Assembly (NCBI GenBank): GCA_022703505.1
Contig: JAKLDN010000001.1
Coordinates: 531,389-595,388, forward strand
Length of the DNA: 64,000 bases
Direction of reading: 5' to 3'
Source of the DNA: Spirochaetota bacterium
GTDB lineage: Bacteria; Spirochaetota; Spirochaetia; Treponematales; UBA12059
In this document: positions 1 through 64,000 of the stretch, piece by piece
Position numbering within the stretch: position 1 is the first letter of the stretch
Layout: the number at the start of each line of letters is the position of its first letter
Notes under the pieces: model-generated
What the model saw: the letters and a program-made list of their open reading frames with translations, nothing else
The model's database searches: none
What the model was told of the DNA's origin: nothing
Position numbers and translations under genes: made by a program

Positions 1-47
1 TCCCGGCCGCGGGAAGGGGGAGGAGGGGCAGCACCCTCGGAAAGCGA

Positions 48-77
48 TTGACGCCCGCGAATCCGGACCGATACAAT
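48..77 (+). promoter_or_regulatory. Predicted promoter of the YheO-type regulator
   Basis: TTGACG at 48-53 is followed after 18 nt by TACAAT at 72-77, a good sigma-70-type pair. It lies about 60 nt upstream of the GTG start at 136. Seen in sequence; promoter function is inferred. Confidence 0.55.
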
Positions 78-135
78 TCCCACTCCCGTATAAAACCTGC
101 CCGACCCCGGCGCGGGCGAGACGCCAGGAGCCGAA

Positions 136-900
136 GTGAACAAGAACGACCGTGGAGCGGACCCGAATCCCCCGATGCCCGATTTGCCGGCGATTGGACC
201 GTTTTCGCCCGCGGACCGCAGGCTCCTCAAGCGGTATGAAGGGGTCGCCGATGCCGTGGCTACCCTCTTCGGCCGGGGCTGCGAGATCGTACTCCACTCC
301 CTGGAGGATCTTTCTCATTCGGTCGTCAAGATCGTGAACGGGCATGTCACGGGCAGGGGCCTCGGCTCTCCGATCACGGACCTGGGTCTCAAGGTCCTGC
401 GCTGCTCTTTTGAGGGCACCGAGGACGTGATCGGCAGCTACTTCGCCTTCACGGATTCGGGCCGTCCGATCAAGTCCGTCACACTCCTGATCCGGAACGA
501 CCGCGGGATCCCCATCGGAATGCTCTGCATCAATTTCGACCTTTCGACGCCGTTGGCAAGCTTCATCAAGGAGTTCTCCCCGTTCCAGGATCTGCCGGCG
601 TCCTCCGAGCACTTTCCTGCGGGTGTGGGAGACCTTGTCCAGCACGCCCTCGCCGAGGAAGCGGAACACCTCGCAAGGGCGAACGGCATTCCCATCCAGG
701 AGAAGAATCGGAGAATCGTCGAAGGCCTGGAAAATCGGGGCTTATTCGAGATCAAGGGAGCCGTGGAATCGGTGAGCAAGGGGCTCGGCATTACCAAATA
801 CACTATATACAAATACTTGCGGGAATTCCGGAAATCCCGGCTTCCGGCGGACGGATCCGGAGCAATGAATCCCGGAACCTCGTGGAGCTCTCCGGATTAG
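136..900 (+). CDS. YheO/DauR-like PAS-HTH transcriptional regulator
   Basis: Predicted 254-residue DNA-binding regulator. Residues about 28-150 match the YheO-type PAS domain (ring of motifs including EIVLHSLED, a GRGLGSPITD stretch and GMLCINFD). Residues about 196-231 form the DauR-type helix-turn-helix (GLFEIKGAV, then LGITKYTIYKYLREFR). The GTG start has AGGAG at 126-130, better placed than other candidates. Characterised relatives such as DauR control D-amino-acid catabolic operons, usually as repressors relieved by a ligand. The next four genes on the same strand make enzymes and a transporter for an amino-acid-like substrate, so this is probably their local regulator. The ligand is unknown. 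Confidence 0.85.
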   Translation: MNKNDRGADPNPPMPDLPAIGPFSPADRRLLKRYEGVADAVATLFGRGCEIVLHSLEDLSHSVVKIVNGHVTGRGLGSPITDLGLKVLRCSFEGTEDVIGSYFAFTDSGRPIKSVTLLIRNDRGIPIGMLCINFDLSTPLASFIKEFSPFQDLPASSEHFPAGVGDLVQHALAEEAEHLARANGIPIQEKNRRIVEGLENRGLFEIKGAVESVSKGLGITKYTIYKYLREFRKSRLPADGSGAMNPGTSWSSPD

Positions 901-907
901 AAAAATA

Positions 908-962
908 TTGTCATTCGTTAACTTTTTTTATTGACAGCCTCCACATTCGGTCCCAGTATACA
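908..962 (+). promoter_or_regulatory. Predicted promoter/operator of the PLP-enzyme gene
   Basis: A perfect -35 TTGACA lies at 931-936 with a TATACA at 957-962 (spacer 20, long) or CAGTAT at 954-959 (spacer 17, weak). TGTCA at 909-913 and TGACA at 932-936 form an inverted pair. The 12-mer TTTTTATTGACA at 925-936 recurs exactly in front of the ridA gene at 2418-2429, which suggests shared control of the two transcription units. Confidence 0.5.
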
Positions 963-1040
963 CCTAGATTCTCCCGGGAAGATCCGGCGCATCCCGCTCC
1001 GGAACCGGCGGGGTCGTTACCGAAGATCGGGAGGCGAAAC

Positions 1041-2294
1041 ATGGCACGGACAGGGAATTACATCGACGAACACATCGGGGAGATCCGCAAAGAATTTAAG
1101 CTGCTGGATTACTGGGTTTACCTGAATTCGGGAGACCAGATGATCCCGGGCAACTACTGGCTCAAGGCCGCACGGGAATTCTACGACTTCGTGGAGTTCG
1201 GACGGATGGAGGACATCCCCGTAGCGGACATCGCGACCCACCCGTTCCTGACGACTGCTTGGAACGACTGTATCGAACTAGGTGCCCGATTCATCAACGC
1301 GGACCCGGAAGAGGTCACCAACACCTATCGCCCAGCGATCACCGCTAACCTCCTTTTGTACAATTGCTTCGACTGGAAAGCCGGGGACAATGTGGTGATC
1401 ACGGACCTCAATTACCCTTCCATCGTCTATATCCTGATGGATATCCGGAAACGATACGGAGTCGAACTTCGGGTCGTGAAGAACGTCGGGGGTGAGATAC
1501 TCTTGGAGGACATGGAGAAGGCGATCGACGGCCGCACCCGTATGGTCTGCGTGGACAGGACCGCGGCCTTCGGGGGATTCACCTACGACATGAAGGCGCT
1601 ATGCAAGATCGCCCACGCGAAGGGCGCCCTGGTCTTCGACGACGCCATCCAGGCCTTGGGAGCGATCAAGATCGACGTCAAGGACGACGACGTGGACATC
1701 CTTGTTTCCGGCGCCTACAAGTGGCAGTGCGGACCGGAGGGAGCGGGCCTGCTCTACGTGAAGAAGGATCTCATCCGAAAGCTGGATCCGAGATACCGCG
1801 ACTATCTCTGGGCCGACATCCCGACGGGGATTCCCTTCGCCCTGAAGGACCACGACAACATGCGCCACTGGGATTTCCCGCCGGCGGAAACCGCCAACAA
1901 ATTCTCCCAGGACGTCACGATCGGGCCCGCCCTCTTCGGCTGGAAGGAGACTCTCCGGTTCTACGAGAAGATCGGAATGGAGAACGCGGAGGAGAGGATC
2001 AAGCGCCTCGGCACCTACCTGATCGAACGGCTGGAGGAGATCGGCTGCGTAGTCAAGACACCCAAGGACGTCCGGAAGCGCCATGGCATGATCGTCTACA
2101 CGACAGGATCCTATGAAACCGACCTGAAGAGCTTCCAGCGTTTCGCCGCTCCGGGGCGGTGCATGAAGCCCGTCAAGGTTTCCATGCGGGCCCTGGGCGG
2201 GGTGGGAAACATCCGCGCGTGCACGCACTTCTACAACACCGAAGAGGACGTGGATTACCTAATCCGCGTCCAGTCCGCGGTCATGAAGGCCTAG
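1041..2294 (+). CDS. Class-V aminotransferase-fold PLP enzyme
   Basis: Predicted 417-residue fold-type I PLP enzyme of the class-V aminotransferase/cysteine-desulfurase superfamily. The Schiff-base lysine is Lys227 in SGAYKWQCGPEG and the pyridine-nitrogen aspartate is Asp201 in VFDDAIQALG; both fall where the CsdA/SufS fold has them. The position that is usually a ring-stacking His is an Asn-Tyr in TDLNYPSIV. The mobile-loop catalytic Cys motif of desulfurases is absent, so this is not an IscS/SufS; the C-terminus NIRACTHFYNTEEDVDYL is typical of other class-V enzymes. The ATG at 1041 follows GAGGCGAAAC and begins the conserved region; the frame is open further upstream but without a good RBS. 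Likely a lyase or transaminase of the neighbouring catabolic module; substrate unknown. Confidence 0.85.
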   Translation: MARTGNYIDEHIGEIRKEFKLLDYWVYLNSGDQMIPGNYWLKAAREFYDFVEFGRMEDIPVADIATHPFLTTAWNDCIELGARFINADPEEVTNTYRPAITANLLLYNCFDWKAGDNVVITDLNYPSIVYILMDIRKRYGVELRVVKNVGGEILLEDMEKAIDGRTRMVCVDRTAAFGGFTYDMKALCKIAHAKGALVFDDAIQALGAIKIDVKDDDVDILVSGAYKWQCGPEGAGLLYVKKDLIRKLDPRYRDYLWADIPTGIPFALKDHDNMRHWDFPPAETANKFSQDVTIGPALFGWKETLRFYEKIGMENAEERIKRLGTYLIERLEEIGCVVKTPKDVRKRHGMIVYTTGSYETDLKSFQRFAAPGRCMKPVKVSMRALGGVGNIRACTHFYNTEEDVDYLIRVQSAVMKA

Positions 2295-2422
2295 GGATCC
2301 GATTCGATCCGGTCCCGGGGTCGGAGTACGGCCGAAGCGTGCTCCATTCCCGGGACCGGTTTAAACAAAAAGTATCGATTTACCGCGTCTATCAGACGTA
2401 TAGTAACTGTCGGCAGATTTTT

Positions 2423-2451
2423 ATTGACATAATGTCAATGAGGTCTATACT
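2423..2451 (+). promoter_or_regulatory. Promoter with perfect palindromic operator before ridA
   Basis: TTGACA at 2424-2429 and TATACT at 2446-2451 (spacer 16) make a strong promoter. ATTGACAT-A-ATGTCAAT at 2423-2439 is a perfect 8-bp-arm palindrome covering the -35 box, a classic repressor-site geometry. The YheO-type regulator at 136 is the obvious candidate to bind it; that part is inference. Confidence 0.7.
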
Positions 2452-2493
2452 AATCGAGATTCGGGGATTCCGCGTCCCCGGAAAGAGGCTATC

Positions 2494-2871
2494 ATGCGGA
2501 CGAAAATCGAGACACCGGATGCCCCCGCCGCCATCGGCCCGTATTCCCAGGCAATCCGGTACGGAGACCTGTTGTTCGTCTCCGGCCAGCTCCCCATCGA
2601 TCCCGCCAAGGGTGCCATGGAGGCTCCGGACATCGCGGTCCAGACGAGAAGGGTCCTTTCCAACCTGACGGCCGTCGTCCGCGCCGCGGGCATGAAACCG
2701 GAGAATATTCTGCGTTGTACCTGCTTTCTGGCGGACATGAATGAATTCCCTAAATTTAACGAAGTCTATGCGGAGTTTTTCGGCAAGGACGCCCCCTCCC
2801 GGGAGACCGTCCAGGTTGCTCGGCTGCCCAAGGACAGCCGGGTCGAAATCTCAGCCGTCTGCGGGGCGTAG
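2494..2871 (+). CDS. ridA: RidA family enamine/imine deaminase
   Basis: Predicted 125-residue member of the RidA/YjgF/YER057c family. IGPYSQAIRYGDLLFVSGQLP at the N-terminus is the family hallmark; Arg103 (PSRETVQVARLP) and Glu118 (RVEIS) match the substrate-binding Arg105 and Glu120 of characterised RidA proteins. RidA hydrolyses reactive 2-aminoacrylate and related enamines released by PLP enzymes, which fits its place directly after a class-V PLP gene. It is usually a homotrimer. The start has AAAGAGG upstream. The downstream racemase-like gene starts 3 nt after its stop, so the two are co-transcribed. Confidence 0.93.
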   Translation: MRTKIETPDAPAAIGPYSQAIRYGDLLFVSGQLPIDPAKGAMEAPDIAVQTRRVLSNLTAVVRAAGMKPENILRCTCFLADMNEFPKFNEVYAEFFGKDAPSRETVQVARLPKDSRVEISAVCGA

Positions 2872-2873
2872 GC

Positions 2874-3623
2874 ATGGTTCGCGGAGGATTCGTTACCTAC
2901 GGCAAGGTTGCCGGGATCCTGATGCTCGACTCGCGGATTCCCCGGATTCCCGGAGACCCGGGACATGCCCAGACCTTTCCCTTCCCCGTAGCCTATAGGG
3001 CGGTCGAGGGACTCCCGTTCTCGGATCTGGTGGAGGGTCGGCTAGACAACGCCGACAAAGCTACCGAAGCCGCAGCGAGCCTGGAGGCGGACGGAGTGTC
3101 CTTCGTCGCCGCGGACTGCGGCCTCTTCTCCGTCCTGCAGAAGAAGATCGCGGCTAGGCTGTCGATCCCCTTCCTGGGATCCGCCCTAGCCTTGATCCCC
3201 CTGCTGGGAACCTTTCTACCGCCGAACCGGTGCGTCGGCGTCCTAACGGGGCACACGGACCTCCTAAGGGATCACCACCTTCGGGCCGCGGGGGTCTCCC
3301 CCGACGGGATCGTCGTGGCGGGAATGGAGAATTCCTCCGAATTCCGGAAGGTCGTGATCGATCGGGGGACCGATCTGGATCCGGAGGCGATGAGAGAGGG
3401 CGTGCGGGAGGCGTCGCTGGAATTGGCCGGTAGGGCATCCCGCAAGGGTCTGGGGCTCGGAGCCGTTGTTTTGGAATGCACGAACCTTGTCAGCTTCCGG
3501 GACACTGTACAAGAAGCGGCAGGCGCCCCGGTGTACGACCTCGTCAGCCTGGTGGAATTGTACGCGTCCGGGTATGCGCGGAGGGAATTCGCCGAGACCC
3601 ATCGGTCCTTCGCGCGCGGTTAG
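2874..3623 (+). CDS. Asp/Glu/hydantoin-racemase-like protein
   Basis: Predicted 249-residue protein of the aspartate/glutamate/hydantoin racemase superfamily. The two catalytic-type cysteines are visible at Cys82 (VAADCGLF) and Cys202 (VLECTNL), each at the end of a predicted beta strand as expected for the two-domain pseudosymmetric fold. A phosphate/carboxylate-binding TG is seen in GVLTGHTDLL. The N-terminus (GILMLDSRIPRIPGDPG) resembles uncharacterised members found next to PLP enzymes rather than MurI, so a cell-wall role is unlikely. With an upstream RidA and a downstream transporter it may racemise or isomerise the transported amino acid. Substrate not identifiable from sequence. Confidence 0.75.
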   Translation: MVRGGFVTYGKVAGILMLDSRIPRIPGDPGHAQTFPFPVAYRAVEGLPFSDLVEGRLDNADKATEAAASLEADGVSFVAADCGLFSVLQKKIAARLSIPFLGSALALIPLLGTFLPPNRCVGVLTGHTDLLRDHHLRAAGVSPDGIVVAGMENSSEFRKVVIDRGTDLDPEAMREGVREASLELAGRASRKGLGLGAVVLECTNLVSFRDTVQEAAGAPVYDLVSLVELYASGYARREFAETHRSFARG

Positions 3624-3688
3624 GGTGGCCTACCCGGGGTTGGTCCCGGGAAGAGATAGAGCGGACGTTCATTAAGGAGGCTTAAGGT

Positions 3689-5032
3689 ATGGCGGAACAG
3701 ACGAATCGCGAAACTTTCGCGAGCAAATTCGGGATGATCATGACCCTGGTCGGCGTTTCCGTCGGTCTGGGGAACGTCTGGCGCTTCCCGTACATGGCCG
3801 GGAAGTTCGGCGGGGCCGCGTTCGTGTTTTTCTACGTGCTCCTCTTGTTCGTCGTGGGCATTCCCGGCCTGATCGCCGAGTACAACCTGGGACGCTACAC
3901 CAATCGCGGAACCCTCGGCGCCTTCCAGAAGGCGGGATTCCCGGGCGGCAAGGTCGTCGGAACCTGGTTCTGGATCGTTACGACCTTCGCTGTGGGATAC
4001 TACTGCAACGTCATCGGCTGGGTCTTGTTCTACGCGGTCCGGGAGGTGGGCGTCGCGGTCGGGGCGACGGTCAATGCCGCCGCGATACTCCCGCCGGACA
4101 CGGGCTTCAACGCGACTAGCTTCTTCCTCCAGTTCTTCTTCACCGGCATCGTCATCCTCTCCTGCGCCCTGGTTCTGGCGAAGGGTCTCAAGGAAGGCGT
4201 CGAAAAGGCTAGTAAGTACATAATGCCCGCCTTCTTCGCCCTGTTCCTCATCCTCATCGTCCGGGCCGTGACGCTTCCCGGCGCCGGCGCCGGCATCAAG
4301 TGGTACATCGGGGACTTCCGCTGGAAGGAGCTCACCGGCGGATCCATGGCCGCGGCCATGGGGCAGGTGATCTTCTCGCTATCCCTCGGCGGCACCTTCA
4401 TGGTCGTGTACGGATCTTACTTGAAGAAGGACACGAACCTGGTGCAGACCGGCATCATGAACGGCATCGGGGATACGATCGCGGCCCTCATGGCGGGCTT
4501 CGCGATCTTCCCTGCGGTGTTCGCGTTCAATGTCGAGCCGTCCTCGGGGCCCGGGCTCATCTTCTTCACTCTTCCGAAGGTGTTCGATTCCATGCCCGCG
4601 GGCTGGCTCTTCGCGATCTTCTTCTACATGGCCCTATTCGGAGCGGCCTATCTCTCCGCCATCGCGGCCTTCGAAGTCATGATCGCCGGCATCGTGGACA
4701 ATACCAAACTAAACCGGAAGCAGGCGACCTGGCTCATGGCTGGCCTCGGATTCCTGTTCGCCATTCCCCCGATGATCAATTTCCAGATCTTCGGGCCCTG
4801 GGACCTCTTCTGGGGCTCCGGTATGCAGACCCTCGGGTGTGTCCTGGCCGTCATCGCCTCCGTCTGGGTGATCAAGCGGAGCGAAGGTCTCAAGGCCCTG
4901 GCGGAAGGGACCGGCAAGCAGTTCCCGATATGGCTCTACTGGTGGATGCGGATCGCCGTCCCCCTCGCCGTCGGCTTTGTCGGCGTGAACTGGCTGCTTT
5001 CCGAGGTCTTCAAGATCAACATCTTCGGTTGA
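3689..5032 (+). CDS. Neurotransmitter:sodium symporter (SNF) family transporter
   Basis: Predicted 447-residue inner-membrane Na+-dependent amino-acid transporter of the NSS/SNF family (LeuT, MhsT relatives). The N-terminal signature GVSVGLGNVWRFPYMAGKFGG, which lines the Na+ and substrate sites in TM1, is intact, followed by IPGLIAEYNLGR of TM2. Length and hydrophobicity suit the 11-TM bacterial branch (MhsT-like) rather than the 12-TM LeuT. AAGGAGG at 3675-3681 is a strong RBS. It closes the regulator/PLP/RidA/racemase cluster and is followed by an intrinsic terminator. Likely substrate: an amino acid handled by the upstream enzymes. Confidence 0.92.
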   Translation: MAEQTNRETFASKFGMIMTLVGVSVGLGNVWRFPYMAGKFGGAAFVFFYVLLLFVVGIPGLIAEYNLGRYTNRGTLGAFQKAGFPGGKVVGTWFWIVTTFAVGYYCNVIGWVLFYAVREVGVAVGATVNAAAILPPDTGFNATSFFLQFFFTGIVILSCALVLAKGLKEGVEKASKYIMPAFFALFLILIVRAVTLPGAGAGIKWYIGDFRWKELTGGSMAAAMGQVIFSLSLGGTFMVVYGSYLKKDTNLVQTGIMNGIGDTIAALMAGFAIFPAVFAFNVEPSSGPGLIFFTLPKVFDSMPAGWLFAIFFYMALFGAAYLSAIAAFEVMIAGIVDNTKLNRKQATWLMAGLGFLFAIPPMINFQIFGPWDLFWGSGMQTLGCVLAVIASVWVIKRSEGLKALAEGTGKQFPIWLYWWMRIAVPLAVGFVGVNWLLSEVFKINIFG

Positions 5033-5053
5033 GTCGGATCGTTCGATCGAAAT

Positions 5054-5087
5054 GGATCCTCCCGCCTTGGCGGGGGGATCCTTTCTA
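5054..5087 (+). terminator. Rho-independent terminator after the NSS transporter
   Basis: GGATCC-T-CCCGCC pairs with GGCGGG-G-GGATCC across a two-base loop, followed by CTTTCT. It begins 21 nt after the transporter stop codon. Confidence 0.75.
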
Positions 5088-5150
5088 TTCGGTGTCCAGT
5101 GCTGGACGAAAGGGATTTCATCGTCCGGGACCCGACCGGCCCGGTCGGGC

Positions 5151-6059
5151 CTAGGAGTTTCGGATCTGCGAAATGGCGACACCGACCAGCGCTATCCCCA
5201 TACCCAGGATCTTGACGGCTCCGAACTTCTCCCCGAGCACAATAGCGGAGAATGCGGCGGCTATCACCGGAACGGCGTTCGAGAAGACGCTGGCCCGTGC
5301 CGGTCCGAGCACCCGGATCGCGTTGTTGTAGAACAGGTAGGAAACCGTCGAGGGCAGGAGCGCCAGAGCCCCCAGGCTCCAATAAAGCTCGGGCGCCGGA
5401 AGAATCAAGACGGCCTCTCCCGCCTCGTAGAACAGGAAGAGCGGCAGGAACATCAAGGCTCCGAAAAAGTTCTGGTATTTCACGATCGTGATTCCAGAAA
5501 GTCTAAGGGGGAGTTTCCGTACCGCCACGGCTCCGAGCGAGGCCGCCAGAACCGCCAGGAATACCAGGCAGGCCCCGCCCACGGTCGCCGAGGCGTCCGC
5601 GAGACCGTTCTTGATCATGAGAAGGACCCCGGCCAGGGAAAGAATCATTCCCGCGACGGCCAGGATTCCGACCCGCTCCGCAAGGAATATCCGGGACATA
5701 AGCGGAGTCACGACCGGAATAAGCGCGATGATCGTAGCGGCAACCGCCGGGGATACGCTCATCAGGCCCAGGTTCTCCCCCACAAAGTACAGGAACGGCA
5801 TGAACAGGGAGAGGATCACGAGGCTTACAAAGTCCTTTCTTTCTATTCGTGAATGACCCGGAGAGGCCGTCCGGCCCCGGATTCTCAGCGCGTCCACGAT
5901 AGCCAGGAAGGCGGAAGAAAGGACGAGCCGGACAAAGATCACGGTAAAGGGCCCGCAATACTTGAACGCTACTTTTGTCCAAAGAAAGGACAAGCCATAG
6001 AACAACATGGCAAAGCAGTTTCCCGCGATTGCCGCCGCCGTCCGCTTTTCATCTGCCAT
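5151..6059 (-). CDS. EamA/DMT-family transporter
   Basis: Predicted 302-residue inner-membrane permease of the drug/metabolite transporter superfamily, with two tandem EamA repeats and about ten TM segments (N-half around LFYGLSFLWTKVAF and IVILSLFMPFLYFVGE; C-half around TVSYLFYNNAIRVLGPARAS and AAAFSAIVLGEKF). Such proteins often export amino acids or metabolites. The start chosen is the ATG at 6059, preceded by GAGGTG; the frame is open 23 codons further but that extension is not hydrophobic and has no RBS. TTTACA-N17-CATCAT upstream may be its promoter. Convergent with the NSS transporter gene. Substrate unknown. Confidence 0.88.
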   Translation of the reverse strand: MADEKRTAAAIAGNCFAMLFYGLSFLWTKVAFKYCGPFTVIFVRLVLSSAFLAIVDALRIRGRTASPGHSRIERKDFVSLVILSLFMPFLYFVGENLGLMSVSPAVAATIIALIPVVTPLMSRIFLAERVGILAVAGMILSLAGVLLMIKNGLADASATVGGACLVFLAVLAASLGAVAVRKLPLRLSGITIVKYQNFFGALMFLPLFLFYEAGEAVLILPAPELYWSLGALALLPSTVSYLFYNNAIRVLGPARASVFSNAVPVIAAAFSAIVLGEKFGAVKILGMGIALVGVAISQIRNS

Positions 6060-6389
6060 TGAGCACCTCGTTGCATTACCTGGGGAGTCTTCTTCGTTTC
6101 GATGGAAATGATGCCGGGATATGGACATTATGTAAAGGGGAACTGGTTGAAACGCATGCTGAAGGTAGCTCCAAGCTGACTACTTCTGGTAATCGCGCCG
6201 CTGACCTTCTTGTCCCTGTAGTGGACCGACCCGGGGTTAACGATATATTGTTAAGTGAGTTCATCCCTTTGTACCATACGAGCTTCATATCATGCTTACT
6301 ATTCTCAAGCTCGTTAGTAAGGATGTTCCCGAGCGATCGGAATGGTTTTGGCATTATCGCCTACGCCGATAGACATAAGGATCCCGACT
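6060..6389. other. AT-rich gene-free stretch
   Basis: About 330 bp between the EamA gene and the transposase fragment, visibly poorer in G+C than the surroundings (for example 6230-6370). The longest open frames do not resemble proteins. It probably is the residue of the element that left the transposase fragment. Confidence 0.5.
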
Positions 6390-6815
6390 TCAGCCAGCCA
6401 TTTTTATCAGACACTGGGGTTTCTTGAAGGATACCATTCCGTCAATACAGACGGCCTCCTTCGGATCGGAGAATCGACGCAGATGGGCATGAAGGGCGAT
6501 GCCCTGGCGGGCCAACCGGTCCAGGCGATTCTGGACCGTACCGCAGGATAGCTTCTGGTTTCGGCTCAGGGCTCGGAGGCTTTCGGAGGAGGCATGGCGG
6601 TCGAGGAGTCCGGGGTAATCTACCGTTCGTTTGGCGTAGTAATCGATGGAAAAGGACTGTGTGGAGAAGGTCTTGCCACAGGATCGGCACCTGAACCGGG
6701 GGACGAGGCCGAAGGTACGGGTGGGATAGAAACCGAAGGGGGAGAACCAACCCGGAGGAGGTTCGCTTAAATGCAGGTCACAAAAAGGATTGGGACAGAA
6801 GGGGAACGAGGGCAT
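6390..6815 (-). pseudogene. IS1-like transposase, N-terminal fragment
   Basis: A 141-codon frame with a zinc-ribbon (Cys7, Cys12, Cys43, Cys46; RFRCRSCGKTF) followed by a helix-turn-helix-like region (SCGTVQNRLDRLARQG). This is the layout of the N-terminal part of IS1-like transposases common in spirochaetes. It stops soon after VCIDGMVSF, the point where the catalytic DDE part should begin, so the gene is truncated and the AT-rich 330 bp beyond does not continue it in any frame. It keeps an AGGAGG RBS. No terminal repeats were found. Confidence 0.65.
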
Positions 6816-6848
6816 AGGTACCTCCTGGAGGCTGGAAACCTCCCGTCC

Positions 6849-7673
6849 CTATTCCGCTCGATTCCTCTTCCTCGCTTGCGTCATCACAAGGTTCGTAACA
6901 CTATGCAGGAACTGCGGCCGGTCGGTCCGGGGATGGTCGATCCGTATGAGCCCCGCCCGGTACGCACCCTCGACCGCATCCTCGGAGAGGGCCTCCCGGG
7001 GGGCGGCCGGGGGACGGAGCCGGCCCCCGGTCAAAACACCGATCCGATCCGCCCAGAGGGAGGCCAGGTTGAGGTCGTGGATGGTAGCCGCCACCGCCGT
7101 ACCGGACCGGGCCAGGCGCCGGAGCATGCCCAGGATCTCGGCTTGGTGCCCCGCGTCCAGGTGGGCCTCCGGCTCGTCCAGGAGGAGGACCGGGGCTTCC
7201 TGGGCCAGGGCCCGGGCGATCAACAGGCGCCGGAACTCCCCGCCCGAGAGCTCCGAAGCGGGACGCTCGGCGTCCCCCCCGAGGCCCACGGCCGCCAGGG
7301 CGCCGGCGACGGCGCGCTCGTCCTCCGGCGTTCCCGGGGCGAACCAGCCCAGGCGGGCAAAGCGTCCGGCCCAGACGGTCTGGCGGACGGTGTATCCGGG
7401 CACCGGGGCCTCCATCTGGGGCACGTAGGCCGCCAGCCGAGCCCGGTCCCGGATCCCCAGGCGGGCGATCGGCCGCCCCCGCACGAGGATCTCCCCGGAA
7501 AGAGGGGCCAAAAGGCCTCCCAAGCTTCGTAACAGTGTGGTCTTGCCGGACCCGTTCGGTCCCACCAGCACCGTGAGTTCCCCCTCCGGGATGTCCAGGT
7601 CCACGTCCCGGAGCACGGGTACACGCCGGTACCCGCAGGCCAGGCCCCGGGCGGACAGCGCGGTCGGGTTCAC
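6849..7673 (-). CDS. btuD: Corrinoid ABC transporter ATP-binding protein BtuD-like
   Basis: Predicted 274-residue ATPase of the FecCD/BtuCD importer class. Walker A GPNGSGKTT is at residues 38-46, the Q-loop PQ at 85-86, the signature LSGGE at 142-146 and Walker B VLLLDEP at 162-168, followed by HLD. It powers uptake by the BtuC-like permease encoded immediately upstream; its ATG overlaps the btuC stop as ATGA at 7670-7673. Family members import B12, haem or siderophores; the shared cobalamin riboswitch and cobT identify the cargo as corrinoid. Last gene of the cobT-btuF-btuC-btuD operon. Confidence 0.92.
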   Translation of the reverse strand: MNPTALSARGLACGYRRVPVLRDVDLDIPEGELTVLVGPNGSGKTTLLRSLGGLLAPLSGEILVRGRPIARLGIRDRARLAAYVPQMEAPVPGYTVRQTVWAGRFARLGWFAPGTPEDERAVAGALAAVGLGGDAERPASELSGGEFRRLLIARALAQEAPVLLLDEPEAHLDAGHQAEILGMLRRLARSGTAVAATIHDLNLASLWADRIGVLTGGRLRPPAAPREALSEDAVEGAYRAGLIRIDHPRTDRPQFLHSVTNLVMTQARKRNRAE

Positions 7674-8716
7674 CGCCGTCCCCCGTCCCGGCGGGCCAGG
7701 ATGACCAGGAAGAAGGGCGCCCCGGCGAAGGCCGTGAGCACCCCGACGGGGAGTTCCAGGGGCGCCAGCACGGTCCGGGCCAGGGCGTCCGCGGACATCA
7801 GCAGGACGGCCCCCGCGACGGCGGAGGCGGGGATCAGTCGGGCGTGAGAGGGTCCGAACACCAGCCGGGCCGCGTGGGGAGCCACCAGGCCTACGAACCC
7901 CACGACCCCGCCCGCGGCCACGGCCGCCGCGGTGCCCAGGGCCGCCAGGGCCACGGCGGCGGCCCGGAGGAGCCGTACGTCCAGACCCAGGGACCGGGCG
8001 CTCTCCTCCCCCGCGGCCAGGACGTCCAGGGGCCGTGCCAACAGCAGGGCCGTCCCGGAGACCAGGGCCGTCAGGGGGGCCAGGACGGCCAGCTCCTTCC
8101 AGCCCCGACCGTTGAAGCTCCCCAGGAGCCAGAAGTACACGGCATACAGGTCCTGCTGGCGGAGGCTCACCAGGAGGGTCACCCCGGCGGAGCAGAGGGC
8201 GCTGACGGCGGTCCCCGCCAGAAGGACGGCGGTGGTGGAGCCCGAGCGGGAGGTGGCCCGGGCCGCCGCGCCGGACAGGGCCGCGGCCCCCAGGGCCCCG
8301 GCGAAGGCTCCCAGGGACGCGGAGCCGGGTGTCCGGACGAAGACCAGGGCCGCGGCCGCGCCCAGGGCGGCTCCCGCGGAGGTGCCCAGGATGTAGGGAT
8401 CCGCCAGGGGATTCCGGAAGAGCCCCTGCAGGAGGACCCCGGACACCGCCAGGGCGGCCCCGGCCAAGCCCGCGGCCAGGGTCCGGGCAAGACGGAGGTC
8501 CCGAAGGATGACCGCGGCCACGGGATCGGCCCCCTGCTTCCCAAGCAGGACGGCCGCGACCTCCCGGGGTCCGTAGGAAACCGCACCCATCCCGAGGGAT
8601 GCCAGGAGGACGAGGACCAGCAGGCCCAGGGCCGCCAGGGCGTAGGCGAGCCGGACGACGGGACGCCGTGCGGCACGGGACGGAACGGAAGCCGTCCGGA
8701 GGGACCGTGCCTTCAC
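7670..8716 (-). CDS. btuC: Corrinoid ABC transporter permease BtuC-like
   Basis: Predicted 348-residue FecCD-family permease. Characteristic motifs are visible: RLARTLAAGLAGAALAVSG, then QGLFRNPLADPYILGTSAGA, and GVVGFVGLVAPHAAR near the C-terminus. About ten TM helices are expected, and two copies pair with two ATPases in the inner membrane. The start is a GTG at 8716 that overlaps the upstream btuF stop (GTGA); a frame without stop runs further upstream but is antisense-like shadow of btuF. Its stop overlaps the btuD start, so translation of the three transport genes is coupled. Confidence 0.92.
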   Translation of the reverse strand: MKARSLRTASVPSRAARRPVVRLAYALAALGLLVLVLLASLGMGAVSYGPREVAAVLLGKQGADPVAAVILRDLRLARTLAAGLAGAALAVSGVLLQGLFRNPLADPYILGTSAGAALGAAAALVFVRTPGSASLGAFAGALGAAALSGAAARATSRSGSTTAVLLAGTAVSALCSAGVTLLVSLRQQDLYAVYFWLLGSFNGRGWKELAVLAPLTALVSGTALLLARPLDVLAAGEESARSLGLDVRLLRAAAVALAALGTAAAVAAGGVVGFVGLVAPHAARLVFGPSHARLIPASAVAGAVLLMSADALARTVLAPLELPVGVLTAFAGAPFFLVILARRDGGRR

Positions 8717-9621
8717 GGGAAGAGCTCCGGGTAGAGGGCTCGGGCGATGGACCGGACCCCCTCCCCGAGACGGGGACCCGTCCGGTTCACCGGGTCCGCC
8801 GGCAGCATGTACACCCGGCCGGTCCGGACCGCGGGCACGGTCCCCCAGCCCGGCCTTCGGGCCAGGTCCCCGGCGGTGAAGCCGGGGGCGTGGTCGTCCG
8901 CGGCCAGGATGACCTGGGGCGCCCTCCGCACCGCCTCCTCGGGGGACACGATCGCCCAGGGCTGGGTCATCTCGGCGAAGACGTTGATCCCTCCCGCCTG
9001 GGTGATGAGCTCGTGCAGGAAGGACGGGGCGCCGCAGGTCATCAGGGGCTCGTTGTAGACTTCCCAGAAGACCCGGACCCGCGAGGCGGCTGGAATCGAG
9101 GCCACCCGGGCGGTGACCTCGGCCAGGTCCCGCCGTAGGCCGGCGATCGATCGCGCGGCCCCCTCGGCCGTGCCCGTCAGGACCCCCAGATCGGCCAGGC
9201 ACTCCAGGGTCTGCTCGACCGAGGAAGGCTCGAAGACGTAATAGGAAATCCCCAGGGAGTCCAGGGACTTGCGCAGGGAGACGTGGACCGGTCCCCCGGT
9301 CACGACCAGGTCGGGCTTCAGGGTCAGGAGGCGCTCCAGGGAGATGGACTCGGAGGTGTAGCCCCCGACCCGGGGGACCCGCGCGGCCTCGGCGGGCCAG
9401 GTGCAGTAGGAGGTCACCCCGGCCACCCGGTCCCCGGCCCCGATCCCGAAAAGGCTCTCCGTGGCGCTGGGGTTCAGGGAGACCACCCGGCGGGCGGGGC
9501 CGGACAGGGTCACGGTCCGCTCCAAGGAGTCCCGGGCCGAGAGGGTCTGTCCCCAGGCTACGGAGGCCAGGCATGTCAGGCCGGCCAGCAGGATGGCGAC
9601 CCCGTGGGTGCTTCGGCTCAT
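8713..9621 (-). CDS. btuF: Corrinoid-binding periplasmic protein BtuF-like
   Basis: Predicted 302-residue exported solute-binding protein. Residues 1-25 form a signal peptide (MSRSTHGVAILLAGL..., Gln after AWG). The class-III binding-protein fold is indicated by RRVVSLNPSATESLFGIGAGDRV at the N-lobe and by PDLVVTGG and PQVILAADDHA. BtuF proteins carry corrinoids from the outer membrane to BtuCD. ATGA overlap with cobT at 9618-9621. No lipobox, so it is predicted to be soluble. Confidence 0.9.
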   Translation of the reverse strand: MSRSTHGVAILLAGLTCLASVAWGQTLSARDSLERTVTLSGPARRVVSLNPSATESLFGIGAGDRVAGVTSYCTWPAEAARVPRVGGYTSESISLERLLTLKPDLVVTGGPVHVSLRKSLDSLGISYYVFEPSSVEQTLECLADLGVLTGTAEGAARSIAGLRRDLAEVTARVASIPAASRVRVFWEVYNEPLMTCGAPSFLHELITQAGGINVFAEMTQPWAIVSPEEAVRRAPQVILAADDHAPGFTAGDLARRPGWGTVPAVRTGRVYMLPADPVNRTGPRLGEGVRSIARALYPELFP

Positions 9622-10724
9622 GTCTTCTTCCCTTCCGGCGCTCCGGGCACCCCGGCTTCCTCGAAGGTGGCCATCCGGGTGTGGACCTCGCAGGCGGCCC
9701 GGCAGACCGCGGCGGCCAGGACAGCCCCCGTGCCCTCCCCCAGGCGCATCCCCAGGTCCAGCACCGGCGTCAGGCCCAAAAGCCCGAGGGCCGCGGCCTG
9801 TCCGGGCTCCACGGACCGGTGACCGGCGATCATGTACTCCGCGGCGAGGGGACAGAGCCCGCAGGCGATCATGGCGGCCGCGGCGGAGATGAACCCGTCC
9901 ACCAGGACCGGGATCCTCCGAGCCGCCGCGGCCAGGAAGACCCCGGCCATGGCCCCGATCTCGAAGCCGCCGACCTTGGAAAGGACATCCAGGGGGTCCG
10001 AGGGATCCGGCCGGTTCACGGCCAGGGCCCGTTCCACCGCGGCCACCTTCCGCTCCAGGCCCCGGTCGTCGACCCCGGTGCCACGGCCGGTCACCTCCCG
10101 GGGCGGCCGGCCCGTCAGGGCCGCGACGATCGCGGAGGCGGGTGTCGTGTTTCCGATGCCCATCTCCCCGGCGGCAGCCAGGCCGAAGGGTCCGAACTCG
10201 AACTCCTCCTCGAAGGCCTCGATCCCGATCTCCACGGACCGGCGGGCCTCGTCCCGGGACATGGCGGGCCCCCGTGTGATGTCGTCCGTCCCGGGGCGCA
10301 CCCTGCGGATCCGCAGGCCCGTGGCGGGACCCAGGTCCGAGGCGACCCCGCAGTCCGTGACGGAGACCCGGAAGCCCGCGAAAGCGGCCAGGGCGTTTAC
10401 CGCGGCCCCGCCGGCCAGGAAGTTGCGGACCATGGCGGCCGTCACCTCCCGAGGGTAGGCGCTGACCCCCGCGGCGGCCACCCCGTGGTCCGCGGCCATC
10501 ACGAACGCGACGCCCGGCCCGAGCTCGGGGACGGAATTCCCTGCGATGCCCGCGATCCGGACCGCGAGGTCCTCCAGGCGGCCCAGGCTTCCGGAAGGCT
10601 TGGTCAGGCGGGCCTGGCGGGACCGCGCCGCCTCGGCCGCGGCGGCATCCGGCAGTCCGATACGGCTCAGGGTTGTTTCGAGGAGGCTCGTCGAAGAGCG
10701 GGAGGATAAGGAGGTTCTCGACAT
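9618..10724 (-). CDS. cobT: Nicotinate-nucleotide:dimethylbenzimidazole phosphoribosyltransferase
   Basis: Predicted 368-residue CobT, which makes alpha-ribazole phosphate from a benzimidazole base and nicotinate mononucleotide, activating the lower ligand for cobamide assembly. Family motifs present: RLTKPSGSLGRLEDLA near the N-terminus, FVMAADHGVAAAGVSAYP, AAGEMGIGNTTPASA, and GFISAAAAMIACG with the downstream GHRSVEPG that normally carries the catalytic Glu. First gene after the cobalamin riboswitch; it starts four coupled genes. The ATG at 10724 lacks a strong Shine-Dalgarno, which would suit riboswitch control of translation. Confidence 0.93.
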   Translation of the reverse strand: MSRTSLSSRSSTSLLETTLSRIGLPDAAAAEAARSRQARLTKPSGSLGRLEDLAVRIAGIAGNSVPELGPGVAFVMAADHGVAAAGVSAYPREVTAAMVRNFLAGGAAVNALAAFAGFRVSVTDCGVASDLGPATGLRIRRVRPGTDDITRGPAMSRDEARRSVEIGIEAFEEEFEFGPFGLAAAGEMGIGNTTPASAIVAALTGRPPREVTGRGTGVDDRGLERKVAAVERALAVNRPDPSDPLDVLSKVGGFEIGAMAGVFLAAAARRIPVLVDGFISAAAAMIACGLCPLAAEYMIAGHRSVEPGQAAALGLLGLTPVLDLGMRLGEGTGAVLAAAVCRAACEVHTRMATFEEAGVPGAPEGKKT

Positions 10725-10770
10725 GATCCGTCACCCAGCGGATTACGAGGTCCCGGAACCAGGTCCCGGG

Positions 10771-10975
10771 GACTCAGGCAGGTCTCCTGACTCCGAGGCT
10801 CCGGACGTTCCGCGGAGGGATCCGCGTCCGGCCGGAGTCCGGGACCTTCCCGCTACACGCAGTGGTTCCCGGTATCTCGCCTCGTTACAGTGCCTGGGGG
10901 CGCGCCGGTATTCCACCGGCTTCCCAATTAAGCCTTTCGGCGCCTGCGCCGGACCCACCGTACACCCCCCAGGCG
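10771..10975 (-). ncRNA. Cobalamin riboswitch
   Basis: On the minus strand the B12 box GAGTCAGGAGACCTGCC lies at 10777-10793, about 50 nt before the cobT start. Upstream in the transcript are the expected core elements: GCCGGTGGAATACCGGC near 10905-10925, the conserved GGCACTGTAACGAGG near 10880-10900, and a long variable arm (10800-10860). The aptamer should bind adenosylcobalamin and turn off cobT-btuFCD. Boundaries are approximate. Confidence 0.9.
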
Positions 10976-11048
10976 TCCGGGGTCAAGGAGAGGGGCCGTA
11001 TCCGCCCGCGCCCCGGAACGGGTCCGAACGCCCGGTCCTCCGTCCGGC

Positions 11049-11077
11049 TTGACGAACGCCGTCCGGGGGCGGAGACT
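11049..11077 (+). promoter_or_regulatory. Promoter of the sensor kinase, leaderless geometry
   Basis: TTGACG at 11049-11054, 17-nt spacer, GAGACT at 11072-11077, then six bases and the ATG at 11084. Transcription should start at or next to the start codon. Confidence 0.5.
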
Positions 11078-11083
11078 GAAGGC

Positions 11084-12892
11084 ATGAAGAACCAGGCCCG
11101 GCCCGTCCGCGCCGCGGGGCTCCTCCTGGCGGTCCTCCTGGCCGCCGCCCCCGTCACGGCCTCGGACGGCTTCGAGCGGGAACGCTTCCTCATCCTCAAC
11201 TCCTACCATCACGGCTTCGAGTGGTCCGACGGCATCCTCCGGGGCATCCTGGAGGTCCTGAGCCGGGAGTTCGCGCGGCCGGCCCTGCACATCGAGTACA
11301 TGGACACGAAGAGGCATTTCGACGGTATCGACGGTCCCTACCTCGACGGGCTGGCCGCCGTGTACGCCGCCAAGTACACCCGGACCAAGTTCGACGCCGT
11401 CCTGTGCACCGACGACGCGGCCTTCCTGTTCCTCCTGCGCTGGGGTCGGACGCTCTTCCCCGGGACGCCCGTGGTGTTCACGGGGGTGAACAACTTCAGC
11501 CCGGACCTGGTGGCCGGCCGGCCCGAGATCACGGGCATCGTGGAAAGGACGGAGTACGGTCCGAGCGTCGAGCTGGGGCTCCGGCTCCGGCCGGAGGCCC
11601 GCAGGCTCGGGGTCATCACGGACGCGTCCCTGAACGGGTTGGCCAACCGCGCGAAGTTCGAGGCCCTGGCGGAATCCTTCCGGGGCCGCCTGGAGTTCGT
11701 CTTCTTCCGGACCGACGGTCTTTCCGAACTCCTGGAGGAGGTGCGGGCCTTCGACCCCGGGGGACTCATCTACTTCTCGGACTTCTACCTGGACGGCCGG
11801 GGACGATCCTACGAGTACGACGTCTCGGTGCCCGAGGTGCTGGCCGCGGCTCCCTGCCCGGTCCTCTACCACGCGGACATGTACCTCCCCTTCGGCGTCC
11901 TGGGCGGCCGGATGAACCGGAGCCGGGAGTACGGCGAGCTGGCCGCCCGCATGGCCGCCCGCATCGTCCGGGGCGAACCCCCCTCGGCCATCCCGGTCAT
12001 GCAGGATTCCATTGCCCGGGCGGTGGTCAGCTACCCCGCCCTCCGGAAATTCGGCATCCCCGAGTCCCGGGTCCCCCCCGGCACCCTCGTGGCGGACAAG
12101 CCGGAAAGCTTCCTCCGGCGCAACGCCCGTCTCCTGACGGTTTCGGGGATCATCACCTTAAGCCTTTCCGGGGTGATCGTCTCCCTCCTGTACGCGATCC
12201 GGGAACGGAGGCGGGCGGAACGGGACCTCCACGCCTCCCGGGAGACCATCCTCCAAAGCCTCCGGGAGAAGGAGGTGCTGCTCCAGGAGGTCCACCACCG
12301 GGTCAAGAACAACCTCCAGATCGTGACCAGCCTGCTGCGGCTCCAATCCGCGCACTCCGGGAAGCCGGAAGTGGAGGAGGCGCTCACCGAAAGCACCGAA
12401 CGGCTCATGGCCATGGCGCTGGTGCACGAACAGCTCTACCTCTCCAAGAACTTCGCGGACATCGAATACTCCGAGTACGCGGCGGGGCTCGTCTCCTCCC
12501 TGCGCGCCACCTTCGGACTCTCGGAGGAGGCATTCCGGTGTTCCATCGATTCCAGCGGCCTCCGCCTGGGCCTGGACACCGCCGTTCCCCTGGGCTTGAT
12601 CCTGAACGAACTGCTCACCAACTCGGTGAAATACGCCCTGCCCGCCCGCTCCCCCCTCTCCGTCCGCTCCCTGCTGGAGGAAGCGGACGGCATGCTGAGG
12701 TTCCGGTACCAGGACGACGGACCGGGGCTTCCGGTCGGACTGGATCCGGAAAAGGACGGCGGCCTGGGGCTCACCCTGATCACCGCGCTGAGCCAGCAGC
12801 TCCGGGGAGCCCCCGCGTTCCCGCGGGATCGGGCCGGCATGGTCTTCGAGCTGGACTTCACCCCCCGGTTCCCGCCCCGGGGAAAAATCTGA
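11084..12892 (+). CDS. Sensor histidine kinase with ABC-substrate-binding-like periplasmic domain
   Basis: Predicted 602-residue membrane kinase. Residues 1-27 are a signal sequence; about 30-340 form a periplasmic domain like the ABC_sub_bind family (FLILNSYHHGFEWSDGI, PVVFTGVNNF, GLIYFSDFYLDG); a TM helix lies near 347-370. The kinase core is HisKA_2 type, with His404/His405 in EVHHRVKNNLQIV, followed by a HATPase with N-box LILNELLTNSVKYA and G-box-like GGLGLTLI. HisKA_2 kinases often signal to response regulators with unusual outputs. No receiver gene is adjacent; the next gene is a diguanylate cyclase without a receiver. Ligand unknown. Its place beside the riboswitch invites a corrinoid link but nothing in the sequence proves it. 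Confidence 0.88.
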   Translation: MKNQARPVRAAGLLLAVLLAAAPVTASDGFERERFLILNSYHHGFEWSDGILRGILEVLSREFARPALHIEYMDTKRHFDGIDGPYLDGLAAVYAAKYTRTKFDAVLCTDDAAFLFLLRWGRTLFPGTPVVFTGVNNFSPDLVAGRPEITGIVERTEYGPSVELGLRLRPEARRLGVITDASLNGLANRAKFEALAESFRGRLEFVFFRTDGLSELLEEVRAFDPGGLIYFSDFYLDGRGRSYEYDVSVPEVLAAAPCPVLYHADMYLPFGVLGGRMNRSREYGELAARMAARIVRGEPPSAIPVMQDSIARAVVSYPALRKFGIPESRVPPGTLVADKPESFLRRNARLLTVSGIITLSLSGVIVSLLYAIRERRRAERDLHASRETILQSLREKEVLLQEVHHRVKNNLQIVTSLLRLQSAHSGKPEVEEALTESTERLMAMALVHEQLYLSKNFADIEYSEYAAGLVSSLRATFGLSEEAFRCSIDSSGLRLGLDTAVPLGLILNELLTNSVKYALPARSPLSVRSLLEEADGMLRFRYQDDGPGLPVGLDPEKDGGLGLTLITALSQQLRGAPAFPRDRAGMVFELDFTPRFPPRGKI

Positions 12893-12914
12893 ACGGCAAG
12901 CCCCGCCCGACATC

Positions 12915-12943
12915 TTGCGTCCGCCCCGGCTTGGGATTAGGAT
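12915..12943 (+). promoter_or_regulatory. Predicted promoter of the 7TM diguanylate cyclase
   Basis: TTGCGT at 12915-12920 and TAGGAT at 12938-12943 with a 17-nt spacer, about 70 nt before the start at 13013. Confidence 0.4.
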
Positions 12944-13012
12944 TTCCTTGAACGGACCCTCCTCGGCCCCGGGTGTCGGGGACGGTCCGGAATCCGATTT
13001 CCGGGAAGGCCG

Positions 13013-14569
13013 ATGTTCGCGAGATTCGGAGCGATCGTTTCCATAGCCGCCTCATCCTTCGCCCTGGCGGTGATGATGGTTTCCGCGGCCCTGCGCTCCC
13101 GGACGAGAGGCCGGACCCTATCCTTCGCGGGGCTTTGCGCCTCCGCCCTGGTCTACTCCCTGGGGTACCTGCTCGAACTGCTGGCCCCGGATCTGGAGGC
13201 CGCGCTCCGGGTGCTCCGCTTCGAATACATCGGGATCGTCACGATAGCTCCCTTCCTGACCCTGGTGGCCTACGAGTTCCTGGACGAGGGGGCGCCGAGG
13301 GTGCCCGCTCCCCTTTTGTTCGTTATCCCCGCGGGGATCCTGGCCCTGGCCTGGACGACCCAACTCCACAGGCTGTACTACCTGGACCCGGTCTTGACCC
13401 GGGTCGCGGGCCTGTCGGTCCTGGAATTCGGCCGGGGTCCCGCCTACTGGGTCCACGTGCTCTACCAGAATCTCCTCATCGCCTACTGCGTGACCATCTT
13501 CCTCCGCAACACTTTCCGGGGTTCCCGGGCCCGGCGCGTCCAGGCCCGGTTCATGCTGGCGGGATGCGTCCTGCCCTGGGGCGGCTTCGTGGCGTACCTG
13601 GCCGGCGGGGTTCCCCTGAACCTGGATCCCACCCCGGTCACCCTGGCCTTCACGGGGATCTTCTTCGCGGTCGGCTTCTTCCGGTACAAGATGTTCGATC
13701 TCCGCCCGATCGCCCGGGACACGGTCTTCGAGCAGATGAGGGACGCCGTCCTGGTCACCGACGATCAGGGAGCCGTCGTGGATCACAACACCGCGGCCCG
13801 CAGGCTCTTCCCCGCCCTGGCGAGTTTCCGCGGTATACGAACCGCCCGGGACCTGGCCCGGGACGCCCCGGACCTCGCCGAAGCCATGTCCCGGTCGGCA
13901 TCCGACTCCGTCGTGACCCTGGGCCTGCCCGAGGGGGATCGGAGCTTCAACCTCCACCATTCCGCCCTCTCCGACCGGGGCGGCCGGAGGGTCGGCACAG
14001 CGAACGTGCTCACGGACATCACCGAGCGGCTCCTCCTGGAGGACCGGTTGACCGTCCAGGCCACCACGGACGAGCTGACCGGAGTGGCCAACCGTCGCCA
14101 TTTCTTCGACCGGGCCCGGGTCGAGCTGGAGCGGGCCCAGCGGTACGGACGCCCCTTCGGCGTGGCCATCCTGGACATGGACGATTTCAAGTCCATCAAC
14201 GACAACTTCGGACATCCCGCGGGGGACGAGGCCCTCCGGATCGCGTCCCGGCTCTGCGCGGAGACCCTGAGGTCCACGGACATCATGGGCCGCTACGGGG
14301 GGGACGAGTTCGCCTTCGCCTTCCCGGAATGCGACGAGGACCAGGCCCGGGAAGCCGCGGAGCGCCTGTCCCGGATCCTGGCTTCCGCGGCCTTTCCCTA
14401 CGGGGATACGGTGATCCGGCTCTCCGCCAGCGTGGGGTACGCCGGGGGTTCCGAGCCCCCCCTGCCGGACCTGGATTCCCTCCTGAAGCTCGCGGACGAG
14501 CGGATGTACGAGAAAAAAGGCCGGCCGCCCTCCTTCAAGTCCGTAGCCCGGGACCCGGACCGGGACTAG
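13013..14569 (+). CDS. Diguanylate cyclase with 7TM-kinase-type N-terminus and PAS domain
   Basis: Predicted 518-residue membrane protein that makes cyclic di-GMP. Residues 1 to about 215 form seven TM helices of the type found at the N-terminus of 7TM histidine kinases (LGYLLELLAP..., FEYIGIVTIAPFLTL). A PAS-like domain follows (about 230-345; DAVLVTDDQGAVVDHN). The GGDEF domain is complete, with the active-site motif GGDEF at 429-433 and a product-inhibition I-site RSTD at 420-423, exactly five residues before it. No EAL domain. An active, feedback-inhibited cyclase is expected. Upstream neighbour is the ABC-type sensor kinase. Confidence 0.92.
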   Translation: MFARFGAIVSIAASSFALAVMMVSAALRSRTRGRTLSFAGLCASALVYSLGYLLELLAPDLEAALRVLRFEYIGIVTIAPFLTLVAYEFLDEGAPRVPAPLLFVIPAGILALAWTTQLHRLYYLDPVLTRVAGLSVLEFGRGPAYWVHVLYQNLLIAYCVTIFLRNTFRGSRARRVQARFMLAGCVLPWGGFVAYLAGGVPLNLDPTPVTLAFTGIFFAVGFFRYKMFDLRPIARDTVFEQMRDAVLVTDDQGAVVDHNTAARRLFPALASFRGIRTARDLARDAPDLAEAMSRSASDSVVTLGLPEGDRSFNLHHSALSDRGGRRVGTANVLTDITERLLLEDRLTVQATTDELTGVANRRHFFDRARVELERAQRYGRPFGVAILDMDDFKSINDNFGHPAGDEALRIASRLCAETLRSTDIMGRYGGDEFAFAFPECDEDQAREAAERLSRILASAAFPYGDTVIRLSASVGYAGGSEPPLPDLDSLLKLADERMYEKKGRPPSFKSVARDPDRD

Positions 14570-14648
14570 GCCGCGGACCGGCTGCCGCCGATCCGCGGGC
14601 AATGAGCTTCACCCGTCGAGTTCTCCGGATCGTCTCGCGGCCCTGCGC

Positions 14649-14677
14649 TTGACCCGCCGCCCCGGCCGTGGTACAGC
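14649..14677 (+). promoter_or_regulatory. Promoter of the cobU operon, leaderless geometry
   Basis: TTGACC at 14649-14654, 17-nt spacer, TACAGC at 14672-14677, six bases, then ATG at 14684. No riboswitch lies in front of this operon. Confidence 0.55.
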
Positions 14678-14683
14678 CTAGGC

Positions 14684-15166
14684 ATGCGAACCCTGATCAT
14701 CGGCGGCGTCAAGTCCGGCAAGAGCCGCCGCGCCCTGGAACTCGCCCGGGCCTTCCCCGCCCCCCGGACCTTCGTGGCCACCGCCCAAGCCTTCGACCCG
14801 GAGATGGCCGAAAAGATCGCCCGGCACCGGTCCGAGCGGGGAGACGACTTCGAAACGGTGGAGGAGCCCCTCCGGATCGACCGGGCGGTACGGGAGCCCT
14901 GCGTCCTGGACTGCGTACCCCTCTGGCTCAACAACCTCTTCTACGAGAATCGGGAGTCCGAGGCCGAGGGGATCCTGGACTCCCTCCTGGAGAGGCTACC
15001 CGCCTCGATCGTCCTCGTGACCAACGAGATCGGCATGGGAACCATCCCCATGGATCCCCTGTCGCGGCGCTACGGAGAGGCCCTGGGCAGGATCAACGCC
15101 CGCCTGGCCGCGGCGGTCGACCGGGTGGAGTTGATGGTCGCGGGCATCCCCCTGCGCGTGAAGTGA
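14684..15166 (+). CDS. cobU: Adenosylcobinamide kinase/guanylyltransferase
   Basis: Predicted 160-residue CobU/CobP. The P-loop GGVKSGKSR starts the protein, RHRSERGDDFETVEEP contains the guanylylated His region, and VLDCVPLWLNNL and VTNEIGMGTIPMDPLSRRYGE are family motifs. It phosphorylates adenosylcobinamide and transfers GMP, giving AdoCbi-GDP for CobS. The protein is short but within family range. The next gene starts one base after its stop, so cobU, the CbiR-like gene, cobS and cobD form a tight operon. No Shine-Dalgarno is visible, in keeping with the leaderless promoter. Confidence 0.93.
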   Translation: MRTLIIGGVKSGKSRRALELARAFPAPRTFVATAQAFDPEMAEKIARHRSERGDDFETVEEPLRIDRAVREPCVLDCVPLWLNNLFYENRESEAEGILDSLLERLPASIVLVTNEIGMGTIPMDPLSRRYGEALGRINARLAAAVDRVELMVAGIPLRVK

Positions 15167-15167
15167 C

Positions 15168-15929
15168 ATGATCCTCTCCGTCCCCTCCTACGTGATTCCG
15201 GGCACCTACGCGGAGAACCTCCGCTTCCTGGCGGACAAGCCGGAGGTGGAGGGGGTGGAGCTTCTCTTCTACCTCTGGGATGCCGAGGTCGCGGGTCTGC
15301 TGGATCGGGAGCTTGCCGAAATTCGGTCGTTCATGGACCGGTTCCGGTTCACCGCCCACCTGCCGGACCGGATCCTGCCGGAGCATCGGGTCCTCCTGGA
15401 CCGGATCGCGGACACGGCCCGATCCTTCGTGGTCCATCCGCCTTCGGACCTTGACGGGCTGGCCCCCTTCGCCGATCTTTTAAGTGTCTGGAAAAGCGGG
15501 TTCGGAGACCGGTTCTTCCTGGAGAATCTTCGATCCGAACCCTTCGGGCGTGCGCTCCGGGTTCTCCCCGACATTCCGCTCTGCGTCGACGCCGGCCACA
15601 TCCTCGCCGAGGGCGGCGATCCCGCGGAACTGCTAGCCCGGCTTCGTTCGACCGGGCGGCGGATCGAGGAGCTTCACCTGCACGGTCTTTCCGGGGACGC
15701 CGACCACCAGCCCTTCGGCGAGGGGGCTTCCTGGCTCCGGGACCTGGCACCCTTCCTGGCCGGGTTCGACGGAGTGGCCGAGATCGAGTTGTTCGACTGG
15801 GAGGAAGCCCGAACCGCCCTGGCCGCGGTACGACGGGCCGGTGTCGAGGCGGCCGCCTCGGAAGCCGCGGCCGGACCCCGGAGCGGCCGTACCGCACGCG
15901 CCGCCGCGCCGGGCAAGGAGACGGAATGA
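15168..15929 (+). CDS. cbiR: CbiR-like cobamide-remodelling hydrolase (TIM barrel)
   Basis: Predicted 253-residue metal-dependent TIM-barrel protein of the AP-endonuclease/xylose-isomerase superfamily. Metal-ligand type residues end successive strands: Glu in GVELLFY, His in FTAHLPDR, His in FVVHPPS, Glu in LENLRSE, Asp and His in CVDAGHIL, His in LHLHGLSGDADHQ, Glu in AEIELFDW. CbiR of Akkermansia muciniphila has this fold and opens the nucleotide loop of cobamides so that a new lower ligand can be attached. The gene sits inside cobU-cobS-cobD with 1-nt and 4-nt junctions, the context in which cbiR occurs. Together with CobT, CobU and CobS it would let the cell remodel imported corrinoids. 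Function is inferred from fold plus context. Confidence 0.78.
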   Translation: MILSVPSYVIPGTYAENLRFLADKPEVEGVELLFYLWDAEVAGLLDRELAEIRSFMDRFRFTAHLPDRILPEHRVLLDRIADTARSFVVHPPSDLDGLAPFADLLSVWKSGFGDRFFLENLRSEPFGRALRVLPDIPLCVDAGHILAEGGDPAELLARLRSTGRRIEELHLHGLSGDADHQPFGEGASWLRDLAPFLAGFDGVAEIELFDWEEARTALAAVRRAGVEAAASEAAAGPRSGRTARAAAPGKETE

Positions 15930-16726
15930 GTTCGCCCCTGGATCCCTTCCTCAGCGTCCTGGCCCTGACCTGCCGGATCCGGGTGCCCGCGCCGGCGGAG
16001 CCGGACTACGGCCGGGCGGACTTCTTCTTGCCCCTGACGGGCGTCCTTCCCGGGCTGGCGGCCCTGGGGGGCTGGGGCCTCGGGTCCCTCGTGTTCCCGG
16101 GCCCCTGGCTGCCCGCCCTTTCCGCCCTGGCGGCCCAGTACCTGGCCTTCAACCTCTTCCACCTGGACGGCCTGGCGGACTCCGCGGACGCGGGCCTGGC
16201 CCTGGCGAGCCCCGAACGGCGCCTTGCGATCCTGAAGGATCCCCGGGTCGGGGTCTACGGGCTCTTCGCGGCCTTCCTGGTCCTGGCCGCGCGAACGGCG
16301 GGCTTGGCAGCCCTGGGCGGTCGTCCGGGCTTCCCCGCGGTCCTCCTGGCCGCCCCCGTGGCGGGTCGCTTCGCCGCGGCCCTGGTACCCCTGACAGCCC
16401 GGCCCGCCCGGCCCGACGGGCTGGGGGCGAGGATGCGGGACTTCCGTCCGCAGGCCGTCGCCTCGGGCCTCCTGGCCGGCCTGGCCCCGGCCTTCCTGGC
16501 CGTCCTGGCAGGGCTTCCCGGTGAGGGATCCGTGCTCGCGGGCATCCTGGGTACCGGCGCCGGAGCCCTGGCCGCGGGACTGGCCGCGGGACTCGGGACG
16601 GCGATCTTCTACCGCCGCAGGTTCGGGGGCTTCACCGGGGACGCCCTGGGCGCCGCCGTGGAGCTCGGGGAGCTGGCCTTTCTCCTGGGCGCCTGCGCCG
16701 TCGCGGGGACGGCCGGAGGCGCCTGA
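15926..16726 (+). CDS. cobS: Adenosylcobinamide-GDP ribazoletransferase
   Basis: Predicted 266-residue integral-membrane cobalamin synthase. The Mg-binding signature FHLDGLADSADAGLA is present (residues about 70-84), followed by ILKDPRVGVYGLFA, a central MRDFRPQ loop, and GGFTGDALGAAVELGELAFL near the C-terminus. It joins AdoCbi-GDP and alpha-ribazole (phosphate), the last step of lower-ligand attachment. The ATG overlaps the preceding stop (ATGA at 15926-15929). Confidence 0.95.
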   Translation: MSSPLDPFLSVLALTCRIRVPAPAEPDYGRADFFLPLTGVLPGLAALGGWGLGSLVFPGPWLPALSALAAQYLAFNLFHLDGLADSADAGLALASPERRLAILKDPRVGVYGLFAAFLVLAARTAGLAALGGRPGFPAVLLAAPVAGRFAAALVPLTARPARPDGLGARMRDFRPQAVASGLLAGLAPAFLAVLAGLPGEGSVLAGILGTGAGALAAGLAAGLGTAIFYRRRFGGFTGDALGAAVELGELAFLLGACAVAGTAGGA

Positions 16727-16727
16727 C

Positions 16728-17765
16728 ATGGAGCTCCTGGACTTCCGGTCCAACCTGAATCCCGAGGGACCTCCCCCCTGGCTGGCCGAGGCGGAGGAAG
16801 CCGCCCGAACCCAGTCCGCCCCGGCCGTGTCCGGATTCCGTAAGGCCAAGGAGGCCTGTTTCCGAAGGTTTTCCTTCTCCCCGGACTGCTTCGTCTTCGG
16901 GGAAGGGGTCAACGGCCTTCTGTCCGTGCTGCCCCGGGCCCTCGGCGTGGACGCCGTCCTGATCCTGCCCCCGACCTACTCCGGATTCCAGCGGGCCGCG
17001 GCCGCCGCGGGTCTGCCCCTCCACCTCCACGCGGCCCGGGAAGAGGACGGCTACACCCTCCGACCCGGAAGCCTCCGGGCGGACATGGCCCGGATATCCG
17101 GTCGGGCCCTCGTCTTCCTGGGCCGCCCGAACAACCCGGCCGGCGTACCCCTTCCGATCGAGACCGTCATCGAGGCCGCCCGCGTCTTGCCGGGCCACTT
17201 CCTGTGCGTCGACGAATCCTACGTGGAGCTGTCCGAGGGAGTGGAACCCGTCCTTGCCCGGGGACGCCGCCTCCCGGACAACCTCCTGGTCCTCCGCTCC
17301 CTGACCAAGGCCCTGGCTATCCCCGATCTGCATCTGGGCTTTGTCGGGGCGTCCCGGACCGTGACCCGCAGGATCGAGGACGCCCTGGAGCTTCGGCCGA
17401 GGAGTCCTCGGGCCGAGGAGATCGCCTTCCGGGCGGTCTCGGATCCGCGGTTCTTCGAGACCTCCGCGGCCCGGATCGCCGGATACCGGGCCCGGTTCGC
17501 GGAACGGCTGTCCCGAATTCCGGGGGTGAAGCCCGAGACCGGGTTCGCCAACTTCCTGCTGGTCCGTATCCAGGGGGCGGACGCCCGGAAGGCCGCCGCG
17601 GCCGCGCGGGAACGGGGCGTCGACTTCCGGGACTATGCGGAGGATGACTACCTGGACGGGAGGCGCTGGCTCCGTACGGCCGTCCGGAAGGACGAGGACA
17701 ACGAAAAGGCCGCGACCGCCCTGGAGGCGGCCCTCCGGGAGGTCCGGGAAGCCGGGAAGGCCTAA
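16728..17765 (+). CDS. cobD: CobD-like class-I PLP enzyme (threonine-phosphate decarboxylase-like)
   Basis: Predicted 345-residue fold-type I PLP enzyme of the CobD/HisC group. The start MELLDFRSNLNPEGPP matches the DFSxNxNPxGPP opening of this family. GRPNNPAGV is the Asn-containing cofactor motif, CVDESYVEL carries the PLP aspartate and RSLTKALAIPDLHLGF the Schiff-base lysine. CobD makes aminopropanol phosphate for the cobamide linker. No cbiB gene is nearby, so either CbiB is elsewhere or the enzyme has a different role in salvage. ATG lies one base after the cobS stop. Its TAA overlaps the convergent stop of the Fe-S subunit gene by two bases. Confidence 0.85.
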   Translation: MELLDFRSNLNPEGPPPWLAEAEEAARTQSAPAVSGFRKAKEACFRRFSFSPDCFVFGEGVNGLLSVLPRALGVDAVLILPPTYSGFQRAAAAAGLPLHLHAAREEDGYTLRPGSLRADMARISGRALVFLGRPNNPAGVPLPIETVIEAARVLPGHFLCVDESYVELSEGVEPVLARGRRLPDNLLVLRSLTKALAIPDLHLGFVGASRTVTRRIEDALELRPRSPRAEEIAFRAVSDPRFFETSAARIAGYRARFAERLSRIPGVKPETGFANFLLVRIQGADARKAAAAARERGVDFRDYAEDDYLDGRRWLRTAVRKDEDNEKAATALEAALREVREAGKA

Positions 17766-18301
17766 CCCCGCATCCGGGCGGCGGCCAGCTCCACGGCGTC
17801 CACGATCTGCTGGTACCCCGTGCAGCGGCAGAGGTTTCCCGAAAGGGCGGTCCGGATGGCCGTGCGGTCCGGCGAGGGATCCCGCAGGAGGAGGGCGTAG
17901 GCGCTCATCACCATGCCGGGGGTGCAGAACCCGCACTGGATCGCCCCGGCGTCGATGAAGGACTGCTGGATCGGGTGGAGCGAGCCGTCTCTCCCCTCCA
18001 GGCCCTCGATGGTCACCACGTCCTTGCCCAGGACCTCGGAGACCCGGGTCTTGCAGGACCGGCGCCCCTGGCCGTTCACCACTACCGTGCAGGATCCGCA
18101 GGCCCCCACGGCGCAGCCGTTTTTGGTCCCCGTGAGCCCGAGGACCTCCCGCAGGTATTCCAGGAGGGTGAGCTCCGCCTCCTCCTGCCGGACCTGCCGA
18201 CGGATTCCGTTGACGGTCAGGGCGCCGGCGAGGCCGGCGGCAGAGGTCCCGGCGGCGGGGGGATTTCCGGCCGCCGCGTTCGCGGGTGTCGCTTCGTTCA
18301 T
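17762..18301 (-). CDS. Molybdenum hydroxylase 2Fe-2S subunit
   Basis: Predicted 179-residue electron-transfer subunit of a xanthine dehydrogenase/aldehyde oxidase-family enzyme. After a 25-residue Ala/Pro-rich extension comes a plant-ferredoxin-type cluster (GCAVGACGSCTV plus a later Cys) and then a second cluster domain (CGFCTPGMVM and NLCRCTGYQQI). The start at 18301 overlaps the stop of the large-subunit gene (ATGA), so the two are co-translated. The extension has no twin-arginine motif, suggesting a cytoplasmic enzyme. The missing partner is the FAD subunit, which is not in the window. Confidence 0.92.
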   Translation of the reverse strand: MNEATPANAAAGNPPAAGTSAAGLAGALTVNGIRRQVRQEEAELTLLEYLREVLGLTGTKNGCAVGACGSCTVVVNGQGRRSCKTRVSEVLGKDVVTIEGLEGRDGSLHPIQQSFIDAGAIQCGFCTPGMVMSAYALLLRDPSPDRTAIRTALSGNLCRCTGYQQIVDAVELAAARMRG

Positions 18302-20556
18302 TTCAGGGCCTCCGGGTCGAGGCGGATGGGGAGGTCCCGGCAGCGGATGCCGGTCGCGTTGTACACCGCGTTGGCTATCGCGGGAGCCAGCAGCTCGATG
18401 GCCGGCTCCCCGATGCCCTTGGCGCCGGTGGGCGAGTTCGGGTCGGGGTTCTCCACCAGGGTGCACCGCATTTCCGGAATGTCCCGGGCCCGGGGGATCT
18501 TGTAGCGGTCCAGGTTCCGGTTGCCGAGCCGGCCGCCTTCCGGGGCCAGGTCCTCCATCAGGGCCATGCCCGCGGCCTGGACCATGCCTCCGTAGGCCTG
18601 CCCCAGGGTCATGGGCGGGTTGATCGCCCGGCCCACGTCGTGGGCGGCCCAGAGGGCCAGGAGCTGGACCCTGCCCGTGGCCGGGTCCACGGAGACCTCC
18701 GCGGCCTGGCAGGAATAGACGTAGGTGAAATAGGCGTCCCCCTGGCCCGTGTGCTCGTCCCAGGATACCGGGGGTGCCCGGAAGGTGCCGAAGGCGTAGG
18801 GGTAGATCCGGCGGTCGTACATCCGGGATACCGCCTCCTCCCAGGAGAGGGAAGGTCCGCCCGGAGCGCCCACCCGGCCGCCCTCGAAGCGGACCGCCTT
18901 CGGATCGCCCAGCTCGTCCGCCAGGGTTTCCGCCATGAGCCGTTTCAGTTCCCGGGCCGCCTGGGCCACCGCGCCGCCTCCCATAATAGTCCCCCGGGTG
19001 GCCACCGTGGTGCCCCCGTCGGGGATCCGGGAGGTGGAGGACCACTGGCGCCGGATCCGCTCCACCGGGAGCCCCAGTTCCCGGGCCAGGATGAGCATCT
19101 GCACGGACTCCGCGCCCTGGCCGTTCTCGTGGATGGCCGCGTCCAGCAGGACCGACCCGTCCGCCTGGACGTTCACCACCGCGGAACAATAGTCCAGGCC
19201 CTCGGCCCCCAGGCTCGAGCCCCGGTAACTGATCGCCAGGCCGATGCCGTAGAGTCGGCCGTCCTCGGCCTTCCCCCGGGAGCACCGGGCCAGCTTGGCC
19301 TCGTACCCCGAGTCCCGGACCACCGTGTCCATCACCTGGCCCAGGCTGACCACGTGGGTGTCCAGGCGCTGGCCCGTGATCGTGAGGCCGTCCTGCTTGA
19401 CCATGTTCTTCCGGCGGATCTCCAGGGGCGACAGCCCCAGGCGCTCCGCCGCGATATCCATCACCTGCTCCACCGCGAAGTTGACCTGGGGGGCACCGAA
19501 GCCCCGCATGGCCCCGGTGAAGACGTTGTTCGTGGCCGCCGCCCGGATGTCCATGCGCACCGCGTCCACGTAGTAGGGGCCGCAGCACTGGGCCGTGCTC
19601 CGCCAGTTCACCCAGGGGGTCACGCTGGTGTAGGCCCCGGAGTCGCAGAGCATGTCGATCTCGGCCGCCCGGGCCGTGCCGTCCTTGGAGAAGCCCACCC
19701 GGTACCGCAGGCGGTACGGGTGGCGCTTGTAGCTCTCCCGGAAGGACCACTCCCGATCGTAGGTCAGCTTGACCGGCCGGCCGAGCTTCCGGGCCGCCAG
19801 GGCCGCACGGGCGCACACGATGGCCGCCGTGTCGTCCTTGCCCCCGAAGCCCCCGCCGGCGGTGGTGCCCACCACCTCCACCTCCGCCAGGGATACCCCC
19901 AGGAGGGCCGCGACGAAGCGCCGGGTCGAGAAGGGGTGTTGCATGCTCCCCCGGATTTCCAGGATACCGTCGGGCCGGGGGATGGCCACCGCCGACTCCG
20001 GCTCCATGTAGGCGTGTTCGACGGCCTGGGTGGAAAAGGTTTCGTCGACCACCAGGTCGCAGGAGGCCAGGGCCGCCGCGGCGTCCCCCCGGCGCACCCG
20101 GCCCCGGTTGGCCAGGTTGTCGTCCCCGCCCCAGCGGACCACCGGGGCGCCCGGGGCCAGGGCCTCCTCGGGGTCCGTCACCGGAGGGAGCTCCTCCGCG
20201 TGCTCGACCACGAGGGCCGCCGCGGCCAGGGCTTGGCGCCGGGTCTCGGCGACCGCCAGGGCGATCACCTCGCCCTCGCACTGGATCGTCCCCTCCGCCA
20301 GCATCGGGTAGTCCCGGACGATCTGGCCGAACCGGACCTGGCCGGGCACGTCCGCGGCGGTGAAGACCCCCAGGACCCCGGGGGCCGCCCGGGCGGCGGA
20401 GACGTCCACCCGGAGGTTTCGGGCCCGCACGAAGCGGGTGTAGACCGGCACGGCGTGGGCCATGTCCGGAAGCCGGATATCGTCCGCGTACAGGGCCCGG
20501 CCGCGTACCTTGGCCCGGGCGTCGTTGCGGAAGGCTGACTTGGTTTCGTTCGCCAT
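18298..20556 (-). CDS. Molybdenum hydroxylase large (Mo-cofactor) subunit
   Basis: Predicted 752-residue catalytic subunit of the xanthine dehydrogenase family. It has the a/b hammerhead domain (ARAKVRGRALYADDIRLPDMAHA, VFTAADVPG), the cofactor-binding motif TAGGGFGGKDD, MRGFGAPQVNFAVEQVMD, and the C-terminal GAKGIGEPAIELLAPAIANAV that carries the active-site Glu (GEP). The ATG at 20556 is preferred over the one three codons upstream because AAAGGA is correctly spaced for it. The substrate may be a purine, nicotinate or another heterocycle or aldehyde. No FAD subunit or maturation gene is adjacent. GC content matches the neighbours. Confidence 0.92.
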   Translation of the reverse strand: MANETKSAFRNDARAKVRGRALYADDIRLPDMAHAVPVYTRFVRARNLRVDVSAARAAPGVLGVFTAADVPGQVRFGQIVRDYPMLAEGTIQCEGEVIALAVAETRRQALAAAALVVEHAEELPPVTDPEEALAPGAPVVRWGGDDNLANRGRVRRGDAAAALASCDLVVDETFSTQAVEHAYMEPESAVAIPRPDGILEIRGSMQHPFSTRRFVAALLGVSLAEVEVVGTTAGGGFGGKDDTAAIVCARAALAARKLGRPVKLTYDREWSFRESYKRHPYRLRYRVGFSKDGTARAAEIDMLCDSGAYTSVTPWVNWRSTAQCCGPYYVDAVRMDIRAAATNNVFTGAMRGFGAPQVNFAVEQVMDIAAERLGLSPLEIRRKNMVKQDGLTITGQRLDTHVVSLGQVMDTVVRDSGYEAKLARCSRGKAEDGRLYGIGLAISYRGSSLGAEGLDYCSAVVNVQADGSVLLDAAIHENGQGAESVQMLILARELGLPVERIRRQWSSTSRIPDGGTTVATRGTIMGGGAVAQAARELKRLMAETLADELGDPKAVRFEGGRVGAPGGPSLSWEEAVSRMYDRRIYPYAFGTFRAPPVSWDEHTGQGDAYFTYVYSCQAAEVSVDPATGRVQLLALWAAHDVGRAINPPMTLGQAYGGMVQAAGMALMEDLAPEGGRLGNRNLDRYKIPRARDIPEMRCTLVENPDPNSPTGAKGIGEPAIELLAPAIANAVYNATGIRCRDLPIRLDPEALK

Positions 20557-20602
20557 AGGAGGCATCCTTTATGACACGGGCCGTCGGATTTGTAAAGCCG
20601 AC

Positions 20603-21487
20603 TCAGAGCGCCAGGATCCGCCGTACCACCTGGTCCGCCCCGTTCTCCTCGAACTCGTAGTCCGAGCAGAGGGCGATCCGCCGCGCCTGGTCCTCGAACC
20701 TCCGAGGGAAGGGCACGAAGTACGCCTCCTTGCGGAGGTACCGGGCTTCCCAGAACTGGTTGTACCCGGCCCCGCAGACCACCAGGTCGAAGGCGTTGTA
20801 CCAGTCCATGGCCGGGAAGAGCCCGCCCTCCCGGTTGTCCGACCGCACGACGGTCCAGCCCTCTTCCTCGAGGTAGGAGAAGCTCTTCCATGCCTCCGCC
20901 CCTTCCCCGGTCCGTCCGCTGAAGGCGAAGAGGCAGGCCCGGTCCTCGGGCCCCAGCCCTAGGTCCGCCCGGGCGGCCTCAGCCGGCAGGATCTCGTCCC
21001 TATTACGGAGCACCAGGGGCTCCACGGACTCCGAGGGGAAGGGCAGGTCGAAGCCCGGCTCGCTGCGCAGGACAAGGTCCCAGTCCTCGGGCCGGAAGAC
21101 GAGTTCCCGGTCCGGGGTCCGGAACCGGAAAGTCCTGGGATCGATCTGGCGGGTGAGGAAGACTTTCTTGCAGGGGAGGTCGCGGAGGAAGGAGTCCAGG
21201 GCGAACCAGTGGATATCGGCCACCAGGACGTCGGGCTTGGAGGACTCGATGGCTCGGAATAGAGCGGAATCGCGGTACCGATCGGGACCGAGGGCGGTCT
21301 CGTCCTCAGGAGGAATCTGCTCTATTGGCACACCGAAGGCTTCCGCGAATCGGCCATACTCGGTGTGTACCGAGAGGATCGAGAAGTCGGCGGCCGCCCC
21401 GGAACGACGGAAGGCATTAACGAGAGTAAGGCCCCGGGTAACATGCCCGGAGCCCGAGAGCCCGCCGGTATAGAAAAGAACGCGCAA
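20603..21487 (-). CDS. GT28/MurG-like glycosyltransferase
   Basis: Predicted 294-residue protein starting MRVLFYTGGLSGSGHVTRGLTLVNAF, a typical GT-B N-terminal strand with a Gly-rich loop and His. The C-terminal part has YNAFDLVVCGAGYNQFWEARYL and VPFPRRFEDQARR, the donor-binding half seen in MurG/GT28-like proteins. The start is a TTG at 21487, directly after the lipoprotein gene, with which it is probably co-transcribed. Acceptor unknown; a role in cell-envelope glycosylation is plausible from its neighbours. Confidence 0.68.
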   Translation of the reverse strand: MRVLFYTGGLSGSGHVTRGLTLVNAFRRSGAAADFSILSVHTEYGRFAEAFGVPIEQIPPEDETALGPDRYRDSALFRAIESSKPDVLVADIHWFALDSFLRDLPCKKVFLTRQIDPRTFRFRTPDRELVFRPEDWDLVLRSEPGFDLPFPSESVEPLVLRNRDEILPAEAARADLGLGPEDRACLFAFSGRTGEGAEAWKSFSYLEEEGWTVVRSDNREGGLFPAMDWYNAFDLVVCGAGYNQFWEARYLRKEAYFVPFPRRFEDQARRIALCSDYEFEENGADQVVRRILAL

Positions 21488-21493
21488 TGTTGG

Positions 21494-22813
21494 TCAGCAG
21501 AAATAGGATTCAAAAAAGGATACTACACCAGTAGTAACCTGCAATTTGGATACGAAACCAGTATCAAGATCGACTTCAACAATACGATCAAGATTGGATC
21601 CGTCGAATCCTTCATCTGATACGATCAGCTTACGAGGTGTAATTGCAAGAAATCTTGAAGGGCCATAGAATTGGCTACTAGGAGAACTTGGAGTGCCTGA
21701 TGACCAGCCAATCTCATCAATCATGCTGAGGTCAGACAAGGATAATTTGAGTATTTTCCCACGTTGATTTGGTGTCAGGTGTTCTGCAGCGGCGATATAC
21801 AGATGGCCGTCCTTGACCACGGCATCCTTCGGTAGTATTGAACTAGACAGGCCTAGTTCGCCGTAGGTCCGTCCTACCAGGGACTGCGCATCCGACATTG
21901 GCGCACCCGCGCCGTATATAGGCCCCAAGGAGTACTTAAACACCCAGTCCTGGTTGTTGTAATTAGCGTTCGAGTATATATAACCTGCCGGATCAACAGC
22001 GATAATTCTGGAATCCCCGGGGCTTGAATGCCCTGCGGGCAAATTAATAATAACGCTAGAACCATCAACGAGATCGTAATACGATGTGGAAAGGGAGGCT
22101 AAAAAAACTCGGTCATGGACATTGTCGATGGTGATACGACCAGGGGAGGTATAGTTCTCTATCCAAAATGGAGTACTGCTGGGATCATCCAGCCGAAATA
22201 CTCTTCCGACACCTGACCCATCATTTGCTGAAAAATAGAGCCTTCCAAACTTGTCAAATTCAAAATCGGAATTCTGTAATATGACATTCCCCGCCAGATC
22301 TATTGAAACGGGATTTTGATCTCCGATGTCCAAACCGTAAAGCAACGATGAATAAGCACTAGGCAACAGTATCTTCGTCTCCACCACCCCCATGTCCATG
22401 GACAAGTTAACCTTCTGCCCCCCCGCCACATCCACCACCGCGGTCCCGCCGTAGGCCTTGGCCAGGGTCGGCAGGGGATCAAATATGATATCTGCCGTCG
22501 CCGCCCAGTCCGGCACGGCATACACCTCCACCTTCCGGGCGGGGCCCGCGGGCACCTGGATCGTTAGGCTGCCCGCGTTTCCCGGCACGGTCTGGGACGC
22601 CGTGGGCATGCCGGACCCGCTGACGCTGACGGTCACCGAGGAGAAGACCGGGAGGCCCGAGAAAGGCGCGTCCGAGAAGGCCCGGGAGACGGGGCCGCCT
22701 CCCAGGTTCAGGATTATCGTCCCCTCGGCCCGGGGCCCCAGGGCCAGCTCGCAGGAGGCCAGGGTCAGTAGAGCGGCGGCCGCCGCCGCAAGGGTCGCAT
22801 ATCTCCTTTTCAT
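21494..22813 (-). CDS. Mosaic lipoprotein with beta-propeller-like C-terminus
   Basis: Predicted 439-residue lipoprotein with a signal peptide and lipobox ending LTLASC (Cys21). Residues about 25-150 are GC-rich and Ala/Val/Pro-rich (carbohydrate-binding or Ig-like look). From about residue 150 (nucleotide 22370 down to 21494) the DNA becomes strongly AT-rich and the protein Ser/Asp/Tyr-rich, with repeats such as RIIAVDPAGYIYSN, KDGHLYIAAAEHL and RKLIVSDEGFD, typical of beta-propeller blades. The sharp composition change within one uninterrupted frame suggests that the 3' part was exchanged or acquired. GAGGAGG precedes the start. Function unknown; surface-exposed or periplasmic. Confidence 0.8.
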   Translation of the reverse strand: MKRRYATLAAAAAALLTLASCELALGPRAEGTIILNLGGGPVSRAFSDAPFSGLPVFSSVTVSVSGSGMPTASQTVPGNAGSLTIQVPAGPARKVEVYAVPDWAATADIIFDPLPTLAKAYGGTAVVDVAGGQKVNLSMDMGVVETKILLPSAYSSLLYGLDIGDQNPVSIDLAGNVILQNSDFEFDKFGRLYFSANDGSGVGRVFRLDDPSSTPFWIENYTSPGRITIDNVHDRVFLASLSTSYYDLVDGSSVIINLPAGHSSPGDSRIIAVDPAGYIYSNANYNNQDWVFKYSLGPIYGAGAPMSDAQSLVGRTYGELGLSSSILPKDAVVKDGHLYIAAAEHLTPNQRGKILKLSLSDLSMIDEIGWSSGTPSSPSSQFYGPSRFLAITPRKLIVSDEGFDGSNLDRIVEVDLDTGFVSKLQVTTGVVSFFESYFC

Positions 22814-22824
22814 CCCATACCTCC

Positions 22825-23520
22825 TCAGTCAATCGGCGCGCCGACCCAGGGATTGAACCGCAGGTCCACGGTTCCCCAGGAAGCCCCGGAGTTGTCCACC
22901 AGGCCCTGCACGAAGGAGAGGATCGATCCGTCCAGGCCCGCGGGCGGGGGCGGGGAGAGGGCCTGGTCCGGCATGTCCTTCGGGGGCACGGCGCCCCCGT
23001 CCTCGCCGACGGTGCTGGACTGGCCCGCGCCGACCTGGACGGGCAGTCCGTCGGGGCCGGTGAACTCGACGTTCCCGTCGTCCACGTCCAGGTTCACCGG
23101 GTCCTGGTCGAAGCCGGTGCCCCGGACGGAGGCGGTCGCGGTGGGGCTCTTCACGGTGAAGTCCGTCTTGCCGCCCGCCGGGGGCTTCACCTCGGCCCGG
23201 ACCCGGCCGGAAAGCAGGGCCAGGCGGACGGTTTCGGAACCCTCCAGCCGGGCGATCTCCTCCAGGGAGAGGCGGGTCAGAGGTTTGACCGTGAGGGTGG
23301 AGGTTCCGACGCTGATCACCGCCACGCTCTTGAAGGCCGTGGAGATCAGGGTGTCCTTGGTCAGGGCCGCGCCGGCCCTGGCCGGGACCCAGTCCCGGCC
23401 GGGGGCCTTGATCTCCACGGTCCCCGCCACCTGCCGGATCACCGCCAGGGGAGCCGCCGCCTGGGCCGCGGCCAGGACGGCGGCGGCCAGGAGGATCGAA
23501 ATCGCCAGGATTCGTTTCAT
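22825..23520 (-). CDS. FecR-domain exported protein
   Basis: Predicted 231-residue exported protein with a signal peptide (about 1-20) and a FecR domain (about 25-150) ending in TATASVRGTGFDQ, the family hallmark. The C-terminus is Pro-rich and Asp/Gly-rich. FecR domains in this setting, without an ECF sigma factor and next to a CHASE2 cyclase and a barrel protein, are common in spirochaetes and are not iron regulators. It lies 14 nt after the barrel-protein gene and 11 nt before the lipoprotein gene, in one operon. Function inferred only as envelope sensing or assembly. Confidence 0.85.
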   Translation of the reverse strand: MKRILAISILLAAAVLAAAQAAAPLAVIRQVAGTVEIKAPGRDWVPARAGAALTKDTLISTAFKSVAVISVGTSTLTVKPLTRLSLEEIARLEGSETVRLALLSGRVRAEVKPPAGGKTDFTVKSPTATASVRGTGFDQDPVNLDVDDGNVEFTGPDGLPVQVGAGQSSTVGEDGGAVPPKDMPDQALSPPPPAGLDGSILSFVQGLVDNSGASWGTVDLRFNPWVGAPID

Positions 23521-23534
23521 TCCATTCTCCTCGC

Positions 23535-24716
23535 TCACAGCGAAAGGACGGCGGCCACGGACAGGAGCCACCGGGCCGGGGTGTCCGGCAGGAAGGCCCC
23601 TCCCGAGGCGGGAAGGAAGATCCCCGTACCCGCCAGGACGGAGAGGTCCGACAAGGGGGTCCAGGTCAGGGAGGCGTAGAGCTCCGCCCCCAGCCAAGCC
23701 GAATCGGAACCGGGATCCAGCTCGGCGTCCGCGGGGCCTCCCTCGGCGAAGCGGAGAAAGCCGACCGCCTGGACCTCGGCGCCCAGGACGGCGGAGGGCC
23801 GGACCTTGTAGCCGAGCCGGGCGCTGGCCAGGCCGGAGGGTCCGGGCGTGAAGACCCGGCCCTGCTCCAGGGAGGTGATGTTCGGGAAGCCTCCGTCCGC
23901 GCCGGTGGCCGCCCGCAGGCCCAGGTAGGCCTGATCCTTCAGGGCCCCCGGGGGATCCCACGCGGCTTGCAGGGCGCCGGCCGCGTGGAAGACCGGGTCC
24001 GAGCCCGAAGGCTCGGCCAGGGCGGCCGCGGCGCTCGCCTCGAATCCGAAGGCGTCCCCGGCGGGGATGCCCGCGGTCAGGGTGAGGTACTGGGAGTGGA
24101 GGGTGTCCGATCCCCCCCGCAGGTCGAACTGGCCGACCGCCTGGGCGGACAGCCGGGACAGGAAGGCAGGGGGATTCCGCAGGCCCCCGGAGAGGACCGC
24201 CAGGAGCCGGGGAGGGGCGAAGAAGCGGTCGGCATCCAGGAGGTCCGCCCCGTCCGCGGCGGTCAGGGCGATCTCCGCGGACTTCTTGTTCAGGAGACCC
24301 GTATAGAAGAGCCCGGCGGAGGCGCCCAGGGAGCCCAGGGATCCGGTCCACCGCGCCCCGTCCAGGAGCCCCGAGGCCACGAAGCCGGACTCGTCCGCGA
24401 AGGGCATGCGGCCGAACTCCCAGGAGATCCCGGGGGAAGGCCGCAGTTTGACCTGGGACCGCCCCAGGTCCAGAAGGAGGGTTGCCGATTGGAAGGTGGT
24501 CTCCAGCTTGACGATCCCCGAGAAGTAGAGCTCCCCGTTCTCTCCCAGGAGGGCGGAGTACCAGGGATTGGCCATGACCGTCAGGGAGAAGCCTTCCTGG
24601 GAAACCTTGGGTGCCAGGCTCAGGGCCGTGCCGAAGTCCGAGGCTCCTGCGGAGGCGGCCGGGATCAGGAGGACGGCCGCGGCAGCCAGGGGGAGGAGGG
24701 TCCGACGCCGTATCAT
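23535..24716 (-). CDS. Outer-membrane beta-barrel-like protein, unknown
   Basis: Predicted 393-residue exported protein with a signal peptide (1 to about 25). The mature part has many alternating hydrophobic segments of 8-12 residues (LYFSGIVKLETTFQSATLLLDL, WLGAELYASLTWTPLSDLSVLAGTGIFL) and ends in LSVAAVLSL, consistent with a transmembrane barrel. ATGA overlap with the preceding gene at 24713-24716. Not recognisable as a known porin family. Operon with FecR suggests a joint envelope function. Confidence 0.7.
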   Translation of the reverse strand: MIRRRTLLPLAAAAVLLIPAASAGASDFGTALSLAPKVSQEGFSLTVMANPWYSALLGENGELYFSGIVKLETTFQSATLLLDLGRSQVKLRPSPGISWEFGRMPFADESGFVASGLLDGARWTGSLGSLGASAGLFYTGLLNKKSAEIALTAADGADLLDADRFFAPPRLLAVLSGGLRNPPAFLSRLSAQAVGQFDLRGGSDTLHSQYLTLTAGIPAGDAFGFEASAAAALAEPSGSDPVFHAAGALQAAWDPPGALKDQAYLGLRAATGADGGFPNITSLEQGRVFTPGPSGLASARLGYKVRPSAVLGAEVQAVGFLRFAEGGPADAELDPGSDSAWLGAELYASLTWTPLSDLSVLAGTGIFLPASGGAFLPDTPARWLLSVAAVLSL

Positions 24717-25159
24717 TCCCCGCCTCCCTTCGCGTCCAGGACGCGGCCCAGGATCCGGACCAGCCGTTCGCCCGGAAGGCCCCGGGCGGGATCCCGCCGC
24801 CCCTGGATGAACTGTCGATAGACCAGTTCCCGGTAGGCGTAGCGGGGACCCGGGAAGAGGCGGTACATCAGCCCTCCTTCCAGGGAGAAGGCCCGCAGGA
24901 TCAGGTAGGCGCTTTCGTCCAGGCGGATCGGGGCGGCGGGATCGGCCCCGTCCGGGAGCCAGCCCCGTTCCAGGGCGGCCTTGTAGGCGTCCGCCTCGGA
25001 AACGGCGGCGGGCAGGATTCCCGCGGCCGGCAGGATGTAGCGGGCCGCCCGGGCGTAGCTTACTCCCGGATCCGCCAGCAGGAGGTCCATCTCCTTGGCG
25101 GACTGGGCGTACAGCGCCGCCGCCGCGGCCAGGAACAGCACCGGAAACGTTTTTCTCAT
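24713..25159 (-). CDS. Small exported protein, unknown
   Basis: Predicted 148-residue protein with a signal peptide (MRKTFPVLFLAAAAALYAQS). The mature part is alpha-helical and rich in Ala, Leu and Arg (SYARAARYILPAAG, YAYRELVYRQFIQGRRDP). AAGGAAGGA is correctly spaced only for the ATG at 25159, not for the ATG two codons upstream. First gene of the operon with the barrel, FecR, lipoprotein and glycosyltransferase genes; divergent from the CHASE2 cyclase. No family recognised. Confidence 0.65.
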   Translation of the reverse strand: MRKTFPVLFLAAAAALYAQSAKEMDLLLADPGVSYARAARYILPAAGILPAAVSEADAYKAALERGWLPDGADPAAPIRLDESAYLILRAFSLEGGLMYRLFPGPRYAYRELVYRQFIQGRRDPARGLPGERLVRILGRVLDAKGGGE

Positions 25160-25206
25160 ATCCATTCCTTCCTTGAATATTCAGAAAAAGGAACAGCCGC
25201 CGAATG

Positions 25207-25235
25207 TTGTATCCCTCAATATAACCTACTATACT
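25207..25235 (+). promoter_or_regulatory. Promoter of the CHASE2 cyclase gene
   Basis: TTGTAT at 25207-25212, 17-nt spacer, TATACT at 25230-25235. It lies about 100 nt before the GTG at 25334 in the divergent region. Confidence 0.6.
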
Positions 25236-25248
25236 GCGGATGTCCTTG

Positions 25249-25276
25249 AAATCCCAACGGGATTTCGGGATTTTTT
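25249..25276 (+). terminator. Terminator-like hairpin inside the cyclase leader
   Basis: AAATCCC (25249-25255) can pair with GGGATTT at 25259-25265 or with the second GGGATTT at 25267-25273, which runs into TTTTTT. It lies between the predicted promoter and the coding sequence, so it could attenuate transcription. Confidence 0.5.
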
Positions 25277-25333
25277 ACTAGTTCGCTCAGAAATAGAATC
25301 GTTGACCCGCGCCGTTTCCCGAAGGAGGATTTC

Positions 25334-28060
25334 GTGAAGAACCAGCGCGCTCCCGCCCTCGCGGCGATCGGATCGGCCGTTCTCTTCTCGGCCCTCTACC
25401 TGACCAGCTTCTTCCGGAGCGCGGAGTCCGGGGTCTACGATCTCTTCCTGGGCCTCAAGCCCCCCCGTCCCCGCACGGACCGGGTCGCCCTCCTGGACGT
25501 GGACGACCGGGCCATAGCCCACGTGGGGGTCTTCCCCTGGCCCCGGTCCGTGGTGGCGGACGGACTGTTGCGGCTCAAGGAGTTCGGGGCCGCCGCCGTG
25601 GTCTTCGATATCGAGTACCTGGATTCCAGCCCCCCCGGGATCGACGCCGTCTACCTCCAACGCGGCCTACCCCGGGATTTCCAGCGCAGCTTCGGAGACA
25701 TCGGCACCAACGTCTCGGACCTCTTCAACGCCCTGACCTCGGGCCAGATCTCGCCCCGGGAGGCCCGGGGCTACGCGGCCCAGCTGGCGGACCTCATCGC
25801 CTCGGAGCGGGACGGGCTCCTGGCCCGGGCCAGGGGCCTGGCCCAGGACAACGACCGCTACCTCGGGCAGGCCGCCCGGCTCAACGGACGGGTCTGGGCC
25901 ACGGTCAACCTCCAGACGGTCAAACTGGAGGGCGAGCAGGCCGAGCGGAGGGCCGGCGCCCGGGAGCGCTTTTCCGTAACGGTGGAAGCCGCCCCGGAGG
26001 CCCCCGCGGGGGACTACGTGGACGTCCTGGCCCCCATCCCCTACTTCCTGGAAGCCGCCCGGGGGGCGGGCTTCACGAACGTGGTGATCGACCCGGACGG
26101 GGTCCGCAGGCGGATCTCCCTGACCCGTCGGGTGGACGGGGCCTGGTACCTCCAGCTTGTCACGGCCCCCCTCCTGGAAGCCCTGGGGAACCCGAAGCTC
26201 GTCCTGGAGCGGCGGCGGCTGCGCCTGCTGGGCGCCTCCCTGCCCGAGGGCGGGACCGGGGACATCGACATCCCCCTGGACCCCGAGGGCCACATGCTGA
26301 TCGACTGGCCCCGGGAGAACTACTTCGAGAGCTACGACCACGTCTCCTTCTACTCCCTGTCGCGGCTGGAGGAGCTGGAGGCCGCTCTGGGCGAGTCCGT
26401 CTCCGCCCTGGCCTCCCTGGAATCCTGGTTCCTCCCGGATCCCGAGGGAGAGCTGGTCCTGGCCTACGCGACCCTGGCGGGCCTGACGGAAACCCTGGAC
26501 GCCTCGGAGGCCTCTCTCCGGACCGCCCTGGAAAGCGCCTCGGCGGAGGACTTCGACCAGTGGCGCCTGGGCCGGCAGGAGGCCCGCTCGGGACTCAAGG
26601 ACCTCCTGGCCTCCGGAGCCGTGGACACCCTGCGCCGGACCGCGGAGGCGACGGCCGCCTCGGCCCGGCCCGACGAGGCCGCGGCCCTCAAGGCGGAGGC
26701 CGAGACGGCGGGGAAGCTGGCCTCGGGCCTGGCCTCGATCCTGGCGGAGATCGAGGAGATCCGGACCCGCCTGGACGCGGCCTTCGCCGGAAAAATAGTC
26801 ATCATCGGACGGGTGGACACGGGTACCACGGATATCGGGGTCAACCCCTTCCACGGGGAGTACATCAACGTCGGTACCCACGCGGCCGTGGCGGACACCA
26901 TCCTGGCCCGCACCTTCATCCGGCCCGTCGGGTCCTGGGCCTCGATCCTCCTGGCCCTGCTGGCGGCCCCCCTCTTCGTCCTGACCATGGGCCGCTTCAA
27001 GGCCGGGGTACGGATCGCCGTGGGCCTGGGCGGCGCGGCCCTGGTCTTCTGGGGTTCCTACGCCATCTTCGCGGCGGCCCGGATCTTCGTGGGCCCCCTG
27101 GGCGCAACCCTGGCGGTCATCCTGGCCTCCGTGGTCCGGGAGGCCGTGGACTTCGTGAGCACCGAGCGGGAGAAGCGCTTCCTTAGGAAGGCCTTCGATA
27201 CCTACGTCTCCCCGGAATACGTGAACGAGCTCGTGGCCCAGCCCGGCAGCCTCAAGCTGGGCGGATCCAAGCGCTGGATGACCGCCCTGTTCACGGACGT
27301 CCGGGGCTTCTCCACCATCTCGGAACAGCTCGATCCCGAGGCCCTGGTGGGCCTCCTGAACCGCTACCTTTCGACCATGAGCGACATCATCCTGGAGGAG
27401 CGGGGAACCATCGACAAGTACGAGGGGGACGCCATCATCGCCTTCTTCGGGGCGCCCCTGACCCTGCAGGACCACGCCCGGAGGTCCCTCCGCTCCGCCA
27501 TCCTCATGAAGCGGGCGGAAGCCCGGCTGAACGAGGCGGTCCTGGCCGAGGGGCTCACACCCGCCCCCCTGGCCACCCGCATCGGGATCAACACCGGGGA
27601 CATGGTGGTGGGCAACATGGGCACCGAGAAGAAGATGAACTACACCATGATGGGGAACGCCGTGAACCTGGCCGCCCGGCTGGAGGGGGTGAACAAACAG
27701 TTCAACTCCTGGATCCTGACCACCGAGGCCACGGTCAAGGAAGCGGGGCCCGAGTTCCTGGTGCGCCGCACGGCCCGGGTCCGGGTGGTCGGGATCTTCG
27801 AGCCCGTCCGGCTCTACGAGGTCCTGGACTTCGTATCCGAGGCTCCGGAAAAGAGGAAGACCACCGTGGAGCTCTTCCACCGGGCCCTGGAGGTCTTCGA
27901 GGCCAAGGACTGGACCGAGGCGGGCAAGCTCTTTCTCAAGGTGCTTTCCCACGACCCCGAGGACGGACCGTCCCAGTCCTACCTGGCGCGCCTGGACGGA
28001 TTCCGGAAGAAGCCCCCGGCCAAGGACTGGGACGGGGTCTTCAACCTGACGGAAAAGTGA
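25334..28060 (+). CDS. CHASE2-domain class III nucleotide cyclase
   Basis: Predicted 908-residue membrane cyclase. An N-terminal TM is followed by a large extracytoplasmic CHASE2 sensor (about 35-520; VALLDVDDRAIAHVGVFPWPR is typical), three TM helices (about 535-605) and a class III cyclase domain (about 640-815). Metal-binding Asp655 (FTDVRGFS) and Asp699 (YEGDAIIAFFG) and the transition-state Asn778/Arg782 (AVNLAARLE) are present. The usual purine-selecting Asp before AVN is Asn (MGNAVN), a form common in spirochaetes, so ATP versus GTP use is uncertain. A C-terminal helical tail (about 840-908) looks TPR-like. GTG start with AAGGAGGA. Co-transcribed with the PAS-GGDEF-EAL gene, whose GTG lies two bases after the stop. 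Confidence 0.92.
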   Translation: MKNQRAPALAAIGSAVLFSALYLTSFFRSAESGVYDLFLGLKPPRPRTDRVALLDVDDRAIAHVGVFPWPRSVVADGLLRLKEFGAAAVVFDIEYLDSSPPGIDAVYLQRGLPRDFQRSFGDIGTNVSDLFNALTSGQISPREARGYAAQLADLIASERDGLLARARGLAQDNDRYLGQAARLNGRVWATVNLQTVKLEGEQAERRAGARERFSVTVEAAPEAPAGDYVDVLAPIPYFLEAARGAGFTNVVIDPDGVRRRISLTRRVDGAWYLQLVTAPLLEALGNPKLVLERRRLRLLGASLPEGGTGDIDIPLDPEGHMLIDWPRENYFESYDHVSFYSLSRLEELEAALGESVSALASLESWFLPDPEGELVLAYATLAGLTETLDASEASLRTALESASAEDFDQWRLGRQEARSGLKDLLASGAVDTLRRTAEATAASARPDEAAALKAEAETAGKLASGLASILAEIEEIRTRLDAAFAGKIVIIGRVDTGTTDIGVNPFHGEYINVGTHAAVADTILARTFIRPVGSWASILLALLAAPLFVLTMGRFKAGVRIAVGLGGAALVFWGSYAIFAAARIFVGPLGATLAVILASVVREAVDFVSTEREKRFLRKAFDTYVSPEYVNELVAQPGSLKLGGSKRWMTALFTDVRGFSTISEQLDPEALVGLLNRYLSTMSDIILEERGTIDKYEGDAIIAFFGAPLTLQDHARRSLRSAILMKRAEARLNEAVLAEGLTPAPLATRIGINTGDMVVGNMGTEKKMNYTMMGNAVNLAARLEGVNKQFNSWILTTEATVKEAGPEFLVRRTARVRVVGIFEPVRLYEVLDFVSEAPEKRKTTVELFHRALEVFEAKDWTEAGKLFLKVLSHDPEDGPSQSYLARLDGFRKKPPAKDWDGVFNLTEK

Positions 28061-28061
28061 C

Positions 28062-29789
28062 GTGAGCAGGGAAGGCGAAAAGGGACTGTGCCGCCGCATC
28101 CTCGAGGCGGCCAACGACGGGGTGATCGTCACGGACCCGGACGGCGCCATTCTCGAGGCCAACCCCGCCTTCCTGGCCATGACGGGCTACGGAATGGACG
28201 AGGTGGCCGGGAAGAACGCGCGCATCCTGAACTCCGGCCGGCACGACGCGGAGTTCTACCAGAGCCTTTGGGCCGAGGTCCGGTCCGCGGGAGCCTGGAC
28301 CGGGGAGATCTGGAACCGCCGCAAGAGCGGGGAGATCTATCCCTGCCGGGTCAAGATCCAGGCCGTCCCGGACGAGGCCGGCGAGGCGTCCGGATTCATC
28401 GGAATATTCTCGGACCTGTCGCCCCTCAAGGACTCGGAGGAGCGCCTGCGGAACGCGGTCCTCTTCGACCCCCTCACCGGCCTGCCCAACCGCTCCCTCT
28501 TCCGGGACCGCCTGGCCCAGATCCTGGACCGGGCGCGGAAGAAGGCCACCCGGGCGGCCCTGGTCTTCGTGGACCTGGACCGGTTCAAGCACATCAACGA
28601 AAGCCTGGGCTACCAGGCGGGGGACGAGCTGCTGCGGGAGGCGGCGCGGAGGCTCACGGAGCGTACGGGCGGGGCGGGCACGGTCTGCCGCCTGGGCGGG
28701 GACGAGTTCGCGGTGATCCTGGATACCGTCCAACGGAGCGAGGACGCGGGCGCCGCGGCCGCGGGAATCCTGGCCGCCCTGTCCGCGGGCTTCCCCATGG
28801 GCCCCTCGGAGGTCCACACCGGGGCCAGCGCGGGAATCGCCGTCTTCCCCTTCGACGGCACCGACGCGGGGGCCCTGGAGAAAAAGGCCGAGGCCGCCAT
28901 GTACGAAGCCAAAGAAGCAGGCAGGGGTCGGTACCGCTTCGCCTCCGGCAAGGTCGGGCATACCAGCCGGCGCCAGCTGGAGCTGGAGTCCCGACTGCGC
29001 CGCGCCCTGGAGCGGGGCGAGTTCTACCTGACCTACCAGCCCCAGGCCGCCACGGGCGGGGTCGTACCCGGCACGGGGGCGGGCCTCATGGGGGCGGAGG
29101 CCCTGATCCGCTGGAAGCCCGAGGGGGCCGATACCGTCAGCCCCGGGGACTTCATGGACATCGCGGAATCCACGGGACTCATCGTGCCCATGGGGGAATG
29201 GGCCCTCAAAACCGCCTGCGCGGACGCCAAGCTCTGGAACGACCTCGGCCGGCCCCTGACAGTGTCCGTCAACGTATCCCCCCGGCAGTTCCAGGCGGGG
29301 ACCCTGGCCCGGGTGACCCGGGAGGCCCTGGACGCCTCGGGCCTCGACCCGGGACGGCTCAAGCTGGAGATCACCGAGACCCTGTTGATGGACGACATGG
29401 GCGAGACCGTCACGGTGATGAACGAGATCCGGGACATGGGGGTCCGGTTCGCGGTGGACGACTTCGGCATCGGGTTCTCCTCCCTGCGCTACCTGGACCA
29501 GCTGCCCGTGGACGTCCTCAAGATCGACAAGGCCTTCATCGATCCCATCACGGACCGCTACGAGGGGGCCCAGATCGCCACCGCGGTCATAGCCCTGGCG
29601 CGGTCCTTCGAGATGATCTCCGTGGCCGAGGGAGTCGAGACCGCGGAACAGCTGGAAGCCCTGCGGATGCGGGGCTGCGACGAGATCCAGGGCTACCTGG
29701 TCTCCAAGCCCCTGGACGCCCGGGCCTTCCGTGCCTTCGCCTTCCCGGCGGGCGGGGCCGGCCGGCCGGACCCGGATCCTTCCGCCTGA
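28062..29789 (+). CDS. PAS-GGDEF-EAL cyclic di-GMP enzyme
   Basis: Predicted 575-residue cytoplasmic protein. PAS domain about 8-125 (EAANDGVIVTDPDGAILEANPAF), GGDEF domain about 130-295 with intact GGDEF at 212-216 but no RxxD inhibitory site, and EAL domain about 305-560 with the EAL motif at 346-348 and DDFGIGFSSL. Both catalytic halves look intact, so it may make or degrade cyclic di-GMP according to PAS input; in many such proteins the GGDEF half only regulates the EAL half. It follows the CHASE2 cyclase by one base, implying that the two second-messenger systems are expressed together. Confidence 0.93.
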   Translation: MSREGEKGLCRRILEAANDGVIVTDPDGAILEANPAFLAMTGYGMDEVAGKNARILNSGRHDAEFYQSLWAEVRSAGAWTGEIWNRRKSGEIYPCRVKIQAVPDEAGEASGFIGIFSDLSPLKDSEERLRNAVLFDPLTGLPNRSLFRDRLAQILDRARKKATRAALVFVDLDRFKHINESLGYQAGDELLREAARRLTERTGGAGTVCRLGGDEFAVILDTVQRSEDAGAAAAGILAALSAGFPMGPSEVHTGASAGIAVFPFDGTDAGALEKKAEAAMYEAKEAGRGRYRFASGKVGHTSRRQLELESRLRRALERGEFYLTYQPQAATGGVVPGTGAGLMGAEALIRWKPEGADTVSPGDFMDIAESTGLIVPMGEWALKTACADAKLWNDLGRPLTVSVNVSPRQFQAGTLARVTREALDASGLDPGRLKLEITETLLMDDMGETVTVMNEIRDMGVRFAVDDFGIGFSSLRYLDQLPVDVLKIDKAFIDPITDRYEGAQIATAVIALARSFEMISVAEGVETAEQLEALRMRGCDEIQGYLVSKPLDARAFRAFAFPAGGAGRPDPDPSA

Positions 29790-29847
29790 CCCGCGCGACG
29801 CGCCCCCGCCGGACGGAGCGGCACGCCCCGCGCCTCCCGGGGAGACC

Positions 29848-29876
29848 TTGCCCATTCCCGCCGGGACCCGTACAAT
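29848..29876 (+). promoter_or_regulatory. Promoter of tkt
   Basis: TTGCCC at 29848-29853, 17-nt spacer, TACAAT at 29871-29876; leader of about 57 nt ends with AAGGAG before the ATG. Confidence 0.55.
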
Positions 29877-29939
29877 CGTTCCGAGTCCACGGCCCGATCG
29901 GCGCCGCGGCCGAAGCTCTATATAGATAAGGAGTCCCGC

Positions 29940-31910
29940 ATGGATACCGCCGCCCTTTCGAAAGTAGCCCTGACCGTCCGGACCCTGTCCATGGACGCCA
30001 TCCAGAAGGCCAATTCCGGCCACCCGGGCCTCCCCCTCGGCTGCGCCGAGCTGGGCGCCCTCCTCTACGGGGAGATCCTCAAGCACGACCCCTCGGACCC
30101 CGCCTGGCTGGACCGGGACCGCTTCGTCCTGTCCGCGGGGCACGGCTCCATGTTCCTCTACTCCCTCCTGCACCTGGCCGGTTACAAGGTCAGCCTGGAC
30201 GACATCCGCGCCTTCCGCCAGATCGGCTCCCCCTGCGCGGGGCATCCCGAGTACGGCCACTGCCCGGGCGTCGAGACCACCACGGGCCCCCTGGGTCAGG
30301 GGATCGCCGTCGCGGTGGGCATGGCCATGGCCGAACGCATGATGGCCGCCCGGTTCAACACCCCCGCCCACCCGGTGATCGACCACTGGACCTACGCCCT
30401 GGCCGGGGACGGCTGCCTCCAGGAGGGGGTGTCCGCCGAAGCTTCCTCCCTGGCGGGCCACCTGGGCCTGGGGAAGCTCGTCGTGTTCTACGATTCCAAC
30501 AAGATCACCATCGACGGGGGGACAGAGCTTTCGTTCACCGAGGACGTCGCCCGCCGTTACCAGGCCTACGGCTGGAAGGTCCTTTCCGGGGACATGTACG
30601 ACTTCGCGGGCGTCTCCCGCCTGGTCGCCGAAGCCAAGACCGACCTCGAGCGGCCAAAGCTCATCATCCTGAAGAGCGTGATCGGCAAGGGCGCCCCCAC
30701 GATGCAGGGCTCCCACAAGGTCCACGGGGCGCCCCTGGGAGCCGAGGAGATCAAGCGGGCCCGGGAGGCGATGGGCGTCCCCGCGGACGCGGACTTCTAC
30801 GTGGCCCCCGAAGCGGTCTCCTATTTCGAGGGCCGCCGGACCGCCTTCCGGAAGACCCGGGAAGCCTGGAACGCCCTGTTCGCCGCCTGGAAGGCCGCCA
30901 ACCCCGGCAAGGCCAAGGAACTGGACGCCTTCCTGGCCGGCAAGGCCTCGGCCCCCTTCGCGGCCCCCGCCTTCGCCGCCGGGGAGAGCCTGGCCACCCG
31001 GGCCGCCTCCGGCAAGGCCCTGGCCGCCGCGGCCGCCGCCTGGCCCAACCTCGTGGGAGGGTCCGCGGACCTCACGGGCCCCAACTCCAGCCAGCTTCCC
31101 GAGGGCGGAGTCTTCTCCCGCGCCAACCCCGCGGGCCGGATGATCCACTACGGAGTCCGGGAGCACGCCATGGCCGCGGTGTCCAACGGGCTGGCCCTCC
31201 ACGGGGGCCTTCGCCCCTTCTGCGCCACCTTCCTGGTCTTCGCGGACTACCTCCGCCCCTCCCTGCGCCTGGCGGCTCTGATGAAGCTCCCGGTGATCTA
31301 CATCCTGACCCACGACTCCATCTTCGTGGGCGAGGACGGGCCGACCCACCAACCGATCGAGCACCTGGCCTCCCTGCGCTGCATCCCGAACGTCCGGGTC
31401 CTTAGGCCCGCGGATCCCGAGGAGACCGCCGAGGCCTGGCGCCTGGCCCTGGAACGGACCGACGGCCCCACCGTCCTGGCCCTGACCCGGCAGAACCTCC
31501 CCGTCCTGGCCAAGGCGGACCCCGACTGGCGGGAGACCATGAAACTCGGGGCCTACGTGGTCCGCAACTCCAAGGCCGAGCCGGACGTGGTCGTCCTGGC
31601 CTCGGGCAGCGAGGTTCCCCTGGCCCTGGCCGCCGCGGACAAGGCGGTCGGCCGGGACGTACGGGTCCTCTCGGTGCCGAGCCTGGAGCTCCTGCGAGCG
31701 GCGGATCCGGCGGTCCTCAGGGTGCTCATGCCCACCGGAGCCCGGGTCGTGGCCGTGGAGGCCGGGACCGCCTGGGGCTGGGACGCCCTGACCACGACCC
31801 CGAAAGACGTCCTTTCCATCGACCGCTTCGGGGCCTCCGGCCCCGGGGACAAGGTGGCCGCCCATCTCGGCCTTACGGTCGAGAAGCTGGCGGGGCTGAT
31901 CGCGGGGTAG
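29940..31910 (+). CDS. tkt: Transketolase
   Basis: Predicted 656-residue thiamine-diphosphate enzyme of the pentose phosphate pathway. Motifs: ANSGHPGLPLGCAELG at the N-terminus, the TPP-binding GDGCLQEGVSAEA with a later NS, HKVHGAPLG, and the C-half YGVREHAMAAVSNGLALHGG and EDGPTHQPIEHLASLRCIPN. Length is near the family norm. A REP-like GGGGACAGAGCTT occurs in the coding sequence at about 30518-30530. AAGGAG RBS. Confidence 0.96.
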   Translation: MDTAALSKVALTVRTLSMDAIQKANSGHPGLPLGCAELGALLYGEILKHDPSDPAWLDRDRFVLSAGHGSMFLYSLLHLAGYKVSLDDIRAFRQIGSPCAGHPEYGHCPGVETTTGPLGQGIAVAVGMAMAERMMAARFNTPAHPVIDHWTYALAGDGCLQEGVSAEASSLAGHLGLGKLVVFYDSNKITIDGGTELSFTEDVARRYQAYGWKVLSGDMYDFAGVSRLVAEAKTDLERPKLIILKSVIGKGAPTMQGSHKVHGAPLGAEEIKRAREAMGVPADADFYVAPEAVSYFEGRRTAFRKTREAWNALFAAWKAANPGKAKELDAFLAGKASAPFAAPAFAAGESLATRAASGKALAAAAAAWPNLVGGSADLTGPNSSQLPEGGVFSRANPAGRMIHYGVREHAMAAVSNGLALHGGLRPFCATFLVFADYLRPSLRLAALMKLPVIYILTHDSIFVGEDGPTHQPIEHLASLRCIPNVRVLRPADPEETAEAWRLALERTDGPTVLALTRQNLPVLAKADPDWRETMKLGAYVVRNSKAEPDVVVLASGSEVPLALAAADKAVGRDVRVLSVPSLELLRAADPAVLRVLMPTGARVVAVEAGTAWGWDALTTTPKDVLSIDRFGASGPGDKVAAHLGLTVEKLAGLIAG

Positions 31911-31947
31911 CGGTAAAAACAGTACCATCGAGGGAAGGGAGGGCGCC

Positions 31948-33033
31948 GTGAGGAGCTTCGATCGAGTACCGGTTCGGTTTTTGGCTTTCTTCTCAGCTCT
32001 GTCCCTGCTCCTGATCGCCGCGGCCCTCCCGGCCGCGGCGGCCTCCCCTCCCCTGGTGTTCACCAAGTACCTCGACAAGACCGAGGGCGCTTTCTTCGTC
32101 CTGGTGCCCAAGGGCTGGATCACCCAAGGGGGCATGGTCCGGGTGAACCCCCTGGCCGCCCAGGGCGGAGTCGGGAACGCGACGGAGGCCAAGATCGACT
32201 TCGCCGTGGCCAAGGACGCCACCGGGAAGGTCCAGATCCGCTGGATTCCCAAGATCAACTACGCCCAGCCCTCGCCGTCCAACGCCATGCTGGGGGGCAA
32301 CTGGAACGGGATGCCCGTCGTGGCCTATCCCCGGGCCGCGGACTTCCTGGGCAGGATGCTCTTCCCCGCCCTCCATCCCCAGGCCCGGAACGTGAAGGTG
32401 GTGGAAACCGCCCAGCGACCGGACATCGTCGCCGCGGTCTACCAGATGCCCGCGGCCCAGGCAATCCGCAGCCAGGGCGGAGCCTTCCACGCCGACGCCG
32501 CGACCCTCACGGTCACCTACGAGGAAGGCGGCGTCCGGTTCAAGGAGATCCTCTTCGCCGCGGTGGAAGGCTACGCGATGATGGGCGCCGGGCTCTGGGA
32601 CAACCCCTTCACCATCGTCGCCCGGGCGCCGGAGGCCGAGTTCGAGGTCTGGGGCCCCGTGGCCCGGACCGTCGTCAACTCCTTCGCCCTCAACCCCCTG
32701 TGGCTCCAGGGCGAGATGGCCGGCCAGGCTCGCCGGGCGGACATCGCCGCGGCCACCCTCCGGGACATCTCCCGGGTGGACGCCGAGATCGCCAAGAGCC
32801 GGTCCCAGACCATGGCCGCCATCCAGCAGGACCAGTACCTGACCCTCACCTCCCAGGAGCTCTACGTGAATCCCCGGACCAAGGAAGTGGAGCTCGGTTC
32901 GAACGAGTGGAAACACCGCTGGGTAGGACCCGGCGGGGAGGTCATCTACACCGACGACGGATCCTGGAACCCCAACCTGGATCCAAGCCTGAAGCTCTCC
33001 GGCTTCGAGCGGTCCCCGGTGAAGAAGCGGTAA
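31948..33033 (+). CDS. Exported protein, unknown
   Basis: Predicted 361-residue exported protein with a signal peptide (FLAFFSALSLLLIAAALPAAAA, cleavage near 34). The mature part is mixed alpha/beta, with a conserved-looking C-terminal segment (QELYVNPRTKEVELGSNEWKHRW, then GGEVIYTDDGSWNPN). GTG start with GGGAGGG upstream; it begins 37 nt after tkt and may be read from it. No family recognised; periplasmic location is the only supported statement. Confidence 0.7.
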   Translation: MRSFDRVPVRFLAFFSALSLLLIAAALPAAAASPPLVFTKYLDKTEGAFFVLVPKGWITQGGMVRVNPLAAQGGVGNATEAKIDFAVAKDATGKVQIRWIPKINYAQPSPSNAMLGGNWNGMPVVAYPRAADFLGRMLFPALHPQARNVKVVETAQRPDIVAAVYQMPAAQAIRSQGGAFHADAATLTVTYEEGGVRFKEILFAAVEGYAMMGAGLWDNPFTIVARAPEAEFEVWGPVARTVVNSFALNPLWLQGEMAGQARRADIAAATLRDISRVDAEIAKSRSQTMAAIQQDQYLTLTSQELYVNPRTKEVELGSNEWKHRWVGPGGEVIYTDDGSWNPNLDPSLKLSGFERSPVKKR

Positions 33034-33039
33034 AAAGCC

Positions 33040-33396
33040 CTAAAGCACCCGCCGCAGGCTCGCGACGGCGCTGGTCCAGAAGCCCGGGGAAGGGTCCGAG
33101 GTCAGGGACTCGAACTCGTCGGGGGTGTAGACCAGGAGGTCCATGGCGGGGACGAGGTCCTGGATATCCGTGAAGTCCAGGAAACGGTCCAGGAAGGGCT
33201 TGGCGGTCCGGACCACCAGGAAGAGGTCCACATCCGAGTCCCGGTCGAACTCCGGGGTGCCGTAGGAACCGAAGAGGTAGGCCGCCTCCACCCGGCCGGC
33301 CAGCCGGTTCCGGAGCTCCGCCTCGAATTGGGCCGGCGTAAGGCCGCCCAGGGGATCCCGGGTGTTCCAGACGATGACCGGTTCGTCCGGGTTCAT
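33040..33396 (-). CDS. MNT-type nucleotidyltransferase (antitoxin-like)
   Basis: Predicted 118-residue polymerase-beta-fold minimal nucleotidyltransferase. GSYG at 43-46 and the metal-binding Asp55 and Asp57 of DSDVDLF form the active site. Such proteins pair with HEPN proteins; in the characterised MntA/HepT pair the MNT protein AMPylates and silences the HEPN toxin. The ATG overlaps the HEPN stop (ATGA), the usual arrangement. The upstream HEPN gene carries the promoter. Confidence 0.88.
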   Translation of the reverse strand: MNPDEPVIVWNTRDPLGGLTPAQFEAELRNRLAGRVEAAYLFGSYGTPEFDRDSDVDLFLVVRTAKPFLDRFLDFTDIQDLVPAMDLLVYTPDEFESLTSDPSPGFWTSAVASLRRVL

Positions 33397-33791
33397 GTCG
33401 CGGCGTCCGGCCCCCGGATTTCCGCCCGGGCCCGGTCTAGGAAGGCCTGGGCGTAGCGGAGGGCTTCGGCGGCCTGACCCTTCGTGAAATACTCGAAGGG
33501 CGAACCGGAATAAAAGGCATCCGGATACCGGGTCGTGATGTAGTATTGGTCCAGCACCCGGCCCATCTCGTCCAGTTCACCGTCGATCTCCAGGGCCGCC
33601 GCTATATCCTTGACCGAATGACTCTTGATTTGCGCGGCGCCCCGCCGTATCGCCATACCCTTGAGGCTTTTTTCCGCAACCTGTTGAGAGGTAAAGCAGA
33701 CCAAGGCCCAACGGCCCGAAACCAAAGCGTCCTTTGCCCAGAGGAGTTCCTCTTCCGCCTGCCTCAGCCAGTCGTTCGCTCGGTTCGCCAC
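33393..33791 (-). CDS. HEPN-domain protein (toxin-like partner of MNT)
   Basis: Predicted 132-residue all-helical HEPN protein. DWLRQAEEELLWAKDALVSGRWALVCFTSQQVAEKSLKGMA is the family N-terminus and DQYYITTRYPDAFY the conserved late helix. Many HEPN proteins are RNases; here the clearest His is in IKSHSVKDI, but a textbook RX4-6H motif is not obvious, so nuclease activity is uncertain. GTG start with CAGGAGC. Probable type VII-like toxin-antitoxin pair with the downstream MNT gene. Confidence 0.85.
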   Translation of the reverse strand: MANRANDWLRQAEEELLWAKDALVSGRWALVCFTSQQVAEKSLKGMAIRRGAAQIKSHSVKDIAAALEIDGELDEMGRVLDQYYITTRYPDAFYSGSPFEYFTKGQAAEALRYAQAFLDRARAEIRGPDAAT

Positions 33792-33809
33792 GGCAACGCT
33801 CCTGCAAGT

Positions 33810-33838
33810 ATCCTAGGGGACGGGGCGGGGGGAGTCAA
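33810..33838 (-). promoter_or_regulatory. Promoter of the HEPN/MNT pair
   Basis: On the minus strand TTGACT (33838-33833), 17-nt spacer and TAGGAT (33815-33810). The -10 box overlaps the stop codon of the RayT gene. Confidence 0.5.
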
Positions 33839-34325
33839 GGCGGGCTTTCACCAATGAGAGCTCTGTCCCCGGGGGATCCCGCCGGCCCGTCCGTCTATGC
33901 CACAATCCTCCGTACTCCCATTCCCAGACCTGGTCGACCTGCTTTGCCTCGACGGGATTCCGGTCGATGTACTCGAAGACCATCAAGAATTGCGCGAAGG
34001 TACGGATGATCCGCGAGAAAAACCTTTCTCCCCAGACATGGCCGACGTACCCATGGATACGATTATAGGCCATGGCGAACACACTCAGGATCCACTGCAT
34101 AATGCGGGAGAGGGATTCCCTGCGGCCCGGGCGGATCATGAGGTGGAAGTGATTCCCCATAAGGGCAAAATTCTCGATCCGGAAGTCGTACCGTTTCCGA
34201 GCCCGGGCAACGACCTGAAGGAAGAGATCCTTCATGCCCCGGTTGTCCAGGATCATCTCTTTCCGGTTCGCCCGGGCAGTGACGTGGTAGAGACCGCCGT
34301 CATGAAGTTCCCTTGGTTTACGCAT
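33813..34325 (-). CDS. REP-associated tyrosine transposase (RayT, Y1/HUH)
   Basis: Predicted 170-residue single-strand DNA transposase of the IS200-like Y1 family. The start MRKPRELHDGGLYHVTARANRKE, the HUH motif NHFHLM (His59, His61) and EYIDRNPVEAKQV with Tyr119 match RayT proteins, which are tied to REP palindromes rather than to classical IS ends. The frame is open 31 codons upstream, but homology starts at the ATG at 34325. REP-like AGCTCTGTCCCC sequences flank it on both sides and one forms part of its own C-terminal coding (PPGTELSLV). Confidence 0.9.
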   Translation of the reverse strand: MRKPRELHDGGLYHVTARANRKEMILDNRGMKDLFLQVVARARKRYDFRIENFALMGNHFHLMIRPGRRESLSRIMQWILSVFAMAYNRIHGYVGHVWGERFFSRIIRTFAQFLMVFEYIDRNPVEAKQVDQVWEWEYGGLWHRRTGRRDPPGTELSLVKARLDSPRPVP

Positions 34326-34352
34326 ACCGGGGATACGCAGGGATAGGGATAC

Positions 34353-34489
34353 TTTGCTTGCAACAAACAGAAGGTAAGCTCTGTCCCCCGGGGAGTACCT
34401 GCGCGAGCACTGTCCCACGGGGAGTTCCCGTGTAGGGTTGGTTTGCTTGCGCTATACAGAAGGCGAGCACTGTCCCCCGGGGGCGTTCC
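34353..34489. repeat. REP-like repeats upstream of RayT
   Basis: Two copies of a unit beginning TTTGCTTGC and continuing ACAGAAGG, AGC-CTGTCCCCCGGGG start at 34353 and 34442 (period 89). A third partial copy (GAGCACTGTCCCACGGGG) is at 34405-34422. The core consensus is GAGC(A/T)CTGTCCCCGGGG. A further copy is at 33857-33875 at the other end of RayT. Confidence 0.75.
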
Positions 34490-34507
34490 GTCCCCCCGGG
34501 AATTTCT

Positions 34508-35095
34508 CTACATAGTTAATTCGACCCCCGTATACTCATTTGAGAAAGATTCTTGTCCATTATTGAAGGCCAACTCCAGTATCGGGACAGCTTCCGATTC
34601 CGAAGGTATTTCGGAAACAATCACCATAACCTTGGAAAGATTGGTTTTTATCCTAAAAGGCTTATAGGGATCTATTACAAACGTACTAATGGTTCGATAC
34701 TTTTTTGCAAGTAGAGCCTGACTTTTTATATCATCCGTATCCGTATCCCGGGCTTCCCAAAACGCTTTCAAATCCTCCGGGCCGAATATTTTAGACTTGG
34801 CAAAAAAATCACCATATCGAACTTTCACGTTCTCGATGTTTATGTACTCGGAACGCCCTTCAAACCGTAATACAAAAAACTGCATCTTGGATCGGGTGAA
34901 CAGCCCTGCAGGCGGAAGGAATGGATTTTCTTGCAACTCAGTTCCATATATATTCCTGATTTGTCTATCCGTAAGCAGGGACACCTGAATTACATCTCCC
35001 TCAGCCGCCTCGGGAGATCCTGCACAGGAGACTACGATCCCCACCAGACACAAGGCAAGTACCACGAATCCCGGTTTAAGCTTGATCTGAACCAT
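34508..35095 (-). CDS. Lipoprotein, unknown, AT-rich gene
   Basis: Predicted 195-residue lipoprotein: signal peptide VVLALCLVGIVVSC with Cys24. The mature part is mixed and contains FFVLRFEGRSEYINIENVKVRYGDFF and ISTFVIDPYKPFRIKTNLSKVMV, suggestive of a beta-sandwich. The gene is clearly more AT-rich than its neighbours, a sign of recent acquisition or of a different gene pool. It lies just downstream of the terminator of the major OMP gene. No family recognised. Confidence 0.75.
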   Translation of the reverse strand: MVQIKLKPGFVVLALCLVGIVVSCAGSPEAAEGDVIQVSLLTDRQIRNIYGTELQENPFLPPAGLFTRSKMQFFVLRFEGRSEYINIENVKVRYGDFFAKSKIFGPEDLKAFWEARDTDTDDIKSQALLAKKYRTISTFVIDPYKPFRIKTNLSKVMVIVSEIPSESEAVPILELAFNNGQESFSNEYTGVELTM

Positions 35096-35104
35096 TCGGT
35101 TTCT

Positions 35105-35137
35105 CCAAAAAAAGGCCGACCCTTGCGGGTCGGCCCC
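35105..35137 (-). terminator. Rho-independent terminator of the major OMP gene
   Basis: On the minus strand GGCCGACCC-GCAA-GGGTCGGCC is followed by TTTTTTT. It begins 28 nt after the OMP stop codon. Confidence 0.88.
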
Positions 35138-35165
35138 TCCATACTCGGTATGGTGCTACCTTGGA

Positions 35166-36125
35166 TTAGAAGGTAACGGCGTACTTGAGGGCGACGGCGT
35201 AGTAGAAATCGGCATTGTAGCCGAGGGAGAGATCAGCCTTGAGCCCGTTGCCGAAGTTGTAGCCGAGGTTACCCCAGAAGTCGTAGGTCTCGTCACTCCA
35301 GTAGTAGATCTCGAGGCCGGAGTAGATCTTCTCGGTGATGTCATAGTAGCCGTAGGCGTTCACTTCCCAGGCGAAATCGGTCGAGGCATCGGCAATCCCC
35401 ATGAAGCTGGCGCCAGCCTCAAGAGCGTCCATTACGTAGTCGCCTTCGACGACGAACGAGTGGATCTCGGCATCAAGCTCACCCTTGTAGATCGCGGTGG
35501 CAGTGAGGTTCTCAACTCCGGTGTAGGCGAAACCGAGCTCGAAAACGTTGTCATCACCGACCATGTTGAGATCGACGAGGACGTTCAGAGTCCCGACGTC
35601 GGCGATCTTGTACTGCAGGCCAATGTCAGCCTTCTGCAGGACGTCCGCGGTGTCCTCGGCGGTGAGGCCGAAGGGCAGGTTGAGGCCGACGGTGAGACCG
35701 TCCATGGGCATCCAGGTGGTGAAGAGGCCGTAGCCGGCAATCCGGTCCATGGCGCCGAAATCAGCGAGCCAGCCGGTCAGGGTGGTGCGGAAGGTGGCGT
35801 CGCGGAGGTTACCGAAGGTTACCTTCACCTTGCCGTCGGCCAGCTTGTACCACACGTTCCAGTCGCGGATGTCACCGAAGCCCTGGAAGCCGTCAGGAGC
35901 CGTAAGCCCGGTGAGCCAGTTGGTGTCCGTCATACTGAAGCCGTAGGTGTCCGTGCTCGCCTTGAAGGTGAACGTATCGTAGGTGTCGCCCTTCGGAACG
36001 AACTGGCCCTGGCTGTCCTCATTGAGAACCTTCACCTGGCCCTGGAGACTGATGCTGGTCGTGACCTGCGCGAAAGCGCCGGTAACCACGGCGAGAGCGA
36101 GGAGAAGAACGAAAAGCTTCTTCAT
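35166..36125 (-). CDS. Spirochaetal major outer-membrane protein (porin-like)
   Basis: Predicted 319-residue outer-membrane protein. MKKLFVLLLALAVVTGAFAQ is a signal peptide; the mature protein is a run of amphipathic strands rich in Asp, Gly, Tyr and Trp, ending in ...YYAVALKYAVTF, with the terminal Phe typical of barrel proteins. It has lower GC and more regular codons than its neighbours, as expected of a highly expressed gene. AAGGAGGAATTTC precedes the ATG, which decides the start over longer frames. A consensus promoter and a strong terminator make it a single-gene unit with high expression. Function likely general diffusion. Confidence 0.85.
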   Translation of the reverse strand: MKKLFVLLLALAVVTGAFAQVTTSISLQGQVKVLNEDSQGQFVPKGDTYDTFTFKASTDTYGFSMTDTNWLTGLTAPDGFQGFGDIRDWNVWYKLADGKVKVTFGNLRDATFRTTLTGWLADFGAMDRIAGYGLFTTWMPMDGLTVGLNLPFGLTAEDTADVLQKADIGLQYKIADVGTLNVLVDLNMVGDDNVFELGFAYTGVENLTATAIYKGELDAEIHSFVVEGDYVMDALEAGASFMGIADASTDFAWEVNAYGYYDITEKIYSGLEIYYWSDETYDFWGNLGYNFGNGLKADLSLGYNADFYYAVALKYAVTF

Positions 36126-36196
36126 CTGAAATTCCTCCTTGTGGAGTTGGCAGGGGGCTGAACCTACGGTCCGGCGCTCCCCTATCACTTTGAGGC

Positions 36197-36225
36197 AGTA
36201 TAGCCTTCGCAAAATGGGGTGTCAA
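36197..36225 (-). promoter_or_regulatory. Consensus promoter of the major OMP gene
   Basis: On the minus strand TTGACA (36225-36220), 17-nt spacer, TATACT (36202-36197). The A/T-rich tract upstream (36226-36245) could act as an UP element. Confidence 0.85.
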
Positions 36226-36245
36226 GAAAAAAAGAAGTTTTTTGT

Positions 36246-36542
36246 AACCTTGAGAAGGTGCGAATTCCGATTTCAAAGGGTTTTCATGGATTTTTAAATG
36301 ATTTTACAAAAAGAACTTAGAAACAGGGGCCGAAGGAGGGGATCGGGAATATCGAGCTTTACATATTCCTGGAATTTGTCGATTTTGCGGGACTCGGAGG
36401 GTTTCGGAGAGGATTCAGGGTAACCAACAAGAAGCCTTCCTCGCCCGATGCCGCGGCGTTGTAGATGGAAACCCGGTATTAGGAGGCCATGGATGCCGCC
36501 CCACGCCCTGCATACCCGACCCGGGGATAGAGCTCGGATTTC
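36246..36542. other. Gene-free stretch
   Basis: About 300 bp between the OMP promoter and the PIN gene. It is AT-rich near 36270-36320 and then mixed. No frame resembles a protein and no strong hairpin was found. Confidence 0.5.
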
Positions 36543-36941
36543 TCACCAGATCAGCTTGAGCCCGTAGGGCACGAACTTCGGGAACTCCGCGTCGGCGCTG
36601 ATCATGGTCAAGCCTCGGCGTATACATTGCAGGATTAGCATCCTGTCGAACGGGTCCTTGTGGGTCGGTTCCTTCAGTCCGGCATATCCGATCGCGTCTT
36701 CCATCGTACAATCGATCCGGCCGAACCTCAGGTGCTCGATAATGCCCGGCAACTGATCCAACGAAAATCCTTCTATCTCGAGCTTGCCGAGCCTTGTCTT
36801 GATCGCGATTTCCCACAAGGTGACGGAACTGACGAACACTTCATTGCCCGGGTTCTTGAGGATCCTGATGCTCTTTTTCGTCAGTTTTCCGGAATCCGCG
36901 ATGGACCAGAGAAAGGAATGGGTGTCCAGCAGGTACTTCAT
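36543..36941 (-). CDS. PIN-domain (VapC-like) toxin
   Basis: Predicted 132-residue PIN ribonuclease. The acidic active-site residues are visible: Asp6 (LLDTHSFLW), Glu44 (TLWEIAIK), Asp96/Asp99 (HKDPFDRML) and Asp117 (ISADAEF). VapC-type toxins cleave tRNA or rRNA. The ATG overlaps the antitoxin stop (ATGA at 36938-36941), the usual antitoxin-first order. Confidence 0.92.
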   Translation of the reverse strand: MKYLLDTHSFLWSIADSGKLTKKSIRILKNPGNEVFVSSVTLWEIAIKTRLGKLEIEGFSLDQLPGIIEHLRFGRIDCTMEDAIGYAGLKEPTHKDPFDRMLILQCIRRGLTMISADAEFPKFVPYGLKLIW

Positions 36942-37180
36942 GCCGGATTCAGCAGCTCTTCCTCGGTGATGCCGAAGTCGGCCGCGAACTTCACGGTGAC
37001 CTTGCCTTCCAGGAAACCCAACGCGCGCTCCTCCTGTGATGTCTTTTCAGTGTAAGGAATTATCAACGCAATGGGTTTTTTCCTTTTACCATAGAGAATA
37101 CCGAACGACTCCCCTTGCCGCACCCGTTCGAGGACCTCGGAAAATTGAGTCTTCAACTCGCCTACCGGAAGAGTTTTCAT
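36938..37180 (-). CDS. Phd/YefM-like antitoxin
   Basis: Predicted 80-residue antitoxin. MKTLPVGELKTQFSEVLERVRQGESFGILYGKRKKPIALIIP is the Phd/YefM DNA-binding fold; the C-terminus ITEEELLNPA would wrap the PIN toxin. The ATG at 37180 has no Shine-Dalgarno. A promoter with -35 TTGACA (37215-37210) and -10 GATACT (37194-37189) places transcription start near this ATG, so the mRNA may be leaderless. Confidence 0.85.
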   Translation of the reverse strand: MKTLPVGELKTQFSEVLERVRQGESFGILYGKRKKPIALIIPYTEKTSQEERALGFLEGKVTVKFAADFGITEEELLNPA

Positions 37181-37201
37181 GGGAAGAGAGTATCTTGTTC
37201 G

Positions 37202-37214
37202 TGACAACTTGTCA
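37202..37214. promoter_or_regulatory. Palindromic operator of the PIN antitoxin
   Basis: TGACAACTTGTCA is a perfect 6-bp-arm palindrome overlapping the -35 TTGACA of the antitoxin promoter. It is the likely autoregulation site. Confidence 0.55.
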
Positions 37215-37240
37215 AGAATATTGTGCATTATGGCCTGCAA

Positions 37241-37518
37241 ATTGGTCCCATCGCGGGCGTATTATAAGAAGCATACCAAATCCGGCGCCGCCACACCGTT
37301 CACTCAAAGCGGGTCCACATCCTTACAACCTTCACGACACTCTCCTCCTCGTTAACGACGTAGCAGGTTCAACCTGCTGGACAAGCCGGGGTTGGAGGTT
37401 GATCCGTCGTGGGCCTCGCCGGGGACAGAGCTGAGGAATGTTGAAAGAACTCTTGACGCCCCGCCCGCCCCGTCCTACGGTTATCCCAGCCGATAACAAT
37501 TTCTATCAGGAGCTTGCC
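37241..37518. other. Intergenic region between toxin-antitoxin units
   Basis: No higB-like toxin is visible before the orphan HigA gene. It contains the palindrome AGCAGGTTCAACCTGCT (about 37361-37377), a REP-like GGGGACAGAGCT at 37421-37432 and a possible operator TTATCCCAGCCGATAA at 37481-37496 before the HigA gene. Confidence 0.5.
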
Positions 37519-37806
37519 ATGTCCGGATCGACCTTCCCCTCCCCCGGGGAGATCCTGCGGAAGCGGTTCATGGTCCCCCGCGAAATTTCGATCTACCGCC
37601 TTGCCAAGGACTCCGGCATCCCCGCCACCCGGGTCTCCGGAATCCTCCGGGGCCGGAGGAAGATCAATGCGGAATCAGCCCTGCGCCTTGCCCGGTACTT
37701 CGGAAACGATCCGGAATACTGGCTGGACATCCAGAACCGCTACGACCTGGCGGAGGAGAGGAGAAGGCTGACGGATGCGCTGTACAAAATACGAAGCGTG
37801 TCGTAA
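37519..37806 (+). CDS. HigA-like XRE-family antitoxin, orphan
   Basis: Predicted 95-residue Xre helix-turn-helix protein. PSPGEILRKRFMVPREISIYRLAKDSGIPATRVSGILRGRRKIN with NDPEYWLDIQNRYDL near the C-terminus is the HigA (VapI) family. AGGAG at 37508-37512 favours the ATG at 37519 over the in-frame ATG at 37438. No HigB toxin gene lies upstream, so it is an orphan regulator or a relic of a pair. Confidence 0.85.
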   Translation: MSGSTFPSPGEILRKRFMVPREISIYRLAKDSGIPATRVSGILRGRRKINAESALRLARYFGNDPEYWLDIQNRYDLAEERRRLTDALYKIRSVS

Positions 37807-37854
37807 AATCGTTGACGTCCATTATGTCCCTATGTTGAATATCACGGTTACTCC

Positions 37855-37883
37855 TTGTTCTGCGGTATAACCGGAGTTATACT
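37855..37883 (+). promoter_or_regulatory. Promoter of the MazEF-type pair, leaderless geometry
   Basis: TTGTTC at 37855-37860, 17-nt spacer, TATACT at 37878-37883, six bases, then ATG at 37890. Confidence 0.6.
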
Positions 37884-37889
37884 AGGGAT

Positions 37890-38132
37890 ATGAAGACCGC
37901 AGTCTCCCTCCCCGACGACCTGTACGAGGCCGCGGAGCGCACGGCCGAGCGGCTCGGCATACCCCGGAGCCGGCTCTTTTCCCGGGCCCTTTCGGAGTTC
38001 ATCCGCTCCCACTCCCGGGAATCCGTACGCGAGCGGCTCGACACGGTGTACTCGGGCTCTCCGGAGCCCCTGGATCCGGATCTCGCGGCGGCTCAGAGGA
38101 AGGCTGTCTCCGATGCCGATCCGTCGTGGTGA
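37890..38132 (+). CDS. Ribbon-helix-helix antitoxin (MazE/CopG-like)
   Basis: Predicted 80-residue protein: MKTAVSLPDDLYEAAERTAERLGIPRSRLFSRALSEFI is a ribbon-helix-helix DNA-binding domain, and the acidic, Trp-ending tail would contact the toxin. It overlaps the toxin gene by 20 nt. The pair is read from a leaderless-type promoter and lacks a Shine-Dalgarno. Confidence 0.85.
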   Translation: MKTAVSLPDDLYEAAERTAERLGIPRSRLFSRALSEFIRSHSRESVRERLDTVYSGSPEPLDPDLAAAQRKAVSDADPSW

Positions 38133-38460
38133 GATCCGCTGGGCGGACCTCGGGGTGCCTTCGGGCTCCGCCCCGGGATTCCGCCGGCCGGTCCTGCTCC
38201 TCCAATCGGACAGCTTCAACGACAGCCGGATCTCCACCGTGATCTGCGCCGTGCTCACGTCCAATCTCCGGCTGGCCGAGGCGCCGGGGAACGTGCTGCT
38301 CGAGAGCGAGGAGTCCGGTCTGGACCGGGATTCGGTGGTGAACATCTCCCAAGTCGTCACCCTGGATAAATCCTGCCTGGATTCCCGAGTCGGCCTTGTC
38401 CGACCCTCCACCCTCCGCCGGGTCGAGGAGGGCCTTCGCTTGGTGCTGGATCTGGAATGA
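38113..38460 (+). CDS. MazF/PemK-family toxin
   Basis: Predicted 115-residue endoribonuclease. IRRGEIRWADLGVPSGSAPGFRRPVLLLQSDSFN holds the conserved RGEI...R/G-RPVLLLQ residues, and NISQVVTLDKSCLDSRVGLV the C-terminal sheet. MazF toxins cut mRNA at short sites. AGAGGAAGG precedes the ATG at 38113. Confidence 0.92.
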   Translation: MPIRRGEIRWADLGVPSGSAPGFRRPVLLLQSDSFNDSRISTVICAVLTSNLRLAEAPGNVLLESEESGLDRDSVVNISQVVTLDKSCLDSRVGLVRPSTLRRVEEGLRLVLDLE

Positions 38461-38476
38461 ACCGGCGCCGTCAGCC

Positions 38477-40390
38477 TCACCCGCCCCTTGCCAGCTTCAC
38501 CATCAGCAGGGCCGCGTCCGCGGGCCGGATGCCCGGGATACGGGCCGCCTGTCCCAGGGTGAGGGGCCGGACGGCCTCGAGTTTTTCCCGGGATTCGGAG
38601 GAAAGACCCTCCACGGTCCGGTAATCGAAGCCCTCGGGGATACGCTGGTCCTCCGACCGGCCCAGCCGGGCGGCCTGACGGGCCTCCCGGGCCGCGTAGC
38701 CTTCGTAGCGGGCGTCCAGGACGGCGGTTTCGACCTGATCCGGGGACAGAGCCGACAATTCGGGCAAGAAATCGACCAGGTCCAGGCCGAAAGCCCGGGG
38801 ATCCCGGACCGCCCGGTCCCAGGACTCGCCGACGTGGGGAGCCAGCGGGGACGGAGCTCGAGGAACGCCCGGGGGCGGCGGGGACAGAACTCGCTCCGTA
38901 GCCTGCTCCGGGGACAGAGCTTCCACCCGCGCCGCGTGGGCCGCGGTGACCTTCCGTGTCCTCAGGAGCTCGGCGGCCTCTTCGATCCCCGCCCGGCGCG
39001 CCTCGAAGCGCTCCCAAGCCGCGTCGTCCACCAGGCCCTCCCGCCGACCCAGGGGCGTGAGCCTCCGGTCCGCGGTGTCGCAGCGCAGAGAAAGGCGGCG
39101 CTCGGCGCGGCTTGTGAACATGCGGTAGGGTTCCTGGGTGCCCAGGGTGGTCAGGTCATCCGCCAGGACTCCGATATAGGACTCCGAACGGGGAAGGACC
39201 AGGGGCTCCTCCCCGCGAAGGCGGCGGGAGGCGTTGATCCCCGCGAGGACACCCTGGGCGGAGGCTTCCTCGTATCCGGAGGTCCCGTTGGTCTGCCCCG
39301 CGGTGAACAGGCCCCGGATCCGCTTGGTTTCCAGCGAGGGACGGAGCTGAAGAGGATCCAGGTAGTCGTACTCCACCGCGTAGGCGGGCCGCACGATCTC
39401 GACCCGCTCCAGACCCGGGATGGTCCGGAGGAAGGCTTCCTGGACATCCTCGGGCAGGGAGGAGGAAAGTCCGTTCAGGTACATCTCGTCGGTGTCCAGG
39501 CCCTCGGGCTCCACGAAGACCTGGTGCCGGGTCCGATCGGGGAAGCGGACCACCTTGTCCTCGATGGAGGGACAGTAGCGGGGGCCCCGGCCCGTGATCT
39601 TCCCGCCGTACAGGGGCGAGCGGTCCAGCCCCGCCCGGATGGCCTGGTGGGAGGCCTCATTCGTGTAGGTGATCCAGCAGGGGACCGAGGGGCGGACCAC
39701 TCCGTCGTTCCGGAAGGAAAAGGGACGGGGCGGCTCGCCCTCCTGGCGCTCCATGAGGCCGTAGTCCAGGGACCGGCCCCGGACCCGGGCGGGGGTGCCG
39801 GTCTTCATGCGGCCTACCGTAAAACCCTTGGCCCGGAGCTCTGTCCCCAGGCCGAGCGCCGCCCCCTCCCCCAGCCGGCCCCCGGAAGCCTCCCATTCCC
39901 CGATGAAAAGCCTTCCTTCCATAAAGGTGCCCGTGGTCAGGACCACGACGGCCGCCCCGATCCGCTCTCCCCGCTCTGTGACGACCCCCTCGACCCGTGT
40001 ACCGGACCGGTCGGTCAGGATGTTCGTGACCGTGTCCATGCGGATGTCCAGGCCCGACAGGGACTCCAGGCGGCGCCGGGCCCGGGCCGAGTAGAGGGTC
40101 TTGTCCACCTGGGCCCGGGGGGCCTGGACGGCGGCTCCCCTGGACCGGTTCAGGACCCGGTACTGGATCATCGAGGCGTCCGTCAGAAGGCCCATCTCCC
40201 CGCCCAGGGCGTCCACTTCCCGGGCCAGGTTGCCTTTGGACAGGCCCCCCACCGCGGGATTGCAGGAGAGCCGGCCGATGGCGTCCGGGTTCTGGGTCAC
40301 AAGGAGGGTCCGGTGGCCCAGCCGGGCAAGGGCCGAGGCGGCCTCGATCCCCGCGTGCCCCCCGCCTATAACAATAGCTTCATAATCCAC
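38477..40390 (-). CDS. mnmG: tRNA uridine-5-carboxymethylaminomethyl modification enzyme MnmG
   Basis: Predicted 637-residue FAD enzyme that, with MnmE, modifies the wobble uridine of several tRNAs. [19 protein letters not shown] starts the Rossmann fold; [61 protein letters not shown] and [17 protein letters not shown] are family hallmarks. GTG at 40390 is the homology start and has GGAG; longer frames run into the repeats. The coding sequence contains several REP-like GGGGACAGAGC cores (38742, 38909, 39838 and weaker 38847, 38880), some of which lie in an expanded Pro-rich segment (about residues 485-525). Confidence 0.95.
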
Positions 40391-40602
40391 AGGGCATCTC
40401 CAGAGCACTGAGCGCTCTACGGTGGATCGCCGAAGCGAAGCTTCGGTGCCGCGGGACGGGCGTAGCCCGGTCCCGCGCAATGGCCTCATAATCCACGGGG
40501 CATCTCCCGAATCACGTTGCTTCCACTGCGGATCGCCGAAGCGAAGCTTCGGTGCCGCGGGACGGGCGTAGCCCGGTCCCGCGCGATTGCCTGATAATCC
40601 AT
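40379..40602. repeat. 106-bp tandem repeat carrying mnmG-start copies and BIME-like hairpins
   Basis: TCATAATCCAC occurs at 40380-40390 (the mnmG start), again at 40486-40496, and as the variant TGATAATCCAT at 40592-40602: period 106 exactly. Between them lie two identical hairpin pairs: CCGAAGC-GAA-GCTTCGG, and GCGGGACGGGC-GTA-GCCCGGTCCCGC (copies begin about 40428 and 40534). The unit is thus two hairpins plus a copy of the mnmG start region. Confidence 0.85.
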
Positions 40603-40632
40603 CGACATTCCTTAAAACTTCTCCGGACTATA

Positions 40633-40824
40633 CCACGGAGATCACGGAGGTCACGGAGTAAGCCAGACCGAGATCCAAGAATCAGCAAGATGGAAAAGAA
40701 AAATTTGTGAAGCCAAGATTCAAAGTACCTCCGGACTCCCTCGTACCATCTTTTTGATCTTGTGGATCTTGTTGGATCCCTGGTTTTTGAGCCCTGTTCT
40801 CCGTGCTCTTCGTGTCCTCCGTGG
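40633..40824. repeat. Inverted-repeat element with CACGGAG arrays
   Basis: CCACGGAGATCACGGAGG (from 40633) and CTCCGTGCTCTTCGTGTCC with CTCCGTGG (40799-40824) are imperfect inverted ends. Inside them GATCCAAGAATCAGCAAGATG (about 40672) faces CATCTTTTTGATCTTG and GATCTTGTTGGATC (40748-40780). A half-copy lies at about 45248-45282. Confidence 0.65.
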
Positions 40825-40840
40825 TTCATTCCTGAGGACG

Positions 40841-42298
40841 CTATTTCCCCACGCAGAAACGCGAGAAGATCATTTCCAGCACCGATTCCGGCACGGACTC
40901 GCCGGTGAGCTCCGCCAGGGCGTCCGCGGCTTCCCGGAGGTCCACCGCGGCGGCGTCCAGGTGGGCTCCCGCGGCCAGGGCGGCCCCCGCGGCGGCCAGG
41001 GCCCGGGCGGCGCGGCGGGCGCAGTCGGCCTGGCGCCTGCTCGCCAATCTCGGGGCGGTATGCGGAAGGGGCCGCCCCGAGATTGGCGGCGACGAAGCCC
41101 GTTGGGCTTCGTCGAGGTCTCCGGATGCCCCGCGGTCGAGCTCTGTCCCCCGCGCGTTGCCGGACAACGCCCCGCCCCGCAGACGCGCGCCCAGCTCGGC
41201 CGCCAGGGCCGGGAAGCCCTCCCCCGTGGCCGCGGACAGGGGGATCCAGCCCTCCGGGGCGGGCAGGGCCTCGGGCAGGTCGACCTTGTTCCAGACCCGG
41301 ACAGCCCCGGGCAGGGAACCCAAGGTGTCCAGGTCCCCGGGCCCGGCGCCCCGGGTGCCGTCCACCAGGTAGACCACCAGGTCCGCCCCCTCGGCCAGGA
41401 GGCGGGAACGTCGTACCCCTTCGGCCTCCACCGGGTCCGGGGCTTCCCGGAGGCCCGCGGTGTCGAAGAGGGCCACCGGAATCCCGTCCAGGTCCAGGTC
41501 CGCCTCGATGTAGTCCCGGGTGGTACCGTGGGACTCGGAGACGATGGAACGTTCTTCCTTTAAAAACAGGTTGAAGAGCCGGGACTTTCCGGCGTTCGTG
41601 GGGCCCGCCAGGGCCACCCGGGCGCCCTCGGCCAGGAGGCGGCCCACCGCATGGCTCGCGGCCAGGGCCTCCGCCCGGGATCGTGCGGCCCGGACCGCCG
41701 CGAGGAGGTCATCCGGGCCGTCCGCCAGCTCGTCCTCCCCGTAGTCCAGGCGCGCCTCGGCTTCCGTCAAGGCCGCGAGGACCGCGTCCCGAAGATCCGA
41801 AACCTCCCGCCCCAGGCCGCCGGAGAGGCGTTCCAGGGCTTCCTGCCGGGCTTCCCCGGTCCGGGCCCGGACGAGCTCGTCCACGGCCTCCGCGGCGGCC
41901 AGGTCCATCTTCCCGGCGGCGAAGGCCCGGAAGGTGAACTCCCCCGGCAGGGCCCGCTCGAACCCGGCCTTCTCCAGGGCGGTCAGGACCCCCTCCCAGG
42001 CCGCGGGTCCGCCGTGGCAGACGAAGTCCACCGCGTCCTGTCCCGTGTATCCCGAGGGAGCCCGGAAGACCAGGGCGACGACCTCGTCCGCGTTCCTGCC
42101 CGTCTCGGGATCCCGCACGAAACCGTGCACGGCCCGATGGGTTTCCGCCCGGGAAAGCGCTTCGGGCCGGGAGAAGGCCTTGGCCGCGAGCTCCGGGGCC
42201 CCGGGACCCGAGGTGCGCACCACAGCCAGGGCGGCGGGGACGGGGGCCGTGGCCAGGGCGGCTATGGGGACGTCGAGGCGGAGGTATCCGGAGGGCAT
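40841..42298 (-). CDS. mnmE: tRNA modification GTPase MnmE with in-frame repeat insertion
   Basis: Predicted 485-residue GTPase partner of MnmG. The N-terminal tetrahydrofolate-binding domain starts IAALATAPVPAALAVVRTSG; the G domain has GPTNAGKSRLFN (P-loop), GTTRDYIEA and DTAGLREAPDPVEAEG; the C-terminus FSRFCVGK carries the essential Cys. The ATG at 42298 is the homology start; the frame continues upstream without homology. Between the G domain and the C-terminal helices about 36 residues (SGNARGTELDRG ... GRPLPHT) come from an insertion of REP-like hairpins at 41042-41154. The insertion is in frame and stop-free. Confidence 0.93.
   Translation of the reverse strand: MPSGYLRLDVPIAALATAPVPAALAVVRTSGPGAPELAAKAFSRPEALSRAETHRAVHGFVRDPETGRNADEVVALVFRAPSGYTGQDAVDFVCHGGPAAWEGVLTALEKAGFERALPGEFTFRAFAAGKMDLAAAEAVDELVRARTGEARQEALERLSGGLGREVSDLRDAVLAALTEAEARLDYGEDELADGPDDLLAAVRAARSRAEALAASHAVGRLLAEGARVALAGPTNAGKSRLFNLFLKEERSIVSESHGTTRDYIEADLDLDGIPVALFDTAGLREAPDPVEAEGVRRSRLLAEGADLVVYLVDGTRGAGPGDLDTLGSLPGAVRVWNKVDLPEALPAPEGWIPLSAATGEGFPALAAELGARLRGGALSGNARGTELDRGASGDLDEAQRASSPPISGRPLPHTAPRLASRRQADCARRAARALAAAGAALAAGAHLDAAAVDLREAADALAELTGESVPESVLEMIFSRFCVGK
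41042..41154. repeat. REP/BIME-like hairpins inside mnmE
   Basis: CGCCAATCTCGGGGCGG (41042-41058) pairs perfectly with 41072-41088 (17 bp); CGACGAAGCCC (41090-41100) pairs perfectly with GGGCTTCGTCG (41104-41114); then GAGCTCTGTCCCC at 41138-41150, the RayT-associated core. Confidence 0.85.
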
Positions 42299-42392
42299 GG
42301 GGTACGATAGCCGTCCCCGGCGCGCCTTGACAAGGCCCGGCAAATCTTCCACCCTTTGTATATCCTTGGCGGAGACCTCGACGGAAACCGCA

Positions 42393-42427
42393 GGGATTCG
42401 TCGCCGCGAGTCGCGGAGCGACTCGCG
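42393..42427. repeat. REP-like hairpin between mnmE and the barrel gene
   Basis: GGGATTCGTCGCC is followed by CGCGAGTCG-CGGAG-CGACTCGCG (9-bp stem, 42405-42427). The same sequence family with minor changes lies at 52091-52125. Confidence 0.75.
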
Positions 42428-42553
42428 CGGACGGAGTTCGACATTCAAGCTCGGTTTTCAGGCTCGATTCCGCAGTATATTTGCACCTGGCACGCTCCGA
42501 GGCTCGGCTCGCCCGGGCGCCCCCGAACGGCAAGGACACATAAAGGAGACGGT

Positions 42554-43915
42554 ATGAGAAAGGTCATCGCGGCGCTCTTGTTGACGGCCCTGGCTCTGGC
42601 CCCCTTGGCCGCCCAGCCCAAGGTCAGCGAGAAGCAGGAAGTGGCGATCTTCGCCATGGGATACTACGGCTGGAACATCCCCCGGGAGGCCCTGGGCTCC
42701 ATCGACCTGGAGATCCAGAAGGTCTTCCTGGACCTCGGGCGCTTCACGGTCATGGGCTACACCCAGCGCTTCACCTCCACGGACGTGCAGTCCTTCGTGG
42801 ACATCCTGAAGAAGGCCAAGGAGACGAACTTCGTCCTGCCCGAGAAGTACCAGTTCGGGGAAGCCTTCCTGACCGCCGCGGAGTTCGAGAAGCTCCTGGG
42901 CGCCTTCCAGGTGGCCATCCCCGTGGTCGTCTCCTTCGACAGCCAGTACGACTCCAAGGACAACCGCTGGGAGACCAACATCAAGACCTCCATCTCCTTC
43001 GTGGACGCGGGCACGGGCACCCTCACCGGCATCGCGGACGTCCAGACCTCGGGCACGGACAAGTCCAGCCAGCTGGCCTCCATCCAGTCCGCCATCGGGT
43101 CCATCCCCATGGAGCTCCAGTACAAGATCCGCTCCATCCCGGCCTTCACCCTGAACACCCGGGTCCTGGCCGCCTCGGGCAAGGAGATCAAGCTCCAGCT
43201 GGGCACCAACATGGGCATCAAGAAGGGGGACGAGTACTCCATCATCGTCGCCTCCCAGGTCGCCGGCTTCCAGGACGAGCGCGAGCAGGGTCTGGTCCTG
43301 ATCAAGGACGTGGGACCCGAGGTCTCCACGGGCCTGGTCCTCTACTCCTCCGCCAAGCCCGGCCCGGACACCCAGCTCAGGGAAATTCCGAGGCGGGGCG
43401 TGGACGCGGCGCCGTACATCCACTTCGCCCAGGGCTCCCTCCTCCGGGTCATCGGGGACCCCGTACAGCCCGAATCCGAGGCGGAGGGCAGCAACATCCT
43501 GCTCGGCCTGCGCATGCCCCTGTCCCGGGGCTTCTTCGACGTCCGGCCCTACGCGGCCATCCAAGTCCCGGTCAACGGAATCCGGAGCATCTTGAGCTTC
43601 GTCTTCGTGCCGGTGAACGTCCTACTGGGCGCGGAGTACAACCTCTACCTGGGCCGCCTGGCCGTCACCCCCTACGCGGGGATCGGCACCAGCTTCGTCT
43701 ACATCACCGAAGCCTTCTCGGGATCCACCTACGACACCAGCGACATGCTCTTCCCGCACTTCGGCGCCCAGGCATACCTGAACGTGTCCTACCTCTTCAA
43801 CCGCAACACCAAACTCTTCGTCGAGGCGGGCTTCGAGTACTGGCTGGCCCTGACGAGCCTGTATTCCAACTACGGCGGCGTCTCCTTCGGCGGCGGAGTG
43901 AGCTGGAAGCTGTGA
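42554..43915 (+). CDS. CsgG/LpoB-like domain protein with beta-barrel C-terminus
   Basis: Predicted 453-residue exported protein. A signal peptide (MRKVIAALLLTALALAPLAAQ) is followed by a domain (about 25-160) with EVAIFAMGYYGWNIPREALGSIDLEIQKVFLDLGRFTVMGYTQR, resembling the nucleotide-free alpha/beta fold of CsgG and LpoB. The C-terminal 200 residues alternate short hydrophobic strands and end GVSFGGGVSWKL, as in outer-membrane barrels. AAAGGAG RBS. The following gene overlaps its stop (GTGA). Divergent from mnmE. Likely an outer-membrane assembly or secretion protein; uncertain. Confidence 0.7.
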   Translation: MRKVIAALLLTALALAPLAAQPKVSEKQEVAIFAMGYYGWNIPREALGSIDLEIQKVFLDLGRFTVMGYTQRFTSTDVQSFVDILKKAKETNFVLPEKYQFGEAFLTAAEFEKLLGAFQVAIPVVVSFDSQYDSKDNRWETNIKTSISFVDAGTGTLTGIADVQTSGTDKSSQLASIQSAIGSIPMELQYKIRSIPAFTLNTRVLAASGKEIKLQLGTNMGIKKGDEYSIIVASQVAGFQDEREQGLVLIKDVGPEVSTGLVLYSSAKPGPDTQLREIPRRGVDAAPYIHFAQGSLLRVIGDPVQPESEAEGSNILLGLRMPLSRGFFDVRPYAAIQVPVNGIRSILSFVFVPVNVLLGAEYNLYLGRLAVTPYAGIGTSFVYITEAFSGSTYDTSDMLFPHFGAQAYLNVSYLFNRNTKLFVEAGFEYWLALTSLYSNYGGVSFGGGVSWKL

Positions 43916-44379
43916 CGGACGACACGGACCTGTCCGGGCTGGACTACCCGTCCGCCCGGGCCTATGCCCTGGAGTTCATGACGGCCCTCAAGACCGCGGA
44001 GAAGGCCCTGGAGGCGGCCCGGCAGGAGGTACGGCTCTGGACCGACCGGGCCGCCCTAGCCGCCTCCAAGGGTATGGCGGACCTGGAGACGGCGGCCCGG
44101 GCCAAGGCCGGGGAGGCCGAAGCCAAGGCCGCCTCCCTGGAGGCCGAGAAGGCGGACCTGGCCCGGAAGATCACCCGGATCCGGGAGAAGCTCCCGGTCC
44201 TCAAGGCCTCGGAGCGGTCCGTGGACGCGGACCTCCTCCTGGCCGAACTCCAGATGGCCACGGGGGAGGCCCTGAACCCCGAATCCGCGGCCCTCGCGGA
44301 GCTCGACAAGACCCTGCAGGCCGGGGCGGCGGACGCGGCCCTGGAAGAACTCAAACGGAAGTTGAAAGGCGAATCCTAG
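43912..44379 (+). CDS. Coiled-coil protein, unknown
   Basis: Predicted 155-residue cytoplasmic protein. Residues about 25-110 are Ala/Glu/Lys/Arg-rich with heptad character (KTAEKALEAARQEVRLW, AEAKAASLEAEKADLARKITRIREKLPVL), predicting a long coiled coil; the C-terminus ends ELKRKLKGES. GTG start overlaps the stop of the barrel gene. No signal peptide. No family recognised; probably a small scaffold or a chaperone-like protein. Confidence 0.75.
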   Translation: MTDDTDLSGLDYPSARAYALEFMTALKTAEKALEAARQEVRLWTDRAALAASKGMADLETAARAKAGEAEAKAASLEAEKADLARKITRIREKLPVLKASERSVDADLLLAELQMATGEALNPESAALAELDKTLQAGAADAALEELKRKLKGES

Positions 44380-44382
44380 ATC

Positions 44383-45138
44383 ATGAGCCGACTCCCCCTC
44401 CTCCCGGACTTCCCCCGGCCCCTTCTGTTCGCGCACCGGGGCGTCTCCTCCGTGGCCCCCGAGAACACCCGGGCGGCCTTCGCCCTGGCCCGGCAGCTCG
44501 GGGTGCCCGGGGTTGAACTGGACGTGCATCGCTGCGCCTCCGGCGAGCTCGTGGTGACCCACGACTACTCGACGAAGCGGGTGACAGGGACAGAGCTCGA
44601 GATCGAGTCGACCCCCTGGGAGCGCCTCCGCGACCTGGACGCGGGATCCTGGAAGGGCCCCGAGTACAAGGGCGAGAGGCTTCCCCTCCTTGCGGACCTC
44701 CTGGAGGAGTTCGGGGCGGACCTCTACTGGGACATCGAGATCAAGAGCCGGGTCCACGCGGATGCGGAACTGGAGGAGGCCCTGGCCCGCCTCCTGGACT
44801 CACCGCGCCTGGCCGGCCGCCTGGCCGTCTCCTCGTTCAACCCCTTCGTCCTCGGGCGATTCAAGGCACTGTCCCCGAAGATCCCCACCGCCATCATCTG
44901 GTGCCGGTCCAAGGAGCAGCCCTGGTACCTGCGGCACGGCGAGGGCCGGTGGATCGCGGGCACGGACTTCCTGAAACCCGACAAGGCCCTGGTCAAAACC
45001 CTTCCCCTGCCGGGGGGCCGGGAACGGGCGGCCTGGACCGTGGACGAGCCCGCCGAGGCCCGGCGCCTATTGTCCCTGGGCTGTTCGGGGATCATCTCGA
45101 ACCGGCCGCACGAGCTGGGAATCCCGCTGGGCCGCTGA
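44383..45138 (+). CDS. Glycerophosphodiester phosphodiesterase
   Basis: Predicted 251-residue GDPD, hydrolysing glycerophosphodiesters to glycerol-3-phosphate and an alcohol. AHRG at 17-20, PENT at 26-29 and VELDVH at 44-49, with a later THD, form the metal and active site; DIEIKS and SSFNPFVLGRFK are further family motifs. No signal peptide, so it is probably cytoplasmic. Starts 3 nt after the coiled-coil gene. The coding sequence includes a REP-like GGGACAGAGCTC (44587-44598) encoding part of a variable loop (GTELEIE). Confidence 0.92.
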   Translation: MSRLPLLPDFPRPLLFAHRGVSSVAPENTRAAFALARQLGVPGVELDVHRCASGELVVTHDYSTKRVTGTELEIESTPWERLRDLDAGSWKGPEYKGERLPLLADLLEEFGADLYWDIEIKSRVHADAELEEALARLLDSPRLAGRLAVSSFNPFVLGRFKALSPKIPTAIIWCRSKEQPWYLRHGEGRWIAGTDFLKPDKALVKTLPLPGGRERAAWTVDEPAEARRLLSLGCSGIISNRPHELGIPLGR

Positions 45139-45173
45139 GCCGTCGGACGAATCGACGGACTGGCCGAACAAGA

Positions 45174-45213
45174 TAAAAAAACGGATGGACAGGATCGAAT
45201 CCTGTCCATCCGT
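45174..45213 (-). terminator. Rho-independent terminator of the LPP20-like lipoprotein gene
   Basis: On the minus strand ACGGATGGACAGGA pairs with TCCTGTCCATCCGT across a 5-nt loop and is followed by TTTTTTT. On the plus strand it has no T-run, so it serves the minus-strand gene. Confidence 0.85.
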
Positions 45214-45247
45214 TCTACATCCCTACCTTGTCTTGTACTGTATCAGC

Positions 45248-45282
45248 TCTTCTCCGTGCTCTCCGTGCCCTCCGTGGTGATT
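45248..45282. repeat. Half-copy of the CACGGAG element
   Basis: CTTCTCCGTGCTCTCCGTG and CCCTCCGTGGTGATTCC repeat the right end of the element at 40799-40830, in the same orientation. Confidence 0.55.
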
Positions 45283-45295
45283 CCGGAAAGGGCTG

Positions 45296-46771
45296 TCATG
45301 GCAGGTTCGCCATCAGGTCCCGGCCCAAGGTGTCCCGGCCGATCTGCTGGAGGGAGGCCCGACGGGCGGCCGCCTCGTCGGGGCCGACCCCGGTGTAGGC
45401 CTTGTCCGCGGAGTACAGGATGTCCCCGGTGGCCAGGTCCCAGCATTTCACGGAAGCCCGCACGGAGACCATGAAGTTGGACCCGTCCTTGCGGACGGAC
45501 TCGATTCGGGCCGTACCGGCGACGATGCGGCCGAACCGGGCCCGGTAGAGCCGCTGGGCGGCGGCCAGGATGGCCGCGTCGTCCCCGCCCGAAAGGAGGG
45601 CCGCGTCCAGGGGCGCGGCCTGGACCTTGAACCTCTCCCGGATCATGGCCTCGATAAGGCCCGCCTGGGCCTGGTTCCCGCCGACGGCCGCGCCTTTCTC
45701 GTCCAGATCCACCAGGGCTATTCCCGTGGCCACGTCCTTGGCGATGGATACCACGGTGTACTCGAATTCGATGACCCGGCCCCGGAGTTCGGTCTCCAGG
45801 GAGGACCGGAAGGACTCGAACTTGGCGGGGAACTTGTCCAGGAGGTCCAGAGTGGAGTCCAGGTTCAGGCGCATGATCAGCTTGGAACCGCCCACGAAGT
45901 TGGGGGGCGGGGGCGTGAAGGAGAAGAGGCCCCGGGAGTCGGAAACCGCGCGCTCGGTCTTGCCGGTCAGGCGGCCGGAGGCTTGGCGGACCTGGTAGGT
46001 GACGTAGGCTTCCGCGCCGGGGATGCCCGGGCCGGAGTCGTTCTCGCCGTAGACCAGACGGGCCGCGAAGGGACCGGAGAAGGGCTGCCCCAGCCCCGCC
46101 TTGGGGGCGGGTCCGGCGGCCACGAAGCGCAGGCGCTGGAGGACCCGGCGGGCGTTGTTGACGTTGCGCTCCAGCTTGATGTCCGCGTTGTCGATGTCCG
46201 CCCCGGAGGCGGCCACGGCGGCCTCGATGTAGCTCTGCACGGCTTCGAAGTACCGGCCTTCGGACTCCAGGCTCTGTCCCTTCCGCTCCGGCACGGCCAC
46301 GGCGTCGATCTGCTCCTGGAAGAGCCTCTGGATCCGCGTCTTCTCGGCCTCCAGGTCCTTGGTGATGTAGGAGGCCAGGATGTACACCGTCACCCGGCCG
46401 CCCTTCTCCTTGATCTGGTGCTTGTCCTTGACCATGAAACCCGCCAGGCGGTTCGTGGACTGGGTCCGGACCGTCTGGACGATGTCCGCCTGGTAGGAGT
46501 CGTAGGAGGCCCGGGCGGTGGCGGAGGAATCGACGGTGATCTTGACCCCGATGTAGTTCATGATCGAGGAAAGGAGGTTGGCGGTCGCCCCCTCCGTCGC
46601 CTTGGCCGCGTCCCCCGTCGGATCCGCGGAGTACCCCACGAAGTAGGTATAGGTCCCGTCCGGGGACGGCGTCGTGAGTGTCCAGGCGGGGGCCTTGGTC
46701 TGCGCCGGGGTGGAGACGCAGGAGGCCAGGAGCAGGACCGCGAAAGACAGGGCGGCGAAGCGCTTGATCAT
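45296..46771 (-). CDS. LPP20-like lipoprotein
   Basis: Predicted 491-residue lipoprotein: MIKRFAALSFAVLLLASC with Cys18. Residues about 30-150 resemble the LPP20 domain (PAWTLTTPSPDGTYTYFVGYSADPTGDAAKATEGATANLLSSI), followed by a helical linker and a C-terminal repeat of alpha/beta type (GDILYSADKAYTGVGPDEAAARRASLQQIG). AAGGAGATCGAC before the ATG at 46771 decides the start. Together with the two next upstream lipoproteins it may form one envelope complex; function unknown. Confidence 0.78.
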   Translation of the reverse strand: MIKRFAALSFAVLLLASCVSTPAQTKAPAWTLTTPSPDGTYTYFVGYSADPTGDAAKATEGATANLLSSIMNYIGVKITVDSSATARASYDSYQADIVQTVRTQSTNRLAGFMVKDKHQIKEKGGRVTVYILASYITKDLEAEKTRIQRLFQEQIDAVAVPERKGQSLESEGRYFEAVQSYIEAAVAASGADIDNADIKLERNVNNARRVLQRLRFVAAGPAPKAGLGQPFSGPFAARLVYGENDSGPGIPGAEAYVTYQVRQASGRLTGKTERAVSDSRGLFSFTPPPPNFVGGSKLIMRLNLDSTLDLLDKFPAKFESFRSSLETELRGRVIEFEYTVVSIAKDVATGIALVDLDEKGAAVGGNQAQAGLIEAMIRERFKVQAAPLDAALLSGGDDAAILAAAQRLYRARFGRIVAGTARIESVRKDGSNFMVSVRASVKCWDLATGDILYSADKAYTGVGPDEAAARRASLQQIGRDTLGRDLMANLP

Positions 46772-46850
46772 GTCGATCTCCTTATCCGGGTACGGCAAGG
46801 GGCACCCCCGGCGGACCGGAGATGCCCCGAGCGCTCATGGAAGGGCCGGT

Positions 46851-47513
46851 TCAGAAGCCTTCGTAGAAGGCCTGCTGGACCGCCTGCATGGCTCGCTCCT
46901 TCTCGGGAGTCTTGGGCTCCGCAGCCGCCTCTCCGGAGAGGATCTTCTGAAGCTGCTGCTCCAAAACCGCCTTGTCCACGGTGTAGAGCTGGAGGACCCG
47001 GAATTCGTCCCGGTCGAAGGTCTTCTTCCCGTCGGGCTTGTACCAGCGGATCTGGACCCACCAGTCCGCGGCCTTGAGGAAGCCGGAGAACCGGGCCTCG
47101 GAGACGCTCTTCACGACCCGCTCCATGTAGGTCTCGATCTTGTCCTTGTCCCCGACCTGGGCGCCCGCGAAGGTGTCCTTCACGCGGATGCTGAGGAAAC
47201 GAGAGATCTCGGGGTCTGCGTTCAGCCGCTGGGCCGCCAGGGACGTGCCCTCGAGGTCACGGCCGGTGACGTCCACGACCACGACGAACTTGTCCTTGTA
47301 GTCCGCGAGCCGTTCGACGGCCTTGGGACCCTGGAGGGAGGCCTCGATCCACCCCGGAAGGGTGGTGATGCCCAGGGTGGTACCCTTGTGCTGCAGGATG
47401 TCGTAGGGCGGAGTATTGGTCGCGATCGGGGGCGGGGCGGAGGGCTTGCTGGCGCAACCCATGGCCGCGAACGCCATCAAGAGGATAGCCAGGACATACA
47501 GCGTCTTCTTCAC
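46851..47513 (-). CDS. LPP20-related lipoprotein
   Basis: Predicted 220-residue lipoprotein with lipobox AAMGC (Cys20). The mature part (LPGWIEASLQGPKAVERLADYKDKFVVVVDVTGRDLEGTSLAAQRL, then ERVVKSVSEARFSGFLKAADWWVQIRWY) has an alpha/beta organisation like LPP20/LpoB domains. GTG start with AGGAGGT. The gene order with neighbours at 45296 and 47654 suggests one operon. Confidence 0.75.
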   Translation of the reverse strand: MKKTLYVLAILLMAFAAMGCASKPSAPPPIATNTPPYDILQHKGTTLGITTLPGWIEASLQGPKAVERLADYKDKFVVVVDVTGRDLEGTSLAAQRLNADPEISRFLSIRVKDTFAGAQVGDKDKIETYMERVVKSVSEARFSGFLKAADWWVQIRWYKPDGKKTFDRDEFRVLQLYTVDKAVLEQQLQKILSGEAAAEPKTPEKERAMQAVQQAFYEGF

Positions 47514-47653
47514 GATAACCTCCTAAAAACTCGTGTCACGATACTTTCTATCGCGGACTCCCGGAAAAATCCGGCTTTCCGCTATTCCATCCCGGAATTT
47601 GGGAATCCCCGTCCCGATCCCGGAATCTTTCGAATCGAACCGACCGCCGCGGA

Positions 47654-48730
47654 TCACCGTCCGGTGTTGAAGGTGAAGGCCTTGCCCCGGTTGAACACCA
47701 GGTACAGGTCCCGCATGCCCGCCCGCTCCGCGGCTGCATAGACCGCGTCCTCCACCTTGTCCCGGCTCTGGAAGGTGTAGACGAAGAGCTTGGTCTCCGC
47801 GGCGGAATAGGACACCTGTTCCACCTCCCGGACCTGCCGGGCCAGGGCCCGGCGGAAATCGCTCATGGCCTTGGAGTCCGGAGTGTTCTGCACCGTGAGC
47901 TCGTACCGGATCCCCCGGGCCAGGGAGCCCTGGATCAGGGCCTTGGCCTGCTCGGTCATCTTGGGCATGGCGTTCCATACGGAAGCCGCCAGGGCGTTCG
48001 AGATGGCGGACTCCTGGGAGACCGGGTTCATCACCTGGGGGCTCTGGAAGGCGACGGAGCCCAAAAGGGTGCCCGTGGAGGTGTCGAAGATCTTCATGGA
48101 GCCTTGGGCTGTGGCGTAGAAACGTCCCCCCGAGGCCGAGGGGGTCGCGGTGAAGGAAAGCTCCACGTAGGCGTCGGCGTTGTACTTCTGGGCCAGGTAC
48201 TGGATCAGATCGATGGCCCCTCCGGTCTCGGACTGGTACGCGGCCTGCTGGTCCTTCTTGTTCTTCTCCACCTGGTCGAAGTCCAGGACGGACAGCCCCA
48301 TCCGCTCGATGAGGTAGCGGTTGGCCTGGTTGACGGCGGTCTTGGCGTAGATCTTCTCGATGCCCGCGTCCTCGTCGTAGTAGACCATGTAGTTGAGACG
48401 GGCCAGGTAGTTCTGGAGGAAGACCTCCTCCTCGGGGGTAAGCTTGCCCGGGGGAGGGGGAGGCACGTCCGCGGTCGCGGCCGGGGCGGCCGCGGGGGTC
48501 GCCGGCGAGGATGCGGGAGCGCCGACAGGCGCGCCGACCGGCGGAACCTGGGAACCCGCGTCCCCGCCGCCCTGCACCAGGGCCTTGGCCCGGTCCTTGT
48601 CCGCGCTGGACGCCGGGGCGGAGCTTCCGGAGTCGGCCGGCGCCGCGGGAGCCGGGGGAGGAGCGCTTACGCAGCCTGACAAAAGGAAGAACGCCGCCAG
48701 GATCGCGGCCAGGATGGCACGTTGTTTCAT
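47654..48730 (-). CDS. CsgG/LpoB-like lipoprotein with Pro/Ala linker
   Basis: Predicted 358-residue lipoprotein with lipobox LLSGC (Cys20). A long Pro/Ala/Ser-rich linker (about 21-95) would span the periplasm, as in LpoB. The folded part (about 100-350) contains NQANRYLIERMGLSVLDFDQVEKNK and NADAYVELSFTATPSASGGRFYATAQGSMKIFDTSTG, like CsgG/LpoB-type domains, and a C-terminal VEQVSYSAAETKLFVYTFQSRDKVEDAVY module. AAGGAG RBS. Role may be in activating an envelope enzyme; not proven. Confidence 0.75.
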   Translation of the reverse strand: MKQRAILAAILAAFFLLSGCVSAPPPAPAAPADSGSSAPASSADKDRAKALVQGGGDAGSQVPPVGAPVGAPASSPATPAAAPAATADVPPPPPGKLTPEEEVFLQNYLARLNYMVYYDEDAGIEKIYAKTAVNQANRYLIERMGLSVLDFDQVEKNKKDQQAAYQSETGGAIDLIQYLAQKYNADAYVELSFTATPSASGGRFYATAQGSMKIFDTSTGTLLGSVAFQSPQVMNPVSQESAISNALAASVWNAMPKMTEQAKALIQGSLARGIRYELTVQNTPDSKAMSDFRRALARQVREVEQVSYSAAETKLFVYTFQSRDKVEDAVYAAAERAGMRDLYLVFNRGKAFTFNTGR

Positions 48731-48882
48731 TCAAGACTCCTTGCCGGTACGCTCTAGGAATATAGCACGCCGACGGTCCGGAAAACCATGCGTACACTGC
48801 CCGGCATCCCGGATCCTTCCGACTTCGTGAAGGCGTCCGTTTACAATCTAGTGAATCGCTCCGGAAAATCAAGGCCGGCGGA

Positions 48883-50823
48883 TCATTCCCCCGGGGCGCG
48901 TGCCGGCCGGTACACCCGGATCGACCGGACCCGGGAGATACCGGCCCCGGGGCCCGCCAGGCCCAGGCTCCAGGGTCCGGCCCCGGAAACGCGGACCGTC
49001 TCCTCACCCGAGCTCACCGTAAGGCCTCCGCCTTCCTCGGCAGGGCGGATCCGCGCCCGCAGGAGGGGAAGCCCGGTCCCGGGATCCATGTCCAAAACTC
49101 CGGGTTTCCACGGCAAGACGACGGATCCCTCGGAGCCGTGGATCACCAGAGCGGGAGCCGGGCCCGCGGAAAGAGCGGCCTCGACCTCCAGGGTACCTTC
49201 CGGAAGCTGCCCGAACCGGGCGCCCGATCCGGCAGGAAGCGCGAGGCCCGCGCCCGCCTCGACCGAGGCCCCGCCCGAAAGGACGGAGGGAGGACCGTAG
49301 GTCCCCTCGAAACCCTCCGCCCAGACCAGGGCCGGACCCAGGGACCTGCGGGAGGCGTAGAGGAAGGCGGGATAGACGGAGGGGTCGCCGAGGTCGTCGA
49401 AGGCCCAGACGCCCACCTCATCGTAGAGGCCCGGGTATCCGTCCGGCCCCGCGACCGTCGTGGTCCCGTCGCCCGCCCACCCCGACGCGCCGAAGGGGAG
49501 GCTCCCCTCCCCGGCGGGCGTCCCGTCCACGAGGAACGAGATTCTAAGGGCCGGGCCCTCGGGCCGAAGGGTCACGCCCAACAGGACGGGCCGGGATGGA
49601 ACCAGGAGGGCCGCCGACCGAACCTCCCCGGATCGGTCTCCGGACCTCAGGATCACGGACGGACGGCCCTCGGTCAGGAAAAGCTCCAGGGCCGGGCCCG
49701 GGGAATCAGCCTCCGCCCGGAACAGGATGCCCCCCCCGGACCGGGAGGGAACCAGCCGGGCCAGGATCGTGCAGGACTGGAGCACTCCGTCCCGGGCCGG
49801 CAGGAGCAGGGCGCGGGCGCGGATGCCGGCCCCGGACTCCCCGCCCAGGACCAGGCCGAAGCCGCCCGGATGGACGTCCAGCCGCGGGCTCTGCAGGAAC
49901 TCCGCGGTGCCTCCCGGCGCACCCGCGTAGTTCGGGGTGTCCTCCATGCGGAAGAGGGCCCGGAATCGGCCGGCCCGGGAGAATTCGTCCGCGGTCTCGG
50001 GGGTACCCGGTGCCACCAGGAGGCTGGCGGAGGCGCTCCGGGGGGGTGGAAAGGTGAAGGCCGAGCCCGCCGGGGGAGCCGAGGGATAGAGGGACAGCCC
50101 GACGGCCGCGGGAGAACCCGCCTGGGGAGCGGGCCACAGAAGCTTGTCCGTTCCGGCGGAGGCGGGGCCCTCGGCGCGCACCGTCCCGTCCACGGTCCAC
50201 CGCAGCCAGGGGTCCCGGCCTTCGTAGCCCGCCAGGTTGGCCACCAGGAGGATCCGGGATCCCGGGGCGGGGTTGGCGGGGTAGGCCAGGATGGAAGGGC
50301 TCGGCAGGGGGGTCCTGGACAGGAAGAGGCCTATCTCGGACAGGGAGAGGGATTCGGATCGGGCGGACCGGGCGTCCAGGACCAGCTCGTAATAGCCGTC
50401 GGGGAATTCCGCGGGAACCTCGAGGACAGCCGAAAAGGAGGCCAGGGACGGGGTCCGGACTTCCCGGACCTCGGATTCTCCGGAAGCCGCGGCCGGGGCC
50501 TGGCCCGTCCGGTACCGAACCGCGACGGACGGGGTGCCCGAGCCGGCCCGGAGGGTCACGACCAGTTCGGCGGGCTCCTCGGAGCCCCGCAGGGCCTCGA
50601 AGGAGACGCGGATGCCCTCGGAGGGGTCCAGGATCGCGCCGGGATTCGCCGCGCTGACCGGCAGGGCCGAGCCCTTGGAGGAGGCCTCGGCGCGGTACAG
50701 GGCCTGGCGCTCGTCCATCGTGAGCAGACCTATCCCGTCGTCGCAGGCGGCCGCGAAGAGGACCGCCAGGAGTGCGGCCGCTGCCGGCAAGGCCGGCCGG
50801 GGGTATCGACGGGATCGGATCAT
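48883..50823 (-). CDS. Large lipoprotein with LamG-like domains, unknown
   Basis: Predicted 646-residue lipoprotein: Arg-rich N-terminus, hydrophobic segment and lipobox FAAAC (Cys27). The mature part is beta-rich with no Cys clusters; about 310-480 looks like a concanavalin/LamG-type sandwich (GPALELFLTEGRPSVILRSGD, ISFLVDGTPAGEGSLPF, YDEVGVWAFDDLG). Composition matches the genome. AGGAAAGG RBS. Probably a surface or periplasmic binding protein. Located between the lipoprotein trio and the capA-like gene. Confidence 0.75.
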   Translation of the reverse strand: MIRSRRYPRPALPAAAALLAVLFAAACDDGIGLLTMDERQALYRAEASSKGSALPVSAANPGAILDPSEGIRVSFEALRGSEEPAELVVTLRAGSGTPSVAVRYRTGQAPAAASGESEVREVRTPSLASFSAVLEVPAEFPDGYYELVLDARSARSESLSLSEIGLFLSRTPLPSPSILAYPANPAPGSRILLVANLAGYEGRDPWLRWTVDGTVRAEGPASAGTDKLLWPAPQAGSPAAVGLSLYPSAPPAGSAFTFPPPRSASASLLVAPGTPETADEFSRAGRFRALFRMEDTPNYAGAPGGTAEFLQSPRLDVHPGGFGLVLGGESGAGIRARALLLPARDGVLQSCTILARLVPSRSGGGILFRAEADSPGPALELFLTEGRPSVILRSGDRSGEVRSAALLVPSRPVLLGVTLRPEGPALRISFLVDGTPAGEGSLPFGASGWAGDGTTTVAGPDGYPGLYDEVGVWAFDDLGDPSVYPAFLYASRRSLGPALVWAEGFEGTYGPPSVLSGGASVEAGAGLALPAGSGARFGQLPEGTLEVEAALSAGPAPALVIHGSEGSVVLPWKPGVLDMDPGTGLPLLRARIRPAEEGGGLTVSSGEETVRVSGAGPWSLGLAGPGAGISRVRSIRVYRPARAPGE

Positions 50824-50909
50824 CTGGGGCCTTTCCTCAATACCATATCACGGAGTCCCGGGCATCTCAGGAACAAGTATCGCGATTTTACTCCCCCGGC
50901 GCCAGCCCG

Positions 50910-52124
50910 CTAGAAGATCACGCGTCCCCGGCCCTCCCCGATCTCCACGGTCGTGCCCAGGAGTCGCGAGGTGTCCCGGAGCCCCGCCAGGATGCGGCCC
51001 GCCTCCTCGGGGGCGGCGGGGCGGGGGGCGTAGTCCCGGCGCTCGATCCGCAGGGGAAGCACCTCGGCGGCCAGGATCCGGCCTTCCGCCAGGGTGATCC
51101 GGAGGGCCGCGGTATCGTAGGTGGGATCCGCGGCCATGTCGAAGACGAAGTTGCCCAGGGAGTAGACGATGAGGCCCTCCCGGTACCGTTCCAGGGACTG
51201 CAGGACGTGGGGGTGGTGCCCCAGGACCAGGTCCGCCCCGGCGTCGATCGCCGCACGGCCGAAGTCCCGCTGGGCCTGCCGGGGATGCCGCTCGTGCTCC
51301 TCGCCCCAATGGACGGACACGACGATGTAGTCCGGCCGCGCGGTCTTCCGCAGGGATCCGATGTCCGCGGCCAACCGGGCGGGGTCCGCGAGGGCCACCC
51401 CGGGGCGCCCGGAGGCGGCGGGCAGGACGCTCCAGATGCCCTCCGCGTAGGCCAGGAAGCCCACCCGGGCGCCCCGGGCCTCCAGGACCGCGGGGGCCCG
51501 GGCGGAGGCCTCGTCGATCCCGGCCCCGGTCCGGGCGATTCCCAGCAGGTCCAGGTAGTCCAGGGTCTCCCGGATCGCCGCGGGGCCGTAGTCGTTCATG
51601 TGGTTGTTGGCCAGGGAGACCACGTCGAAGCCCGCCCATTTGAGCCCGAACAGCGCGCCGGGAGGAGCCCGGAAGGTGACCTCCGCTGGCTTCCCCGGAT
51701 AGGGGGAGCCCGTGAAGGAGGCCGGGTTCTCCAGGTTGCAGAAGGCGATGTCCGCGGAGGACACGAGGTCCCGGACATGGCGGAAGGGCCAGCGGTACCC
51801 GTTCCGGTCGATCATGTCCGCGACCGTGCGGGACAGGAGCACGTCCCCGCAGGCCAGGAGGGTGACGGGACCCGGGGATCTCGCGCCTTCCAGGGAGAGG
51901 GGTACGGAGACCGTCTCCCCCGGGGCGGAGGTCTCGGGAGATCCGGCGCCGGGGAACCGGGGCTGGCAGGCCGCAAGGAGAAGGGTCGGAACGAGGCCCG
52001 CAAGGACGATCGACGCGGCGGCGGCCCGTCCCGCCCGGGCAAAGGCTCGGATCGCGGGAAACCGTCGCGGCAACCTCGACGAAGCCCGCAGGGCTTCGTT
52101 GCCGTGAGTCGCTCCGCGACTCAC
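50910..52124 (-). CDS. CapA-like metallophosphatase-fold lipoprotein
   Basis: Predicted 404-residue CapA/PGA_cap family protein. VTLLACGDVLLSRTVADMI, NLENPA, VVSLANNHMNDYG and VSVHWGEEHERHP with LGHHPHVLQS carry the metal-binding Asp, Asn and His residues of the calcineurin-like fold. A hydrophobic segment ending LLLAAC (Cys51 from the GTG start) is a lipobox. The GTG at 52124 overlaps the nadE stop (GTGA), giving an unusually long N-region; a TTG at 52073 would give a normal signal peptide. The first codons come from a REP-like hairpin. Homologues act in poly-gamma-glutamate or exopolysaccharide metabolism; function here unproven. Confidence 0.82.
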   Translation of the reverse strand: MSRGATHGNEALRASSRLPRRFPAIRAFARAGRAAAASIVLAGLVPTLLLAACQPRFPGAGSPETSAPGETVSVPLSLEGARSPGPVTLLACGDVLLSRTVADMIDRNGYRWPFRHVRDLVSSADIAFCNLENPASFTGSPYPGKPAEVTFRAPPGALFGLKWAGFDVVSLANNHMNDYGPAAIRETLDYLDLLGIARTGAGIDEASARAPAVLEARGARVGFLAYAEGIWSVLPAASGRPGVALADPARLAADIGSLRKTARPDYIVVSVHWGEEHERHPRQAQRDFGRAAIDAGADLVLGHHPHVLQSLERYREGLIVYSLGNFVFDMAADPTYDTAALRITLAEGRILAAEVLPLRIERRDYAPRPAAPEEAGRILAGLRDTSRLLGTTVEIGEGRGRVIF

Positions 52125-52125
52125 G
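52077..52125. repeat. REP-like hairpin pair at the nadE/capA junction
   Basis: CGACGAAGCCC-GCA-GGGCTTCGTTG (52077-52101) and CGTGAGTCG-CTCCG-CGACTCACG (52103-52125). The second hairpin contains both the nadE stop TGA and the capA-like GTG start. Confidence 0.85.
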
Positions 52126-53788
52126 CGTCCGTCTCGTGCAGGACCCGGGCTATGGGAATGCGGCGGCCCATGCCGAAGGCCCGGGGGGACACCTTGAGGA
52201 CCGGGGCGGCCTGGCGGCGCTTGTACTCCGCCCGGCCGACCATCTGGAGGACCCGCCGTACCAGGGCGGGATCGTGGCCCCGGTCCACGATCTCGGGTCC
52301 CGAGAGGTTCCGGACGATGTAGAGCTCCAGGATGGCATCCAGGACCTCGTAGGGGGGCAGGGAGTCCTGGTCCGTCTGGCCGGGGCGGAGCTCCGCGCTG
52401 GGGGGCTTGGTCAGGGTGGCCTCCGGGATCGGGGGGGTACGGCCTTCCGAGCGCCGGCGCTCGTTCACCGCCCGGGAGAGGGCGTAGACCTCGGTCTTCA
52501 GGAGGTCCCCGATGGGCGCCAGGGCCCCGCACATGTCCCCGTAGAGGGTGCAGTAGCCGCAGGCGAGCTCGCTCTTGTTGCCCGTGGTCAAGAGGAGGGA
52601 ACCGAACTTGTTGGACCAGGTCATGAGCAGGGCTCCCCGGATGCGGGCCTGGAGGTTCTCCTCCGCCAGGCCGAAGGGAAGGCCCCGGAAGTGGAGCTCG
52701 AACAGGTCTAGGTAGGCGGAGAAGGGCCCCTCGATGGGCAGGACCTCCATCCGTGCCCCCAAGGCCTGGGCCAGGTACCGGGAATCGGAGATCGACCCCT
52801 CCGAGGAGAACCGGGAGGGCATGCCCAGGAGGGTCAGGTTCTCCGCCCCGACCGCCTGGGCGGCCAGCACCGCCACGATGGCGGAATCGATGCCCCCGGA
52901 GATCCCGACCAGGGCCTTTTTAAAGCCGCACTTGCCCATGTAGCCCCGGATGCCGGAGACCAGGGCCCGCTCGGTCTCGTCCCACCGGTCCGCGGGGTCC
53001 CGGGCGGACGTCCCGACGGCCCCGGTGTCCACGAAGGTCAGCCCCTCCTCCCAGCCCGCCTGGAGGACGAGGTTCCCCCGGGGATCCAGGGCGAAGGAGC
53101 GGCCGTCGAAGACCAGGGAGTCCGTGGCGCCGACCAGGTTGCAGTAGAGGACCGGGGCGGAAGCCTCCCGGGCCAGGTTGGAGGCCAGGCGGAGGCGGGT
53201 CTCCTGCTTGCCCGCGTGGAAGGGCGAGGCGGAGGGCACCACGACCAGGTCCGGGCCGAGGTCCAGGAGGTCCCGGACGGGATCCACCGGGTATCGGCTG
53301 CCGGGCACCGCGGGCTCCTCCCACCAGATGTCCTCGCAGATGGCGAATCCGATCCGCAGACCGCCCAGTTCGAGGATCCGACGCTCCCGGGCGGGCTCGA
53401 AGTAGCGGGCCTCGTCGAAGACGTCGTAGGTGGGAAGGAGGGTCTTTTCCTGGGTGAAGACGATCCGGCCGTCCCGGATCACCGCGACCGCGTTTACCAG
53501 GGGCTTGCCGGAACCCGAGCGGTTGCGGTCCACGTAACCGACGGCCACGGCCGGGCCGCCGGGCAGGTCCTTCTGCAGGGCCCGGAGGGCGGCCAGGCTG
53601 CCCTCCGCGAAGGATTCCTGGTCCAGGAGGTCCATGGGGGGGTACCCGCAGAGGGCCGTTTCGGGGAAGACGACGAGGGAGACCCGGGGCTCCCTCTCCA
53701 GGGCTTCCCGGGCCAGCCGGGCGATACGGGCGCGGTTTCCGGCGAAGTCTCCGACGACCGCGTCTATCTGAGCCAGGGCGACGATCAC
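52121..53788 (-). CDS. nadE: Glutamine-dependent NAD+ synthetase
   Basis: Predicted 555-residue NadE with both domains. The N-terminal nitrilase-type glutaminase has the triad Glu43 (FPETALCGYP), Lys115 (QEKTLLPTYD) and Cys151 (AICEDIWWEEP). The synthetase domain has GISGGIDSA at 295-303, LLTTGNKSELACGYCTLYGDM and KVSPRAFGMGRRIPIA. It amidates nicotinate adenine dinucleotide. GTG at 53788 has GAGGAGG; a longer frame would reach 53825 but lacks a ribosome-binding site. The stop codon is inside a REP-like hairpin. Confidence 0.95.
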   Translation of the reverse strand: MIVALAQIDAVVGDFAGNRARIARLAREALEREPRVSLVVFPETALCGYPPMDLLDQESFAEGSLAALRALQKDLPGGPAVAVGYVDRNRSGSGKPLVNAVAVIRDGRIVFTQEKTLLPTYDVFDEARYFEPARERRILELGGLRIGFAICEDIWWEEPAVPGSRYPVDPVRDLLDLGPDLVVVPSASPFHAGKQETRLRLASNLAREASAPVLYCNLVGATDSLVFDGRSFALDPRGNLVLQAGWEEGLTFVDTGAVGTSARDPADRWDETERALVSGIRGYMGKCGFKKALVGISGGIDSAIVAVLAAQAVGAENLTLLGMPSRFSSEGSISDSRYLAQALGARMEVLPIEGPFSAYLDLFELHFRGLPFGLAEENLQARIRGALLMTWSNKFGSLLLTTGNKSELACGYCTLYGDMCGALAPIGDLLKTEVYALSRAVNERRRSEGRTPPIPEATLTKPPSAELRPGQTDQDSLPPYEVLDAILELYIVRNLSGPEIVDRGHDPALVRRVLQMVGRAEYKRRQAAPVLKVSPRAFGMGRRIPIARVLHETDA

Positions 53789-53803
53789 GGGAGCCTCCTC
53801 GCC

Positions 53804-53832
53804 TTGCGGAGCGACGGTCGCCATAGTACACT
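53804..53832 (+). promoter_or_regulatory. Promoter of the SDR-like gene, leaderless geometry
   Basis: TTGCGG at 53804-53809, 17-nt spacer, TACACT at 53827-53832, six bases, then GTG at 53839. Confidence 0.55.
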
Positions 53833-53838
53833 GGGGCC

Positions 53839-54549
53839 GTGAAAAAGACAACGCTCGTGGCTCCCTACGACGAGCCCCTGGCCCGGGCCGTGGCCGTGGA
53901 AGCCCGCGTCCTGGGCCGTTCCGTCGCCGCCCTCCTGCCCGGGTACGGCGAACCCCGGGAAGCGCGGAAGGGCCGTCGCGGGGAACCCGCGGAGGCCGTA
54001 GACCCGGATGCGGACCTTCACGGTCCCGCCCCGGGGGAAACCCCCATCCCCTGGAATCCCCCCTCCTTCGTATCCGCCCGCTCCGCCGTCCTGGACGCCT
54101 CCGTGCGCTTCGGGTCCGTGGACGAGGCGGTGCTGGTGGTTTCCCCGGGCCCCGCACCGGACCTGACCGCCAAGCCCGCCGAACTGGAACGGGTCCTCCA
54201 GGACCGCGTGTTTTCCGTCCTCTGGCTCGCCCGGGAACTCCTGACGCATTTCTCGGCCCGGGGCTCCGCGGTCGGACCCGGCCGGCTGGTCCTGGTCCTG
54301 GCGGACCGGGGTCTACCCCCCCGGGATCCCGTCGGCGCGGCGGCCTTCGGGGCCGTCTCGGCCTTCGCCGCGGCCCTGGCGGAATCCGCCCCGGACGCCC
54401 CCTACGACGTCTGGGCGGTCCAGGACTCCTGCCCCCAGGACGACCTGGCGGCCCAGTACATCCGCCGCATCCTCGAAGCCCCCCCGGAGCGCCGGCCGGG
54501 CCGGGCCCTCCGGTTCACGGGCAAGAGCACCCTCTTCAACCGGCCCTGA
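53839..54549 (+). CDS. Degenerate SDR-like protein, unknown
   Basis: Predicted 236-residue protein without signal peptide. ELERVLQDRVFSVLWLARELLTHF and GRLVLVLADRG with the AAFGAVSAFAAALAES helix resemble the later part of the short-chain dehydrogenase fold, but the N-terminal glycine motif and the YxxxK are missing, so it is probably not an active dehydrogenase. Middle part (about 30-75) is Pro/Gly/Arg-rich. GTG start with a leaderless-type promoter. It precedes pfkA by 13 nt and may be co-transcribed with it. Confidence 0.65.
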   Translation: MKKTTLVAPYDEPLARAVAVEARVLGRSVAALLPGYGEPREARKGRRGEPAEAVDPDADLHGPAPGETPIPWNPPSFVSARSAVLDASVRFGSVDEAVLVVSPGPAPDLTAKPAELERVLQDRVFSVLWLARELLTHFSARGSAVGPGRLVLVLADRGLPPRDPVGAAAFGAVSAFAAALAESAPDAPYDVWAVQDSCPQDDLAAQYIRRILEAPPERRPGRALRFTGKSTLFNRP

Positions 54550-54562
54550 CCCAGGAGGAACC

Positions 54563-55666
54563 ATGCCCCGGAGCGCCGCCAAGACCTTCGGCATCCTGAC
54601 CAGCGGGGGGGACTGCCCCGGGCTGAACGCCGCGATCCGGGGGGTGGCCAAGGCCGCCTGCGACGCCTACGGCATGCGGGCCGTGGGGATCTCCAACGGC
54701 TACCGGGGCCTGATCCAGGGAGATTCCCGGGACCTAAAGTCCGCGGATTTTTCGGGGATCCTGACCCTAGGAGGCACGATCCTGGGTTCCTCTCGGGAAA
54801 AACCCTTCAAGGGACGGGACGACCTGGCGGAGACCGACGCGGACGCGGGGATGTCCGCCCCGGAGCTCATCCGGGAAAACTACAAGAATATGGGACTGGA
54901 CGCCCTGGTCGTCCTGGGCGGAAACGGGACCCAGACCACGGCCCATCTCCTCCAGGAATCCGGACTCAACGTCATAGGACTTCCCAAGACCATCGACAAC
55001 GACCTGTGGGGCACGGACGTGACCTTCGGCTTCCACTCCGCCGTGGACATAGCCACCGAGGCGATCGACCGCCTCCACTCCACGGCCCTCTCCCACAACC
55101 GGGTGATGGTCATCGAGCTCATGGGCCACAAGGCCGGGTGGCTGGCCCTCTTCGCGGGGATCGCCGGGGGCGGGGACGTGGTCCTCCTGCCGGAGATCCC
55201 CTACGAGATCGGCTCCATCGCCCGGCACCTCACCAACCGGGCCAAGGAGGGCAAGAGCTTCTCCATCGTGGCGGTCGCGGAGGGAGCCCTTTCCGCGGAG
55301 GAGGCCAAGCTGTCCAAGAAGGACCGGAAGAAGGCCCGGGAAAAGATGCCGTTCCCTTCCATAGGCTACCGGGTGGCTTCGGAGATCCAGGAGGCCGTCG
55401 GTATGGAGACTCGGGTCACCGTGCTGGGCTACCTCCAGAGGGGCGGCGTCCCCAGTCCCTACGACCGGCTCCTGGCCACAGCCTTCGGCACCGAGGCCGC
55501 GGCGATGCTGAACCGGGGGGATTTCGGCAAGATGGTCTGCCTCTCGGGGGAGCGCATCGGCGCGGTGCCCCTTTCGGAGGTGGCCGGCAAGATCAAGCCC
55601 GTGCCCCGGGACCACCGGCTCATACGGACCGCCCGCCTGGTGGGCACCTGCATGGGGGACGATTGA
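54563..55666 (+). CDS. pfkA: 6-phosphofructokinase
   Basis: Predicted 367-residue PfkA-family kinase of glycolysis. KTFGILTSGGDCPGLNAAIRG opens the fold; the nucleotide-site motif reads GGNGT and the fructose-6-phosphate loop PKTIDNDLWGTDVTFGF; LGYLQRGGVPSPYDR is the C-terminal signature. Gly in the second GGxG position favours ATP, whereas Lys in PKTIDND is shared with PPi-dependent enzymes, and the usual Asp is Asn; this combination defines a known clostridial/spirochaetal subgroup with unclear phosphoryl donor. AGGAGG RBS. Ends 49 nt before the next gene. Confidence 0.93.
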   Translation: MPRSAAKTFGILTSGGDCPGLNAAIRGVAKAACDAYGMRAVGISNGYRGLIQGDSRDLKSADFSGILTLGGTILGSSREKPFKGRDDLAETDADAGMSAPELIRENYKNMGLDALVVLGGNGTQTTAHLLQESGLNVIGLPKTIDNDLWGTDVTFGFHSAVDIATEAIDRLHSTALSHNRVMVIELMGHKAGWLALFAGIAGGGDVVLLPEIPYEIGSIARHLTNRAKEGKSFSIVAVAEGALSAEEAKLSKKDRKKAREKMPFPSIGYRVASEIQEAVGMETRVTVLGYLQRGGVPSPYDRLLATAFGTEAAAMLNRGDFGKMVCLSGERIGAVPLSEVAGKIKPVPRDHRLIRTARLVGTCMGDD

Positions 55667-55715
55667 GGCGACCGGTTCTCGGGGGCCGGTCCACGGCGGC
55701 CTCCGGGGAGGAACC

Positions 55716-56072
55716 GTGCCGGGACTGACGGACTGGGCGGCGGGCCTGATGGACCAGGCCCGGGACACCTACGGGGTGAATCCCGTCGTGTTCCTGTCCG
55801 TCTTCCTCGGATCCGGCCCGGTCTTCTACTATTCCCTCTTCCGGCTCCTGCGGTCCCTGGCCCGCAGGGACGGCCGCGGGACGGGGCTGTGGAGCGCGGT
55901 GTTCCTGGCCGCCACGGCGGCTCCCTACCTGTATGTCCTGCTTTTCGGCCGGAACCTCCCGGTCTGGGTGTACGGAATCCTGGTGCTGTTGATCGGACAG
56001 GGCGTGTGGTCCCTGGCACGAAGGTTGAGGAAAAACAAGAAGGGGGACCCGAATGAGCGCGAAGAACCGTGA
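55716..56072 (+). CDS. Small membrane protein, unknown
   Basis: Predicted 118-residue protein with two or three TM segments (FLSVFLGSGPVFYYSLFRLL, WSAVFLAATAAPYLYVLLFG, WVYGILVLLIGQGVWSLA) and a charged C-terminus. GTG start with GGGGAGGAA upstream. It overlaps the next gene by 20 nt. Not recognised. Confidence 0.65.
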   Translation: MPGLTDWAAGLMDQARDTYGVNPVVFLSVFLGSGPVFYYSLFRLLRSLARRDGRGTGLWSAVFLAATAAPYLYVLLFGRNLPVWVYGILVLLIGQGVWSLARRLRKNKKGDPNEREEP

Positions 56073-56655
56073 GAATGGCCGGGAGACGAGACCGGACTCC
56101 CCTGCCCCGGACAGGCTGGTACCCTTCCTGACGGCCCCGTCCCTGCCGGTCCGGACCGCCCGCGTCGCGGGTACGGGCGGCCTGGTCTTCCTGGTCGCCT
56201 GGTACGTGAGCTACCTCTTCCTGCCGGAGGGCCTGCTGAAATCCGGGCCGACCGGAAGGTTCGCCGCGGGCGGGGCGCTCGTCGCGGCGGCGATCCTGGC
56301 CGGGAACCTCCTGGTCCGGCTACGGAGCCTGCCCGCGGGCTACCTGGCGGCGGCCTGGGGCTTCCTGTACGCCGGGGTCCTGGCGGGCACAAACTCCTTC
56401 GGGGTGCCCTATTCCGTGCGGATCACCCCGACCTTCCGGGTCTTCTCCCGGGGGATCATCTACGAGATGGCGGCCTGGGCGATCCTGGCCGCCGCATCCT
56501 GCGGCTGGGCCTTCTTCGAGCTGGACCCTCCAGGATCCGGGTTCAGGCGGACGGAATCCCGGGCGCTCCGGGCCGAGCTGGCCGCGGCCGCCGCGGGGAT
56601 CCTGATCCTGGCCGCCGCCCTGGCCTTGGAGGCCGCGGGAATCCTGCCGGCCTGA
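56053..56655 (+). CDS. Membrane protein, unknown
   Basis: Predicted 200-residue protein with four to five TM segments (GGLVFLVAWYVSYLFL, AAGGALVAAAILAGNLLV, AAAWGFLYAGVLAG, WAILAAASCGWAFF, LAAAAAGILILAAALALEAAG). Charged first 30 residues, Arg-rich. Starts inside the preceding membrane protein gene. A MITE-like element begins three bases after its stop. No family recognised. Confidence 0.65.
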   Translation: MSAKNRENGRETRPDSPAPDRLVPFLTAPSLPVRTARVAGTGGLVFLVAWYVSYLFLPEGLLKSGPTGRFAAGGALVAAAILAGNLLVRLRSLPAGYLAAAWGFLYAGVLAGTNSFGVPYSVRITPTFRVFSRGIIYEMAAWAILAAASCGWAFFELDPPGSGFRRTESRALRAELAAAAAGILILAAALALEAAGILPA

Positions 56656-56657
56656 TC

Positions 56658-56808
56658 GGCTAGGAGTTTGTCGGGCTTGCACACCTTAATAATAGAAAAA
56701 TCGCATTCATGCGATTTTTCTACTTTTCAAACTCCAAAGGAGCCGGATAATCGGGATTTTTAGCGCCTATCGACGCTAAAAATCCACAAGTCCGACAGGC
56801 TCCTAGCC
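56658..56808. mobile_element. MITE-like element, 151 bp
   Basis: Imperfect terminal inverted repeats of 21 bp: left GGCTAGGAGTTTGTCGGG (from 56658), right (reverse) GGCTAGGAGCCTGTCGGA (56808-56791), three mismatches over 21. Inside are two perfect hairpins: AGAAAAATCGCAT with ATGCGATTTTTCT (56694-56721) and GATTTTTAGCG with CGCTAAAAATC (56755-56784). It is much more AT-rich than the flanks. No coding capacity. The lgt stop codon (56803-56805) lies in its right terminus. The first hairpin may terminate transcription in both directions. Confidence 0.8.
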
Positions 56809-57834
56809 CAGCTTCTTGCGGAGCTTCCGGGCTTCCTTCTTCCTGCGTCCGGGGTCCCCGGCGCCGCTCCGGGCCGACTGCGCCGCGGCCGCCTCCCGCG
56901 CCGACGCGCTCTTCCGCCAGGCCAGGAATCCGGCCCCCCCGGCGATCATCAGGAAGCAGAGGATCTGGCCCATGGAGAAGTTCCACAGGGTCGTGAAGGT
57001 ATGGATCGGGGCGTCCGGGTCCCCCAGCTTGATGATGTAGCCCAGGCCGGAATCGGGCTCCCTCAGGTACTCGATGGCGAAGCGGATCGCCCCGTATCCG
57101 ATGAGGTAGGTGCCCACCGCGAAGCCCTTGTAGGGACGCCGAGGCCGTACCAGGAACCACAGCACCAGCCAGAGCACGATCCCCTCGAAGAAGGCCTCGT
57201 AAAGCTGGGAGGGGTGCCGGGGCAGGTTGATCCGGGCGGAGTCCAGGGCCATCCCCGCCTTCCCGGCGACCTCCCGGACCCAGGCTTCCGAGGTCGGGAA
57301 ACGCTCCGCGTGGGGGAAGACCATGCCCAGGGGGCCCGAAGTCACCTTTCCCCAGAGTTCGCCGTTGATGAAGTTGCCCAGGCGGCCGAAGGTGTAGCCC
57401 AGGGGGACGGACACCGCCATCCGGTCCGCCCACTCCCAGTAATCCAAGGCCCGTCTGCGGGCGTAGATCACGGTCCCGATCACGACTCCGACGAGCCCCC
57501 CGTGGAAGCTCATCCCCTGGAAGCCCACGAAGCGGCCGGCCTCGTCGAAGGGCCAGATCACCAGCCAGGGTTTGCGCCAATACAGGCCCGTAGGCTCGTA
57601 CAGGAAGGTTCCGAAGAGCCGGGCTCCCAGGATGAGCCCCAGGATGGCGGCCAGGAAGAAGTTGGAGACCTCGTCCTCGGACCAGCCCAGCTTTTCCCGC
57701 CGCACCTGGCGCTGGAAGAGCAGGTAGGTGATCCCGAAGGCCACCAGGTACATCATCCCGTACCACCGGAAGGGCAGCCCCGGGATGATCTCCGGGGAAA
57801 TCCACGAAGGATAGAGGGTGTACAGAGGAGTCAT
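56803..57834 (-). CDS. lgt: Prolipoprotein diacylglyceryl transferase
   Basis: Predicted 343-residue inner-membrane Lgt, which attaches diacylglycerol to the lipobox Cys of prolipoproteins; it serves the many lipoproteins of this window. MSFHGGLVG and the signature GRLGNFINGELWG are intact, with about seven TM helices; the C-terminal 45 residues are Lys/Arg/Ala-rich. The promoter has leaderless geometry and no Shine-Dalgarno precedes the ATG. The stop codon is contributed by the neighbouring MITE-like element. Confidence 0.95.
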   Translation of the reverse strand: MTPLYTLYPSWISPEIIPGLPFRWYGMMYLVAFGITYLLFQRQVRREKLGWSEDEVSNFFLAAILGLILGARLFGTFLYEPTGLYWRKPWLVIWPFDEAGRFVGFQGMSFHGGLVGVVIGTVIYARRRALDYWEWADRMAVSVPLGYTFGRLGNFINGELWGKVTSGPLGMVFPHAERFPTSEAWVREVAGKAGMALDSARINLPRHPSQLYEAFFEGIVLWLVLWFLVRPRRPYKGFAVGTYLIGYGAIRFAIEYLREPDSGLGYIIKLGDPDAPIHTFTTLWNFSMGQILCFLMIAGGAGFLAWRKSASAREAAAAQSARSGAGDPGRRKKEARKLRKKLG

Positions 57835-57840
57835 GGGGAC

Positions 57841-57869
57841 AGTCTACGGGATGACAACTTAAAGTTCAA
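57841..57869 (-). promoter_or_regulatory. Promoter of lgt, leaderless geometry
   Basis: On the minus strand TTGAAC (57869-57864), 17-nt spacer, TAGACT (57846-57841), six bases, then ATG at 57834. Confidence 0.6.
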
Positions 57870-57879
57870 TGTGGGGCAA

Positions 57880-58009
57880 GTGAATAGGTGAATGGGTGAA
57901 TAAGTAAATAGAGAGGGCGCGGAAACAGGCCACGCGATAGCGCAGGATGTTTTAGGAACCTGGCATCAACCCCTATTCACCTATTCACGCTTCACCTATT
58001 CACCTACTC
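57880..58009. repeat. Inverted arrays of GTGAATAGG-type repeats
   Basis: GTGAATAGG, GTGAATGGG and GTGAATAAG in tandem at 57880-57907 face CCTATTCAC, CTATTCAC, CACCTATTCAC and ACCTACTC at 57971-58009. The arms could pair around a 65-nt centre. The right arm abuts the fhs stop codon. Confidence 0.7.
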
Positions 58010-59773
58010 TCAAGACAACCCCGTGATCCTCCCCGTATCAGGATCGATGTCCATGCCGATGTAGCCCGGCTTGGAGGGCAGGCCCGGCATGGTGTTGATC
58101 TCCCCGACGATGGGGTAGATGAAGCCCGCGCCCGCGGAGAGCCGGATGTCGCTGACCGGGAATTCGAAGCCCGACGGCGCTCCCTTGAGCGCCGGATCGT
58201 GGCTCAGGGAATACTGGGTCTTGGCCATGCACACGGGAAGCTTGTCGTATCCGAGCTTGGAGTATCCCTCCAGGGCCTTCCGGGCGGCGGGACTGTACTC
58301 GATCGAGCCGGCTCCGTACACCTCCGTAGCGATCTTCTCGATCTTCCGCTCCAGGGAGAGGTCTAGGGAGTACAGGGGCTTCACGTCGCTCGGCTTGGAG
58401 GCCGCCTTCTCCACCGCCTCCGCAAGGGGAGCCGCGCCCTCGCCGCCCTCGGCCCAGTGGAAGGCCGTGACCGCGTCCGAGGCCCCCGCGTCCAGGGCCG
58501 CCTGGCGGATCAGGTCCCACTCCGCCGGGGTATCCGTGGGGAATGCGTTGATGGCGACCACCGCGGGGACCCCGAACTTCCGCAGGATGCCCAGGTGGGC
58601 CTTCAGGTTCACGAGGCCCTTCTTGAGGAGTTCGCGGTTCTCCTCCTTGTATTCCGGGGCCAGGGGCTTGCCGGGAACGACCTTGGGTCCGCCCCCGTGC
58701 ATCTTGAGGGCCCGGACGGTGGCTACCAGGACCGCGGCGTCCGGGTAGATCCCGCTGGCCCGGCACTTGATGTCCACGAATTTCTCGAAGCCCATGTCCG
58801 CCCCGAAGCCGCTTTCCGTGACCAGGTAATCCCCGACCTTGACGCCCACCAGGTCCGCCAGGATGGAGGAGTTGCCGTGGGCGATGTTCGCGAAGGGACC
58901 CGCGTGGACGAAGGCCAGCTGCTCCTCCAGGGTCTGCAGGATGTTCGGGGCCAGGGCGTCCTTCAGGAGGATGGTCATGGCCCCCGCCACCCCCAGGTCC
59001 TCGGTGGTCACCTGCTTGCCGGACTTGTCCAGGCCCAGGACGACGCGTCCGACCCGCTCCCGGAGATCCCGAAGGTCCGTGGCCAGGGCCAGGATGGCCA
59101 TGACCTCGCTGGCCACGGAGATGTCGAAGCCCGTCTCCCGGAGGGGGCCGTTTTCGATGCCCCCGACTCCGACCAGGATCCTGCGCAGGGTACGGTCGTT
59201 CATGTCCATGACCCGACGCCACCAGACCTCGTAGGGATCGAAGTTGAGCTTGTGGAGCCCCAGCTTCTCGAAGTAGGAATCGGACCAGCGGCCCTCGTGG
59301 TAGATCCGGGCGTCCAGGGCGGTGGAGCAGAGGTTGTGGGCAGCGGACACCGCGTGGATGTCCCCGGTCAGGTGGAGGTTGAAGTCCGCCATGGGGACGA
59401 TCTGGCTGTAGCCCCCGCCCGCGGCTCCCCCCTTGATCCCGAAGGTCGGCCCCATGGAGGGCTGGCGGATAGCGCAGATCGCCTTTCGGCCCAGGAGGCC
59501 CAGACCCTGGGTCAGACCCACGGTGGTCGTGGTCTTGCCCTCCCCCAGGGGGGTGGGGGTGATGGCGGTCACGTCGATATACTTGGCCTTCTTGGGAGCC
59601 GCCGCGTTCTCCCGCAGGAACTCCAGGCGTACCTTGGCCTTGTACTCCCCGTACATCTCCAGGCGCTCGGCGGGGATGCCGTAGCGGCCGGCGATCTCCG
59701 TTATGGGCTTCACTTCCGCGGCTTGGGCTACATCGATGTCGCTGGGAACGGGTTTGAGTTTCTGGACGGACAT
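58010..59773 (-). CDS. fhs: Formate--tetrahydrofolate ligase
   Basis: Predicted 587-residue formyltetrahydrofolate synthetase. TPTPLGEGKTTTTVGLTQGL is the ATP/formyl-phosphate loop; RQPSMGPTFGIKGGAAGGGYSQ and DFNLHLTGDIHAVSAAHNL are family signatures, the C-terminus GEINTMPGLPSKPGY also. It activates formate with ATP for one-carbon metabolism and, in acetogenic spirochaetes, the methyl branch of the Wood-Ljungdahl pathway; no other gene of that branch is in the window. AAGGAGG RBS. GTGAATAGG repeat array directly downstream. Confidence 0.96.
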   Translation of the reverse strand: MSVQKLKPVPSDIDVAQAAEVKPITEIAGRYGIPAERLEMYGEYKAKVRLEFLRENAAAPKKAKYIDVTAITPTPLGEGKTTTTVGLTQGLGLLGRKAICAIRQPSMGPTFGIKGGAAGGGYSQIVPMADFNLHLTGDIHAVSAAHNLCSTALDARIYHEGRWSDSYFEKLGLHKLNFDPYEVWWRRVMDMNDRTLRRILVGVGGIENGPLRETGFDISVASEVMAILALATDLRDLRERVGRVVLGLDKSGKQVTTEDLGVAGAMTILLKDALAPNILQTLEEQLAFVHAGPFANIAHGNSSILADLVGVKVGDYLVTESGFGADMGFEKFVDIKCRASGIYPDAAVLVATVRALKMHGGGPKVVPGKPLAPEYKEENRELLKKGLVNLKAHLGILRKFGVPAVVAINAFPTDTPAEWDLIRQAALDAGASDAVTAFHWAEGGEGAAPLAEAVEKAASKPSDVKPLYSLDLSLERKIEKIATEVYGAGSIEYSPAARKALEGYSKLGYDKLPVCMAKTQYSLSHDPALKGAPSGFEFPVSDIRLSAGAGFIYPIVGEINTMPGLPSKPGYIGMDIDPDTGRITGLS

Positions 59774-59866
59774 GGGGCCTCCTTGTTCAGGGTACCTAAA
59801 AAGTAACCCGCCGGGGCATCCGTGTCCAATTAAATATATTCATACCCAATTAGGAATAGCGGCGCT

Positions 59867-61012
59867 TCACGAGAGGTTTCCGTGGGCCTCCGCCAGTCGG
59901 TCCGGGATCGGAATACCCTGGGGACACTTGGGCCGGCATTCCCCGCAGGAGACGCAAGCGTCTCCCCCGATGCCGGACTTGCGGTAGGCGCTCTCGTACC
60001 ACCCCCTGCGGTCCTCCCGGCGTTCGGGGAAGGCGGCCCAGGTGTTGTAGACGGCGAAGATCTCGGGGATCGGAATCTTGTGCGGACAGGGCAGGCAGTA
60101 CCCGCAGGTCGTGCAGGGTACGGGCATCTTGGCCTTGAAATAGGCGCGGACTTCCTCGTAGAGGGCCGTCTCCTTCGCGGTGACCGCGTTGGACCGGGCC
60201 GCGTCCGCGACCGCCGCGTTCTCCCAGACCTGGGACTCGGAGCCCATGCCCGACAGGACGGTAACCACCTCCTGGGGGTCCAGGGCGAAGCGGAGGGCCC
60301 ACTCCGCGGGCATCCGGGGCGCGGGCCAGCGGGCGAAGACTTCCCGGGCCTCCCGCGGGAGGACCGCCAAGCCGCCTCCCCGCAGGGGCTCCATGACGAT
60401 GACACCGAGTTCCTTGGAGGCCGCGTAGCGGATGCCCTCCCGGCCGGCCTGGAACTCGGTATCCAGGTAATTGTACTGGACCTGGCAGAACTCCCAGCCC
60501 TCCCACCCGTCCACGATCCGCTTGAACACGTCCAGGGAATCGTGGAAGGAGAACCCGATGTGGCCGATCCGGCCGTCCGCCTTGGCCTTCCGCAGGAACT
60601 CGAGGCCTCCCAGGCGGAGGACCTTCTCCCACCGAGCCGTGGTCAGGGCGTGGAGGAGGTAGAAGTCGATCCGCTCCGTCCCCAGGCGCCCGAGCTGGGT
60701 GGAGAGGTACTTCTCCCAATCCGATTCGGTCTTGACCAGCCAGGTCGGACTCTTTGTGGCCAGATGGAACTTCCCCCGAAGCCCGGTCCGGTCCAGGGAT
60801 CGGCCGACCGCCTCCTCGCTCGCCCCGTTGTGGTAGATATAGGCTGTGTCCAGGTAGTTGATCCCGGCCTCGGCGGCGGCCTGAAGCATGCCGTCCAGGG
60901 CATCGGGATCGATCCGTGCCTCGTCGCCGGCCAGGACAGGCAGGCGCATGGCGCCCAGGCTCAGGGTGGAGATCGGAAGCTCGGGGATCCTGGGGAAGAC
61001 TCGGTACTGCAT
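59867..61012 (-). CDS. Aldo/keto reductase with C-terminal 4Fe-4S domain
   Basis: Predicted 381-residue reductase. The AKR barrel carries NYLDTAYIYHNGASEEAVG (catalytic Asp, Tyr), ATKSPTW and IDFYLLHAL (His). The C-terminal part has a second module CTTCGYCLPCPHKIPI and CVSCGECRPKCPQGIPIP, giving two 4Fe-4S clusters, as in the ferredoxin-like AKR family. Substrate unknown; electrons may come from ferredoxin. ATG at 61012 begins the homology; the promoter has leaderless geometry. Divergent from ktrB. Confidence 0.92.
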   Translation of the reverse strand: MQYRVFPRIPELPISTLSLGAMRLPVLAGDEARIDPDALDGMLQAAAEAGINYLDTAYIYHNGASEEAVGRSLDRTGLRGKFHLATKSPTWLVKTESDWEKYLSTQLGRLGTERIDFYLLHALTTARWEKVLRLGGLEFLRKAKADGRIGHIGFSFHDSLDVFKRIVDGWEGWEFCQVQYNYLDTEFQAGREGIRYAASKELGVIVMEPLRGGGLAVLPREAREVFARWPAPRMPAEWALRFALDPQEVVTVLSGMGSESQVWENAAVADAARSNAVTAKETALYEEVRAYFKAKMPVPCTTCGYCLPCPHKIPIPEIFAVYNTWAAFPERREDRRGWYESAYRKSGIGGDACVSCGECRPKCPQGIPIPDRLAEAHGNLS

Positions 61013-61019
61013 GGCCGGG

Positions 61020-61048
61020 AGTATAGCGGAATCCGCATGGATGCGGAA
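61020..61048 (-). promoter_or_regulatory. Promoter of the aldo/keto reductase, leaderless geometry
   Basis: On the minus strand TTCCGC (61048-61043), 17-nt spacer, TATACT (61025-61020), seven bases, then ATG at 61012. Confidence 0.55.
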
Positions 61049-61129
61049 TACGGACCCCGCCCGCCTCAGCCCGCCGAGGCCCGGAGAATGGCCACACGGC
61101 CCGGAGGACGGCAGGCGGCGCGGACAGCC

Positions 61130-61159
61130 TTCACAAGCTTCGGGACACTCCGGTATGCT
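61130..61159 (+). promoter_or_regulatory. Promoter of ktrB, leaderless geometry
   Basis: TTCACA at 61130-61135, 18-nt spacer, TATGCT at 61154-61159, seven bases, then ATG at 61167. Confidence 0.5.
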
Positions 61160-61166
61160 TGCCTCC

Positions 61167-62891
61167 ATGGACAGGCGCGGCCGACTCGTCCTCTTCGCCT
61201 TCACCCTGAGCGTGGCGGGCCTCTTCCTCGAGCAAACGGAGCCCTCCCCTTCCTTGTCCGTGGCCCTGCACGTCCTGGACTTCGCGGTCCTAGGGCTGAT
61301 CCTATGGGAGGCCGCGGCTGGGATCGCCGGGGCCGCGTACAGGTGGAATCACGTCCGCAGGAACGCCCCCTCCCTGCTCTTCGCCCTGGGCTTCACGGCC
61401 CTCTTCGCCTATACGAAATACCAGGCGTTCTCGGGAGTTCCGGAGGTGGCCCGGGGCCTCCTGCCCCAGCTCCTGCGGAACGCGTTTTTAGTCCTCAAGA
61501 TCGCGGGGCGGGTTCGCCGGCTTTCCGCCTTCGCTGAAAAGTTTTCCGTCCATCCCGCCCAGACCATCGTCGCCTCCTTCCTCCTGGTCATCCTTACGGG
61601 ATCCCTCCTTTTGATGATGCCGCCGGCCACGCCGGACCGGAAGGGCCTGGGCTTCCTGGATGCGGTGTTCACCTCCACCTCCGCGGTCTGCGTCACGGGC
61701 CTGGTCGTGGCGGATACGGCCGTGGACCTGGCGGTGCCGGGACAGCTCGTCGTGCTGGCGCTCATCCAGATAGGGGGACTGGGAATCATGGCCTATTCCT
61801 TCTTCGGGCTTTTCGCCCTGGGGAGGAAGGTATCCATCCGGGATCGCTTGACCGTCTCGTACATGCTCAGCGAGGACGATCTGCGGGGCCTGTCCGCAAG
61901 CCTCCGGAGGATCGTCCTGTACACCTTCGCGATCGAGGGGCTGGGAGCCGCGGCCTTCTATCCGCGGTTCGCGGCCTTGGGAGGCCACGGGTGGGAATCC
62001 GTGTTCCGGGCCCTGTTCCACGCGGTCTCGGCGTTCTGCAATGCGGGTTTCGCCCTTTTCTCGGACAGCCTGGAATCCTTCCGCTCGGATCCCTGGATCG
62101 TCCTGACCGCGGCTGCCCTGATCATCCTGGGGGGGATCAGCTTCGGGGTGATCCGGGACGGCCTGCGATCGGCCGGGGCGGCCCTGGGGGCTCTCTTCGG
62201 CAGGAGGCCCGCCGCGCTGCCGGGACCCTCCCAGAACACCCGGGCGGTGGTCACGATCACCCTGGCCCTCCTGGCTTCGGGCCTGGGGGGCTTCTACCTC
62301 CTGGAGCACGAGGGCGTCATGGCGTCCTACGGCCTCGGGGAGCAGTACCTGGCGGCCTTTTTCCAGTCCGTGACCCTGCGCACCGCGGGCTTCAACACCG
62401 TGCCCTTCGGGGCCCTCCGGGACTCCACCCTCCTCTTCATGATCGTCTTCATGTTCATCGGGGGGGCTTCCGGCAGTACCGCGGGGGGTATCAAGGTGAA
62501 CTCCCTGGCGGCCATCGGAGCCTACTTCGCCTCCTTCTTCCGGAGGGAGCGGACGCCCCGGATCGGCGGCTGGTCGGTGGCCCCGGAAAAGGTGGGCCGT
62601 TCCCTGCTCGTCCTGGCCTTCGGACTGGCCGCGGTCTTCCTGGGCGTATTCCTGCTGACCCTCACCGAGGGCGGGGACTTCCTACCCCTCCTGTTCGAGA
62701 CGGTCTCTGCCTTCGGGACCGTGGGACTTTCGACGGGGCTGACCTCCGGATTGTCCTCCCCGGGCAAGATCGTCATCATAGCCCTGATGTTCCTGGGGCG
62801 CCTGGGGCCCCTGACGATACTCTCCGCGGCGCGGAAGCCCGGAAAGCGGACGGAGGTACAGTATCCCGAGGGGGATCTGGCCGTAGGCTGA
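61167..62891 (+). CDS. KtrB/TrkH-type potassium transporter
   Basis: Predicted 574-residue membrane subunit of a Ktr/Trk potassium uptake system. After an extra N-terminal region with three TM helices (about 1-110), the four M1-P-M2 repeats follow, with selectivity-filter-like glycines in FTSTSAVCVTGLVVADTA, SAFCNAGFALF, TLRTAGFNTVPFG and SAFGTVGLSTGL. ATG at 61167 fits the promoter spacing; an in-frame ATG at 61155 lies inside the -10 box and cannot be the start on that transcript. Its partner KtrA follows 65 nt downstream. Confidence 0.92.
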   Translation: MDRRGRLVLFAFTLSVAGLFLEQTEPSPSLSVALHVLDFAVLGLILWEAAAGIAGAAYRWNHVRRNAPSLLFALGFTALFAYTKYQAFSGVPEVARGLLPQLLRNAFLVLKIAGRVRRLSAFAEKFSVHPAQTIVASFLLVILTGSLLLMMPPATPDRKGLGFLDAVFTSTSAVCVTGLVVADTAVDLAVPGQLVVLALIQIGGLGIMAYSFFGLFALGRKVSIRDRLTVSYMLSEDDLRGLSASLRRIVLYTFAIEGLGAAAFYPRFAALGGHGWESVFRALFHAVSAFCNAGFALFSDSLESFRSDPWIVLTAAALIILGGISFGVIRDGLRSAGAALGALFGRRPAALPGPSQNTRAVVTITLALLASGLGGFYLLEHEGVMASYGLGEQYLAAFFQSVTLRTAGFNTVPFGALRDSTLLFMIVFMFIGGASGSTAGGIKVNSLAAIGAYFASFFRRERTPRIGGWSVAPEKVGRSLLVLAFGLAAVFLGVFLLTLTEGGDFLPLLFETVSAFGTVGLSTGLTSGLSSPGKIVIIALMFLGRLGPLTILSAARKPGKRTEVQYPEGDLAVG

Positions 62892-62956
62892 CGGGACGGC
62901 GGCGCGGCGGCTCCGGAAAGGACGCCGCGGATACTTCATGCGAGGAGGGCTGCCCT

Positions 62957-63649
62957 ATGTCCGAGATCAGGACCTTCGCGGTGGTGGGATTAGGATCCTT
63001 CGGGGCCGCGGTGTGCGAGACTCTGGCGGAAAAAGGCGCCTCCGTGATCGCCCTGGACCGGGATCCCGCGTCGGTGGAGAGGATAAAAGGCCTGGTTTCC
63101 GCGGCGGTCCTCCTGGATTCCACCGACGAGGACGCCCTGCTCAAGGCCCCCCTCCAGGACGTGGACGTGGCCATCGTGGCCATCGGGGATGACCTGGAGG
63201 CCAGCATCCTGACAACCGCCCTGCTCCGCCAGCAGGGGGTGCCCTACATCGCGGCCCGGGCGGTCTCCGCCATCCACGGGACCGTACTCCGGCGGGTGGG
63301 GGCCAACGAGGTGATCAACGCCGAGGTCGACATGGGGACGCGCACCGCACGACGCCTGGTGGCTCCGGATGTCCTGGACTCGGTGCCCCTTTCCGCGGAG
63401 GTGTCCCTGACGGAGATGCTGGCGCCGGAATACTTCGCGGGCAAGTCGGCGGGGGACCTGGACCTGGAGGGAAAGCTGCACCTCCGGGTCGTGGGGGTCC
63501 TGCGCTCGCGGATGGACCTGGACGACGCGGGCAACACGGTACGCCGGGAGGACCTCCTGTTCCCGGAACCCGGGGACGCATTCGAGGAGGGGGACCGCCT
63601 CTTCGTCCTGGGCAGGAACTCGGACCTGGACGAGTTCCGGAAAATCTAG
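62957..63649 (+). CDS. KtrA/TrkA-type potassium channel regulator
   Basis: Predicted 230-residue cytoplasmic RCK protein. FAVVGLGSFGAAVCETLAEKG with Asp at the end of beta-2 (IALDRDP) is the NAD/ATP-binding RCK_N domain; an RCK_C domain (about 140-225) follows (SLTEMLAPEYFAG, FEEGDRLFVLGRN). It gates the KtrB subunit. GAGGAGG RBS at 62942-62948. The frame is open far upstream because of antisense-like shadow, but the homology begins at this ATG. Confidence 0.95.
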   Translation: MSEIRTFAVVGLGSFGAAVCETLAEKGASVIALDRDPASVERIKGLVSAAVLLDSTDEDALLKAPLQDVDVAIVAIGDDLEASILTTALLRQQGVPYIAARAVSAIHGTVLRRVGANEVINAEVDMGTRTARRLVAPDVLDSVPLSAEVSLTEMLAPEYFAGKSAGDLDLEGKLHLRVVGVLRSRMDLDDAGNTVRREDLLFPEPGDAFEEGDRLFVLGRNSDLDEFRKI

Positions 63650-63658
63650 GGGGACCGC

Positions 63659-64000
63659 ATGATCCTCGTACGGGTCCGGTATTCGGTCTTCCTGCTCGCC
63701 ATATCTCTGGGGGCCACGGTCGGGGCGGGGGTCTGGTCCTATTCGGTCGCCGCCGCCGCGGGCATGAAGGGACCCGCGGAAACCTCGCTCTTCCTGGCCC
63801 TCTGCGCAGCGGCGGTCCAGATCCTGGCCGCCGCGGAGCTGTTCCGCCAGGCCCGCAGGAAACGCCGGGAGCTGGACTCCATCGCGGGCGCGGTACGGTA
63901 CGGAGGGATCCTTCCCGCGGAGCGCCTGGACCGATTCGGTCCCTTGGGGGACAGCATACGCAGGATCCTCAAGGACCTGTCCGACGCGGGGGAGCGCAAG
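63659..64000 (+). CDS. Membrane protein, partial at window end
   Basis: An open frame of 114 codons that continues beyond the window. Two TM segments (SVFLLAISLGATVGAGVWSYSVAAAAG, SLFLALCAAAVQILAAAELF) are followed by a cytoplasmic HAMP-linker-like stretch (RRELDSIAGAVRYGGILPAERLDRFGPLGDSIRRILKDL). Starts 9 nt after the ktrA stop, so it is co-transcribed. May be the N-terminus of a signalling protein. Confidence 0.6.
   Translation, partial: MILVRVRYSVFLLAISLGATVGAGVWSYSVAAAAGMKGPAETSLFLALCAAAVQILAAAELFRQARRKRRELDSIAGAVRYGGILPAERLDRFGPLGDSIRRILKDLSDAGERK

Follow-up and report, generated by a model that had tools for sequence, protein, structure and literature searches.

The window, 64 kb of DNA from a spirochaete genome (G000), carries mnmE (trmE) on its minus strand (Table 1). 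The frame is open throughout, all three Pfam domains of the protein match, and its C-terminal end is FSRFCVGK; the start, the ATG at 42298, was picked by alignment with the genes at loci L030 and L031 of two relatives. Between the sequences for the G domain and the C-terminal helices, the frame passes through two neighbouring perfect hairpins, here called A and B. Read on the mnmE strand, the order is TCCGGAGACCT-CGACGAAGCCC-AAC-GGGCTTCGTCG-C-CGCCAATCTCGGGGCGG-(13 nt)-CCGCCCCGAGATTGGCG. A repeat finder and a script both placed the arms of A, which enclose a 3-nt loop, at 41090-41100 and 41104-41114, and those of B at 41042-41058 and 41072-41088.

A first-pass annotation made from the letters alone had reported both hairpins, with stems of 17 and 11 bp, as an in-frame insert between conserved parts of MnmE, and this description holds. 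The longer stem is the longest perfect stem in the window, and two Markov-simulated sequences of 64 kb contained none above 10 bp. The annotation's estimate of about 36 added residues was too high: an insertion is present, but since the length of the MnmE linker varies naturally, the net gain relative to shorter-linker relatives is put at roughly 20-30 residues. The insert region, given there as 41042-41154, extends slightly beyond 41154. The annotation also considered such palindromes rare in an essential gene. That mnmE is essential in this organism is an assumption. Chance would indeed seldom produce stems of this strength, but this genome is rich in hairpin repeats, and in-frame copies are found in three more protein genes.

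The mnmE hairpins have no T-run and are thus not like intrinsic terminators. An Rfam search returned only sub-threshold matches, with no family reaching its gathering score, and a search of a plasmid collection gave no match. The small hairpin at the far end of the insert region is possibly a remnant of another hairpin B, as the motif GGGGGACAGAGCTC stands directly after a hairpin B in one of the relatives (G001).

Table 1. The mnmE insert and copies of the two-hairpin (A+B) repeat in the window
Feature	Position	Strand	Basis or remark
mnmE (trmE), 485 aa, insert-bearing	40841..42298	-	ORF; Pfam TrmE_N, MMR_HSR1, MnmE_helical
Hairpin A (constant), CGACGAAGCCC-AAC-GGGCTTCGTCG on mnmE strand	41090..41114	-	11-bp perfect stem
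Hairpin B (site-specific, hypervariable), 17-bp stem, 13-nt loop	41042..41088	-	Perfect inverted repeat
5' flank TCCGGAGACCT	41115..41125	-	Resembles flanks before A in many other copies (tccggagaactcga, tccagaaacctcga, others)
RAYT-associated motif GAGCTCTGTCCC	41138..41149	+	66 genome matches vs 1 control
Small 6-bp hairpin GCGTTG-CCGGA-CAACGC	41154..41170	.	Direct reading
A+B copy between mnmE and mnmG	40428..40477	+	Sequence reading
A+B copy, tandem with the preceding (106-bp period)	40534..40583	+	Sequence reading
A+B copy, B loop exactly inverted in G002	52077..52125	+	Orthologue comparison
Truncated copy upstream of mnmE start: end of A (TTCGTCGC) and B hairpin CGCGAGTCGCGGAGCGACTCGCG	42396..42427	+	Flank reading

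A dispersed repeat of two hairpins

When the mnmE segment was compared with its own genome by BLAST, the part from 41088 to 41127 recurred at many places. The places that were read show one architecture, a constant hairpin A (pattern CGACGAAGC..GCTTCGTCG), a single C, and then a hairpin B that differs from copy to copy. Copies were read in about 0.9 Mb and at the element loci, and counts beyond these rest on exact patterns. The genome contains 27 occurrences of the core of A, GAAGCCCNNNGGGCTTC, and none of the reversed control pattern; the oriented A pattern occurs about 61 times in its 3.66 Mb (2 for the control). A hairpin B directly follows A in 52 of the 66 copies read, as against 3.6% of random positions.

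Two metagenome-assembled genomes (MAGs) belong to the same genus, G002 (Treponema sp. AS27yjCOA_177, with L030) and G001 (uncultured Spirochaetes SRR6284162_bin.1, with L031). The oriented pattern has 51 matches in G001 and 26 in G002; another genus (g9) has 36, 31 and 11, with controls that are also slightly higher there, and most other relatives have 0-5. Most of the genomes in this comparison are MAGs or drafts.

Copies lie in both orientations, in many unrelated contexts and in genes of different function. Most appear to be intergenic, as judged with a crude gene caller and by reading of open frames. Both tandem copies between mnmE and mnmG are conserved in G002, and the truncated copy upstream of mnmE retains a B with a 10-bp perfect hairpin (42405-42427). 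One intergenic site (L217) differs by presence or absence of the element. Neither a transposase or partner enzyme nor a clear target-site duplication, as would mark a MITE, was identified for A+B, and we therefore infer its mobility from its dispersal and from this one site.

Other repeats accompany or resemble the element. At 40416-40601 each tandem copy comes with a stretch of about 30 bp similar to the mnmG 5' end (CAATRGCYTCATAATCCACRGGGCATCTCC), so that this gene start exists in three versions. CACGGAG / CTCCGTGGTT repeats (40630-40840; L008; L217) flank many elements, some of which have an outer inverted pair around them. A different family of paired hairpins (TAGAAAAATCGCAT.. and GGATTTTTAGCG..) is found at 56693-56722 and 56754-56785, and recurs in contigs C1 and C7.

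In-frame copies in other genes

The codon-usage gene caller was too crude for this G+C-rich genome and missed mnmE itself; intragenic cases were therefore accepted only if reading and alignment showed that the frame covers a recognisable protein. The dispersed repeat was found in frame in mnmE, ileS and two chemoreceptor (mcp) genes, the latter names resting on reading of the translations and, for ileS, also on matches in relatives. The ileS copy (about G000:C9:4913-4965) encodes IAEAEGFGASGAAFGGSR before ANPLDRWIL; versions of it occur in G002, and in G001 it is shortened in frame by 21 nt. The mcp copies, two on C11 and one at G000:C1:224438-224485, follow the signalling domain and precede the C-terminal EEF. 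At least two frames are used: one, in mnmE, ileS and the mcp gene on C11, gives peptides such as LDEAQRASS, GDEARRASS and IAEAEGFGA, and another, in the mcp gene on C1, gives SPKLASAPA. Thus, no single encoded peptide is conserved.

The ileS linker insert is seen at L147 (2414-2466) and at L236, the latter in G028, where a similar peptide (IAEAGGLGAAGTAPGGSGAN) is encoded by DNA whose perfect hairpin of 12 bp differs in sequence. The gene tree places G028 in another family; hence shared ancestry was not assumed, and the G028 insert may reflect either shared descent or a parallel insertion.

How hairpin B changes

At orthologous sites, with stem pairs taken by hand, the stems of B differ by 7 two-sided and 4 one-sided changes, or by 10 and 4 if the more distant ileS of G028 is included, whereas about 0.5 two-sided changes would be expected if the sides changed independently. 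A set of 16 non-identical B hairpins of 27 nt was chosen on length and on having the short form of A. In this set 98.4% of cells pair, and the covariation of 0.559 exceeds that of shuffled sets (0.147; reached in 0 of 500) and of all slid controls. In a few cases the loop is exactly inverted between orthologues, namely GGA/TCC at window position 52077 and GCA/TGC at L208. Selection for pairing alone would not yield such inversions but template switching can, and they fit that type of mutation. In template-switch hairpin evolution, single mutation events are predicted to give perfect stems and multi-base compensatory changes (PMC8794818).

Selection for a hairpin in DNA or RNA, acting through protein binding, transcript processing, attenuation of mnmE or mRNA stability, could equally produce paired changes; the first-pass annotation had suggested that the palindromes may influence transcription or mRNA stability. 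The strong covariation of B suits this, as does the RNA fold of the mnmE strand over the hairpins, which is very stable (z = -4.45; none of 200 shuffles was equally stable). Many B stems are also identical between species although their flanks share only about 84-86% identity, a pattern that is likewise compatible with selection or gene conversion. Against it stand the copies in both orientations, in many unrelated contexts and in genes of different function, the lack of a terminator-like T-run and of an Rfam family at threshold, and the exact loop inversions, which selection of this kind does not demand. We favour template switching on an otherwise tolerated repeat; the main rival, selection on the hairpin, we consider unlikely.

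Some B stems (L125, L151, L164) contain A-run/T-run pairs and look like terminator stems, e.g., CATAAAAAAGGACGGCC..GGCCGTCCTTTTTTATG. In tandem arrays at L189 1500-1800 (G010), L190 (G017), L148 2186-2361 and L146 2292-2537, the last copy alone has a complete hairpin B; inner copies of the arrays in L146, L148 and L190 have the 5' arm, the loop and part of the 3' arm. A more speculative view, which we consider possible but doubtful, is that a dedicated or strongly template-switch-driven process continually rewrites one hairpin next to a constant one and leaves it a near-perfect palindrome, and that the pair has spread into coding sequences, where it adds translated linkers; the partial B in all but the last tandem copies would then hint at strand-specific copying.

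RAYT-type genes and REP sequences

The insert also contains one copy of a separate motif, GAGCNCTGTCCC, of which there are 66 in the genome. This copy (GAGCTCTGTCCC) is what the first-pass annotation had called a 'RayT core', which is thus genuine; the motif lies near four of the five Y1_Tnp (RAYT-type) genes. One of these genes is in the window (33960-34289, minus strand, and 34374-34491), flanked by GAGC[T/A]CTGTCCC repeats; the motif clusters at 414-500 kb of C1, 83-164 kb of C8 and 116-128 kb of C13.

The same annotation took the hairpins for REPs, and a classical origin, in which RAYT-driven insertion of a BIME-like element struck mnmE, draws on these five genes and on a motif shared by the insert and the flanks of the window's RAYT gene. 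The hairpins themselves do not follow this pattern. None of the five Y1_Tnp genes in this genome was found to have a hairpin A within 1.5 kb; GTAG is absent from the flanks of A and B in the mnmE copy and is not a common feature of the 66 listed copies. The repeats are present in G002, where no Y1_Tnp gene was detected, and G008 and G009 show the reverse, with 5-6 Y1_Tnp genes and essentially no repeats. We consider this origin improbable, and RAYT mobilisation of A+B was set aside as unsupported.

GTAG- and CGTC-tagged REPs are stem-loops, often paired, that lie mostly near gene ends and in some cases within ORFs, including tRNA synthetase genes, and CGTC repeats have been reported in Spirochaetes (PMC3733652). 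A+B resembles the intragenic ones as a paired stem-loop repeat with some copies inside ORFs, one of them a tRNA synthetase gene. Unlike them, it carries neither GTAG nor CGTC as a foot outside the stem, and its second hairpin varies by copy. CGTC repeats are further defined by a stem of 8-9 bp whose first two positions are A-T (PMC3733652), and the stem of A, CGACGAAGCCC/GGGCTTCGTCG, lacks A-T pairs there.

History and constraint of the MnmE linker

The insertion is also present in mnmE of both congeners. In G002, B is identical to that of G000 and A differs slightly; in G001, A is present, B is a different palindrome that encodes a different peptide, and the RAYT-linked motif is on the other side, still in frame. 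As the MnmE tree groups G000 with G001 and places G002 outside, the B common to G000 and G002 was probably present in the ancestor, and G001 would have replaced or lost it. A 53-nt run over hairpin B that is identical in G000 and G002 was set aside as evidence, since two more such runs in mnmE equal or exceed it in length.

The linker from the G domain to the C-terminal helices varies in length; G000, G001 and G002 all have a longer one than most relatives. In another relative (L033 10001-11497) the same linker holds an unrelated tandem peptide, GAMHER(T/I/S), which indicates that it accepts unrelated repeats. AlphaFold models residues 376-413 as the long segment with pLDDT below 50, between confident domains. 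Codon changes between G000 and G002 are 7 nonsynonymous to 2 synonymous in the insert and 45 to 105 elsewhere (Fisher p = 0.006), which suggests that the peptide is weakly constrained. Together these data point to a tolerated, weakly constrained linker. That the residues are an ordinary functional extension, with palindromes as a by-product of high G+C codon usage, gains a little from the variable linkers and the GAMHER peptide of relatives but is barely tenable against perfect stems beyond those of simulated sequence, DNA that matches a dispersed repeat family, and a different peptide with a different palindrome in G001.

Origin of the insert and its significance

We propose, with a probability of about 0.78, that the sequence inserted in mnmE is one copy of a two-hairpin repeat that is dispersed in this spirochaete lineage and was presumably mobile in the past. 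Before the three sampled species of the genus split, the repeat would have reached the surface linker that joins the G domain to the C-terminal helical domain. It would be translated as a flexible loop, presumably neutral for MnmE and tolerated since this linker allows its length to change, and only frame-preserving versions would survive. Hairpin A is the constant mark of the family. The sequence of B drifts while its palindrome stays, most likely because template switching in replication copies one arm onto the other, as the paired changes, perfect stems and inverted loops suggest; selection for the hairpin possibly helps.

Palindromic insertions in frame are already known from intragenic REPs and from Rickettsia palindromic elements (RPEs), short dispersed palindromic repeats in frame within unrelated protein genes (PMC10969869). 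By this description A+B is like an RPE, but its host belongs to a different phylum, it measures about 50-75 bp compared with about 150 bp, it is read in at least two frames with no single conserved peptide, and its second hairpin is hypervariable. It can also be likened, by description, to the mitochondrial repetitive hairpin-forming and double-hairpin elements, small hairpin-built repeats that are, however, organellar (PMC2800124). Its perfect stems and multi-base compensatory changes recall the template-switch cases of PMC8794818, which concern RNA genes; the process proposed here concerns a dispersed repeat, some copies of which lie in coding sequence. What is newer is the design of a constant plus a hypervariable hairpin.

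The finding adds a spirochaete lineage, with genes such as mnmE and ileS, to the known cases of palindromic repeats inserted in frame. The family has several dozen copies and includes orthologous sites at which paired changes in stems and inversions of loops lend themselves to counting, which makes it directly testable whether mutation, by template switching, or selection maintains the hairpins.

Follow-up and report, generated by a model that had tools for sequence, protein, structure and literature searches.

The nadE gene and a CapA-like gene of a Spirochaetota bacterium (contig JAKLDN010000001.1) end and begin inside a single hairpin, which raises the question of what the palindrome has done to the two genes. 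The preliminary description of this DNA had the element supply the stop of one and the start of the other, fusing them into a coupled pair. We analysed this locus within the window (the whole stretch of 64,000 nucleotides) and compared it with the same site in relatives free of the element, which tell what preceded the repeat at the junction. Here, we report that a two-hairpin repeat probably entered an already overlapping nadE–capA junction in the ancestor of the genus, replaced the junction letters and extended the leader of the CapA-like protein.

Sequence and layout of the junction

On the minus strand, nadE (52121..53815, 5′ coordinate approximate; matches to PF00795 and PF02540) ends in GAC GCG TGA, and the CapA-like frame opens GTG AGT CGC. 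The two genes share GTGA (52121..52124, minus strand), with the nadE stop TGA at 52121-52123 and the start GTG at 52122-52124. The CapA-like frame (50910..52124, minus strand) encodes a lipoprotein with a PGA_cap domain (PF09587, residues 88-329, 5.3e-77), and its first codons read, on the minus strand, GTG AGT CGC GGA GCG ACT CAC GGC AAC GAA GCC CTG CGG GCT TCG TCG AGG TTG.

The first hairpin (HPvar; 52103..52125, minus strand) is CGTGAGTCGC-GGA-GCGACTCACG, with 10-bp arms at 52103-52112 and 52116-52125, a loop at 52113-52115 and GTGA inside the outer arm. The preliminary description had rightly seen the hairpin and the GTGA in which nadE ends and the CapA-like frame begins; its 9 bp and 5-nt loop give way to 10-bp arms and a 3-nt loop. 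The second hairpin (HP2; 52079..52099, minus strand) is ACGAAGCCC-TGC-GGGCTTCGT, has 9 bp and forms the repeated core of the family. Beyond it lies the right tail of the repeat (52068..52078, minus strand; CGAGGTTGCCG), and both HP2 and the tail are read in the CapA frame, in agreement with the earlier remark that an adjacent hairpin encodes the next residues.

Shuffled sequences gave an expectation of 0.00 matches to the 21-nt first hairpin at three or fewer mismatches and of 0.13 matches to the second. These figures, together with further copies of both hairpins elsewhere in the genome and their presence at this junction in two sister species (G001, uncultured Spirochaetes bacterium SRR6284162_bin.1; G002, Treponema sp. 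AS27yjCOA_177), show that the hairpins are not products of chance. Both are present in the minimum-energy RNA fold, and the stability of the whole junction stretch is only mildly above that of shuffled sequences (z, −1.70; 12 of 200 shuffles equally stable). An Rfam search of 51900-52300 returned no match. No U-tract is found at the junction, where GCAAC comes after HPvar and CGAGG after HP2, and neither hairpin thus has the form of a Rho-independent terminator.

The two-hairpin repeat family

The nadE–capA feature is one copy of a family whose members are laid out in one direction as a first hairpin of variable sequence, GGCRAC, a second hairpin, TCGA and a weak tail near GTTTCCCGRA. The exact 19-mer of HP2 occurs 8 times in the source genome, and the pattern GAAGCCC N3-5 GGGCTTC is found there at 32 places. 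A looser core (TCGRYGAAGC...GCTTCRNYGCC) has 34 matches in the source spirochaete MAG and 20 and 14 in the two same-genus species, with 0 matches for the reversed-pattern control; with copies in these numbers, and with some that are present in one species and absent from the same site in a sister, the family is a dispersed palindromic repeat. Six of the 23 family genomes carry the core, namely three of the same genus and three of genus g9. HP2 is flanked by GGCRAC and TCGA in the oriented copies (67 rows, in which the search pattern itself fixes most letters), and a few other copies (L015, L152) have A/T tracts after the hairpin. The literature searched gave no published description of the two-hairpin family.

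Within the window, another copy lies at 41042..41114 (plus strand; 17-bp first hairpin at 41042-41088, HP2 at 41090-41114), and a decayed one lies at 42375..42427 (minus strand, lower bound approximate), which reads CGCGAGTCGC-TCC-GCGACTCGCG and continues into a degenerate HP2 and tail. The stem of the decayed copy (42405-42427), 10 kb from the nadE stem, differs from it by one compensated pair and an inverted loop.

A reading in terms of local hairpin clusters was rejected: the window has only four perfect stems of at least 11 bp with loops of 2-8 nt (mean of ten first-order Markov sequences, 0.4). Hairpins with perfect stems of 16 bp and 14 bp, both unrelated to the repeat core, stand at 45180-45214 and 56693-56722 of the window. 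Many copies share a recurring ACCACRGAGNNCACRGAG stretch just ahead of the first hairpin (e.g., L012, L027, L128, L137 and L154).

Repeats at gene ends

Same sites were looked up with 31 flanks chosen from 72 copies, the others being compared only where fetched loci overlapped. At a SpoIIE-domain gene (source contig C9, about 70.2 kb; locus L150, 1440-1530), the source has ATCGAGAGCCTATGATCGGCT-TT-AGCCGATCATAGGCTCTCG, followed by GCAAC and the second hairpin, and the same site in G001 and G002 (L181 and L178) reads ATCGAGAGCCTGTAATCCG and ATCGAAAGCCTGTGAATGG, with neither the inverted copy nor the second hairpin. The insertion is species-specific and consists of a 19-bp inverted copy of the 3′ end of the gene beside the repeat module; the contrast of filled and empty sites indicates that the two arrived together, or nearly so, in one lineage. 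A FabG-like gene has different codons and stops in two species (CTT GCG ATG TAG and TTG GCG ATG TGA), each with a perfect inverted arm. At the 3′ end of RNase Y (L191, L186; L030), the last codons of the sisters lie in a hairpin of 16-18 bp with a different second hairpin, and the source genome seems to have lost its hairpin there by deletion between direct repeats.

We tentatively propose, while giving it less than an even chance, that a mobile module GGCRAC-hairpin-TCGA inserts by gene ends through a fold-back that copies the last codons and stop into the inverted arm, the stems later being rewritten arm from arm. If this is true, each insertion makes a new gene-specific hairpin, and the target writes half of the element; we found no description of target-copied arms in bacterial repeats in the open-licence literature searched. 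The wider rule that all first arms are inverted gene-end copies was rejected, because many first-hairpin stems share a CGYGAG start, the stems at L038 and L149 stand exactly after the stop with unrelated sequence in the sister, the hairpin at L139 apparently supplied a new end for its gene instead of being copied from one, and a stem related to that of nadE lies at 42405.

Stems of the GGGGTGTCCAAT or GCTGTCCAAAA type also occur in other hairpins at gene ends (L139, about 935-985; L176; L203; L185). That of L139 seems to be the source of a new C-terminus and stop for a Vut_1 transporter.

Origin of the junction letters

At the nadE–capA site, the element is present in all three same-genus species, and the longest invariant run of their alignment (41 nt; next longest, 17) falls inside it. 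The repeat core is absent from the nadE junction in all loci outside the genus (73 loci looked at, including that of the window, with some genomes represented twice). Only three species carry the element here, and its entry before the genus split would be a single event.

The end of nadE differs between these groups. Outside the genus, nadE continues for four residues beyond the conserved [HYCS]E in 10 of 11 family loci, with Arg last in nine of those ten, and for three residues in L050. In the genus itself, three residues follow and end in Ala in every species (3/3); nadE is thus shorter than in relatives by one residue and does not end in their Arg. This shortening and the near-identical stem at 42405-42427 favour an arm borne by the element. 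Of the earlier claim that the element supplies the stop and start, the location inside the repeat stands, and the letters themselves, CGTGAG, probably came with the element, replacing those of the junction, rather than being native.

One alternative restricts the insertion to the 3′ arm, HP2 and tail: the 5′ arm would then be native, made up of the nadE end and the capA start, and the 3′ arm would have arisen as a fold-back copy of that native sequence. GTGAGYCGC does resemble the native capA starts of g9 relatives (ATGAGGCGC and ATGAGCCGG), which speaks for a native arm. The SpoIIE-domain site offers a precedent, with a 19-bp perfect hairpin on the gene end (IESL stop) plus HP2 in the source and with both sisters keeping the coding arm without the copy and HP2, and the FabG-like and RNase Y ends are of the same design. 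However, nadE has lost its terminal Arg and one codon, and the stem is common to the unrelated site at 42405-42427; we regard a native arm as somewhat unlikely, and an arm brought by the repeat as the better account of the junction.

Changes in the stems

Filled and empty sites in close relatives provide a comparative-genomic test of how perfect gene-end hairpins arise and persist, and they address the question of RNA selection versus DNA-level copying at bacterial gene ends. Among 21 same-site groups (29 comparisons, which are non-independent and use stems picked by best pairing), 348 stem pairs were the same, 39 were double-changed and still paired, 1 was single-changed and paired, and 9 were broken. 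At the nadE–capA site, the first loop is GGA in the source and GGG in G001, and G002 has TCC, which is GGA exactly inverted. The G001 stem has one uncompensated C/A mismatch there and the three species show no compensatory pair change, so pairing has not been strictly kept at this site.

Template switching makes and repairs stems of this kind, leaving as its marks perfect stems formed in one event, multiple compensatory changes and inverted loops, as reported in PMC8794818. The filled and empty sites at L150, the 39 double changes and the GGA/TCC loop of nadE–capA correspond to these marks, and the inverted loop, typical of the process, is the one seen at our site. We propose template switching for the family, whose first hairpins appear to originate, and to be maintained, at the level of DNA.

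An alternative that is compatible with our account of the junction is that an RNA function maintains the hairpins (pausing of ribosomes at the stop, protection of the mRNA 3′ end, or termination), with the compensatory changes resulting from selection for RNA pairing. Among the 33 source-genome copies with a first hairpin, a coding frame points at the element from the HPvar side in 21 and in the reverse sense in 2, as such a function would have it. In 8 of these copies, the stop falls exactly at the first base of the hairpin; 2 have it 1-3 bases earlier, and another 6 have it within the arm. Frames were called by a simple codon-usage score that missed at least one (L003, where the frame likewise ends GCG TGA in the arm). 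Escherichia coli REPs within 15 nt of a stop are, as reported in PMC12306157, able to stall ribosomes. On the other side, G-U pairs are rare in the repeat (5 of 924 pairs in 73 stems, against 9 mismatches; in the control of 19 U-tract hairpins from the same loci, 7 of 215), unlike the expectation for RNA-selected stems, and the nadE–capA element has no U-tract and lies inside a coding region. Selection on RNA is therefore, in our judgement, an unlikely cause of these hairpins, and copying at the DNA level is preferred.

Leader of the CapA-like protein

The extended leader of the CapA-like lipoprotein (51966..52124, minus strand) places the lipobox Cys at codon 53, with about 18-21 codons encoded by the element. 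The three same-genus species have this Cys at residue 53, 62 and 53. In element-free relatives, it is at residue 22 in three g9 loci and at 18-19 in three g5 loci (L054, L055 and L057); L052, missed by the automatic lipobox search, has it at 24 by eye, and the other loci gave no usable value. The signal peptide has thus been lengthened, as the preliminary description had supposed, with about 30-40 more residues before the Cys than in those relatives. The element accounts for roughly 18-21 of the additional codons. The CapA frame runs through the element in all three species, and the difference in leader length between them is a multiple of three.

These data also bear on the start codon. CapA could begin at an alternative TTG within the tail (52071..52073, minus strand) or at another downstream codon, the hairpins then being merely 3′ sequence of nadE, and from that TTG the leader would be 36 residues, closer to that of the relatives. 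The idea that this TTG would bypass the element holds for two of the three species and fails in G001, which reads TTT at the position and where the GTG of the hairpin is the only ATG, GTG or TTG ahead of the lipobox Cys. With the frame also kept through the element in three species, a downstream start is doubtful indeed, and the GTG in the hairpin is preferred.

Age of the overlap

The nadE–capA junction has the NTGA form of a four-base overlapping pair, and so do 13 of 15 loci outside the genus (ATG in 8, GTG in 4 and TTG in 1), with a frame open for at least 70 codons; the two exceptions are L050, where the frame closes early, and L086, which has CTG. Since these 13 loci are free of the element, the repeat did not create the coupled pair, and comparison of the sequences makes it most likely that the four-base overlap, and any coupling from it, is older than the element. 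The view that the pair owes its origin to the palindrome, through the stop and start that it supplied, can draw on the GTGA in the arm, on a nadE stop shifted one codon relative to most relatives and on published REP termini that do give stop codons (PMC3733652), but it is highly improbable beside 13 of 15 other loci that overlap by four bases with an open frame and no element at the junction. The check suggested with the original claim, a comparison of the nadE C-terminus and junction with those of element-free relatives, thus found the overlap present, which refutes the claim as far as the junction is concerned, and the C-terminus similar, not the same.

We suggest the following course of events. 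Beforehand, nadE and capA would have shared the four-base overlap still seen in relatives. The repeat (variable first hairpin, GGCAAC, conserved hairpin, TCGA and weak tail) would have entered this junction in the genus ancestor and swapped the junction letters for its own CGTGAG, so that nadE would have come to stop, and capA to start at its GTG, within the hairpin arm. What remained of the element would be read in frame as an extended n-region of the lipoprotein signal peptide. Translation of capA may proceed by termination-reinitiation, nadE ribosomes opening a hairpin that would otherwise cover the GTG, in a fold that is only mildly better than those of shuffles. DNA template switching probably gave rise to the stems of the family and maintains their perfect pairing. 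The locus is a clear case of a palindromic repeat that has taken over a stop/start overlap and, in three species, become a fixed part of a signal peptide.

Comparison with known systems

Rickettsia palindromic elements are palindromes read in frame inside a protein, and by that description the nadE–capA copy is like them. It differs in lying at an overlapping stop and start and in a spirochaete signal peptide.

As short palindromic repeats at gene ends, the family resembles the GTAG- and CGTC-tagged REPs and BIMEs, from which it differs in its low copy number and in a first hairpin without fixed sequence. REP termini often give a TAG stop to flanking ORFs, and some REPs lie inside ORFs, according to PMC3733652. 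The spirochaete repeat has no unpaired GTAG tag, HP2 being flanked by GGCRAC and TCGA, and so falls outside the GTAG superfamily. The CGTC superfamily, among which two Rickettsia palindromic elements have been placed, is described in PMC3733652 by a CGTC tag, a stem of 8-9 bp with AT in the first and second pair, a 4-5-nt loop and a CCA tail; HP2, with outer pairs A-T then C-G, a 3-nt loop and no CCA tail, does not belong to it.

The repeat core is absent within about 1.5 kb on each side of the five Y1_Tnp (PF01797) genes of the genome, and a RAYT-driven REP was rejected, as none of the five adjoins a copy. No mover is assigned to the repeat because no Y1_Tnp gene stands beside any copy. One of the five lies in the window (33960-34289, minus strand), with no repeat copy adjoining.

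Double-hairpin mobile elements of mitochondrial DNA (PMC2800124) are, as described there, also tandem hairpin pairs that are repeated and sometimes inside genes, with the difference that they are organellar. Four-base overlapping pairs with termination-reinitiation, as presented in PMC6728339, share with nadE–capA the NTGA overlap, seen in the genus and in its relatives; here, a repeat-borne hairpin encloses the overlap. Perfect stems made in one event, compensatory changes and inverted loops, all of which are seen in the spirochaete family, likewise mark the template-switch hairpins reported in PMC8794818. Those were described from RNA genes, whereas the spirochaete hairpins stand at the 3′ ends of genes and are joined to a repeated module.
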